DNA of 37,236 bases from a virus, in the IMG/VR virus record IMGVR_UViG_3300047321_000164, positions 1 through 37,236 of that record; one strand, given 5' to 3'. This document shows positions 1 to 37,236 of the stretch, piece after piece. The position numbers were made by a program, and so were the translations under genes. Within the stretch, counting starts at the first letter, position 1. Each line of letters starts with the position of its first letter. The notes under the pieces were generated by a model, which saw only the letters and a program-made list of their open reading frames with translations, did no database searches and was not told where the DNA came from.

Positions 1-97
1 GGCGGTCATCTTTCTCATAGGCGGTAACTGGGTCGTTTCCATTATTTTTGCGGCACCGGTCGCGATATGGCTAGCCAGCATTGTCATTCGCGATTAG
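1..97 (+). CDS. C-terminal part of a small membrane protein (5' end outside window)
   Basis: An open frame entering at base 2 and stopping at 95-97 encodes about 31 residues with two hydrophobic stretches (around AVIFLIGG and IIFAAPVAIWLASIVI), ending in a short polar tail. This is the composition of a small inner-membrane protein. If the genome is circular it would be the 3' part of the gene that begins at 37086, but a direct end-to-end join does not keep that frame, so the two pieces may be separate or some bases may be missing at the junction. No family recognised. Confidence 0.45.
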   Translation, partial: AVIFLIGGNWVVSIIFAAPVAIWLASIVIRD

Positions 98-110
98 CAA
101 CCACGATTCG

Positions 111-138
111 TTGACATTCCTAAACTTGTGGCTAGAAT
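111..138 (+). promoter_or_regulatory. strong sigma70-type promoter, TTGACA-16-TAGAAT
   Basis: A consensus -35 (TTGACA, 111-116) is followed after 16 bp by TAGAAT (133-138). The -10 lies within a perfect 16-bp palindrome, GGCTAGAATTCTAGCC (130-145), that could be an operator. A shorter related palindrome, GGCTAGCC, lies at 69-76. The start would be near 145, only about 25 bp before the terminator at 168-205. Confidence 0.55.
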
Positions 139-167
139 TCTAGCCAGCAAGTAGCCTATCGTCACAG

Positions 168-205
168 ACGGCCCATCCCTTCGGGGGTGGGCCGTTTTTG
201 TTTTT
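168..205 (+). terminator. rho-independent terminator with C(UUCG)G tetraloop
   Basis: An 11-bp stem (169-179 with 184-194, one G-U pair) is capped by TTCG in the extra-stable C(UUCG)G context and followed by a T-rich tract (195-205). It ends transcripts from the membrane-protein gene and also lies just downstream of the promoter at 111-138. The ribosome binding site of the next gene begins immediately after the T-tract. Confidence 0.85.
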
Positions 206-215
206 GGAGAGCGGA

Positions 216-1220
216 ATGTCAACCAGCGGCGGTGGCGGCGGAAGCACGACCACAACTCAGGAACTGCCCGGCTGGGCGCAGCCGTATGCCCTCCAGCTGC
301 TCCAGCGTGGCGCTGATCTGTCGAACACGACCACGCCGCAGTACACCGGCCAGACCGTTGCAGATATGAACGGCACGCAGACCGGTGCAATTTCCGGATT
401 GACGGGCGCGGCAGGCAATCAGGCGAACACCTCGAGCGCGGCGCAGAGCTATTACAACTCACTGCTTGGGAATGCGAACGGATATTCCATCACAAATCCG
501 TACACCGGGAATGTAAGCGCGTCGTCAGCGGCCGACTCTTATGCCGATCCGTCGAACAATCCATACCTCGCGCAAACGGTCGCGGCTTCAAACCAGCAGA
601 TCACTGACGCCTATCAGAACGGCACCGCCGCGAATACCCTCGCGCAGTTCCGCAATGCTGGTGCATTCGGCGGCAGTGCACAGCAGCAGGCGACGACGGC
701 GAATGAAAACAGCCTCGCGAATACGCTGTCGAACAACACTGCGAACATGTACAACTCAGCCTACAACACGGCCGCTGGCGTCGCGTCGCAGAACGCCGCG
801 CAGCAAAACGCCGTGAATCTGGCGAACCAGTCTATCGGGACTAGTGCGAATCAGGACTACAACACGCAGGCGAGCTCAAACTACAACAACCAGCAGAGCA
901 ATATTGCCAACGCGCTGAACGGATCCACTGCGGCCAACACCGCGGCGTCGAGCCTCTATGGCAACCAGCTGACCGGCGGCACGGCTGCGCAGAGCAACAA
1001 CCAGGATCAGCTCAATGCGCTGTATCAGCAGTGGTACAACCAGGTGAACCAGCCCTACTCGAACCTTTCGACTCTTTCGAGCGCTCTTTCGGGCGCGCTC
1101 GGCAGCGGCGCCGGCATCACCACTCAGACGTCCACCGCTGGCAGCGGCAATTCGCTCGCCACGCTGCTTGGGCTCGGTCAAACCGGGCTGGGTGTCGCCA
1201 GTCTTCTCAAGGGGTCGTGA
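216..1220 (+). CDS. low-complexity virion/ejection protein (334 aa)
   Basis: The start ATG is chosen because GGAGA (206-210) lies 5 bases upstream. After a Gly/Thr-rich N-terminus with the order QELPGWAQPYALQLLQ (typical of podovirus internal proteins), the chain is dominated by Asn, Gln, Ala, Ser and Thr, and ends in a small hydrophobic segment. There are no Cys residues and no enzymatic motif. Place and composition, first in a run of four overlapping genes that ends in a transglycosylase-bearing protein, suggest an internal or ejection protein carried in the head. The stop overlaps the next start (ATGA). Role is inferred from context; it could be a structural tail component. Confidence 0.75.
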   Translation: MSTSGGGGGSTTTTQELPGWAQPYALQLLQRGADLSNTTTPQYTGQTVADMNGTQTGAISGLTGAAGNQANTSSAAQSYYNSLLGNANGYSITNPYTGNVSASSAADSYADPSNNPYLAQTVAASNQQITDAYQNGTAANTLAQFRNAGAFGGSAQQQATTANENSLANTLSNNTANMYNSAYNTAAGVASQNAAQQNAVNLANQSIGTSANQDYNTQASSNYNNQQSNIANALNGSTAANTAASSLYGNQLTGGTAAQSNNQDQLNALYQQWYNQVNQPYSNLSTLSSALSGALGSGAGITTQTSTAGSGNSLATLLGLGQTGLGVASLLKGS

Positions 1221-1672
1221 TGAGCTCAAGTGGCGACGCAAGCAGCATGGCCGATCTCGGCAGCGCGTTTTCCAGCGGTAGCTCGGGAGTGGGTTCGAAC
1301 AGCTTCGGATTCACGATGCCCAGCGATTTCAGCAGCGGCACCGGAGACTCGTTTGCCGGGCTCTCGGGCGTCGGTTCCGGCATGTCTCTTCCGACTCAGG
1401 ATGCCGGGTCGAACAGCTATGGATTCGCGAGCGGGTCGGGTGGGCTGCCGAGTCTACAGGGCATGCAAAGCGCCCTTGGCTCGGCAAGCAAAGCACTCGG
1501 AACACCGACTTCCTCAACGAGTGGCGGCGCGCGCGGCGCCGGCGGTGGTGTGCGGCTGCAAGCGCAGAACTTTCAGGTCCCAATCATGGATTACGTGGCT
1601 GCCGGCGGAAGCGCGGGGGGAAATTCACTTCTTCAACTGCTGCAAAAGCTTAAGCCGGGGAGCACGTCGTGA
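1220..1672 (+). CDS. Ser/Gly-rich virion-associated protein (150 aa)
   Basis: Starts by ATGA overlap with the previous stop. The protein carries an internal near-repeat (NSFGFTMPS near residue 32 and NSYGFASGS near residue 70, both preceded by Gly/Ser runs). The C-terminus is more ordered, with VQLQ-like and LLQLLQKLKPG segments that could be a short amphipathic helix. No domain recognised. Tight coupling with neighbours on both sides implies co-translation with the ejection-protein set. A structural role is inferred from context only. Confidence 0.65.
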   Translation: MSSSGDASSMADLGSAFSSGSSGVGSNSFGFTMPSDFSSGTGDSFAGLSGVGSGMSLPTQDAGSNSYGFASGSGGLPSLQGMQSALGSASKALGTPTSSTSGGARGAGGGVRLQAQNFQVPIMDYVAAGGSAGGNSLLQLLQKLKPGSTS

Positions 1673-1986
1673 GCGCGAGCCATAACGCAAACGGTACGCC
1701 GACGACCGGCACGCAAGTCGGCAGCCAACTCAATAGTGCCGGCGGCATCGGTGCGTCGGTCGGCGGATCGTCTGGGCCGTGGGGCATGCTTGGCAATGTG
1801 ACCGGCGGCCTGCTGCAGGGCACAGTTAATCAGAACCACAGCGGCAATAGTGCCGGCAATATCGGCGGCGCCGCGCTCAAGGGCGCGGGGACAGGTGCAG
1901 CCATCGGCTCGATTGTGCCTGGTATCGGCACAGCCATCGGGGCGGTGGGCGGCGGCATCATCGGTGCGCTCAGCACCCTGTTCTAA
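1669..1986 (+). CDS. glycine-zipper protein, probable membrane-active virion protein (105 aa)
   Basis: A GTG start overlaps the previous stop (GTGA). The first half is Gly/Ser/Asn-rich. The last 35 residues form a glycine zipper (GAAIGSIVPGIGTAIGAVGG followed by GIIGALSTLF) able to insert into a membrane as packed helices. Such segments occur in podovirus ejection proteins that form a channel across the cell envelope. Function inferred from the zipper and its place between ejection-type genes. A holin-like role is less likely because the lysis cassette lies further on. Confidence 0.6.
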   Translation: MSASHNANGTPTTGTQVGSQLNSAGGIGASVGGSSGPWGMLGNVTGGLLQGTVNQNHSGNSAGNIGGAALKGAGTGAAIGSIVPGIGTAIGAVGGGIIGALSTLF

Positions 1987-1995
1987 GGATCGGAC

Positions 1996-3576
1996 ATGGC
2001 CCTCATCGATCAACTCATCGCTCAGTACGGCAACGGTGCGAGCAATCCCTACGCGACGGCGCAACCTGTCATGCCGGCAAGCGGCTCAACGCCTGTTCCG
2101 GCGGTGCCAGTTAGCACGTTGATTGACTTGCTTGGTCGCTCAGCAAGCAACCCATACGCGGGACTCGGATCCGTGCCGGCTCAACAGTCGGCGAGCGCGG
2201 GCGCGCCGATGGGTTTCGGGGGTGGTGGCACGCTGCAAACTGCTCAGCAGCCTGCGGCGGTCACGCCAGCGGCGGTGCCAATGGTCGCGAAGCCTGCTAA
2301 TGCGCCCATGGCGGCGCAGGCGGCTAGCAACCAGTTGCCGATTCAGATTACGCAGGCCCAAGGCGCGCCGGACGTGACGGTCGACGATCAGGGCAACGCT
2401 TCAGATGCGTGGCAGCCGAACCCGAACGGCGGCGGGATTCTGAGCGCGCTTGCGCCGGCCGCAGCCGACGCAGCAACGTCGCCGGAAAAGTCGAAGACGC
2501 TGCTCGGCGCACTCGGCGCTTCCATTTCCGGCATTGCTGACAAGATCACGAATCTGAGCCCGAACGCGAGCCAGGCACTCATCGCGTCAGGCCTCACGAT
2601 GCTCGCCGGCAATGATGGCACTCGAAATCTAGGACAACTCGTCGGATTGGGCGGAATCTCGGGCATCAATTCGTATAACGCCAATCGCGAGCAGCAGACG
2701 CAGAACGCACTGGCGGCCCAGAAACTGCAGCAGACCGCGCAGCAGCAGGGATTCGATAACGCGCTCTCAGCCCGCAAGCAAATGTGGGAGGAAGGAAAGC
2801 CTGTCAGCGTCGGGCAAGATCAATCTCTGGTCGACCCGCGCACGGGCCGCCCGATCGTGCAGGCTCAACCTGGCGTTGCGCGTACAGCCGAAGTGCAGGG
2901 ACCGGACGGCAACACATATACCGTCCAACTCGATCGCACCGGCAACATCGTGGGGCAACCGCTGCTCAAGTCGAACCCGAACGTCGGGCCGCTCGGCGAT
3001 CCGCAACAAAAGACGGTGAACGATGCGCAGACGGCCGCCGCGAGCGCCCGGCAGACCTATCAGAACACGGCGTACCTCGCTAATCAGCTTGCAAGCGCTC
3101 CAGACTTCTCGAGCGGCTTTGGCGCGTCGGTGAACGACACGCTGACGAAGCTGACCGGCAACAAGGACGCTGGCCAGCAATTGCGCGGCCAGCTTGCGCA
3201 GTTTGCCAATAGCGCGATCCTCGGTGAACTGCCGGCCGGTTCCGCGTCTGACAAGGACATTCAGCTGGTGCGTAGCGGCGTACCGAGTGACACCGCGTCG
3301 AAGGATACGTGGCAAGCGTATCTCTCGGCGGTGGGCCGCGTGCAGCAGGTCAGTGCGCTGTATCAAAACGCCAAGTCCGACTACGTGACCGCGAACCGCG
3401 GCGATCTGGGCCCGCTCAAGCGCGACGCGACCATCAACGGCGTTCAGTTTCCGGCGGGCACGACGTTCGCCGACGCGCTGACGGGGCGCGCACCGCAGCA
3501 ACAGCAGAGCAACGCCGGTGCTGTGCCGTACAGCGCTGCACTCGCAGAGGCTCGTCGACGGGGGCTGATCAAGTAA
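1996..3576 (+). CDS. large virion/ejection protein (526 aa)
   Basis: The ATG follows an AAGGAT site (1985-1990). The first 130 residues are Ala/Pro/Gln-rich, with a repeated SNPYA motif (near residues 15 and 51). Residues 150-260 are helical and hydrophobic (GALGASISGIADKITN...), then a Gln-rich coil, a domain with an EVQGPDGNTYTVQLD segment, and a helical C-terminal half ending in SAALAEARRRGLIK. That C-terminal pattern recurs in ejection proteins of betaproteobacterial podoviruses. The stop TAA overlaps the next ATG (TAATG). No catalytic motif seen. Confidence 0.7.
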   Translation: MALIDQLIAQYGNGASNPYATAQPVMPASGSTPVPAVPVSTLIDLLGRSASNPYAGLGSVPAQQSASAGAPMGFGGGGTLQTAQQPAAVTPAAVPMVAKPANAPMAAQAASNQLPIQITQAQGAPDVTVDDQGNASDAWQPNPNGGGILSALAPAAADAATSPEKSKTLLGALGASISGIADKITNLSPNASQALIASGLTMLAGNDGTRNLGQLVGLGGISGINSYNANREQQTQNALAAQKLQQTAQQQGFDNALSARKQMWEEGKPVSVGQDQSLVDPRTGRPIVQAQPGVARTAEVQGPDGNTYTVQLDRTGNIVGQPLLKSNPNVGPLGDPQQKTVNDAQTAAASARQTYQNTAYLANQLASAPDFSSGFGASVNDTLTKLTGNKDAGQQLRGQLAQFANSAILGELPAGSASDKDIQLVRSGVPSDTASKDTWQAYLSAVGRVQQVSALYQNAKSDYVTANRGDLGPLKRDATINGVQFPAGTTFADALTGRAPQQQQSNAGAVPYSAALAEARRRGLIK

Positions 3577-6422
3577 TGGATCTCACAAACCTTTCCGACG
3601 CGCAGCTGGTCGACATCTTGAACGCGGGGCCCAACACGGCACCGGGTGCCGGTTTGCAGGCAGAAACTTCGGCCATTCACCGGAATGAGTCGAGCGGCGC
3701 ATCGGACGCGCGCGCCGACATCGTCAACCCCGCATCGGGTGCGCGCGGCAGCATGCAAATCACGCCGACTGGTGCCGGCAGCTCGGATCCCGGTTTCGGC
3801 GTCAAACCGTCGAACGGAACGCCTCAGGATGATGCGCGTACCGGCCGCGATTACTACGCCGCGATGCGTCAGAAGTATGGCGCACCCGATCTTGCGGCGA
3901 TTGCTTACAACTGGGGGCCGGGCAACACCGACAAGTGGCTGGCCGCCGGCGCTGATCTCTCGAAGCTGCCCGACGAGACGTTGAAATACGCGTTGAAGTT
4001 CAAGCAGCAGCTCGGAGACACTGGATCGCAAAGCGTGCCTGGCGTCACTGACAACCCGATTTTGCCGCCGCAACAAGGCAACGATTCGAATTTTCTAGTC
4101 AAGCTGGGTGCGGGTGCCGGGCAAGGTCTCGGCACCGCGGCGGCTGGCGTCGAGGCGCTGGTGGGCAGGGGCGTGTCTGCGCTTGGCGCAACCGACGCGG
4201 GTAATGCGATCACGGGTGATGCGCGAACTGCTGCTGCTCGCTTTGCACAGCAGGCAGCGGACGTCGGCGCCGGGCCGGATAGTGGATGGGGCACCGCTGG
4301 CCGGATCATCGGCGGCACGGCGCCGATGCTGTTCGCTGGTCCTGAGTTGCTCCCGCAACTCGCAACCGGCGCGGCGTTCGGTGCGACACAAGGCGCGCTC
4401 AACGATACGGGCGTCCTTCCCGGCGCCGTCGAGGGGGCGGGTCTTGGCGCGCTCGGATATGGGGTAGGAAAGGGTATCAGTGCAGCGACGGCTGCCGCGA
4501 CACCCGCTGTAGCGCGCGCATGGAACACGCTGCGCGGTGGCGAGAATGCGGCGGCCGCAGGCATCGGCAAGAGTCTCGGCGGGGATCTTGACAGCACGAT
4601 CGCGGCGCTGCGATCCAATTCTGACGAGTTGATCCCGGGCAGCTTGCCGACGGCGGCCGAAGCGGGGCAAAACACGCAGTTGGTCGGCATCCAACGCCGC
4701 CTGCAGAACACCGAGCAGGGGCAGATTGCGTTCACTGATCGGCAAAACGCAAACAACGCCGCCCGGTGGCAAGCGGCGAATGGAGCGGTCGGCCCGGATC
4801 TCGCGAATGAGGCGGAAGCATTCACCCAACAGCAGGCCGCTCGCATTGCCGCCGGCCAGGGTGAATTGCCGCCGCTGACACAGGCTCAAGCTGACGTCAT
4901 GCAGACGCCGGCCTACGCGCAGGCGATGAAGAATGCAGCAGGGGTTGCGGAGAACCGCGGGAGCGCGGCGTTCGAAAATCAGCAAACTCCGCTTCTGCAA
5001 TCACTCCGCGAGGGGATCGACAACGTTGCCGGAACGCGGGACACGATCGATTCGCTGAAGGCGGCGCGCGGCCAGACAGCTGACGACATGTTCGCCGCCG
5101 CAGACGTATCGGTTCCGACGAACTGGCCGGAATTCACGTCCTTGAATTCGAAGCCTGCATTTCAGGACGCCATGCGCATCGCGCAGACCATGTCGGATAA
5201 CCTCGGCGAGGGTCCGATTGTTCGCACCGAGGCTGACGGCGGTGGCCAATGGGTCTCGGGTCATGGCTTGCTGTATGCAAAGGGCGTGCTCGACGACCAG
5301 ATCAACCGCGCGTTGCAGCAGGAGCAGAACACGCAGGCCCGCGCGCTGATCAACGTGAAGAATCAGCTTGTCGGCTTGATGGATCGGGCGAGCCCCGACT
5401 ATGCGCCGGCTCGCGCGCAGTTCCAGGCAGACTCTGCGCCGATCGACGCGCAGCAGGCATTGCAAACCCGCCTGAATGGAACCGTGGACCCGCTCACCGG
5501 TTCCGTCAGCCCGAACAAGCTACGGCAGACGATCAACAGCGTGGTCGGCGAGCAGATGAAGCCCGGCATTCGCGCGGCCGATCAGGTCACGCCGCAGATG
5601 ATCGATCAGTTGCGCGCGCTCGGCCAGCAGGCGCAGCGCACGCCAACGAACATGGTCGGCCTCGAAGGAGAGGGGCAGGAATATCTTCGGCAGGCGCTGC
5701 AGGACCGCGTGCGGGCGAGCGCTGATTCGCTGATGAAGCGCGAAGCCAATCAGGCATCCGACAACTTCAATCAGTACCTTCGCCAGAACTCGCCGAGCTA
5801 CGACGAATACATGACGCAGGCTGCAAGCACTGGGTCCGATATTCAGTCGCGCCAGCAATTGCAGCAGGCGTTGCAGAAGCTCGGCCTCGGCGCGCACAAC
5901 ACGGCCGGCGATCCGATCATCACGCTCAACGGCGCCAAGAGTCTGCTTGCCGGACAGCAGCCATTGACCGGCGGCGCGCGTGCGTACGCTGACACGCTGA
6001 TCAGCGATCTGACGCGCGCATCAGCAGCTAACAACCCGCTCGGCGCGGCCGGTAGCCAGACCTTTGCGAACGCGCAGCTCGGCGGCGGCCTGCTCGGTCG
6101 ATTCATCAATGGCGGCGCGCGGCAGACCGCGGTTGGTGGCGCGATCGCCGGCGGCGCGCACGGATGGGCGATCGGTCAGGCCGTGCAGTCAGCCGTAGCG
6201 CGTGTCTCGGCAAAGACAGAGAAAGCGGCGATCGATCTGCTGCTGAATCCGAAGAAGCTGGCGAGGGCGCTCGAGGATTTCAAGGGGCAACCTCAAGCGA
6301 AGCAGGTCTTCGTCGACGCACTCAAGCAAAAGGCATCCGGAGCAGGCCGCGCCGGCGTGCGCGCTGTTCAGGCATACGAAGCGAGCCGCACACAGAGAAA
6401 ACAGAGCAACCGGGGCATGTGA
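3576..6422 (+). CDS. internal virion protein with lytic transglycosylase (SLT) domain (948 aa)
   Basis: The start is the ATG overlapping the upstream stop. Residues about 30-125 form an SLT-type lytic transglycosylase: probable catalytic Glu38 in HRNESSG, the GSMQI motif at 58-62 and AYNWGPGN at 110-117. Family members cut the glycan strand of peptidoglycan, here presumably to let DNA cross the wall during entry. Residues 165-330 are Gly/Ala-rich and membrane-prone. The remaining 600 residues are helical and Gln/Ala-rich, ending in a basic tail, as in T7 gp16-like and P22-like ejection proteins. The dispersed palindrome lies at codons 21-26. The domain call is confident; the ejection role is inferred. 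Confidence 0.88.
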   Translation: MDLTNLSDAQLVDILNAGPNTAPGAGLQAETSAIHRNESSGASDARADIVNPASGARGSMQITPTGAGSSDPGFGVKPSNGTPQDDARTGRDYYAAMRQKYGAPDLAAIAYNWGPGNTDKWLAAGADLSKLPDETLKYALKFKQQLGDTGSQSVPGVTDNPILPPQQGNDSNFLVKLGAGAGQGLGTAAAGVEALVGRGVSALGATDAGNAITGDARTAAARFAQQAADVGAGPDSGWGTAGRIIGGTAPMLFAGPELLPQLATGAAFGATQGALNDTGVLPGAVEGAGLGALGYGVGKGISAATAAATPAVARAWNTLRGGENAAAAGIGKSLGGDLDSTIAALRSNSDELIPGSLPTAAEAGQNTQLVGIQRRLQNTEQGQIAFTDRQNANNAARWQAANGAVGPDLANEAEAFTQQQAARIAAGQGELPPLTQAQADVMQTPAYAQAMKNAAGVAENRGSAAFENQQTPLLQSLREGIDNVAGTRDTIDSLKAARGQTADDMFAAADVSVPTNWPEFTSLNSKPAFQDAMRIAQTMSDNLGEGPIVRTEADGGGQWVSGHGLLYAKGVLDDQINRALQQEQNTQARALINVKNQLVGLMDRASPDYAPARAQFQADSAPIDAQQALQTRLNGTVDPLTGSVSPNKLRQTINSVVGEQMKPGIRAADQVTPQMIDQLRALGQQAQRTPTNMVGLEGEGQEYLRQALQDRVRASADSLMKREANQASDNFNQYLRQNSPSYDEYMTQAASTGSDIQSRQQLQQALQKLGLGAHNTAGDPIITLNGAKSLLAGQQPLTGGARAYADTLISDLTRASAANNPLGAAGSQTFANAQLGGGLLGRFINGGARQTAVGGAIAGGAHGWAIGQAVQSAVARVSAKTEKAAIDLLLNPKKLARALEDFKGQPQAKQVFVDALKQKASGAGRAGVRAVQAYEASRTQRKQSNRGM
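3637..3651. repeat. dispersed palindrome copy 1 (CGGCACC-G-GGTGCCG)
   Basis: A 15-bp palindrome with 7-bp arms inside the transglycosylase gene. Four further copies occur at 22723, 25833, 28460 and 36354, all within genes. A weaker form with 5-bp arms (GGCAC-GCC-GTGCC) is at 35544-35556. Confidence 0.6.
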
Positions 6423-6437
6423 TTGGACAACGGACAA

Positions 6438-6920
6438 ATGAACGATGCCGAAGTGAAGGTGCTCGTCGAGCGCATGAACAACTACCTCGATGGGCAAAAG
6501 CGTATCGAAGGGCAGCTTGCAATGCTCGTTCAGATGCAGCTATCCCTCGCTTCTGTTCAAGAGCAGATCAAAGGGCTGGACAACGGCCAACGGCGCCTAT
6601 TCGAAAAATCCGACGAGGTTGACGACGCGATCCAGAAATTGCGCGACAAGGAAATCCAACCGCTTCGCGACGACATGGTTGGTAATCGCCGCGCGCTTCG
6701 GGTCCTAGGGGGTGTCGGCGCAATGGTCGTCGCGGCGGCCGGCGGCTTGTATTCGCAGTGGAAGCCTTGGCAGGCCGATTTCGATGCCGCCAGGCAACGG
6801 CGGGACGAGCAGTTGGCGAAATACCAGTTCGACGTCGGGAATGAACTGCGCAAAGACGACAACCGCCTGACGGTGCTGGAGTTCCGGGCGAACAACGTAG
6901 ACAGCAAGGGGAGCAAGTGA
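6438..6920 (+). CDS. coiled-coil protein with one membrane segment, lysis region (160 aa)
   Basis: Residues 1-80 form a charged coiled coil (heptads such as VKVLVERMNNYLDGQKRIEG). One membrane segment follows near residues 95-112 (VLGGVGAMVVAAAGG), then a charged tail ending near LTVLEFRANN. The gene is directly upstream of the endolysin and overlaps it (TGATG). Size and topology fit a lysis accessory or antiholin-like protein, or a DUF1640-type coiled-coil membrane protein. No spanin signature (no lipobox or Pro-rich tail) is visible. An in-frame TTG at 6423, right after the upstream stop, is an alternative start, since neither has a strong ribosome site. Confidence 0.65.
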   Translation: MNDAEVKVLVERMNNYLDGQKRIEGQLAMLVQMQLSLASVQEQIKGLDNGQRRLFEKSDEVDDAIQKLRDKEIQPLRDDMVGNRRALRVLGGVGAMVVAAAGGLYSQWKPWQADFDAARQRRDEQLAKYQFDVGNELRKDDNRLTVLEFRANNVDSKGSK

Positions 6921-7435
6921 TGTCGAGCTTCGATGATGCGTTTGCCGCGCTGATAGGCAACGAGGGCAGCTTCACGGCCGACCCGAAGGATCGCGGTAAC
7001 TGGACGAGCGGTCAGGTTGGTGTCGGCAAGTTGAACGGCACGAAATATGGGATCAGCGCCATGTCGTACCCGACGCTCGACATCAAAAATCTGACGCTCG
7101 ATCAGGCCAAGCAGATCTACCGCGCCGACTACTGGACGAAGTTTGGCGGTGATCTGCTCGACTCGGCGCTCGCGTTTCAGGTGTTCGACGGTGCAGTCAA
7201 TAGTGGAGTCGGCCCGGCTATCAAGTGGCTCCAATCGGCGGCCGGCGTGAAGGCTGACGGAGTGCTCGGGCCGATGACCGCCGCCGCGATCGCCGCGCAC
7301 GAGCCCAAGGCGCTGATCGCCGCCTTCAATGGCTACCGTCTGCAATTCATGACGCAAGCCGCCGCGTGGCCGACCTACTCGAAAGGCTGGGCGCTGCGTA
7401 TCGCAGGCAATCTGATCAAGGGAGCAACAGCATGA
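6920..7435 (+). CDS. endolysin, GH108-type N-acetylmuramidase with C-terminal PG-binding domain (171 aa)
   Basis: The ATG overlaps the upstream stop and is served by GGGGAG (6908-6913). The N-terminus carries the family signature: Glu in GNEGSFTADPKDRGNWTSG is the expected catalytic acid, followed by the GTKYGIS segment and YRADYW. The C-terminal part (VFDGAVNSGVGPAIKWLQ, then GVLGPMTAAAI) matches the short PG-binding half of this family. The enzyme cuts the MurNAc-GlcNAc bond. No signal peptide or SAR segment is present, so release depends on a holin. Length is typical of the family. Confidence 0.92.
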   Translation: MSSFDDAFAALIGNEGSFTADPKDRGNWTSGQVGVGKLNGTKYGISAMSYPTLDIKNLTLDQAKQIYRADYWTKFGGDLLDSALAFQVFDGAVNSGVGPAIKWLQSAAGVKADGVLGPMTAAAIAAHEPKALIAAFNGYRLQFMTQAAAWPTYSKGWALRIAGNLIKGATA

Positions 7436-8136
7436 AGTGGTCCGACCTCGCACCCATCATCGCCAAGGCGGCGCCGCTGCTCGGCTCGGCGCTCGGCCCG
7501 ATCGGCACGATTGCCGGCGGCGCGGTGGGTGCCATCATTTCGTCGGTGACCGGCACGCCGGCCGATGATCCAGACGCGGCCGCTGCCGCCATCGCCGCGG
7601 ATCCGGCGCTGCTCGAGAAGCTGCGCGAAGCGGAGTTGGCGAATCAGGCCACGCTCGCGCAGGTGGCCCTTCAGCAGAAACAGGCCGAGCTGGCCGCTCA
7701 GACTGCCGCCGACGCCCAGCGCACCGCGCAGTATGCGGCCGAAGCGGCGGACCGCGACAGCGCGCGAAAACTCGCCACGCAGCAGCCGAACGACTTCATG
7801 CGGCCGCTGCTCGCGCTAGTGCTGATGACGATGACCGCATACATCGTTTGGGCCGTGATGGGCGGCCACGCGGACAGCGTCATCAAGGACACGACCGCGG
7901 CGCTCACCGTCGGCACGCTGATCGGCTACGTGCTCAGCGAGAACAAGCAGGTTCTCGGCTTTTACTTCGGCATGACACAGGACGGCGCGCGTACGAATCA
8001 GGTCGTGCGGGACTTCGCAGTAACACCGGGAGCCGTCACTTCGGCGCCGCAGACGACCGCCACTGTGCAAACGAGCGGAGCTGAGCCGGCTGTCGTAGTT
8101 CAGGGCGGCGCGAATGACATTTTCAAGGGACACTAA
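7432..8136 (+). CDS. holin of the 3-TM (GTA_holin_3TM) type (234 aa)
   Basis: Starts by ATGA overlap with the endolysin stop. A hydrophobic Gly/Ala segment (residues 15-42) is followed by an Ala/Gln/Glu coiled coil, then the family core: DRDSARKLA, DFMRPLLALVLM, TAYIVWAVMGG and TVGTLIGYVLSENKQVLGFYFG, giving two further membrane segments. A 40-residue Thr/Ala-rich tail follows. The family is associated with release of gene transfer agents and phages by permeabilising the inner membrane for the endolysin. The coiled coil is longer than in minimal holins. Confidence 0.82.
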   Translation: MKWSDLAPIIAKAAPLLGSALGPIGTIAGGAVGAIISSVTGTPADDPDAAAAAIAADPALLEKLREAELANQATLAQVALQQKQAELAAQTAADAQRTAQYAAEAADRDSARKLATQQPNDFMRPLLALVLMTMTAYIVWAVMGGHADSVIKDTTAALTVGTLIGYVLSENKQVLGFYFGMTQDGARTNQVVRDFAVTPGAVTSAPQTTATVQTSGAEPAVVVQGGANDIFKGH

Positions 8137-8138
8137 AC

Positions 8139-8945
8139 ATGCCGGTACCGAGCAGCTTTAACGACATCTCCGAAACGCCGAGCTCGAACTCGCCGCTTGG
8201 CAGCGAGCCTGTCGGCCCGAACGCGAACGACTACTTGCAGGCCGCCTTCGCCTTCATCCGGCAAATCTACGACGGCGCTGTGAAGCCGTTGGCGGCTGTC
8301 GACTTCAATGCCGAAAAGCTGACGAACATCGCCGCCGGCACCATCTCGACGACGAGCAATGATGCAGTCCGCGGAGATCAAATTTACAGGGTAGGCGAAG
8401 TGCGTTACTGGTATGGGCCGCCAACAGAAGCGGCGGTCGTGGGTGCTTGGCCGGTGGGATGGCACTTCGCGGACGGCACGCATGGGACGCCTGATCTGCG
8501 CGACCGGTTTCTGGTAGGCGCGGGTCTCTCGTATCCAAATGCCGCAACTGGTGGCGCTGCGACGGTGTCACTGAGCACTGCGCAACTGCCTTCGCATAGT
8601 CACGGCATCAGCGATACGGGGCACGTTCATGGGATCATCGACAGTGGCCACGCACACGGCGTGACGGACCCTGGTCACAACCACGGAAGCGGGAATGGAG
8701 GTGGATTCATAACAAATACCGGCTCCGGAGGCCCTGTTATTTCTTCGGGATCCGGCGGGGGAGTTTCAGGCGGCACTTCTATAGCGGTCACGGGGATCGG
8801 TGTGAATTCCAGCGGGTCAAATATATCGATGGCCTCGGCAACAACCGGTATCTCTGGCACGCAAAACACTGGTTCTGGCGCGGCAATCGAAAACCGTCCA
8901 CCGTACTTTGCGCTGGTGCCGATCTATTACACAGGGGCAGCCTGA
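8139..8945 (+). CDS. tail collar-domain fibre protein (268 aa)
   Basis: The AAGGGA site (8124-8129) supports this start. Residues 85-130 hold a tail-collar domain (VGEVRYWYG, WHFADGTHGTPDLRDRFLVGAG). After it come several His-x-His pairs (SHSHG, GHVHG, GHAHG, GHNHG), as in T4 gp12-like fibres, where such pairs coordinate metal in a trimer needle. A Gly/Ser-rich stretch leads to the conserved end ENRPPYFALVPIYY. The protein probably forms a trimeric fibre or tip for receptor binding. It is the first of three tail-fibre-region genes. Confidence 0.88.
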   Translation: MPVPSSFNDISETPSSNSPLGSEPVGPNANDYLQAAFAFIRQIYDGAVKPLAAVDFNAEKLTNIAAGTISTTSNDAVRGDQIYRVGEVRYWYGPPTEAAVVGAWPVGWHFADGTHGTPDLRDRFLVGAGLSYPNAATGGAATVSLSTAQLPSHSHGISDTGHVHGIIDSGHAHGVTDPGHNHGSGNGGGFITNTGSGGPVISSGSGGGVSGGTSIAVTGIGVNSSGSNISMASATTGISGTQNTGSGAAIENRPPYFALVPIYYTGAA

Positions 8946-8947
8946 TC

Positions 8948-9256
8948 ATGCTGACCGTCTATATCGGTGCAACTTTCAACCTCGTTGGTGGGCTGCAGCA
9001 GGATGGCGCACCGGCTGATTTTTCCGGCTGGTCGTTCACGGCCAATCTCTATGATCAGACGGGCAAGACCCTGATTTCTCCGCTCTCTGTCTTGTGGGTC
9101 GACATCACCAAAGGGCTTCTTACCCTGTCGGCAGCGTCGACGGAAAACTGGGCTGCGTGCAAGGCGCGCATCGACTGCAAACTCGTGACCCCTCAAGGCG
9201 AGGTGGTGCTTGGACCGCCGACCTATCTGCGCATTGCGCAATCTCCGCTGAGCTGA
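8948..9256 (+). CDS. small beta-rich fibre-region protein (102 aa)
   Basis: The gene sits between two fibre genes with 2-4 bp gaps. The sequence alternates hydrophobic and polar residues in short strands (MLTVYIGATFNLVGGL, SFTANLYDQTGKTL, KARIDCKLVTPQGE), as in a small Ig-like or baseplate-upper-type domain. It has no catalytic motif or signal peptide. Similar short proteins are common next to tail fibres in betaproteobacterial phages. The role, probably a fibre connector, is inferred from location and predicted fold type. Confidence 0.65.
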   Translation: MLTVYIGATFNLVGGLQQDGAPADFSGWSFTANLYDQTGKTLISPLSVLWVDITKGLLTLSAASTENWAACKARIDCKLVTPQGEVVLGPPTYLRIAQSPLS

Positions 9257-9260
9257 TCAT

Positions 9261-10748
9261 ATGGAACTGTCGCTTGTCCTAACCAACGACTCAGGATCGT
9301 ATCAAACGATACTAGGTCAGTTTCTAGCGGTGAACGTCGCCGATACGATGGCCGATAGAGTAGCGGCGGAAGCGGCCGCGATGACTGCCACGCAGCAAGC
9401 CGGCATTGCCACCACTGAAGCTGGAATTGCTACGACACAGGCAGGTACCGCGACCGCGGCGGCCGGTACCTCGACCGCTCAGGCAGGAATCGCCACCGGC
9501 GCCGCAGCCACTGCGACAACGCAACAAGGTATCGCGACTGGCGCGGCAGCCACGGCCACGACGCAGGCGGCCAATGCTGGCACATCGGCAGCCAATGCAT
9601 TGACGGCTGCCTCCCTTGCTCAGAATTGGGCCTCGCAGGCGAGCGGCACCGTGGACGGCGTCAGCTATTCTGCGAAGTACTACGCGGGTCAGGCGGCCGC
9701 GAGCGCAGCGGCCATTACGCTCCCGCTTCCGATCACGAGCGGCGGTACGGGCTCGACAACGGCCTCGGCGGCCCGTACCGCGCTCGGCACTGTCGCGAAA
9801 GCAGGCGACACATTTACGGGCCCGGTAACGCTCTCGCCGACCTCGGGCGACGGTGTGCTCGCGATTGATTCTGTAGCGGGCAATACGGGCTCTTTGCAGT
9901 TCAAAACGGCGGGCTCCCTACGTTGGGCTTTGCAGCGCAATAACACGACCGAATCAGGCAGCAATGCGGGCTCAAATCTGCTGCTAACCCGCTATACGGA
10001 CGCGGGCGCGTCGATCGACAACCCTATCAGCATTGTCCGATCGACCGGCGTAGTCTCGCTCTCGCAGCGGCCGACATTCGCCGGTAATACCGCGATCGAC
10101 ACCGGCAACATTGCAGCGAACGCGCAAGGCCGATTGATCGGCGTGCAAGTCTTTACGTCGAGCGGCACTTACACGCCGACCGCCGGAACGAGCAGCGTTA
10201 TTGTCGAAATCCAAGGTGGCGGTGGTGGTGGTGGTGGCTCTGTCGCTAACTCGGGGACGAATGTAAGTGCGGCGTCAAGCGGCGCGGCGGGTGGCTATAT
10301 CAAGCATCGTATGACTTCTGGTTTCAGCGGCGCCACTGTGACAATTGGATCAGGTGGAACGGGTGGAACGGGTGCATCTGGCGGATCAGGAGGAAACACC
10401 AGTTTCGGCGCATTGACCGCTGGAGGCGGCAGCCCTGGGGTAACAGGAGCAACGGGCACCAATTCCGTAAGCGGTGGTAGCAGTGGTGGTAGCTCAAGCG
10501 GTGGAAATATCGTCAATGTTCCTGGTGCGCCTGGAAATTGGTCCTTCAGTAATGGCTCTGTTTATCTTTCTGCTACTGGAGCAAATTCTTTATTGGGGTC
10601 CGGGGGTATGTATGGCATCAATACCAACGCTGGAAACGCCAGTGGATTCGGTGCTGGGGGGGGTGGCACGCTTCAAGGGTTCAACCTCCCCGCAGTGAAG
10701 GGCGGCAATGGGTCAGGAGGTATCGTGATCGTCTATGAGATCGCATGA
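9261..10748 (+). CDS. tail fibre with Ala/Thr repeats and polyglycine C-terminal domain (495 aa)
   Basis: Residues 40-110 consist of short Ala/Thr repeats (units such as GIATTEA, GIATTQA, GTATAAA, GIATGAA), a trimerising shaft. The sequence ITSGGTGSTTASAARTALG (residues about 155-175) is the classic tail-fibre repeat motif. A beta domain follows (VQVFTSSGTYTPT), and the last 170 residues are Gly-rich (eight consecutive Gly, then many GGxGG units) ending in GGIVIVYEIA. That end type is known from phage tips built of polyglycine-II helices, which bind host receptors. It probably sets host range. Overlaps the next gene by ATGA. Confidence 0.85.
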   Translation: MELSLVLTNDSGSYQTILGQFLAVNVADTMADRVAAEAAAMTATQQAGIATTEAGIATTQAGTATAAAGTSTAQAGIATGAAATATTQQGIATGAAATATTQAANAGTSAANALTAASLAQNWASQASGTVDGVSYSAKYYAGQAAASAAAITLPLPITSGGTGSTTASAARTALGTVAKAGDTFTGPVTLSPTSGDGVLAIDSVAGNTGSLQFKTAGSLRWALQRNNTTESGSNAGSNLLLTRYTDAGASIDNPISIVRSTGVVSLSQRPTFAGNTAIDTGNIAANAQGRLIGVQVFTSSGTYTPTAGTSSVIVEIQGGGGGGGGSVANSGTNVSAASSGAAGGYIKHRMTSGFSGATVTIGSGGTGGTGASGGSGGNTSFGALTAGGGSPGVTGATGTNSVSGGSSGGSSSGGNIVNVPGAPGNWSFSNGSVYLSATGANSLLGSGGMYGINTNAGNASGFGAGGGGTLQGFNLPAVKGGNGSGGIVIVYEIA

Positions 10749-10942
10749 TGATAAATAGATACGCAATCGTCGAAGACGGCACTGTCGTCAACGTTGCCCT
10801 TTGGGACGGTACGACTGAATGGGACGGTAACGAAGGGGCAGTACTCCTGCCTGAAAACTCTCCCGTCGATCTGGGCTACACGTATGACGGCTTAAATTTC
10901 ACGGCGCCCCCTCCGCCACCGCCTTTTCCGAACGTCTTCTGA
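10745..10942 (+). CDS. small fibre-associated protein with Pro-rich end (65 aa)
   Basis: Start overlaps the fibre stop; a second ATG follows at once. The chain MINRYAIVEDGTVVNVALWDG and GYTYDGLNFTAPPPPP resembles the short proteins that follow tail fibres in Burkholderia and Acinetobacter phages and matches the N-terminal style of some fibre-assembly proteins. A fibre-assembly or tip-attachment role is inferred from position. The Pro run near the end is unusual but seen in such proteins. Confidence 0.65.
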   Translation: MMINRYAIVEDGTVVNVALWDGTTEWDGNEGAVLLPENSPVDLGYTYDGLNFTAPPPPPPFPNVF

Positions 10943-10982
10943 GCTACCATGTCGCCTTTCCAGATATTCCGGGTGGAAAGGC

Positions 10983-12047
10983 ATGGCAAAGACCTGCAGG
11001 TTCCAATCGATACAGGCGCTGCGCGCGGTGGCTGCACTCGGCGTTGTCGCCTATCACACGAACGGGAACGTTCAGGGAGCCGGCTGGTTACCGCACATCT
11101 TTCACGCGGCGTCGTTGTACGGCGAGATCGGCGTCGACATCTTCTTTGTGATCTCCGGTTTCGTTATTGCAACTGTCACGCATGATTTGCCCGCTGGCCT
11201 AGACTCTGCCCGATCCTTCCTTTCCGCCCGTATCGCCCGCGTCGTTCCGCTGTACTGGGCAATGACCGCGCTGTTCGTGGCGCTCGTGCTGCTGGCTCCA
11301 AACGCGCTCGTGAACATCCCTCTGAGCGCGACCCATACCATCGCCTCGTTCCTGTTCATTCCATCGTTCAATTGGGCCGGGAAGATCGAACCGGATCTGT
11401 ATGTCGGCTGGACCCTCCAGTTCGAAATGTGGTTCTACGTCGTTTTCACGGTGGCTATCTGTTTCGCGCGACGCCGGTTGCTGGCGGTGGGTGCTTTCCT
11501 TGTCGGCACATGTCTTCTGGGATTGCTCCCCGGCGAAGGTGCGATCTTCAAGACATACACGAATCCGCTGGTGCTTGAGTTCGTTTTCGGGTGCGGCCTA
11601 GGATGGTGGTATGCGTCCGGCCGACGAATTCCTGTCGCCGTGGGTATCGCCGCTCTTGTTATTGCGCTCGGCGTTCACGAGTTCGTCAAGCCGGTGCTGA
11701 ACGAAATCAACCGGTTCTGGGTGTTTGGCACGCCAGCACTGGCGCTTGTCATGCTCTGCCTGTCGGTCGAACAGCGTATAAGGTGGGGAAGCATTTCACA
11801 GGCGATCGGCGATTCCTCGTACTCGCTCTATCTGACGCACGTGTTCGCCGTGCCGATTGGGATCAGGATTCTGATGCTGATGGATGGCGGACGCCGTATC
11901 CCCGGCGATCTGGCGTGCGTAGTGGTCGTTCTGATTTGTCTCGCGATCGGGCTCGCCTCATATCGATGGATCGAGCGTCCGCTGAACCGGTCAATCAAGA
12001 ACTGGGTAGGTATCCGGCGCTTGGCCCCGCGCCATAGCCGCACCTGA
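10983..12047 (+). CDS. acyltransferase-3 family membrane protein, probable O-antigen acetylase (354 aa)
   Basis: The N-terminal IQALRAVAALGVVAYHTNG carries the family hallmark (RAVAAL...YH, catalytic-type His), followed by GEIGVDIFFVISGFVIA and FLSARIARVVPLYW. About ten hydrophobic segments span the chain, ending with SYRWIERPLNR, the usual end of this family. Members move acetyl groups onto surface sugars. In a temperate phage, next to the fibre genes, this suggests lysogenic conversion: altering the O-antigen the phage itself binds, thereby excluding related phages. The substrate cannot be told from sequence. Confidence 0.88.
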   Translation: MAKTCRFQSIQALRAVAALGVVAYHTNGNVQGAGWLPHIFHAASLYGEIGVDIFFVISGFVIATVTHDLPAGLDSARSFLSARIARVVPLYWAMTALFVALVLLAPNALVNIPLSATHTIASFLFIPSFNWAGKIEPDLYVGWTLQFEMWFYVVFTVAICFARRRLLAVGAFLVGTCLLGLLPGEGAIFKTYTNPLVLEFVFGCGLGWWYASGRRIPVAVGIAALVIALGVHEFVKPVLNEINRFWVFGTPALALVMLCLSVEQRIRWGSISQAIGDSSYSLYLTHVFAVPIGIRILMLMDGGRRIPGDLACVVVVLICLAIGLASYRWIERPLNRSIKNWVGIRRLAPRHSRT

Positions 12048-12102
12048 AAATCCTGATCGAAGGCTACGTTGCTACGTCGATTGGCCTGATCATTCGCAAA
12101 CC

Positions 12103-12324
12103 TTAAAGGAGCCGCGCGGCTGCTGCGCCGATTTCGGTCGCTAAATCTGCGCCGAGCAGACAAACTTTGTTCACGTGGTTTAGCGGCACGTCGGCGCTCG
12201 CTATGGCCAGTAGCGCAAAAAGCGATTCGAGCTGCGCCGCGCGCATCGTTATTGAGTCGATCGCTTCGTTGACGGTCTTCAATGCTGCCTGCGCCGCGTC
12301 GACGGCATCCTGGTTCCAATCCAT
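12103..12324 (-). CDS. small all-helical protein (73 aa)
   Basis: The start is the ATG at 12324 because AGGAGG lies 7 bases upstream on this strand; a longer reading frame from 12345 lacks a site. The chain is two amphipathic helices around a short turn (VDAAQAALKTVNEAIDS..., then KVCLLGADLATEIGAAAA). It loosely resembles three proteins in the leftward operon (16311-17287) in having a Ser/Leu-rich first helix, a polar turn and a second LL-x-DL helix. The gene diverges from the Arc-type gene at 12478. Function unknown. Confidence 0.65.
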   Translation of the reverse strand: MDWNQDAVDAAQAALKTVNEAIDSITMRAAQLESLFALLAIASADVPLNHVNKVCLLGADLATEIGAAAARLL

Positions 12325-12355
12325 CACTTGCCCTCCTAATCTCAATGTTGGTGTG

Positions 12356-12373
12356 ATGGCATTTTGATGCCAT
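12356..12373. promoter_or_regulatory. palindrome between divergent genes, possible operator
   Basis: A perfect inverted repeat ATGGCAT-TTTG-ATGCCAT lies between the genes reading left from 12324 and right from 12478. RHH repressors such as the neighbouring protein bind short palindromes in their own promoter region, so autoregulation is plausible but untested. No consensus promoter is obvious nearby. Confidence 0.35.
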
Positions 12374-12477
12374 TAATGATTCTGTAATGGATGGAAGTGA
12401 TCGTCTAACTGGCGCTATTTCGGTGCTTAGTTTGGTATCAGTGGCGCGCCATAATAGCGGTCGATAGAATCCGCCGC

Positions 12478-12852
12478 ATGGCGAACGACGACGACAATCT
12501 GGTCAAAACCTCCCTTCGACTGCCGAGGCCGCTGCACGCCGAAATTGACAGGGCGGCGGACGCGGCTGGCATCTCAACGAACGCTGAGATGCTTTTGCGC
12601 TTGGCGCGCGATCCCCATGTCGACACCGCCGGCCAGGTGATCGAGCACATCAGGACGGTGGAGAGTCACGCTCTGGAGGCGATGGCCCGCCAGATGAAAG
12701 CATTGTGGGGCGCTCTGGACCGCGCGAACATTACCCTGGAACACGTGGCTGCAGCGATGGCGCAGGTGCCCCCCGATGGCAACGCGGCAGCCCTCAAGAG
12801 GGAAGTCGAATTCGCACGCGAGTTGATTAACGCGCTCGGCGCCCATCGGTGA
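12478..12852 (+). CDS. Arc-type ribbon-helix-helix DNA-binding protein (124 aa)
   Basis: The N-terminal part is an Arc/Mnt-like ribbon-helix-helix: the strand LVKTSLRLPRPLH, then helix EIDRAADAAG and turn-helix STNAEMLLRLAR. RHH proteins bind DNA as dimers through the strand. Residues 60-120 form a coiled-coil helix, probably for tetramer formation. In P22, Arc and Mnt sit in the immI region and control an antirepressor; here a BRO antirepressor exists in the leftward operon, so a similar link is possible but unproven. No strong ribosome site is seen upstream. Confidence 0.75.
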   Translation: MANDDDNLVKTSLRLPRPLHAEIDRAADAAGISTNAEMLLRLARDPHVDTAGQVIEHIRTVESHALEAMARQMKALWGALDRANITLEHVAAAMAQVPPDGNAAALKREVEFARELINALGAHR

Positions 12853-13073
12853 CGTGTGACCAATTTGTGCCCACACTCTAGATAAAGGCGCTGAAAACCG
12901 CTGAAAATTACGATAATCTGTTTGCTGACCGGCGCGGGACTATCGTTTAAAAATCAAGTAGTTACAGAGGTTTTTTGAGTTTCTTGCCTCGGTAGGCTAT
13001 CTGAACCATTCTGCGGCGCGCCGACCAGAAAAGATGAAGTGCGCCGCCGTCAAACCCTTGTGCAGCTTGGCTT
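12853..13073. other. integrase-proximal noncoding region, candidate attP
   Basis: About 220 bases without a gene lie just past the 3' end of the integrase. The stretch is richer in A+T than its surroundings and contains a tandem GCTGAAAA pair near 12893-12910 that could be arm-type binding sites. No core identical to a tRNA 3' end can be recognised by eye. Location is the only support for attP. Confidence 0.25.
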
Positions 13074-14141
13074 TCAGCCCGCCTTTACCGTTCTCGGCGG
13101 ATTTGTGCCCGAAATATCTGAAGCATTATGTGACCAGATTGTGACCACCTCGGCGTGCTCGGCCAGATGGTCGGGCGCCAAGTGGGCGTAGCGTAAAACC
13201 ATCTCGTACTTCGACCAGCCACCCAACTCCATCAGCCGGTTCAGCGGGGTGCCACCCTGCACATGCCAGCTTGCCCAAGTGTGCCGCACATCGTGGAACC
13301 TGAATTTCTCGATTCCGGCACGCTCGCAGCATCGGTTCCACTGCTCCAAATCCCACTTCAGGCACGGCTCGCCGCGGCGCGTGAAAACATACCGCTCGTG
13401 CTTGCCGATCTGCCGCCTGATCGCGGCTACCGCCTCAGCGTTCAACGGCACGCCGATCGGCTTGCGGGCCTTCGCCTGGTCGGGATGAATCCACGCCCGG
13501 CGCTTGGCCAGATCAACCTGCGTCCATTCGAGACCGAGAATGTTCGCCTGTCGCAGGCCAGTCGCGAAACCGAAAATCGTCACATCGCGCATCCAGTCCG
13601 TCCGCATCGAGGACAGCAGGCGCTGCGCCTCGTCGCGGTCGATCCAGCGGATTCGCTTGGGGCCGGTCTTCAGTTCGGTGAGTCTTGGTGCCGCGTCGAT
13701 CCACTCCCACTCATGCATGGCAATATTGAACAGCGCCCGCATTGATGCGATATACCGGTTCTTCGTGGAATTCGTGACCGGCGTGACTTTCTTGCTTTTG
13801 GCGCTGGCTTGCGGCAGCGCCTGCATGATCTCGTCACGCGTGATCGAGTCCAACTGGCGCCCGGCGAAGAAGTTGCGAAAATGCCGCATGTGGATCGCCT
13901 TGTTCGTGTAATCCACGGTGCCAGCGTGGTCCGTCAAAAACCGGAGTGCTGCCTCGTCGAAGGTCCGCGGCTCTTTCTCGCCAAGCCGGGACACTCGCCA
14001 CAGATCAGCTTTCAGTTTGTCGTGGAGTTCCTGCGCCTCCTTCCTGTTGGTAGTCCCAGCAGATTGTCTAAGGCGGCCGCCGCCTGGCTTGCGGATGTCG
14101 ATATGCCAGACGTCGGAGTCATTGCGCTTTCGGATGGACAT
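13074..14141 (-). CDS. int: tyrosine recombinase integrase (355 aa)
   Basis: Catalytic residues are visible: Arg197 in TGLRQANIL, Lys around 225-227 in the beta hairpin AKARKPIGVPL, His283 and Arg286 in HDVRHTWASW, Trp309 in LGGWS (in place of His) and nucleophile Tyr318 in RYAHL. The N-terminus (VWHIDIRKPGGGRLRQSAGT) is an arm-binding domain, followed by a core-binding SAM-like domain (residues 60-150). The enzyme recombines attP with a host attB. It is the last gene of the leftward operon, and its start lies 130 bases inside the preceding HTH gene, in another frame. Confidence 0.95.
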   Translation of the reverse strand: MSIRKRNDSDVWHIDIRKPGGGRLRQSAGTTNRKEAQELHDKLKADLWRVSRLGEKEPRTFDEAALRFLTDHAGTVDYTNKAIHMRHFRNFFAGRQLDSITRDEIMQALPQASAKSKKVTPVTNSTKNRYIASMRALFNIAMHEWEWIDAAPRLTELKTGPKRIRWIDRDEAQRLLSSMRTDWMRDVTIFGFATGLRQANILGLEWTQVDLAKRRAWIHPDQAKARKPIGVPLNAEAVAAIRRQIGKHERYVFTRRGEPCLKWDLEQWNRCCERAGIEKFRFHDVRHTWASWHVQGGTPLNRLMELGGWSKYEMVLRYAHLAPDHLAEHAEVVTIWSHNASDISGTNPPRTVKAG

Positions 14142-14362
14142 GCTAGTTTTCCCTGCTCCGTCCGCGCCGGTCGAGTTTCATTGTACTCGCCGGCTCGTTC
14201 CTTCAATGTGGTCGGCCATACGCGCCAGGCAGCACCGATCCGGAAGAAACCCAACTGCTCCTTGTGGGCGTAGACGGTCCCGTATGAGACGCGCAGGAGT
14301 TGAGCCGCTTCCTTGATGCTCAGCGCGCGGTCGCCGATGATCGCGATGGCATTCATACTCAT
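14012..14362 (-). CDS. excisionase-like HTH protein (116 aa)
   Basis: Residues 14-60 form a MerR-like/HTH_17 fold (LSIKEAAQLLRVSYGTVYAHK, then GFFRIGAAWRVW), the DNA-bending type used by excisionases. The rest is Ser/Thr/Arg-rich and probably disordered. The start overlaps the previous stop by ATGA. The last 130 bases overlap the integrase start in another frame, so the disordered tail may exist mainly because the integrase occupies that DNA. A recombination directionality factor role is inferred from fold and adjacency. Confidence 0.7.
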   Translation of the reverse strand: MSMNAIAIIGDRALSIKEAAQLLRVSYGTVYAHKEQLGFFRIGAAWRVWPTTLKERAGEYNETRPARTEQGKLACPSESAMTPTSGISTSASQAAAALDNLLGLPTGRRRRNSTTN

Positions 14363-14544
14363 TCCTTCGCGGCATCGCCGCGCATCAGATTGCGCAGGCT
14401 ATCGGCCGGCACTCCGCTAGCGCGCTTTCCGATCTTGATTAATTTCAGTTGCCCGGCATTGACCAGACGATAAACGGTCCATTTCGAAACACCGAGAAGG
14501 GCCGCGACTTCATCGACGCGGTAATGTCTCTGGATCGGCGTCAT
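14359..14544 (-). CDS. AlpA/excisionase-like HTH protein (61 aa)
   Basis: The ATG at 14544 is preferred over an upstream TTG because it overlaps the previous stop (TGATG) and follows GGAAGAG. The chain YRVDEVAALLGVSKWTVYRL plus KLIKIGKRASGVPADSLRNL is a complete HTH_17 unit with the characteristic wing, the family of AlpA and phage Xis proteins. With the next gene it makes a tandem pair of such folds before the integrase; one may be Xis and the other a regulator. Confidence 0.75.
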   Translation of the reverse strand: MTPIQRHYRVDEVAALLGVSKWTVYRLVNAGQLKLIKIGKRASGVPADSLRNLMRGDAAKE

Positions 14545-14729
14545 CAAAGTTGTCTCTTCCAAAATTCGAGTTGTTTGTGAATCCGCGCTGCGACCTCGTC
14601 GACACCGTGCGCGGGGAAGTCGGCGCGAATGCGAAGCTTTCCATCGTGGCCATAAAAAGTGATCTCGGCGTCCGGCTGCTCGCGCTTCTTGCCGCGGCCG
14701 TACTTGCTCCAGTCGATAACGTTGTTCAT
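14544..14729 (-). CDS. small hypothetical protein (61 aa)
   Basis: Starts by ATGA overlap with the upstream gene and ends by TGATG overlap with the next, so it is embedded in the translationally coupled operon. The chain starts with a polar segment (WSKYGRGKKREQPDAE), has beta-like strands (ITFYGHDGKLRIRADF) and a helix (VDEVAARIHKQLEFWKR). No family is recognised. Confidence 0.6.
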   Translation of the reverse strand: MNNVIDWSKYGRGKKREQPDAEITFYGHDGKLRIRADFPAHGVDEVAARIHKQLEFWKRQL

Positions 14730-15073
14730 GCTATGACCTCGTCAGGTTCCTGAGCCCAGTTCGCCGGCTTGCCTTCCAGCATTCGCTGAAGCGCGGCGGC
14801 GCGCATGGCTTCGATGTTTTCGGCGGCGCGGTAGCTGATAGCGATCTTCGGGCGCCGGCCGATGACGTCAGGATCGGCCGGTATCCAGCGTACGTCGCGC
14901 GTTCGGGTAGCGGTGCCGACCGCGGTCAACTTTCCTGATTCCTCAAGCTGACGAACGCGCGTGCCCATGACTCCGGCATCGACGCCAAGCGCTTCGGCAA
15001 TGGCCTTGGTGGACATCGGCTTGCCTTTGGATGCCAGCAGGTCGACGATGGCCGAGCGGCGGTTATTTGCCAT
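14726..15073 (-). CDS. winged-helix DNA-binding protein (115 aa)
   Basis: Residues 5-65 form a winged HTH: RSAIVDLLASKGKPMSTKAI, ALGVDAGVMGTRVRQLEESG and a wing with KLTAVGT...RDVRW. This is the MarR/ArsR-like layout of many small phage regulators. The C-terminal 45 residues are helical (AAENIEAMRAAALQRMLEG) and may dimerise. The start lies 11 bases inside the BRO gene. It probably regulates this operon or a host gene; the target is unknown. Confidence 0.7.
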   Translation of the reverse strand: MANNRRSAIVDLLASKGKPMSTKAIAEALGVDAGVMGTRVRQLEESGKLTAVGTATRTRDVRWIPADPDVIGRRPKIAISYRAAENIEAMRAAALQRMLEGKPANWAQEPDEVIA

Positions 15074-15890
15074 CGACCGTGGTCTCCTGAAATTTCTCGG
15101 CGATCAGTTGGTGCAATTCGGCAAACCGATCGACGTACCAGTGCGGCTGCGTCTCGCGCGGGTTGCCCGGGTTCGTCAGATTCTTGCCGTAGTGCAGACC
15201 AGCATCCGTGATTGCCCAGAAGTGCTTGATGCCATCGGCGGCGCGCGGCGAGTTGCTTTTGCGCTTCATCTCGACGAGATAACCCGCCTCAGCTAGTAGC
15301 AGGTTGTACGCGCGCGCGCCGATGCGAATGCCGTGGTCTCGCAGCAGGGCCGTCAGAGGCTTCGTCACCATCGAACTGCCGGCCGTGTCTGCTGCCGCGT
15401 CGATCACGTATGCAGGCAGGAATGTTGGATCACCGCCATTAGTCTTGATGATGTGCGTCAGCATTGCGACCTGGCTGGACGGTGCCGGCTTCAGCATGCG
15501 GACAAAGGCTTCCGCACCGGCCAGCTCGACTTCGACCTTTGAAGGCTGGCGATGCGCCGCCGGCACCTGATAAGCGCCGGTGCGCCGAATACTTGGAAGC
15601 ACCTCCTCGAACACCCAGCGCTCGAATGCCTCGGCGGCCGGCATGTCGCTTTTTACGATGAGACGAAGCACGTCTGCTTCGGTAAGTACGCGGGTATCTT
15701 GCGCTCGCCCCAGACTATCGGTGATGGGGTAACGAATCGTTACCCCCTTGCAATGGTCGCCCATTGCCTTGCTTGCGTTGGTGTACCCGAGCGCATCGCA
15801 GACGTCTTTACCAACAAAATGCTCTTGATCGTCAATTACGATGGCGCGTACTTGACGGCCGCCGAATTCAAAAGGAATCAACTGGTTCAT
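15063..15890 (-). CDS. BRO-N domain antirepressor (275 aa)
   Basis: The N-terminal Bro-N domain is clear: IPFEFGGRQVRAIVIDD, FVGKDVCDALGYTNASKA, then RVLTEADVLRLIVKS and FERWVFEEVLPSIRRTGAY. The C-terminal half (residues 150-270) has a helical ANT-like layout with PLTALLRDHGIRIGARAYN and HFWAITDAG. BRO/ANT proteins antagonise phage repressors or bind DNA. GGAGGAGG precedes the start. Because the CI-like repressor here appears non-cleavable, this gene is a leading candidate for the induction trigger. Confidence 0.85.
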   Translation of the reverse strand: MNQLIPFEFGGRQVRAIVIDDQEHFVGKDVCDALGYTNASKAMGDHCKGVTIRYPITDSLGRAQDTRVLTEADVLRLIVKSDMPAAEAFERWVFEEVLPSIRRTGAYQVPAAHRQPSKVEVELAGAEAFVRMLKPAPSSQVAMLTHIIKTNGGDPTFLPAYVIDAAADTAGSSMVTKPLTALLRDHGIRIGARAYNLLLAEAGYLVEMKRKSNSPRAADGIKHFWAITDAGLHYGKNLTNPGNPRETQPHWYVDRFAELHQLIAEKFQETTVDGK

Positions 15891-15998
15891 TTAAGCCTCC
15901 TCCACTGCAAAGAAGTGGATCAACAATTCGGTTTCGCGATCGGAGATGATCTGGGCCGCCCAAAGCTTCATCAGAAATTGCTTGAGAATCGTTTTCAC
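15891..15998 (-). CDS. 35-aa microprotein
   Basis: A short frame with a GTG start overlapping the upstream stop (GTGA) and GGGAG 7 bases before it. Its stop abuts the BRO ATG, and its end carries the BRO ribosome site. The chain is amphipathic (VKTILKQFLMKLWAA, then ETELLIHFFAVEEA), probably one or two helices. It may be a functional microprotein or a coupling leader for BRO translation. No homologue is recognised. Confidence 0.5.
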   Translation of the reverse strand: MKTILKQFLMKLWAAQIISDRETELLIHFFAVEEA

Positions 15999-16309
15999 GA
16001 TCGCACTCCCTGTTCCGCTTCGATTTCCTTCATGAACGATGGGTGCGCTCGCGCGACGACTGGATACACCGCAGCGACGCGCGCCACGGGCAGAGCACCG
16101 ACAGCCTGAGGCGAGTACGACTTGAGCCGCAAGCCGTCGGCTGTGCGCGCGATAAGCTCGCGGACGATACACGCGCCGTCGACGAGCTCGATAACGACGT
16201 CGTCGCCCGCCTGTGCCTCGCTCTGCGTGTCGTAAATGACGGCCTCGCCAATCTTGAAGCGCGGCCGCATATCGCCGTTCGATACTGGGAAGGTCATGAA
16301 GCGGTGCAT
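15995..16309 (-). CDS. stand-alone degenerate S24/LexA-fold protein (104 aa)
   Basis: The start (ATG 16309) follows GGGAG by 8 bases. The chain matches only the C-terminal peptidase fold of LexA/CI: NGDMRPRF at 11-18 sits where GDSM with the catalytic Ser is expected, GEAVIYD follows, GDDVVIEL at 35-42, and CIVREL at 47-52 has Arg where the catalytic Lys is expected. No DNA-binding domain is present. It parallels the C-terminal domain of the repressor at 18149-18865, so it may bind that domain and interfere with dimerisation. Fold confident; role inferred. Confidence 0.75.
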   Translation of the reverse strand: MHRFMTFPVSNGDMRPRFKIGEAVIYDTQSEAQAGDDVVIELVDGACIVRELIARTADGLRLKSYSPQAVGALPVARVAAVYPVVARAHPSFMKEIEAEQGVRS

Positions 16310-16310
16310 A

Positions 16311-16580
16311 TCAGACGCTCCCGTAGTGAGCGGCAAAGTAACCGAGTCGGGTCTGGTCGGTCTGCAACAGATCTGTGCAGTTCTCCATGTCTCGCGCAAG
16401 ACCGCGGAGCGCGTCGCGAAGTATTACGAACGTGTGGGCCGCGCTGTCATTGGGACCTGCGTTGCTGATAGCGACATCGCAAAGTTCGTAGAGCGCCGTA
16501 ACGGAGTGAAACGATTGTTCACAGCGAAACGCCACTGCGGCGATGTCGCCGGGAGGGATAGAGGCGGAACGCTTATCCAT
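16311..16580 (-). CDS. small helical protein of a local family (89 aa)
   Basis: The start at 16580 follows AGGAGG by 6 bases; the longer frame upstream is a shadow of the neighbour. Pattern: helix (FRCEQSFHSVTALYELCDVA), polar turn, helix (FVILRDALRGLARDMENC). This resembles the two-helix layout of the 73-aa protein at 12103 and of the two proteins upstream, and loosely recalls the DUF3077-like pattern. Overlaps its upstream neighbour by 8 bases. Function unknown. Confidence 0.65.
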   Translation of the reverse strand: MDKRSASIPPGDIAAVAFRCEQSFHSVTALYELCDVAISNAGPNDSAAHTFVILRDALRGLARDMENCTDLLQTDQTRLGYFAAHYGSV

Positions 16581-16890
16581 GGGGCACCTCCTGCTCCAAC
16601 TTCTTGATCTGGTGTGCTCCGAAGGATTCGTTTTCCAGAATGTGATAGATAAAATCACTGAGGCACTCGACGGCGCCCGCCAGGTTTTGCTTGGTGAAGT
16701 CGTCGATACCGCTGCGACACTCGTCATCTAGGTCATCGCCGAGCGAGTTGTGCAGGATTCGTGCAACGGACGCTATGCCGCGGGACGCCCGATTAAGGTC
16801 CGCTAGCGCGGCATTCCGGATGCGGCTGAATTCTTCTGACTCGTCGACCGGCATCCAGCGGTCCTCGGTGAGGGAAGGGCGCTCAGACAT
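16573..16890 (-). CDS. small helical protein of a local family (105 aa)
   Basis: GGAGG lies 6 bases before the ATG at 16890. After a polar N-terminus (TEDRWMPVDESEE) there is a helix (IRNAALADLNRASRGIASVA), an acidic turn (DDLDDECRSGIDD) and a second helix (LAGAVECLSDFIYHILENE). Acidic overall. Same layout as its operon neighbours, suggesting old duplications. Overlaps both neighbours by 8 bases. No known domain recognised. Confidence 0.65.
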   Translation of the reverse strand: MSERPSLTEDRWMPVDESEEFSRIRNAALADLNRASRGIASVARILHNSLGDDLDDECRSGIDDFTKQNLAGAVECLSDFIYHILENESFGAHQIKKLEQEVPHG

Positions 16891-17287
16891 GGCTGGCCTC
16901 CATTGATTCCACATGACGCGCAATCTGATCCAGATGCGCCGTCTCTTCGGCACAGGCCTTCCGGAAGGCATCGCGAGTGCGACTCGATCGCGCGCGGGCG
17001 ACGTCGTCGATGTAGTTGCAACCGACCTCTTCGGCAGCGCCGTTGACGAAGTTCATCAGGTCGCCAGCGGTGTATTGCAGAAGTCCCAGCAGTTCGACGA
17101 GACTATCCGGATCCCGCCAGAAGCTCGGCGCTTCCATCGCGCGAAGAATTACAGTGACAAGCGAACTGATCTGTTCGAGCTGAACCTGGCACATCGAATC
17201 AATGCCGTTGATCACTTCATGCAATTTCCGCAATTGCTTTTCGTCCTTGACTTGCTGCGCTGCGGTTGTAGAATTCGGCTTGTTCAT
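16883..17287 (-). CDS. small helical protein of a local family (134 aa)
   Basis: The ATG at 17287 is chosen because GAGG lies 9-10 bases upstream. A polar N-terminus leads to a long helix (LHEVINGIDSMCQVQLEQIS), a turn around APSFWRDPDS, a second helix (LVELLGLLQYTAGDLMNFV) and a charged C-terminal helix. The first 90 residues repeat the two-helix pattern of the next two genes. First gene after a 600-base noncoding stretch in the leftward transcript. No function recognised. Confidence 0.65.
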   Translation of the reverse strand: MNKPNSTTAAQQVKDEKQLRKLHEVINGIDSMCQVQLEQISSLVTVILRAMEAPSFWRDPDSLVELLGLLQYTAGDLMNFVNGAAEEVGCNYIDDVARARSSRTRDAFRKACAEETAHLDQIARHVESMEASHV

Positions 17288-17887
17288 TTCGTTTTGCCTC
17301 TGCTGTATCAGCGCGCCGACTGTTCCTAGGCATTCGGCGCGCACCCTTCCAAGCTGCCATTTCTGGCAACCCCCTAAAAAATCATCGCTTCTCGAATCGT
17401 AGGCGTGTGTTGTCCCAACTAGGCAGGACTGCCAAGTAATGATGTGGCGCTACGATTCGATGTTTTTTCTTCTGTGACTCTCCGCTAACTTCTCCTTTGG
17501 TTCGTCTTGCTACGTTATGACACTGAATGGTTCACGAAAATGTACTGAATAACCACTGTCCGAACAGGATAAATGAAAAAGTTAAACGTGTAACTCGTAA
17601 CCTTAGTCGTAATTTAATAAAACTGGACGGCAGGCACGCGCCATGGAATAACACTTCACCTTCAGCTCGAAAAACTCTACAGCACAAAAAGCCGCTTCCG
17701 GCTAATGGCGCGCGCAAGTATTGGCCACAAGTCGGAAATGTCCTTTTAAATCAAGACGAACTGTTCACGTTCAACGTTACTTCGTTGCCCGCGTTGACCA
17801 CCGCCATGTCGCGCCTCGGTCTGCCAATGCCCCTGGTTCCGGGAAAAGGATCAGACATTGGAGTTCGATCTTGGACAGTTCGAGAAG
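17288..17887. other. 600-base stretch without a convincing gene, AT-rich core
   Basis: It separates the 62-aa gene from the rest of the leftward operon. Perfect 11-bp arms TCGAATCGTAG (17392-17402) and CTACGATTCGA (17450-17460) enclose an inner GGCAG-GA-CTGCC hairpin (17422-17433); runs of T or A flank both sides, so a terminator-like or regulatory RNA structure is possible on either strand. Around 17540-17620 the DNA is unusually AT-rich for this genome. A rightward frame at 17527-17961 has no ribosome site and overlaps an opposite-strand gene; it is not called. Confidence 0.45.
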
Positions 17888-18076
17888 TCAGAACTGCAAC
17901 TTGCCGGGCTCGATGCCGTCAGCAAGCAGATTCGCTGAGACGCGGCAGATCAGCGCGTTGATGACTCGGTTGTCGTGGGAAGCCTTCGAGAAGCGTAAAC
18001 CGGTGGCGCGCATGACGGGCGCTGCGACGTGGGCTGCGGCGCGCTGCATGGCGTAATGGAAGCGGATCAGATTCAT
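17888..18076 (-). CDS. small conserved-looking protein, first gene of the leftward operon (62 aa)
   Basis: GAGG lies 5 bases before the ATG, which is about 30 bases downstream of the promoter at 18112-18141. The chain (NLIRFHYAMQRAAAHVAAPV, GLRFSKASHDNRVINALICR, ANLLADGIEPGKLQF) looks helical and basic and is protein-like. No family recognised. Its place as first gene under the duplicated operator suggests an early regulatory role, comparable in position to lambda N, but there is no sequence support for antitermination. Confidence 0.6.
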   Translation of the reverse strand: MNLIRFHYAMQRAAAHVAAPVMRATGLRFSKASHDNRVINALICRVSANLLADGIEPGKLQF

Positions 18077-18111
18077 TTCGGCCTCAATGTGCGGTAGGAC
18101 ACGTTGAGGAA

Positions 18112-18150
18112 AGTATAAGACATTTCTAAAATATAGTTCAAGAAATATCT
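18112..18150 (-). promoter_or_regulatory. leftward early promoter with operator copy
   Basis: On the minus strand TTGAAC (18141-18136) and TATACT (18117-18112) are 18 bp apart. The -35 and spacer lie in a 28-bp sequence (18123-18150) that matches 18882-18909 in the repressor/Cro intergenic region at 24 of 28 positions. The repressor probably shuts this promoter in the lysogen. Confidence 0.55.
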
Positions 18151-18865
18151 ACGTTTTTTGCGAGGGGATGTCCAAGGCACTTTGACGAAGGCCCGCCGTG
18201 ATGACAGATACGTCGACAATCTCGCTGTCCGCGCAGCTCGCGTTTGGGCCGTCCTCGTTGATCGGCCCAAATAGCCATTCTTCGTCACGCGTATATAGGT
18301 ATTGCATCACCATGTGTTCGTCTGACTGCAAATGAACCAACACATCGTCGCCAGGTTCCGGCTTCCTCGACGGCTCCACGACTATGACCTCGCCACTCCG
18401 GATGCGTGGCTTTAGGTCATGGCCTTTGATCCGAATCGCAAATGCGTCTGGCGAGTAAGTGGCGAAATCGACGTATTGTGGCTCATCGCCAGTCTTCTTC
18501 ATCTCGATCAGACCGTCCGATGTGGTTGTCGCCTGCCATCGGATAGGAACGCTTCGCAGCATAAGAGGCCTTCCGCCGGGCGCATCCGCTAAAGCGTCGG
18601 CGGCCGCGTAGGCCGCTCTCGAGTGATCTGAATTGATTGGCTCAATTGGCTGATCAAGCCAGCCAGGCGGGATTGATACCTTTGCTTCCAGTGCGCGCGC
18701 CGCACGCTCCCCCATGCTCCGACCGCCATTGTAGGTACTGGACAGGTATTGAGAAATCTGCGCTGCCGAATAGCCAAATCTCCCGGCGAATACGCTCACA
18801 TTCCCGTTTGCGATCGAATCAACAAGATGTTTTAAGCGGATGCGTCGTACAGCAAAAGTGTCCAT
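18149..18865 (-). CDS. cI: CI-like repressor with degenerate S24 domain (238 aa)
   Basis: The N-terminal HTH (residues 10-70) reads VRRIRLKHLVDSIANGNVSVFA, YSAAQISQYLSS and GERAARALEAK. Residues 140-235 have the S24/LexA fold: IKGHDLKPRIRSGEVIVVEP, GDDVLVHL, EEWLFGPIN. The GDSM motif with catalytic Ser is replaced by GHDL (148-151), and the segment that should hold the catalytic Lys reads HMVMQYL. No Ala-Gly cleavage pair is evident in the linker. The protein should bind operators and dimerise but not cleave itself. AAAGG precedes the start. Divergent from the Cro-like gene. Confidence 0.88.
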   Translation of the reverse strand: MDTFAVRRIRLKHLVDSIANGNVSVFAGRFGYSAAQISQYLSSTYNGGRSMGERAARALEAKVSIPPGWLDQPIEPINSDHSRAAYAAADALADAPGGRPLMLRSVPIRWQATTTSDGLIEMKKTGDEPQYVDFATYSPDAFAIRIKGHDLKPRIRSGEVIVVEPSRKPEPGDDVLVHLQSDEHMVMQYLYTRDEEWLFGPINEDGPNASCADSEIVDVSVITAGLRQSALDIPSQKT

Positions 18866-18881
18866 GATGAACCTTTAGGTT

Positions 18882-18938
18882 TTTCTAAATTCTAGTTCAA
18901 GATATTTCTTGACACAAGTATTTAGATTAATCTAATCT
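18882..18938. promoter_or_regulatory. repressor/Cro operator region with divergent promoters
   Basis: Rightward: TTGACA (18909-18914) with TCTAAT at 18931-18936 (16 bp) or TAATCT at 18933-18938 (18 bp). Leftward: TTGTGT (18917-18912) and TAGAAT (18894-18889), 17 bp apart. The two -35 elements overlap. Two palindromes stand out: TCAAGA-TATT-TCTTGA (18897-18912) and TTAGATTAATCTAA (18922-18935), covering -35 and -10 of the rightward promoter respectively. Confidence 0.65.
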
Positions 18939-18944
18939 CTGGCA

Positions 18945-19229
18945 ATGGATTTCTATCTGTTTCTTACGGGCCTATCGATCGCCGAGCGCTCCGCGTTTGC
19001 CGAGCGCTGTGGCACAACCCCCGGTCGCCTTCGGCAAATTGCCTACGGAAACGAGCCGGCCAGCCCGCAACTCTGTGTCGCGATCGATCGAGAATCGCGA
19101 GGCGCGGTGCGGTATTCGGCGGTCAATGACAAGTGGATTGAGCGCAGCGGTCCGACCGACGGGCGAAAACGCATTCCGATGGATTGGGAATACGTTGAGC
19201 AGAAAGCGGCAAAGGCGGCGGGCTCATGA
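18945..19229 (+). CDS. Cro/YdaS-like HTH regulator (94 aa)
   Basis: Residues 3-50 form an HTH of the YdaS/Cro type: FLTGLSIAERSAFAERCGT, PGRLRQIAYG, SPQLCVAIDRESRGAV. The C-terminal 40 residues are polar. It diverges from the repressor and should favour the lytic programme. There is no Shine-Dalgarno sequence, and the likely transcript start (about 18943-18945) falls at or just before the ATG, so the message may be leaderless. Overlaps the next gene by ATGA. Confidence 0.8.
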   Translation: MDFYLFLTGLSIAERSAFAERCGTTPGRLRQIAYGNEPASPQLCVAIDRESRGAVRYSAVNDKWIERSGPTDGRKRIPMDWEYVEQKAAKAAGS

Positions 19230-19585
19230 CCTCTCCGAACCAATTCGAGCCCACTACGGCGCCTTCGCCCTCTGACATGCAGGCTTTGCAATGGAAGGGC
19301 GTCCAGCGAATTTCCAACGATATCGACGGATTCGTCATCGTTGAGATTTTCCCCAGCGCGTCAGTCCCGGGATATATCCACTACTCGGTCTACAACGTGA
19401 AGTCCGGCCACGTCGACGAATCTTGCAAACCGATTCCACCGGCGATGGTGCTCCCCGTGGTTGACCTCACGCTGAGCGGAATGGGCCTGTCTATCCACGG
19501 TTTGAGTTGGAAGTCGAGCGTCGACGTGGACAAGTCCAGAGACGCGACATGCGATTCACCATTTCTTTTGCCCAATCTTCACTGA
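19226..19585 (+). CDS. hypothetical early protein (119 aa)
   Basis: ATGA overlap with the Cro-like gene. Residues 20-70 look beta-rich (QRISNDIDGFVIVEIFP, GYIHYSVYNVKSGHVD) and are followed by more strands (VVDLTLSGMGLSIHGLSW). No motif recognised. Its position between Cro and the ParB-like gene suggests early expression in the replication operon. Confidence 0.6.
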   Translation: MTSPNQFEPTTAPSPSDMQALQWKGVQRISNDIDGFVIVEIFPSASVPGYIHYSVYNVKSGHVDESCKPIPPAMVLPVVDLTLSGMGLSIHGLSWKSSVDVDKSRDATCDSPFLLPNLH

Positions 19586-19592
19586 GATCAGC

Positions 19593-20519
19593 ATGCTTGA
19601 ACTGACACGTCATCCCTTGTCGGCAGCGTTTCCTTCATTCTCCGACACGGATCTCGACGCCCTCGTTGAGGATATTCGTGCATTCGGCCAACGCGAGTCA
19701 GGTCTCGTCTTCGAGGGGATGATCCTGGATGGTTGGAATCGCTATCAGGCCTGTGTGCGGCTGGGAATCGAATTTAACTATATTGAATTCGAAGAGGAAT
19801 ATCCGGGCGTAGATCCCGAGGACTATGTTGTCTCGAAGAATCTGCATCGGCGCCATATGACGGATTCCCAGCGTGCTGCGTCGGTTGTCGCGGTCAGTCG
19901 GTGGGTGCCCGTTGGCCGACCGAATAACCTCGCCCACCGGGCGACATTATCGACAAATGCGGAATTGGCTCATCGAGCAGACGTCAGCGAGCGAACGATC
20001 AGCCGGGCAAAGGTCGCGCACGAAGCCGGTCTTGGCGGCGCGGTTATCGCTGGCGAAATGACCCTGCGGCAAGCTGAGGAAGCCGTTAAGGCTCAGCGCG
20101 CGCCGACGATCCGCGAGCAGAAGGCCGGCACGACGCACGAAGGCGCCGGCGAGCTGGCGGCGCGCACCGATGCAGTTGCCACCAAGCCGCCTTTGCGTCA
20201 GCGCGCCGATGAGGACTCCTCATCGCGACTGCCAACGCCTCTGGAGACGGCAATCGCGGACCGCGATGAAGCGCGCGATCACGCCGGAGACCTCGCCGAC
20301 GAGCTCCGAATCGCAAAATCTGAACTTGACGCCTATCGCGCTGCTGAGATCGGGGAAGGCGAGAAACATCTCATCGCAGCGAACAAGCGCGTTCTGAAGC
20401 TTGAGGATGAGGTTCGCTACCTCACCGCGCGCCGTGACGCCCTGATGGACGAAAACGCTCAGCTTAAGCGTGAGATCAAGAGCCTTTCGCGTCGCTTGGG
20501 GATCAAGGCCAATGGCTGA
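19593..20519 (+). CDS. ParB-like N-terminal domain protein with HTH and coiled coil (308 aa)
   Basis: Residues 5-90 match the ParB/Srx fold: LDALVEDIRAFGQ, then GMILDGWNRYQACVRLGI (DGxNR box at 46-50) and the NLHRRHMTDSQRA segment that leads into the HTH. Residues 120-150 contain AELAHRADVSERTISRAKV, an HTH. The last 90 residues are a coiled coil (KLEDEVRYLTARRDALMDEN). No ParA partner is seen. In phages such proteins are found in replication or regulation modules; here it precedes a helicase and primase. It could act as an initiator-like or site-binding factor, possibly on the dispersed palindromes (inference). Overlaps the helicase by 8 bases. Confidence 0.8.
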   Translation: MLELTRHPLSAAFPSFSDTDLDALVEDIRAFGQRESGLVFEGMILDGWNRYQACVRLGIEFNYIEFEEEYPGVDPEDYVVSKNLHRRHMTDSQRAASVVAVSRWVPVGRPNNLAHRATLSTNAELAHRADVSERTISRAKVAHEAGLGGAVIAGEMTLRQAEEAVKAQRAPTIREQKAGTTHEGAGELAARTDAVATKPPLRQRADEDSSSRLPTPLETAIADRDEARDHAGDLADELRIAKSELDAYRAAEIGEGEKHLIAANKRVLKLEDEVRYLTARRDALMDENAQLKREIKSLSRRLGIKANG

Positions 20520-22053
20520 GAAAATTAACCTTCGGCCGTATCAACTCGCGTCAATCGAGGGCCTGCGTGAGGGCGCGAGGCGTGGCCACCGCGCGCAGGT
20601 TTTAATGGCGCCGACCGGTGCGGGAAAAACCGTGATCGGCGCACAGCTTTCTGACGAAGTGAACAAGAAAGGGCGGCGTGCGGCATTTGTAGTCGACCGC
20701 GTCAACCTCGTCGACCAGACGAGCGCACTATTCGACAAGTACGGTATCCCGCACGGCGTCATCCAGGCAGACCACTGGCGCAAGCATCTGTTTGAGCGCA
20801 TCCAAATCTGCTCAGCGCAGACGATCGAGAAGCGCGGATTCTTTCCCGACCTTGATCTACTGATTGTGGACGAATGCCACGCCACGCGCAGGGCAACCGC
20901 GAACCTGATCAAGAACCGCACGGACTTGCGCGTCATTGGTCTGAGCGCTACGCCGTTCTCGAATGGCTTGGCGGACCTGTACACGAACCTCGTGAACGTG
21001 TGCACGACCAACGAACTTGTTTCCGAGGGTTTCCTCGTGCCACTGCAGACCTACGCGGCGCGGGCAGTTGACATGACGGGCGCGAAGATCGTTGCCGGCG
21101 AGTGGACCGACAAGGAAGCTGAAAAGCGCGGCATGGAGATCGTTGGCGACGTCGTTCAGGAGTGGATCGACAAGACAATGCTGCACTTCGGCGGCCCGGT
21201 TAAAACGATCGTCTTCAGCGCGACGGTCGATCACGGCGAGGAACTCTGCCGCCAGTTCAATGAACACGGCTACAACTTCCAGCAGATCAGCTATCGGGAT
21301 GGCAGTGATGAGGTCCGGCGTGAACTGATCGAGGAATTCCGCAAGCCCGACAGCACGATTACCGGCCTGGTGTCTTGCGAGGTTTTCACGAAGGGTTTCG
21401 ACGTGCCGGACATTCTGTGTGGTGTCGGCGCGCGCCCGTATCGCAAGAGCCTTTCGAGCCACATCCAGCAGCTCGGCCGCGTGATGCGCACATCGCCAGG
21501 CAAGACGTTTGGCCTGTGGCTCGACCACTGCGGCAACGTCCTGCGCTTCGGCGAGGACGCGGCACGGATCTTTGCCGAAGGACTGCACAAGCTTGACGAC
21601 GGCGCACTCGACGCGAAGACACGCTCGGAGCCAACCGAGAAGGAAAGGAAAGAAATCACATGCTCATGTGGTTTTGTACTGCCTCCAGCGTGCAAGGCGT
21701 GTCCCGCGTGCGGCAAGGAGCGTGAACGTCGATCGCTCGTCGAGAACATCGCTGGCGTGATGGAGGCAGTGGGCGACCATAAGGCGCCGGTAGCGACCGT
21801 TCCGGAGTATCTGCGTGACAAGACATCCGTTTGGCGACAGCTTTGCTGCCTTGCGATTGAACGTAAGCCGCAAGATCCGGAGAAGGCGAAGAAGTTTGCT
21901 TTGGCGCAATTCCACAATCTGTATGGTCACTGGCCTCAGCACGACTTTTCGACATCGAACCTCGAGTCTCCGACCGTGCAATTGAAAGGCAAGGTGCAAT
22001 CGTTGCTGATTCGTCGCGCGCACCAGGTGGGGAGGGCGAATGCAGTTCGCTGA
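20512..22053 (+). CDS. SF2 DEAD/DEAH-type helicase with C-terminal zinc finger (513 aa)
   Basis: Motif I APTGAGKT (33-40), motif II DECH (120-123), motif III SATPF (145-149) and motif VI QLGRVMRT (near residue 320) are all present. This is the UvsW/ResIII-like branch of superfamily 2. Near residue 385 a Cys cluster (CSCGF..., ACKACPACGKE) makes a zinc ribbon, followed by a helical C-terminal domain. It unwinds or remodels DNA and, before a primase, serves phage replication. The ATG at 20512 is chosen because it overlaps the upstream stop. Confidence 0.93.
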   Translation: MAEKINLRPYQLASIEGLREGARRGHRAQVLMAPTGAGKTVIGAQLSDEVNKKGRRAAFVVDRVNLVDQTSALFDKYGIPHGVIQADHWRKHLFERIQICSAQTIEKRGFFPDLDLLIVDECHATRRATANLIKNRTDLRVIGLSATPFSNGLADLYTNLVNVCTTNELVSEGFLVPLQTYAARAVDMTGAKIVAGEWTDKEAEKRGMEIVGDVVQEWIDKTMLHFGGPVKTIVFSATVDHGEELCRQFNEHGYNFQQISYRDGSDEVRRELIEEFRKPDSTITGLVSCEVFTKGFDVPDILCGVGARPYRKSLSSHIQQLGRVMRTSPGKTFGLWLDHCGNVLRFGEDAARIFAEGLHKLDDGALDAKTRSEPTEKERKEITCSCGFVLPPACKACPACGKERERRSLVENIAGVMEAVGDHKAPVATVPEYLRDKTSVWRQLCCLAIERKPQDPEKAKKFALAQFHNLYGHWPQHDFSTSNLESPTVQLKGKVQSLLIRRAHQVGRANAVR

Positions 22054-22870
22054 TTTCGCCGCGGCACATGGCCTGATTATTCGCTCGCTGAACGACGATG
22101 GCCGTACGCATCGGGTGCCGACAGAGGATCACCCGAAGAAGCGCAACGGCGCATACATGTTCGATGGCCATTCTGGCTGGGTGCAGAACTGGGCCGTTCA
22201 CGAGAAGGCGATTGCGTGGCGGCACGGCGGAGATGGTGGCGTTCCAAACGCGCCCCCCAAGCGTGACATGCAGGCGGCACGGCGGCGCGAGGCAGAAGAA
22301 CGGGCGGCGGCAGCCGCAGCCGCCCAGCAGGTCATCGCTCGCTGCAGCTATGACACTCACCCTTATCTGGCGAAGAAGGGGTTCCCCGATCAGCGCGGCC
22401 TTATCGATAACGATGGACGTCTCGTGATTCCAATGAGGAACATGCGCGACTACCAGCGCGTGACCAGCCTCCAGTGGATCCCTGAATCTGGAAAAAAACT
22501 GTTCCTCAAGAATGGCGAGGCTAGCGGTGCTGGATTCTCAATCGGCGTTGGTCGTGAATCATGGATCGTCGAGGGATACGCGACTGGTTTAAGTGTTCGG
22601 TCGGCGCTCGAGAAAATGCATCGCCAGGCGCGTGTGATCGTTTGCTTTTCTGCAGGGAATATACCGAAAGTCGCAGAGATGGTCGGCGGACGTCGGTTCG
22701 TGATGGCGGATAACGATCAAAGCGGCACCGGGTGCCGGGTTGCGACAGCGACCGGATTGCCGTGGACGATGCCGCCTGTTGTTGGAGAGGATGCCAACGA
22801 CTTCCATATGCGAGAGGGAATTCACGCTCTCATTGTGCTGATGCGGGAGTTATTTCGGAACACGAAATGA
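22040..22870 (+). CDS. TOPRIM-domain DNA primase (276 aa)
   Basis: Residues 170-255 form a TOPRIM domain: WIVEGYATGLS with Glu178, VMADNDQSGTG with Asp224 and Asp226, and EDANDFH near 250, as in plasmid- and phage-type primases. The N-terminal 60 residues (GWVQNWAVHEK) match the leader region of these proteins, but no Cys zinc finger is visible, so it is a compact form. It synthesises primers for the phage replisome together with the SF2 helicase. Overlaps the helicase end by 14 bases. One copy of the dispersed palindrome lies over its ADND motif region. Confidence 0.9.
   Translation: MQFADFAAAHGLIIRSLNDDGRTHRVPTEDHPKKRNGAYMFDGHSGWVQNWAVHEKAIAWRHGGDGGVPNAPPKRDMQAARRREAEERAAAAAAAQQVIARCSYDTHPYLAKKGFPDQRGLIDNDGRLVIPMRNMRDYQRVTSLQWIPESGKKLFLKNGEASGAGFSIGVGRESWIVEGYATGLSVRSALEKMHRQARVIVCFSAGNIPKVAEMVGGRRFVMADNDQSGTGCRVATATGLPWTMPPVVGEDANDFHMREGIHALIVLMRELFRNTK
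22723..22737. repeat. dispersed palindrome copy 2
   Basis: CGGCACC-G-GGTGCCG in the primase gene, read in a different codon frame from copies 1, 3 and 4, so a conserved peptide does not explain it. Confidence 0.6.
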
Positions 22871-22951
22871 AATATGGTTGCCGCCTGAGTGGTGAACATT
22901 TATTGTTTTCCCATCAGTACGGCATTGCTGATATAGCGAAATCACAGTGAT

Positions 22952-23070
22952 AACCCCGGTATTTTTTAGTCGGGCTTGGAAGTGGAAAGGAGTTTGGGTG
23001 CTGTGACCCTCGCGACTCCTTTCCACGGCATGCCAGCCGCAAGCCCGACTAAAGCGTATCGGGGTTTTTT
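22952..23070 (+). terminator. three-tier nested stem-loop ending in T6
   Basis: Outer arms 22952-22961 with 23057-23066 (10 bp, one G-U), middle arms 22965-22978 with 23040-23053 (14 bp, perfect), inner arms 22982-22993 with 23015-23026 (12 bp, perfect), plus GGGT/ACCC in the loop. Six T's (23065-23070) follow, so it can act as a rho-independent terminator for the replication operon. The stem is far longer than termination needs. Confidence 0.6.
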
Positions 23071-23297
23071 ATTGCCGGCCGCGAATAGACGTAGCGGGAT
23101 AGAAGAAAAGTCGACGGGGGGCCATAACCCAGCCCTAGCGGAACAAAGGTTCGCCGTAACTGGCGAGCTTGGCGTAGCGCCTACCGCGATAAACGAGATT
23201 AGTGGGCTGCGAAAGCAAAGAAGGCCCAGCGTAGATGGAATGGCTGAACGCACTAGGGCGCAGCAGTCTACGTTTTCAGGAATAAACCCGCCGCTAC
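22952..23297 (+). ncRNA. candidate structured phage RNA in the gap after the primase
   Basis: The 22871-23498 gap (628 bases) has no convincing gene. Beyond the nested stem at its start there are: TGC-GAAA-GCA with a GNRA loop (about 23207-23216) inside TGGGC/GCCCA arms; AGCGTAGA (23228-23235) with TCTACGTT (23267-23274) enclosing GCTG-CGC/GCG-CAGC; 7-bp GTAGCGG (23091-23097) with CCGCTAC (23291-23297); and GCCCTAG (23132-23138) with CTAGGGC (23253-23259), the latter in a hairpin loop, which would make a pseudoknot. Both G-U pairs and the GNRA loop fit transcription of the plus strand. No known RNA class is recognised. Confidence 0.45.
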
Positions 23298-23498
23298 CGT
23301 ATTCCAGATTTTTCGGGATGCGCATACGGGTGTGGTTGAGATCATATGAAAGTGGTCAGGCAGTCGCGGTAGAGAAAACCTGTTCAGCGCTATGGCTCTA
23401 GCAAATGCGAACTGGAACCTGTGCGAGAAAAAACGATTTCCGTGCAACCCAACAAAAGCAAACCCCCTAACCCCTCAGAAATGGGAATTGGAGAACTG

Positions 23499-23723
23499 AT
23501 GGACAACCAGCATAAGCAGATCAAGGGCTATCGCGACCTGTCGCCGGAAGAGATTTCGTCGATGAATGTGATCAAAGATTTTGCGGAGAACCTGCGCGTC
23601 GAACTGGAAGCGCTTGAGACTCTGCCGGGCGTCGACAAGCGCTGGCTTGCGATCGGCAAGACGGAGTTGCAGGTAGGTTTTATGGCGGTCATCCGGTCGA
23701 TCGCGCAACCGACGACGTTTTAA
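23499..23723 (+). CDS. acb2: Acb2-type anti-CBASS cyclic nucleotide sponge (74 aa)
   Basis: The ATG at 23499 is preferred (GGAG 5 bases upstream) over upstream GTG/ATG codons. The whole chain fits the Acb2 (Vs.4-like) family: [26 protein letters not shown], then [19 protein letters not shown] and SIAQPTTF. With this start, Tyr11 and Lys26 fall at the positions reported for ligand contact in Acb2. The family forms a hexamer that sequesters cyclic di- and trinucleotides, stopping CBASS (and similar) effectors. It lies in an accessory stretch just after the noncoding region. Family call strong; ligand range not shown. Confidence 0.85.
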
Positions 23724-23753
23724 TTACCGGCTTAGCCGGCAATTGGAGAAGAA

Positions 23754-24299
23754 ATGGAATTCACACACATTGCAAACCCGGTCCGCGTCGAAGCTGCGGT
23801 AATCGTGGACGTCGACATCACGGGCCCGATTCCCGACTGTGGCGTAGACATCATCGTTTCGTTAGCCGACGGCACGCAGAAAGACGTTCACCTCAGCGAT
23901 GAAATGGTCTCCCGTTTCATCCCCGGCCCAGGCGACTACCTGGTTACGCAGGAAGACGGCTATCAGTACATCAACCCGAAGGCGGTGTTTGAGCGCAAGT
24001 ATCGAGCGATCGAGCCGAACGAAGATTTCGACACGCTGGCGTTGTCGCTTGAACTGAGCGGCCACCGTTCGGAGGTGCGCACGCGTGACGATCGCATCGC
24101 AGAACTCGAAGCTGAGAACGAACGCCTGCGCGATCTCGAGAAGGCGAATTCGTGGACGAACGCGGCCGGCCTCGATGCTCGCTCGCTTCGTCATTCGGTG
24201 CTGCTGGCGATGAACCCAGCCGGCCGCGCGGGATTGCTGAAGCACGTCGACGAAGCCGTCAAGTACGTGATGAGCGGCGCGCTGCCTGAGTCCAAATGA
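23754..24299 (+). CDS. hypothetical protein with N-terminal beta domain and coiled coil (181 aa)
   Basis: GGAGAAG precedes the start. The N-terminal 85 residues are beta-rich, with PGPGDYLVTQEDGYQYINPK and FERKYR, a pattern frequent in phage early proteins of unknown function. Residues 105-130 make a coiled coil (RIAELEAENERLRDLEKA). The C-terminus is helical (GLLKHVDEAVKYVMSG). A short CCGGC-TTA-GCCGG hairpin lies upstream (about 23728-23740). Function unknown. Confidence 0.65.
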   Translation: MEFTHIANPVRVEAAVIVDVDITGPIPDCGVDIIVSLADGTQKDVHLSDEMVSRFIPGPGDYLVTQEDGYQYINPKAVFERKYRAIEPNEDFDTLALSLELSGHRSEVRTRDDRIAELEAENERLRDLEKANSWTNAAGLDARSLRHSVLLAMNPAGRAGLLKHVDEAVKYVMSGALPESK

Positions 24300-24436
24300 A
24301 CAAAGAGCGTATGGCACATGCGTGGGCTTATGCCCGGCCATGAGGTAGCGAGCCGCAGCGCCTAATGTGCCGAGCGGATGCTGGCGGGTAAGCCGCCACC
24401 CCAAAACTCACATTCGCGCCTGGTGCGAATTCAACG
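24300..24436 (+). ncRNA. candidate small structured RNA between accessory genes
   Basis: The 153-base gap holds GGCACAT (24313-24319) with ATGTGCC (24365-24371) closing two inner hairpins (GGGC-TTAT-GCCC at 24324-24335; AGG/CCT around GCG-AGC-CGC at 24343-24363), then GGCGG/CCGCC (24383-24397) and ATTCGC/GCGAAT (24412-24430). Four helices in so short a space suggest a folded RNA or 5' leader of the next gene. No class recognised. Confidence 0.3.
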
Positions 24437-24452
24437 ACTTAGGACAACTGAA

Positions 24453-24815
24453 ATGGATAAGCAGGCTATTTACGGTGTTTCCGCAGGCCAGATCGCCCAG
24501 CAGCAGGCGTTCACCGCTCAAACGGTCGCGCAACTGCAGAGGGAATGCGCAGGGCAGGCCAGCAAGCCGGCCAGTGTGTTGGATTTGATCGCCGGTGCGC
24601 ATGACGCGCTTTCCGGCCTTCAGCAGTCTGTCGCGGCGCTCGAGCAACGATTGGGCGGTGTGCTGCGTTGCTCAGCGCCCGACGCCGAAGCGAATTCGGT
24701 CGGCAATGCCGTATCGAGCGATGCGCAGGCCGTCGAGAATCTGCGTGGTCTGTTGGTCAGGATCAGCCAAACGACCGCGCAAGTCGGTTCGATCCACGAC
24801 CGCGTGCAGGTGTGA
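24453..24815 (+). CDS. hypothetical coiled-coil protein (120 aa)
   Basis: The ATG at 24453 follows AGGA. The chain is Gln/Ala/Val-rich with heptads (QIAQQQAFTAQTVAQLQRE; ALSGLQQSVAALEQRLGG; AVENLRGLLVRISQTTAQV), so a helical bundle or coiled coil is likely. No motif or membrane segment. Its position between the early region and the terminase is typical of accessory genes. Confidence 0.6.
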   Translation: MDKQAIYGVSAGQIAQQQAFTAQTVAQLQRECAGQASKPASVLDLIAGAHDALSGLQQSVAALEQRLGGVLRCSAPDAEANSVGNAVSSDAQAVENLRGLLVRISQTTAQVGSIHDRVQV

Positions 24816-24817
24816 CG

Positions 24818-24901
24818 ATGGATACGAACACCACAGAGGTACTTGAGATGGCTATCGGCGTGATCGGTGGTTTGGTCGCGCTGTGGATCTTGTTTCGATA
24901 A
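24818..24901 (+). CDS. 27-aa single-pass membrane microprotein
   Basis: A short frame two bases after the previous stop encodes a polar N-terminus (MDTNTTEVLE) and one membrane helix (AIGVIGGLVALWILFR). An AGG lies 7 bases before the ATG. Such mini-proteins are easily missed; a superinfection or signalling role is possible but nothing in the sequence says so. Confidence 0.5.
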   Translation: MDTNTTEVLEMAIGVIGGLVALWILFR

Positions 24902-24912
24902 TTGGAGGCGAA

Positions 24913-25113
24913 ATGCACGGACAATTCTTTGGCGGTTACTGGCAGATCAGCCCGCGCGCAATCTGTTTGAACGAGGGTGGCTATATCTGCGGCCTCACGG
25001 TCTCGTTCAAGGCCCGGTTCTTTGATGCGTGGTTCAAATTCCCCCGACGTGGTGCGCGTAGCTGCAGAGTTTCGCGCCTGTCGAATGGTCGTTGGTGCGT
25101 CGGCAGAGTTTGA
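24913..25113 (+). CDS. hypothetical basic protein (66 aa)
   Basis: GGAGG (24904-24908) supports the ATG at 24913. The chain is aromatic and basic (FGGYWQISPRAICL, FKARFFDAWFKFPRRG), with several Cys residues (18, 25 and others) that are not in an obvious metal-binding spacing. Overlaps the next gene by TGATG. Function unknown. Confidence 0.55.
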   Translation: MHGQFFGGYWQISPRAICLNEGGYICGLTVSFKARFFDAWFKFPRRGARSCRVSRLSNGRWCVGRV

Positions 25114-25286
25114 TGAAAACGCCCCACACGAGCTGCATGCGCGGCACGCGGGTTCGTGTGGTGCTTCGATCCGGCGACGTGATCATCGATCGCTTCGTCG
25201 AGCGCACCGGCAAATTCATCGTGCTCGCTGGCCATCGACTGCGCGGTGGTGACGTGAAAACATTCGGAATCTATCGGGGAAAGTGA
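25113..25286 (+). CDS. hypothetical small SH3-like protein (57 aa)
   Basis: Coupled to both neighbours by TGATG overlaps. The chain RGTRVRVVLRSGDVIIDRF, ERTGKFIVLAGHRLRGGDVK and FGIYRGK is a run of short strands, like a small SH3/KOW-type barrel. It directly precedes the small terminase. No function can be assigned. Confidence 0.6.
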   Translation: MKTPHTSCMRGTRVRVVLRSGDVIIDRFVERTGKFIVLAGHRLRGGDVKTFGIYRGK

Positions 25287-25876
25287 TGAAACGGGGCAAC
25301 AAACCGACGCTATCAGAAAAACACCAGCGATTCGTCGAGGAATATCTTCTCGATCTGAACGCCACGCAAGCGGCCATTCGTGCTGGCTACAGTGAGAAGA
25401 CCGCCTATGCGCAGGGATCGGCGCTCTTGAAACATGTTGAGGTCAAGAAGGCTATTTCGGCTGCGAAGAAAGCGCGCGCTGAGCGTATGTCGATCTCGCA
25501 AGACCGCGTGTTGCTCGAGCTGGCGCGCATCGCTTACTTCGACATTCGGAAAACCGTCGACAAGAATGGCGCGCCCATTCCGATCGAGCAGCTTGACGAC
25601 GACACTGCGGCGGCAATCGGTGGCATCGATGTGCTTGAGCAGTTCGAGATGATGGACGGCGAGCGCGTTCCTGTTGGCCTGCTGAAAAAGTACAAGGTTT
25701 TCGACAAAAACACGGCGCTCGCGAACGCCATGCGGCACCTAGGCATGTTGAAGGACTCGCTGAAGGTCGATCTTCCCGCGGGCGGGTCGCTTGTGAAGGT
25801 GATGTTCGTCGACGCGCCGGCGCAATCTAACCCGGCACCTGGTGCCGCCCAATCCGAAGGTGAAGCGAATGGCTGA
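25286..25876 (+). CDS. terS: terminase small subunit (196 aa)
   Basis: The ATG at 25286 overlaps the previous stop and has GGGGA 5 bases upstream; a GTG at 25283 is possible. The N-terminal segment TLSEKHQRFVEEYLLDLNAT, AAIRAGYSEKTAYAQGSALL and VEVKKAISAAKKARAER is the classic terminase_2/XtmA HTH. The middle is a helical oligomerisation part, the end polar. It recognises packaging sites and loads TerL. The C-terminal tail contains a dispersed palindrome copy. Confidence 0.9.
   Translation: MKRGNKPTLSEKHQRFVEEYLLDLNATQAAIRAGYSEKTAYAQGSALLKHVEVKKAISAAKKARAERMSISQDRVLLELARIAYFDIRKTVDKNGAPIPIEQLDDDTAAAIGGIDVLEQFEMMDGERVPVGLLKKYKVFDKNTALANAMRHLGMLKDSLKVDLPAGGSLVKVMFVDAPAQSNPAPGAAQSEGEANG
25833..25847. 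repeat. dispersed palindrome copy 3 (CGGCACC-T-GGTGCCG)
   Basis: Lies near the 3' end of the small terminase gene, about 20 bases before the next start; same codon frame as copies 1 and 4. Confidence 0.6.
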
Positions 25877-26153
25877 TGCCGCGCAGATCGCGCAGTTGCG
25901 CGCCGACGTGCTCGAAGCGGAGCGCGTTTCTGAGTTGCTCGAAAACGAAACGCTGAAAGGTGTGTTCGATCGCCTGGAAGCGGAAGCGATTTCCGAGTGG
26001 CGCAGTAGTGAGGACTACCACAAGTCATTAGAATCGGACGCGTGGCTTCGTTTGCGCGCTATCGAATCGTTGAAAGGCGCGCTTGAGTCGATTGTGAATA
26101 CCGGGCGCATGGCTGCCCAAGAACTTGAACGGGTGAAGCGTGGGCAGACCTAA
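25869..26153 (+). CDS. small helical packaging-region protein (94 aa)
   Basis: The ATG at 25869 overlaps the terS stop by 8 bases. The chain is helical and charged (QIAQLRADVLEAERVSELLE, FDRLEAEAISEWRSS, SIVNTGRMAAQELERVK). Similar short proteins sit between terS and terL in related podoviruses. It may assist the terminase, but that is inferred from context. Confidence 0.65.
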   Translation: MADAAQIAQLRADVLEAERVSELLENETLKGVFDRLEAEAISEWRSSEDYHKSLESDAWLRLRAIESLKGALESIVNTGRMAAQELERVKRGQT

Positions 26154-26466
26154 GGGCAATATCGCGGCGTCGGATTCGGTCAATTTGCAAGCATCATTGC
26201 CCGAAACGTCCGTGCAGCAAGGCTCGCAAGGCGACGTGGGCGCGGCGTTGGTTGATGATCTGGCCGTTGCAGAGGATGCACCGTACGAACTGCCGACGTG
26301 GGCCGAGTTTCGCTCGTTCGTCATGGAAAACGGCAACCAGTACGTGCGGGCCAGCTATCCGGACGCACCCTCTGATCTGATCGAAACGATCTGGTGCGGC
26401 GTGCCGGTCCTCCACCACGAACAAGCCCGCGTGATGACGCCGAAGGGCGAGTGGGTGGTGTACTGA
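26140..26466 (+). CDS. hypothetical packaging-region protein (108 aa)
   Basis: GTG start, overlapping the previous gene by 14 bases. The first 45 residues are low-complexity and acidic; the second half is ordered (YELPTWAEFRSFVMENGNQY, DLIETIWCGVPVLHHEQARV). No known motif. It is one base from the TerL start, so co-expression is clear. Confidence 0.6.
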   Translation: MGRPKGNIAASDSVNLQASLPETSVQQGSQGDVGAALVDDLAVAEDAPYELPTWAEFRSFVMENGNQYVRASYPDAPSDLIETIWCGVPVLHHEQARVMTPKGEWVVY

Positions 26467-26467
26467 C

Positions 26468-27727
26468 GTGGCGAAAGGCGGTTGGACTGAAGCGGAAATG
26501 CCTAAGTGGTCGCGGGTGCTGTTCGAGGAGCAATGGCGTTACATCAGTCTGCGCGGTGGCCGCGGCTCGGGTAAGACGAAGAACGTGGCTCGTTCGCGGG
26601 TACTGAAAGCGCTCGAAAAGCCGCTGCGTGGTTTGTGCACCCGCGAGATACAGGATTCGATCAAGGAATCCGTCTACGCGCAGATCGTTGCTGAGATCGA
26701 GGAATTGGGACTTGTGTCTCAGTTCGACATTCTGCGCGACGAGATACGGCCGAAGATCGGCGGAGCATTCATCTTCAAAGGCCTGAACGATCTTAGCGTG
26801 TCGGCCGTCAAGTCGATGGCGAATATCGATTGGTGCTGGATCGAAGAGGCGCAATACCTTTCGGCGAAAAGCTGGAACAAGCTAGACCCGACGATCCGCG
26901 CAGCAGGCTCGCAGATCATCTTGAGCTGGAACCCGGAGTTAGAGACGGATTTCATTTTCGATCTGATCGTGAAAAAGGGTTTGCCTGAGTGCGCGAACCT
27001 GTTCGTCAACTTTGACAAGAATCCGTGGTTTCCGGACGTATTGCGCCGGCAGGAGCAGCACATGGCGGCTCTGGATCCTGTGATGCATCGACATGTTTGG
27101 CTTGGCGAGCCGCTTCCGGCTGTCGAAGGCGCGATCTACTTCGACGAAATCGCACGGATGGAGCGCGAAGGCCGGATGCTCAACATGGTGCACGACGAGC
27201 AATTGAACGTGTACATCATCATGGATTTGGGTTTCAACGACTACACGTCCGCCGGCGTTGTACAGCAGGTAGCAGGCGAGCGCCGGTATATCGACTTCGT
27301 GGAGAACCATCGCGTCGGTCTGAAGTGGTTCAGTGACGAGTTCAAGGCGCGCGGCTATGACGGCGCGATTATCGTCATGCCCCACGACGCGGAAGCCAAG
27401 CGCATGGAAGCGAACGGCGTCTCGATGAAGGAGCAGATGGAGGCGTTCGGTTGGGAGGTCGAGATCGTCGACAACATCCCGGTCGAACACGGAATCCGAC
27501 TCGTGCGCGAGTCGCTGCCGAAGACGTACATGGACAAGACGAGGTGTGCGCCGCTGATTGAGCACCTGAAGCGATACCAGCGCACGAAGACCGGCCATCC
27601 GCTGCACGATGAGCATTCGCATGCCTGCGACATGGTGCGGTACGAATCGGTGCACGCGCCGAAGATGCATAACAACCGCTCGAACTGGGGCGGCTCGCTC
27701 AACTTCAAATCAGTGGTGACTGTGTAA
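26468..27727 (+). CDS. terL: terminase large subunit, PBSX/terminase_3-like (419 aa)
   Basis: GTG start. Walker A GGRGSGKT at 30-37; Walker B with catalytic Glu, WCWIEEAQY, near 122-130; coupling segment SQIILSWNPE near 148-157. The RNase H-like nuclease has Asp253 in YIIMDLGFNDYT, and the last acidic residue in DEHSHACDMVRY near 395-405. The motor pumps DNA into the prohead and cuts it. Overlaps the portal start by one base. Confidence 0.95.
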   Translation: MAKGGWTEAEMPKWSRVLFEEQWRYISLRGGRGSGKTKNVARSRVLKALEKPLRGLCTREIQDSIKESVYAQIVAEIEELGLVSQFDILRDEIRPKIGGAFIFKGLNDLSVSAVKSMANIDWCWIEEAQYLSAKSWNKLDPTIRAAGSQIILSWNPELETDFIFDLIVKKGLPECANLFVNFDKNPWFPDVLRRQEQHMAALDPVMHRHVWLGEPLPAVEGAIYFDEIARMEREGRMLNMVHDEQLNVYIIMDLGFNDYTSAGVVQQVAGERRYIDFVENHRVGLKWFSDEFKARGYDGAIIVMPHDAEAKRMEANGVSMKEQMEAFGWEVEIVDNIPVEHGIRLVRESLPKTYMDKTRCAPLIEHLKRYQRTKTGHPLHDEHSHACDMVRYESVHAPKMHNNRSNWGGSLNFKSVVTV

Positions 27728-30195
27728 TGGACCAAAACCAACTACTCGAGCAAGTCGCGCTGTCGATGCTGCCTGATTCATCGCCGGCCGGCGTTCCGGA
27801 GCCGGGTGTTCCGGTCCAGCAGATCACGCAGATGGGCAGCGATGGCGAAGCGCCGGTCAAGATGTCCGACGAGGAAATCTCGGCAATCGTCGAGAGTCAT
27901 ATCTCGCAGTCGCAGAACTGGCTAGGCACTGGCATTGCCAAAGAGCAGGAAAAGGCGATGCAGTACTACCTCGGCCTTGCTGAGGGTGATTTGGCGGCTC
28001 CCGAAGTCGAAGGGCGGTCTGCAGTCGTCGACACCGTCGTGAGCGATCAGGTCGAGTGGTTGATGCCGTCGCTCATGGAGATTTTCTTCGCCTCTGGAAA
28101 GCCGGTGAAGTTCTGCCCGCGCAAACCCAGCGACGAGCAGGGCGCCGAGCAGATGACACACTTGGCCAATCACGTCGTGAACGAGCAGAACCCCGGTTTT
28201 GAAGTGTTCATGGACTGGTTCAAGACGGCGTTGATCTTCAAGATCGGCGTTGCGAAATGCTGGTGGGAAGAAGAAACCGAGACGACGCGTGAAGAGTACA
28301 CCGGTCTGACTGACGAGCAACTGGCCATCCTCACGAACGACGCCGGCGTGACGATCACCAGCATCACTAGCTACGTTGATCCGGCCGCCGAGCGCGCCAC
28401 GATGATGCAGTTCCAGCAGGCTCAGCAGGCCTATCAGGCTCAAGTCGCACATCCGAACCCGGCACCGGGTGCCGGTATGCCGCCGTCTGGTGCCATGCCG
28501 TCGGGCCAGCCGCCGCAACCGCAGGCACCGATGCAGCCACCGCCGCCGGTTGACGTCTCGGCGCTGCCGCAGCTGCACAACGTTGTTCTGACGATCTCGA
28601 AGAAGACCGGCCACGTGGCGATCGAAGCGCTGAACTCCGAAGACTTCCTTGTCGCGCAGACGTCGCGCCGGATCCGCGACGGCTTTTGTGCGGATCGCGT
28701 CAAGAAGTCGATTTCGGAGTTGCGCGCTGCCGGTTACGCGAATGTCGACGACATTTCGTCCGATCCGAGCGCAGAAACGGCCACGCTCAATGGGCTTTCG
28801 CAGGCGCGCACGTCACTCGAAGATGCGTTTGCGACGATGGTCGAAGACGATGGCAACGGCGATGAGTCGCAACGCAAGGTCTGGCTGTACGAATGCTATC
28901 TGCCGATCGACTGCGACGGCGATGGCATTTCGGAGTGGCGCAAGATCACCAAGGCCGGCGACGTCATCCTCGATAACGAGGTGTGCGACGGGCCGCCGTA
29001 TGCTGTGCTGTGCCCGGTGCGCATTCCTGGTCTGCTGCATGGCCGCTCTATCGCTGATCTCGCCATGCCGATTCAGAAGTTGAAGACCGGCATGCTGCGC
29101 GGGTTGCAGGACAACATGAACATCCAGATCAACGGGCGTTCGTGGGTTGACGAGACGAAGGTCAACATGTCCGACTTCCTGAATAACGCGCCCGGCCGAC
29201 CGGTTCGCGTAAAGGGCGGCGCCGGCATGAATGCAATCGGGCCGATCCAGCAGGGTATGTCGGACAGCGCTGGCGCATATCAGTTGCTCCAGTACGTCGA
29301 CAGCATGTCGCAGGAACGCACTGGCATCACGAAATACAGTCAGGGGCTCGACAGCGACACGCTGAACCATACGGCGACCGGTATTGAAAACATCACGCAG
29401 CGCGCCGATCTGCGCGTGAAGCTGATCGCACGGACGTTCGCCGAGACCGGCGTGAAAGATCTGTTCCGGTTGATCCAGAAGCTGCTCGCGAACTATCAGG
29501 ACAAGAACATGACGTTCCAACTCAACGGCAGTTGGGTCGACGTTGATCCGCGCGTGTGGCGCAACCAGTATTCGATGAAGGCCGACGTGGGAACCGGGAC
29601 CGGCGACAGCGGCCGGCGTGTTCAGCAGTTGACCAATCTGCTCGGGGTGCAGCAGACCATCGCGCAGAGCCCGAATCCTGCCGTTGCGAGCACGGTGACG
29701 CCGCAGAACATCTACAAGTCGGCGACCGAGCTCGTGCAGGCTTTGCAGCTTGGCGAGCCGTCACAGTTCTTCTCGCCGCCGCAAGCGCCGCCGCCGCAGC
29801 CGCCGCATCCGGATCCGCAGCAACAGCTGATCAACGGTCAGGTCCAGATCGAGACGACCAAGGCACAACTGCAGCAACAGACGGACGCCGCGAAGATTCA
29901 GCAGCAGGAACAGCAAAGCGTGCGCGAGACCAATCTGAAGGCGCAGTTGCAGACGCAACACGAAGCGTTGCTCGACAAGCGAGAACGCGATGCCGCTACG
30001 CAAAATCTTGCCTGGGAGCGCGAGAAGTTCTATGCGCAACTGGCTGCGGATCGTGAGAAAGCTGCGTTCGCCGCTAAGGTCACAGACCCCGCTACTGAAG
30101 TCGCGATGAACAACGCCATTCAGCAGGATCAGCAATCCGACGAACAGCAGGCGATCGACCGCGAGTTTCGCATTGCTGAACAGTTGATGCAGTAG
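27727..30195 (+). CDS. portal protein (822 aa)
   Basis: Directly after terL (TAATG overlap). The first 330 residues (GTGIAKEQEKAMQYYLGLAE, VEWLMPSLMEIFFASGKPV, HVVNEQNPGFEVFMDWFK) are the pattern of large podovirus portals. The core holds GLLHGRSIADLAMPIQKLK and SQERTGITKYSQGLDSDTL, typical of the barrel and stem. The last 150 residues are a Gln-rich coiled coil. Twelve copies form the DNA gate of the head. A Pro/Gln-rich insert (near 240-275) carries a dispersed palindrome copy. Confidence 0.92.
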   Translation: MDQNQLLEQVALSMLPDSSPAGVPEPGVPVQQITQMGSDGEAPVKMSDEEISAIVESHISQSQNWLGTGIAKEQEKAMQYYLGLAEGDLAAPEVEGRSAVVDTVVSDQVEWLMPSLMEIFFASGKPVKFCPRKPSDEQGAEQMTHLANHVVNEQNPGFEVFMDWFKTALIFKIGVAKCWWEEETETTREEYTGLTDEQLAILTNDAGVTITSITSYVDPAAERATMMQFQQAQQAYQAQVAHPNPAPGAGMPPSGAMPSGQPPQPQAPMQPPPPVDVSALPQLHNVVLTISKKTGHVAIEALNSEDFLVAQTSRRIRDGFCADRVKKSISELRAAGYANVDDISSDPSAETATLNGLSQARTSLEDAFATMVEDDGNGDESQRKVWLYECYLPIDCDGDGISEWRKITKAGDVILDNEVCDGPPYAVLCPVRIPGLLHGRSIADLAMPIQKLKTGMLRGLQDNMNIQINGRSWVDETKVNMSDFLNNAPGRPVRVKGGAGMNAIGPIQQGMSDSAGAYQLLQYVDSMSQERTGITKYSQGLDSDTLNHTATGIENITQRADLRVKLIARTFAETGVKDLFRLIQKLLANYQDKNMTFQLNGSWVDVDPRVWRNQYSMKADVGTGTGDSGRRVQQLTNLLGVQQTIAQSPNPAVASTVTPQNIYKSATELVQALQLGEPSQFFSPPQAPPPQPPHPDPQQQLINGQVQIETTKAQLQQQTDAAKIQQQEQQSVRETNLKAQLQTQHEALLDKRERDAATQNLAWEREKFYAQLAADREKAAFAAKVTDPATEVAMNNAIQQDQQSDEQQAIDREFRIAEQLMQ
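28460..28474. repeat. dispersed palindrome copy 4
   Basis: CGGCACC-G-GGTGCCG, extended to CCGGCACC-G-GGTGCCGG (28459-28475), in the Pro/Gln-rich insert of the portal gene. Encodes the same short peptide (NPAPGAG) as the terS copy region. Confidence 0.6.
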
Positions 30196-30255
30196 TGGTG
30201 AAGTCTTATATTCCCTGAAAACCGCCGCGCTGAAGCGAGCGAATAGGAGTTGTGC

Positions 30256-31239
30256 GTGAATATTTCCAAGTTGCTCAAGCGTGTTCTGCTGTCGTTCATG
30301 TTTCATGCTGCCGATGATGACGGCGGTGGTCCGTCGCTCGAAGCGATGTTCGAAGCGCGAGACGGTGAAGACGACGATGGCAGCACGCATGCGGCTGGCG
30401 GTGACAATGCCGCCGCCGGTGACGAGTTGGTTCTCTCCGGCGATGAAAACGCCGATGAGGGCGAGCAGGGTGACGGCGAAGACGGCGGGCAGGATCCGGT
30501 TTTCGAGATTCCTGTCGGCGACGGCAAGACGATCACGAAGACGCAATCCGAACTGATCGCCGAAGCGTCGAAGTATCACGGCGCAAATCGCAAGTTTGAA
30601 GAAGCCGCGGCTATCCGGAAGGACGCCGAGGCCAAGTTAGCCCAGGTTCCCGAACGGGAAAAGCAGTTGGGCACAGTGCTGGAGCACTACATTCGAGAGT
30701 CGCAAGCCTTGATGGCTTCGCAACAGCCAAACTGGGATGCCCTGGCTGCCCAAAATCCGAACGAGTATGTTCGGGTTCGGCATCAATGGGAGCAACGCCA
30801 GGCGCAGTTGCATGAAGCCATGCAGGTGAAGCAGACCCTCGAACAGCGCAACGCAGAGCAGCAGGCGGCAAGCCTCCAGGGACGTCTCACCGAAGCGACA
30901 CAGAAAATCGTTGAGGCTATCCCGGAATGGAAGGACCCGGCGAAGGCAGCGGAAGGCGCACAGGCGGTCGGCAAATACCTCGAAACCCAAGGGATTACCG
31001 CAGAAATGCAGGCCCAAATGGATACCGCCGAGGTGTTTCTGATTGCCCGCAAGGCAATGCTGTACGACCAGGCAAAGGCCAAGCAAAAAGCGGTGCAACA
31101 AGGCGTGCGACCCGCGCCGCGCACCGAGCGACCCGGAGCAAGCCAGGTGCCGAACAGAAACCAGATGGCGAAGGCCAACGCTGGGAAGGCATTCAAGGCG
31201 GCTCCATCCGTAAATACGCTGGCCGCTTTCTTCGAATAA
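30256..31239 (+). CDS. scaffold-like protein (327 aa)
   Basis: The GTG at 30256 has AGGAG 6 bases upstream; ATG 30298 is an alternative without a site. The N-terminal 90 residues are strongly acidic (Asp/Glu/Gly-rich), followed by a helical coil (AAAIRKDAEAKLAQVPERE, HQWEQRQAQLHEAMQVKQTL) and a basic C-terminus rich in Lys and Arg that could bind the capsid shell. Composition and its place between portal and capsid fit a scaffold. No protease motif is seen. Confidence 0.75.
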   Translation: MNISKLLKRVLLSFMFHAADDDGGGPSLEAMFEARDGEDDDGSTHAAGGDNAAAGDELVLSGDENADEGEQGDGEDGGQDPVFEIPVGDGKTITKTQSELIAEASKYHGANRKFEEAAAIRKDAEAKLAQVPEREKQLGTVLEHYIRESQALMASQQPNWDALAAQNPNEYVRVRHQWEQRQAQLHEAMQVKQTLEQRNAEQQAASLQGRLTEATQKIVEAIPEWKDPAKAAEGAQAVGKYLETQGITAEMQAQMDTAEVFLIARKAMLYDQAKAKQKAVQQGVRPAPRTERPGASQVPNRNQMAKANAGKAFKAAPSVNTLAAFFE

Positions 31240-31271
31240 GCGCGCCGGACTTCGCATAAGGAGCGAGCAAA

Positions 31272-32228
31272 ATGCCCGCCAATACCGTCACGACCTACTC
31301 GACCGTAGGTAACCGCGAAGACCTCATCGACAAGGTCTTCATGATCAGCCCGTCCGATACGCCGTTCACGTCGGCCATCGAAAAGGTGGACGCCGATGCC
31401 GTGCTGCACGAGTGGCAAACCGACGCACTGCGTGCGCCGAACGCAACCAATGCCGCAGTCGAAGGCGCCGATGCGACCTATGTCGCACAGAACCCGACGG
31501 TTCGGCTCGGCAACCGCTGCCAGATCGTGCAGGACACGTTCAGCGTGTCGGGCACGCAGGAGGCGGTGAAGAAGGCGGGCCCCAAGGAAATCGCCCGTTT
31601 GTCGGCGAAGAAGGCTGTCGAGCTGAAGAAGGACATCGAAGCGGCCACCATCATGAACGCCACCTCGATTGTCGGCTCTGCGTCCGTCGCCCGCACGATG
31701 CGTGGCCTGAAGGGCTGGATTGCGACCAACTTCAGCGGTGGTGCAGGTTCGGCCGCGCCGGTTCCGTCGACCAATACCGCGCCGGTCGCTGGCACGAATC
31801 GCGCGTGGGCGGAGCCGTTGCTGAAGGCCGCGCTGCTCGGCGCGTACAACGCTGGCGGCAACGTCAGCCAGTTGCACGTCCGTCCGGTCGACAAGCAGGT
31901 GACGTCGGGCTTCACGGGCAATGCGGTGCGTCAGGTTGAAGTGACCGGAACCGGTAAAGCCGCGGTGCTCAACTCGGCATTTGCGGTCTATGCGGGCGAC
32001 TTCGGCAACGTGTCGATTATCCCGAATCGCGTAATGGGCGGTGTGTCGACGCCGGACAACGCGGCGTACGCGGTCGATACTGACCTGTGGGCTCTCGCCA
32101 CGTTGCGCCCGTTCGACAAGGAAGAACTGGCGAAGACGGGCGACGCGCGCAACTTCCAGATCACCTGGGAAGGCACGCTCGAAGCCCGGAACGAAGCCAG
32201 TTCCGCGCAGGTTCGCGACCTGTCGTAA
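31272..32228 (+). CDS. major capsid protein, SU10/DUF5309-like (318 aa)
   Basis: AAGGAG precedes the ATG. The start NREDLIDKVFMISPSDTPFT, then VLHEWQTDALRAPN and RLGNRCQIVQDTFSVSGTQE, is the signature of the SU10-type HK97-fold capsid family. Middle and end segments (KKDIEAATIMN, MRGLKGWIATN, FAVYAGDFGNVSIIPNRVM, LRPFDKEELAKTGDARNF) agree. Several hundred copies form the head. Confidence 0.92.
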   Translation: MPANTVTTYSTVGNREDLIDKVFMISPSDTPFTSAIEKVDADAVLHEWQTDALRAPNATNAAVEGADATYVAQNPTVRLGNRCQIVQDTFSVSGTQEAVKKAGPKEIARLSAKKAVELKKDIEAATIMNATSIVGSASVARTMRGLKGWIATNFSGGAGSAAPVPSTNTAPVAGTNRAWAEPLLKAALLGAYNAGGNVSQLHVRPVDKQVTSGFTGNAVRQVEVTGTGKAAVLNSAFAVYAGDFGNVSIIPNRVMGGVSTPDNAAYAVDTDLWALATLRPFDKEELAKTGDARNFQITWEGTLEARNEASSAQVRDLS

Positions 32229-32240
32229 TTGCAACGGGAA

Positions 32241-32265
32241 CGGCCCCTCGCGTAGGGGCTGTTTT
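32241..32265 (+). terminator. partial terminator after the capsid gene
   Basis: An 8-bp stem CGGCCCCT with AGGGGCTG (one G-U), 5-base loop, and four T's. Weak T-tract, so it may only lower expression of downstream genes relative to the capsid. Confidence 0.55.
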
Positions 32266-32288
32266 CATTTGACGCACGGAGATTCGAA

Positions 32289-32717
32289 ATGGAAAGGCTC
32301 TACTACAACCCGGATACGAAGATCATCTTTGCGAGCGAAGATGAGCAGCCGGTCGGCATCGTGGTTATCGACAGTGGTGGCGTGCCGGGATTGATCGCCA
32401 ACGGCGCGACGGTCGATCCGAGCGCCGACTCGCTGCTCGCGCCGGTCGACGCGGGAAACGGTGCATCGGCTGCCGCGGCCCCGGGTGTGTCTGCGACAGG
32501 CTTGGTTACGGCTGACGAGGGAAACGCTGCTGGTGGTGTCTCGGCCGCGCAGTCGCCGGCGTCGACCTCTGCCGCAGATGCCACCGGCTCCGCCGTCGTC
32601 GCTGAGCCGGATCACAAGTCCATTCTGCAAACGATGCTGGATGATCTCGAAGGCATCGTGCACATGGGCAAGAGCGAGATCATCGCTGTGATCGACCGCG
32701 CGAAAGCGCTGCTGTAA
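32289..32717 (+). CDS. Ala/Ser-rich structural-region protein (142 aa)
   Basis: GGAG (32278-32281) supports the start. N-terminal 40 residues are ordered (MERLYYNPDTKIIFASEDEQ, GIVVIDSGGV); residues 50-105 are a low-complexity Ala/Ser/Thr linker; the C-terminus is an amphipathic helix (LQTMLDDLEGIVHMGKSEII). It sits after the capsid gene, a place often taken by head decoration or completion proteins. Function inferred from position only. Confidence 0.65.
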   Translation: MERLYYNPDTKIIFASEDEQPVGIVVIDSGGVPGLIANGATVDPSADSLLAPVDAGNGASAAAAPGVSATGLVTADEGNAAGGVSAAQSPASTSAADATGSAVVAEPDHKSILQTMLDDLEGIVHMGKSEIIAVIDRAKALL

Positions 32718-32725
32718 GGGTCGGT

Positions 32726-33016
32726 ATGCACTCGACGACCGAATTCATCGCGAACCCGGACAAAGACGAAACGGTCGTAGTGCACACCGCGCGCTTCGAC
32801 GGTTTGCTCGATCACAACGCCGAGCTGCGCGCGACGCAGCAGTTCGGCGACAAGGACATGCGCCACGTCGCGAACATTCCCGGCATCGTGATCGAACAGT
32901 ACTGCTACACGCGCGGCATGACGTGGCAGGAGTTCTTTCGCGATCCGGCGCACATCAAGGCGATCTGCAACGATCCGGGCATGGCTTATTTCCGCGTGGC
33001 GCCGGGCAAGGTATGA
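32726..33016 (+). CDS. hypothetical head-region protein (96 aa)
   Basis: The chain (TEFIANPDKDETVVVHTARF, LRATQQFGDKDMRHVANIPG, CYTRGMTWQEFFRDPAHIKA) is conserved-looking and well ordered. Its stop overlaps the next ATG (ATGA). It resembles the roughly 100-residue proteins found after the capsid in related phages. No enzymatic motif recognised. Confidence 0.65.
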   Translation: MHSTTEFIANPDKDETVVVHTARFDGLLDHNAELRATQQFGDKDMRHVANIPGIVIEQYCYTRGMTWQEFFRDPAHIKAICNDPGMAYFRVAPGKV

Positions 33017-33447
33017 CGACGATCGCGTGGGACGGCAAGACGCTTGCGGCCGATACTCGGGCGACGTCCAGTGGCATGCCATACAGGGCCGTGAAACTGT
33101 TCGCGCTGCCTGACGGCGCGCTCTTCGCCGGATCCGGTGACTATGGGCAAATTCGTGCGGTGAAGGAGTGGCTGGAGAAGGCCGATCCGAGTGCGCTTAA
33201 GCCGAAAGCGGATGACTTTGCTGGGCTGCTTATAGCTCCCACGGGTGAAGCCTTCCGGCTCGAGGAAATGCTGATCCGACTTCCCCTCCACGAGTCGTTT
33301 CACGCGATGGGAAGTGGCCGCGATTTTGCGATGGCGGCCATGCATTGCGGTCGCACCGCGCGCGAGGCCATCGAGATTGCCGCGCTGTATGACGTTTTCA
33401 CCGGTGGCGAAGTCATGGCCTTCGATGCCAACTGCGCGAGTAACTGA
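33013..33447 (+). CDS. HslV/proteasome-like Ntn hydrolase (144 aa)
   Basis: The start ATG gives MTTIAWDGKTLAADTRAT, the N-terminal pattern of HslV with Thr2 as nucleophile after Met removal. Asp14 (AADT) and Lys28 (AVKLF) fit the active-site Asp and Lys, and GSG (100-102) followed by FAMAAMHCGRTAREAIEIA and YDVFTGGEV fits the C-terminal part. It is shorter than cellular HslV (about 175 aa). No HslU-like ATPase is encoded. It may degrade small proteins or act in head assembly; its place in the structural operon suggests the latter, but that is inference. Confidence 0.8.
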   Translation: MTTIAWDGKTLAADTRATSSGMPYRAVKLFALPDGALFAGSGDYGQIRAVKEWLEKADPSALKPKADDFAGLLIAPTGEAFRLEEMLIRLPLHESFHAMGSGRDFAMAAMHCGRTAREAIEIAALYDVFTGGEVMAFDANCASN

Positions 33448-34163
33448 TGGGCATACTCGACGCGCTCATGGGCGGCGCCTCACGCGGCTACACGGCTGAT
33501 GCGCTGGGCGCGCCTGTCGATCTGTCGGCGGATGCGATCAATGCGCTGATGGCGACGGCAGGCCAGTTCTTGCCGCAAGGCTTTCCGCAGGTCACGAACC
33601 CGGTCGGCGGCTCGGACTGGATTGCTCAGAAGATGCGCGACGCAGGGATATTGTCCGACCAGCCCGGCACTACAGCGGACGCCGTTGGCGGCTTGATTCC
33701 GATGCTCGCCGGGCCACTAAAGCCAGGCGCGCTGGGCGAGGCGCGCACGCTGCTAGAGGCGCTTCAGCGCGGCGATCGGGCGAGGCCAATCGACATCGGG
33801 TCGCTCACTCCGGAGCAATTCCAGGCGATCAACAAGGCACGCAGCCAGCTAGGCATGCCCGAATTCGATAGCCCGGACGTGTTCTATAAGGGCACGCACC
33901 ATTACAACAGCCGCGTGACAGAACAGGACCCGCCGTACGGCATCGACGACCTGGTGCAGCAGATTCAGAGCGGTATGTCGGATCAGTCGGTGGTGGTCAC
34001 AGGCGGCCGCAGTCCGGTATTACAGAACCAGGCGAAGCGCCTCAACGAGAGTGGTGTGCCTGTCAATGACACAGCTGTATTGAACAGCAGCCCTTCTGGG
34101 AAGCCGGAACTGTTTTCCGTCATTCCGCGCGGCGACGGCCGCAAAAAAAAGAAAGGGCCCTGA
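33447..34163 (+). CDS. virion-region protein with PBECR-like nuclease-type C-terminus; ends at a slippery site (238 aa)
   Basis: TGATG overlap with the previous gene. N-terminal 110 residues are Gly/Ala-rich (DALMGGASRGYTADALGAPV, AVGGLIPMLAGPLKPG). Residues 135-230 (DVFYKGTHHYNSRV, GIDDLVQQIQSGMSDQSVVV, PSGKPELFSVIPRGDGR) resemble the PBECR (barnase-EndoU-ColicinE5/D-RelE) domain attached to phage structural proteins. The codons before the end read AAA AAA AAG AAA, a dnaX-type slippery sequence, followed by a stem. A -1 shift would replace the last three residues with a 37-residue extension ending at 34264. Confidence 0.65.
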   Translation: MGILDALMGGASRGYTADALGAPVDLSADAINALMATAGQFLPQGFPQVTNPVGGSDWIAQKMRDAGILSDQPGTTADAVGGLIPMLAGPLKPGALGEARTLLEALQRGDRARPIDIGSLTPEQFQAINKARSQLGMPEFDSPDVFYKGTHHYNSRVTEQDPPYGIDDLVQQIQSGMSDQSVVVTGGRSPVLQNQAKRLNESGVPVNDTAVLNSSPSGKPELFSVIPRGDGRKKKKGP

Positions 34164-34264
34164 CTGTGCCCGGGGATCGTCCAGAACTACTCGTTGCCGA
34201 GCGCTGGAGCCAGCTTTCGCCAGCCTCCGGGTGTCTACACAGTAGGGCCACGAAAGGAGTATAG
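34145..34264 (+). promoter_or_regulatory. candidate -1 programmed frameshift signal and extension
   Basis: Heptamer A-AAA-AAG (34145-34151) is in the correct phase. Four bases later begins a discontinuous stem: GGCCC (34156-34160), ACTGTG (34163-34168) and CCCGG (34169-34173) pair with CCGGG (34227-34231), CACAGT (34238-34243) and GGGCC (34245-34249). The -1 frame stays open through the whole intergenic gap to TAG (34262-34264). Alternatively a GTG at 34166 could start a separate 32-aa frame, with AAAGGG 8 bases upstream. Confidence 0.5.
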
Positions 34265-34269
34265 CAAAA

Positions 34270-34848
34270 ATGGCGATTCAGTCTTATTCGGATTTGCAGG
34301 CGTCGATGGCAAAGTGGCTCAAGCGCGGCGATCTGACAGCGCTTTTCCCCGACTTCATCATGCTCGCGGAGCGGAATTTCGACCGTAATATCAAGACGCG
34401 TTCGCGGCGCGAGAGCTTCGCAATTACCCCGTCGAAGGATCTCGTCGCATTGCCGTCGGATTGGGGGCGGCTGATCGTCGCGAAATACAACGATCGCCCC
34501 CTAGGCTTCTTTCCGCCGTCGTCCGATCCGTGCAAGATCGAATTTGGTTACCAGATCCTCGGCGACAATCTGCGGTTGACGGTGCCCCAACTTGGGCAGC
34601 GTTTGTTCGTCGAGTACTACACGGCGATCGAGGCGCTCTCCGACACGAACCAAAGCAATTGGCTGCTCGAGGATGCGCCGGACATCTATCTCTGGGGCGC
34701 GCTTGCGGAAGCTGCTGACTACACGCGCGACGCGGCCAACCAGCAGAAATGGATGGCACGCCGTGATCAGGCAATCGCCGATTTCGTGGACGACGATAGC
34801 GAGTCCAGGACGGCGGAAGACCAACCCCTCGTGATGAGGGCCGGCTGA
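34270..34848 (+). CDS. head-tail adaptor protein, SU10-adaptor-like (192 aa)
   Basis: AAGGAG (34254-34259) precedes the ATG. The chain IQSYSDLQASMAKWLKRGDL, ALFPDFIMLAERNFDRNI and RSRRESFAI is the N-terminal helical signature of adaptor proteins in short-tailed phages; the middle is beta-rich (ALPSDWGRLIVAKYNDRPLG, LFVEYYTAIEALSD) and the end helical (PDIYLWGALAEAADYTRDAA). It joins portal to nozzle. Confidence 0.85.
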   Translation: MAIQSYSDLQASMAKWLKRGDLTALFPDFIMLAERNFDRNIKTRSRRESFAITPSKDLVALPSDWGRLIVAKYNDRPLGFFPPSSDPCKIEFGYQILGDNLRLTVPQLGQRLFVEYYTAIEALSDTNQSNWLLEDAPDIYLWGALAEAADYTRDAANQQKWMARRDQAIADFVDDDSESRTAEDQPLVMRAG

Positions 34849-36311
34849 TGGCTGCGACCATTCCATTCCGCGGCTTCACGCCGAGCGTCGACCCGACAAC
34901 GCCCGGCGCAGTGCTCGACTGTGTGAACATGGTTCCTACGCTGCGCGGGATGAAGGCTGCGCCGTCCACGTCCGGCATCGGCGCCGCGCCTTTCCCCAGC
35001 CAAGTGACTGGCGCCGTGACAACTGAGTTGCTGTCGGGCTCGTATCGCACGATCGCTGGAACTGCCACGAAACTGTATGAGATCGTCGGCTCCGCACAGA
35101 ATGACGTGTCTGGCATGTCCTATACCGGCGGGGCGAACCGCTGGCGCTATGGCCAATTGGGCAACGCCACGATTGCATCGAATGGCGCCGATCCGCTGCA
35201 ACAGTCGATCAGCGCAGGCAATTTTTCTTCTATCGCTGGCGCGCCGGCAGCGCTGATTGTCGAGGTGACGCAGGGCTTTGTGTTTGCATTCGATACGACG
35301 GATTCGACGGACGGCCATCGACCGGACGGCTGGTTTTGCAGCGGGATTTATGACCAGACCGTGTGGACCCCAAGCCAGGCCACGCAGTGCGCGAAGGGGC
35401 GCATCATCGACACGCCCGGCAAGATCACTGCGGGCCGCGTACTGGGTACGAACATCGTCGCGTACAAGAAGGACTCGATGTTCTACGGCACTTATCAAGG
35501 GACGCCAGTGATCTGGGCCTTCAGCCAGATTTCACCGGTTGTCGGCACGCCGTGCCAAGAGGCGGTAGTCGCGATTGGAACGCGACATGTGTTCCTTGGC
35601 AGCGACGCGCAGGTCTACCAGTACGATGGTTCGGCCGTCACGCCGATCGGCGACGAGGTCAAGGACTGGCTATACGCCAACTGGTCGCAGCTGTACCGCG
35701 ATCGTGTCGAGAGCTATCACGACAAGGAGAACTCCCTAGTTTATTGGTACTTCTGTTCAAGCAGTTCCGGCGCACCGGTGCCCGACAAGTGCCTCGTGTT
35801 GAACTATCGAACCGGAAAGTTCGGGCGCGCCGACGCGAAGATCGAAGCGGCCGTTGCGTACGTGTCGGGGCAAATCACATGGGATGTGCTCGGCAGCCTG
35901 CCGAATGTTTCGACATGGGACTCGCTCCCGCAAATTCCCTACAACAGTTCGTTCTGGAGCCAGGCGAGCGAGCTGCCGGCAATCATCGATACGACCCATA
36001 CGCTCCAGGCGCTGAGCGGTGTTTCGGAAACCAGTTCGCTCACTAGCGGCTGGTTCGGGGATGACAGCGATTACATGTACGTGCAAGGCGTCCTTCCTCG
36101 ATTCGCAGTGCAGCCTACGGCATGTTCGGGTTCCGCATCTACGGCGTCGTCGCTTGGTGCAGCGTCGACGGTTCAAAGTCTCGGCGACATGTACGACGGA
36201 GAATTGCCGGCTGATTTCTCGTGTCGCTATGCCCAGATCACGCTCAATTTCACGGGCAATCACGAGATTCTCGGTGCCGTGCCGCGGGTTGCGCCGGCAG
36301 GGAGTATCTAA
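34848..36311 (+). CDS. tail nozzle / stabilisation-like protein (487 aa)
   Basis: TGATG overlap with the adaptor. Beta-rich throughout, with propeller-like repeats (GSYRTIAGTATKLYEIVG, WRYGQLGNATIASNGAD, FVFAFDTTDSTDGHRPDGWF, GTRHVFLGSDAQVYQYDG). Residues 265-330 (YANWSQLYRDRVESYHDKEN, LVYWYFCSSS, KCLVLNYRTGKFGRAD) match the conserved part of P22 gp10-like and SU10 nozzle proteins. It forms the tail tube below the adaptor and helps hold DNA in the head. Confidence 0.82.
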   Translation: MAATIPFRGFTPSVDPTTPGAVLDCVNMVPTLRGMKAAPSTSGIGAAPFPSQVTGAVTTELLSGSYRTIAGTATKLYEIVGSAQNDVSGMSYTGGANRWRYGQLGNATIASNGADPLQQSISAGNFSSIAGAPAALIVEVTQGFVFAFDTTDSTDGHRPDGWFCSGIYDQTVWTPSQATQCAKGRIIDTPGKITAGRVLGTNIVAYKKDSMFYGTYQGTPVIWAFSQISPVVGTPCQEAVVAIGTRHVFLGSDAQVYQYDGSAVTPIGDEVKDWLYANWSQLYRDRVESYHDKENSLVYWYFCSSSSGAPVPDKCLVLNYRTGKFGRADAKIEAAVAYVSGQITWDVLGSLPNVSTWDSLPQIPYNSSFWSQASELPAIIDTTHTLQALSGVSETSSLTSGWFGDDSDYMYVQGVLPRFAVQPTACSGSASTASSLGAASTVQSLGDMYDGELPADFSCRYAQITLNFTGNHEILGAVPRVAPAGSI

Positions 36312-36628
36312 TGCGGATCGGAAACTGGAACATCGGCGCACCTGCATCGCTCCCGGCACTCGGTGCCGCTTTGCAGCGGGCAATGGAGCCGATCATTCGG
36401 CAGCTCAATGCGACCTCGGAAGGCCAGATTGCTGGCGCCACCAACGCGAACACGGCGCCGCCGGCGGCCGGTGGTGCGGCACCATACGCGCAAGGTGATT
36501 TCATCAGGAACAGCGCGCCTACCGAGCTCGGGACGGCAGGCGCGAAATATGTCGTGCTTGGGTGGATCTGCGTCGGCGCAGGCACGCCAGGGACTTGGAG
36601 AGCATGCCGATGCCTGACCGGAAATTAG
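36311..36628 (+). CDS. small tail protein (105 aa)
   Basis: TAATG overlap. The N-terminus (RIGNWNIGAPASLPALGAAL) leads to an Ala/Thr linker, then a beta segment with the frequent fibre/tail motif DFIRNSAPTELGTAGAKYVV and GWICVGAGTPGTWR. That segment occurs at the C-termini of tail spikes and attachment proteins. Probably a minor tail component. It overlaps the next gene by 19 bases. Confidence 0.65.
   Translation: MRIGNWNIGAPASLPALGAALQRAMEPIIRQLNATSEGQIAGATNANTAPPAAGGAAPYAQGDFIRNSAPTELGTAGAKYVVLGWICVGAGTPGTWRACRCLTGN
36354..36368. repeat. dispersed palindrome copy 5 (CGGCAC-TCG-GTGCCG)
   Basis: Variant with 6-bp arms and a 3-base centre, about 45 bases into the small tail gene. Confidence 0.5.
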
Positions 36629-37041
36629 AGGCTGTTGCGCCCGCCGAGCTATCGCGCGTGTGGCCGTTGATCAGAGACGAGGTGGGGAAGGTCGAGGCGC
36701 CAGACGGATTTATTCCCGAGGACGCTTATGCGATGTGCAGGGCCGGCGACGCCACTCTTTTCCTGCTGCACGTCGACGGCGAGCGGATCGGCTGGATGGT
36801 TCTGCGACTGCTTGGTCGCGATCTGCATATCTGGCTGCTCTACGCCCGGCCCGGTTTCGATCCGATGACGGTGTTTCGCGCTGATTTGATGGAAATCGCA
36901 CGACGCATCACGCCTCACCCTGCGCTCAAACTCACGTTTGGATCAACGCGGCCCGGCTGGAGGCGTGCGGCCCCGAAGCACGGATTCCGCATGCGGCATG
37001 TGACCTATGAATGTGAGGTAGACCCCTTGAATGCCACGTGA
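36610..37041 (+). CDS. GNAT-like acetyltransferase-fold protein (143 aa)
   Basis: GGAG lies 9 bases before ATG 36610; ATG 36604 is an alternative with poor spacing. The chain PAELSRVWPLIRDEVGKVEA, LFLLHVDGERIGWMVLRL, DLHIWLLYARPGFDP and KLTFGSTRPGWRRAAPKHGF has the strand-helix order and final GWRRAAPKHGF of GNAT-type folds found in podovirus structural operons (comparable in place to T7 gp13). It may modify a virion or host protein; the acetyl-CoA loop is not clearly conserved. Confidence 0.7.
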   Translation: MPDRKLEAVAPAELSRVWPLIRDEVGKVEAPDGFIPEDAYAMCRAGDATLFLLHVDGERIGWMVLRLLGRDLHIWLLYARPGFDPMTVFRADLMEIARRITPHPALKLTFGSTRPGWRRAAPKHGFRMRHVTYECEVDPLNAT

Positions 37042-37068
37042 GTTGGTCTATTATTCGAGTGCGAATAA
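37027..37068 (+). promoter_or_regulatory. possible promoter and inverted repeat upstream of a membrane-protein gene
   Basis: TTGAAT (37027-37032) and TATTAT (37049-37054) are 16 bp apart. The -10 overlaps an inverted repeat TTATTCG-AGTG-CGAATAA (37051-37068). It would drive the following gene as an independent unit. Confidence 0.35.
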
Positions 37069-37085
37069 CTACTCACGAGAAGACC

Positions 37086-37236
37086 ATGATTACGTTTCCC
37101 CCTGCTTTTATTGTGATGCTCGTCATTCTGGCGGCACTCTTCATTTACTACCTCAGAAAGCCCAGTGACGTGGCTGCCGGTGCTGCAGTTGTTGCCGATG
37201 CCGGCGTGCGCGGCGCAGTTTCCGTGGGTCGCGGTC
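37086..37236 (+). CDS. small membrane protein, 3' end outside window
   Basis: ATG at 37086, preceded by GAGAAG. Fifty codons are visible: one membrane helix (FIVMLVILAALFIYYL), then KPSDVAAGAAVVADAGVRGA. Own promoter-like sequence upstream. In a circular genome it would continue at base 1; a direct join gives a stop after a few codons, whereas the hydrophobic frame at 2-97 needs one or more extra bases. No family recognised. Confidence 0.55.
   Translation, partial: MITFPPAFIVMLVILAALFIYYLRKPSDVAAGAAVVADAGVRGAVSVGRG

Follow-up and report, generated by a model that had tools for sequence, protein, structure and literature searches.

Comparative analysis points to a new family of structured noncoding RNA in phages and prophages

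Results

Genetic context of the gap

The window, by which we mean the whole stretch of DNA that was analysed, is an entire IMG/VR virus record of 37,236 bases. It carries genes for an SU10-type portal, terminases, an S24 repressor, a DNA helicase and a TOPRIM primase, and its 37 kb hold 0 tRNA genes; beside the tail genes, an ORF at 10983-12047 resembles in sequence an O-antigen-modifying membrane acyltransferase. The gap studied here is bounded by two plus-strand genes: the TOPRIM/DNA primase gene upstream (22040-22870; phrog_2249, 2.1e-36; PF13362) and, downstream, the gene of a 74-residue Acb2/Tad1 hairpin-domain protein (23499-23723; PF24729, 3.6e-15). Proteins of the Acb2/Tad1 type are cyclic-nucleotide sponges that block CBASS or Thoeris immunity, and the product of this gene, directly downstream of the new RNA, is a candidate anti-CBASS/anti-Thoeris sponge.

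The initial annotation had placed a gap with no convincing gene inside it between the replication and packaging modules; its limits and its emptiness are confirmed, with the helicase and the TOPRIM primase on one side and the terminase genes on the other. A protein gene in the gap was rejected: the indels that separate the window from its relative L006 measure 1, 2, 5 and 8 nt, almost every frame contains stops when the members of the RNA family are compared, and the frames through the region are not conserved.

A structured RNA extending from 22952 to 23297 had also been proposed. Such an RNA is present, but those coordinates merge two elements. The first is a nested three-stem hairpin with a T-run (22952-23070, plus strand), whose stems, joining 22952-22978 to 23040-23070 and including an inner pair, have a minimum free energy of -73.1 kcal/mol (z -8.7; 0/200 shuffles). 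The three nested stems of the earlier reading are thus real and far above chance, but they lie outside the RNA, being missing in L008 and others. The hairpin, kept in L002 and L006, terminates in the T-run TTTTTTATT, and the 3' end of the element (24 nt, 96% identity) recurs downstream of a tRNA gene in a genome of the Burkholderiaceae. In L008, which is devoid of the nested hairpin, the RNA begins directly after the primase. This absence, the stable hairpin, the T-run and the 3' end common to a tRNA-gene terminator lead us to regard 22952-23070 as probably the intrinsic terminator of the replication operon, distinct from the RNA. Upstream of the terminator, 22913-22930 forms an imperfect palindrome, TCAGTACGGCATTGCTGA, whose counterpart in L006 (TCAGCA-CGGCAA-TGCTGA) is a better one; it is possibly an operator.

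A conserved plus-strand RNA family

The second element, at 23077-23337, is shown by comparison with its homologues to encode a conserved, folded plus-strand noncoding RNA whose family has no entry in Rfam 15. The window RNA is predicted to measure about 260 nt, members of the family about 180-270 nt, and its layout reads P0-PK0-P1-P2-AUAAACG-P3 domain-AUAAACC-P5-3' tail. The folding energy of 23077-23345 is ordinary (z -0.29), so that the case for the RNA rests on comparison. A covariance model, R1, built from 13 seed sequences that exclude the window, finds 23117-23205 out of sample with 42 bits and an E value of 5.9e-9, and also finds L006, L081, L082, L139 and L086, all outside the seed. 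We count the window copy as a member on this match together with its P1, its P2, its two AUAAAC junctions and its 3' GGGUG tail. The covariation by which the initial annotation had wanted its structured RNA to be judged is strong in P0, P1, P2, P3, the 23230-23272 hairpin and PK0, and the structured noncoding RNA that it had proposed in the gap is supported as a covarying plus-strand RNA conserved in relatives. That the helices arise by chance folding of a GC-rich gap, a reading to which the energy z of only -0.29 might lend itself, is refuted by this covariation of many helices and by the out-of-sample match at 6e-9, and we give it practically no weight.

The Rfam scan that had likewise been suggested was run and matched no known family: among the 4227 families of Rfam 15, including GOLLD, ROOL, C4, pRNA and Betaproteobacteria-1, none gave a gathering-level match in the window or the members, the window had no match at all, and within the window RNA there was none at E values up to 10. 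The literature yielded no name for the RNA; a 2017 survey of 224 RNA motifs lay outside that search and an earlier description is possible. Phages that carry structured RNAs are already known, and what we rate as new is the RNA class itself.

Helices, junctions and pseudoknots

Common to every member are P1, a G-run pairing with GCCC around the loop CAUAACCCA or a close variant; P2, which closes right before AUAAACG; a P3 domain that closes shortly before AUAAACC (AUAUACC in one subfamily); and a variable 3' hairpin followed by a CGGGUG-like tail. Members of the Burkholderia type, the window among them, have in addition a 5' hairpin, P0 (23079-23097, CCGC/GCGG), with its own pseudoknot. The four core pairs of P0 form in 16/16 rows with compensatory changes, such as GUCGC/GCGAC in L162. 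P1 (23119-23135), in which GGGC and GCCC enclose the conserved loop, has pairs changed on both sides in L165, gains one more pair in L081b, L162 and L163, and is predicted alone in L142, L281 and L288; P0 and P1 together have 4 pairs changed on both sides.

P2 (23136-23188) is closed by the pair U23136-G23188, pairs GCGG (23138-23141) with CCGC (23184-23187) and contains inner hairpins at 23151-23166 and 23171-23181. In the A3 alignment of 13 sequences, 87.6% of cells are paired as against 73.7% after shuffling, 7 of the 8 P2 pairs are changed on both sides, and sliding the partners makes the signal collapse. With the arms taken at fixed offsets from conserved anchors, allowing one bulged A in P2a and one shift in P3, P2a formed 105 of 125 pairs (maximum 91 among 10000 shuffles) and P3 formed in 18 of 25 sequences (at most 14 in 10000 shuffles), the fixed rule for P3 failing in the other 7, window included. 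The closing U-G pair of P2, present in 9 of the 13 seed members, would become A-C on the opposite strand, and it is on this pair that the plus strand was assigned.

The junction motif AUAAACG (23189-23195), whose AUAAAC is invariant in the seed, leads into the P3 domain. Its P3b hairpin (23202-23228), recognised in the sequence, is a local variant: the GNRA-capped hairpin reported earlier, GCGAAAGC (23209-23216), is there, but relatives do not retain its GNRA loop and hold different hairpins at this position. The bulged two-part hairpin P3d (23230-23272), by comparison, survives as first drawn, with 97.9% of its cells paired against 81.5% when shuffled and 8 doubly changed pairs. After the second junction motif, AUAAACC (23282-23288), come the P5 hairpin, a putative pairing of CCGUAU with AUACGG, and the conserved 3' tail CGGGUGUGGUU (together 23297-23337).

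The initial annotation gave no coordinates for its loop-to-upstream pseudoknot; two others belong to the predicted fold. PK0 (23088-23112) joins GAC in the P0 loop (23088-23090) to GUC (23110-23112); it is perfectly Watson-Crick in 12 of 14 members and formed in all 14 counting G-U, was equalled in 0 of 10000 shuffles, and appears as GAC/GUC, GGC/GCC, GCC/GGC, GGU/ACC and ACC/GGU. PK1 (23127-23331) would join ACCC in the P1 loop (23127-23130) to GGGU in the 3' tail (23328-23331). It reads ACCC/GGGU in most members, CACCCA/UGGGUG in L281 and CACUCA/UGAGUG in L288, and this compensatory change in one divergent member, with flanking changes in others, supports the pairing, less strongly than P2 or P3 are supported. 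UGWGGUU, also in the tail, was considered first as the partner of the P1 loop and then dropped, as L281 and L288 favour GGGUG/GAGUG. The 7-bp pairing of 23091-23097 with 23291-23297 in the initial annotation did not hold up: it is a literal match, but 13 members gave 68 against 68.9 shuffled, and a supported local hairpin, 23079-23097, competes with it.

Relatives and distribution

Relatives identified through the primase match the window at 95.5% across the entire gap (L002 and L003) or at 86% over 22877-23195 (L006) and 23074-23136 (L008). A search of viral contigs for the shared core GGGGGCCAUAACCCAGCCC brought out a much wider family, many of whose members were recovered by an independent 3' pattern, and patterns taken from the newly found members added about 34 further contigs, mostly isolate prophages. 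About 60 distinct sequences now make up the family. They come from phage contigs, from prophages and from a single named phage record, MW202825, in which the RNA is unannotated and which was the sole match by BLAST against named phages. A sample of 399 Burkholderiaceae species gave a convincing copy in 8 genomes, and samples at order, class and phylum level under stricter filters gave no other; the genome matches L166, L167 and L177 were judged false on inspection. Many more members lie in freshwater phage contigs, and one contig (L081) has two diverged copies of the RNA, at 9111-9321 and 11149-11330, about 2 kb apart.

Transcription signals

In L142 a promoter-like TTGACA-16-TATGAT ends at 1439, 9 nt before the G-run, the RNA running from 1449; sigma70-like -10/-35 boxes were seen by eye 6-11 nt upstream of the RNA in L108 (TTGAAT-17-TACACT), L113, L281 and L288, L108 not being listed by a strict promoter scanner. 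A promoter for the RNA was looked for in the window and none was found, from which we infer that the RNA would there come from read-through of the replication operon or from processing of its transcript.

These signals bear on two other readings. A DNA element, that is, an origin, packaging or recombination site folding as a single strand, would agree with the intergenic position and the inverted repeats, but the G-U pairs are kept on the plus strand only, the promoter is placed at the 5' end and the sequence and length of the loops vary widely, which leaves this reading highly improbable. A self-cleaving or self-processing ribozyme, freeing itself or trimming the transcript, would suit the compact double-pseudoknot layout, the invariant unpaired motifs and the embedding of the RNA, in L008 and the window, in operons with no evident promoter; against it, no Rfam ribozyme family matches, no defined conserved cleavage site was identified and, in some members, the 5' end of the RNA has a promoter to itself; we hold this reading to be quite improbable.

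A variable slot beside terminase and replication genes

In phages of the window type the RNA lies between the helicase/primase and terminase genes, and in freshwater phages the large terminase occupies one flank and, in some, a replication initiator the other; its strand relative to the neighbours varies and no neighbour gene is conserved. That phages unrelated to each other have it between their replication and packaging modules, and that DnaA boxes lie 200-300 nt downstream in L108, L115 and L137, could indicate a core replication or packaging RNA, either associated with the origin or part of the terminase motor in the manner of a pRNA. Among 80 contigs whose terminases are 82-100% identical to that of L109, however, the RNA was found in 5, a rough lower bound since the contigs are often short-flanked fragments and R1 may miss divergent copies. 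A terminase 99% identical occurs without the RNA in that slot, which in this contig (L212) holds an N6/N4 DNA methylase; carriers differ in terminase family, and most members have no nearby DnaA boxes. A core role is on this evidence improbable. An essential packaging RNA was rejected on its absence from most close terminase relatives, and an origin RNA on the restriction of the DnaA boxes to three closely related contigs and on a GC skew that does not clearly turn at the RNA. Just after the large terminase in L211/L214 and L213, a promoter-like TTGACA...TAGTGT precedes a short nested hairpin ending in T-runs; this element, possibly a separate small RNA, occurs with and without the new RNA.

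In three relatives the same slot, after a homologous primase, holds the Rfam Betaproteobacteria-1 RNA (RF02932; L004 5844-5967, L005 2326-2449, L009 5856-5979), which suggests that the two RNAs can stand in for each other. In L007 the slot is filled by GC-rich noncoding DNA, about 500 nt long (6034-6530), that belongs to neither family and of which 6040-6185 folds unremarkably as a single sequence. Neighbours linked to defence are Acb2 in the window, a weak Acb2/Tad1 match in L006 and annotated DNA methylases in MW202825; many members adjoin genes with no known function.

On a cis-acting reading, the RNA would serve the genes just downstream as a leader, attenuator or antitermination element. 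Folding while the transcript is still being made, it would govern whether transcription continues into the late genes, and the contest between P5 and PK1 over the GGGU that both use could be a switch. In Burkholderia-type phages the RNA is indeed co-directional with the replication and late genes and lies 20-180 nt before a small gene, and in one clade of Burkholderia prophages (L169, L170, L171, L183, L187, L190, L202 and L203) a conserved protein of 59-60 residues that ends in ..APVH and has no Pfam match (9545-9724 in L169) is often encoded 34-56 nt downstream. On the other side, the genes downstream are of many unrelated kinds, and in L108, L113, L135 and L142 the RNA and its flanking genes lie on opposite strands, which leaves it nothing downstream to control; we consider control in cis unlikely. 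The promoter of its own in several phages, the occurrence on either strand, the lack of a fixed neighbour and the swapped slot lead us to infer strongly that the RNA would be a free-standing, trans-acting accessory gene, an 'RNA moron'.

Discussion

Homo-oligomeric nanocages are a trait of GOLLD and ROOL, the large phage RNAs that the initial annotation had cited while not recognising its own. Both are structured, pseudoknotted RNAs of phages and prophages, of unknown function and with no fixed neighbour gene (PMC12286853). The new RNA is likewise structured, pseudoknotted, phage- or prophage-borne and not bound to a single neighbour gene, but it is smaller, about 180-270 nt against several hundred; GOLLD and ROOL lie near tRNA islands whereas the window has no tRNA gene, and their covariance models match neither the window nor the members, which makes the new RNA unrelated by sequence model. 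The Betaproteobacteria-1 RNA shares the slot, but its model misses the window RNA and its sequence and structure differ; it is possibly a functional stand-in. The C4 antisense RNA (RF01695) is also a phage RNA with several stems, but its model misses the new RNA and matches only a separate locus, 17454-17544 of L169, a prophage that also carries the new RNA. The phi29 pRNA, another small phage RNA, also uses short pairings between distant loops, but the phage pRNA model (RF00044) gives no match, the phages with the new RNA have ordinary terminases, and in them the RNA is optional.

The explanation that we favour, with a rough probability of 0.6, combines a plus-strand noncoding RNA, its status as a trans-acting accessory gene and a guess at a scaffold. 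The RNA would fold into a compact scaffold, the scaffold would bind a host or defence protein, and the bound scaffold would help the phage to take over the host or to evade its defences. The guess at counter-defence or takeover comes from the slot, which Acb2, DNA methylases and a further orphan RNA also use, and a protein-binding scaffold of this kind, suggested by association with a few slot neighbours, is put forward tentatively. More doubtful still is a mobile factor for counter-defence or takeover made of RNA only, which would be autonomous, shuffle in the manner of a moron and act as a protein-binding scaffold.

As a new class of structured RNA, the family is diverse enough for its fold to be defined, and the lineages with and without it are numerous enough for clean comparisons. 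It appears as optional cargo in a slot shared with anti-restriction and anti-CBASS genes and with another orphan RNA family, and this shared optional slot would make the role of orphan phage RNAs directly testable.
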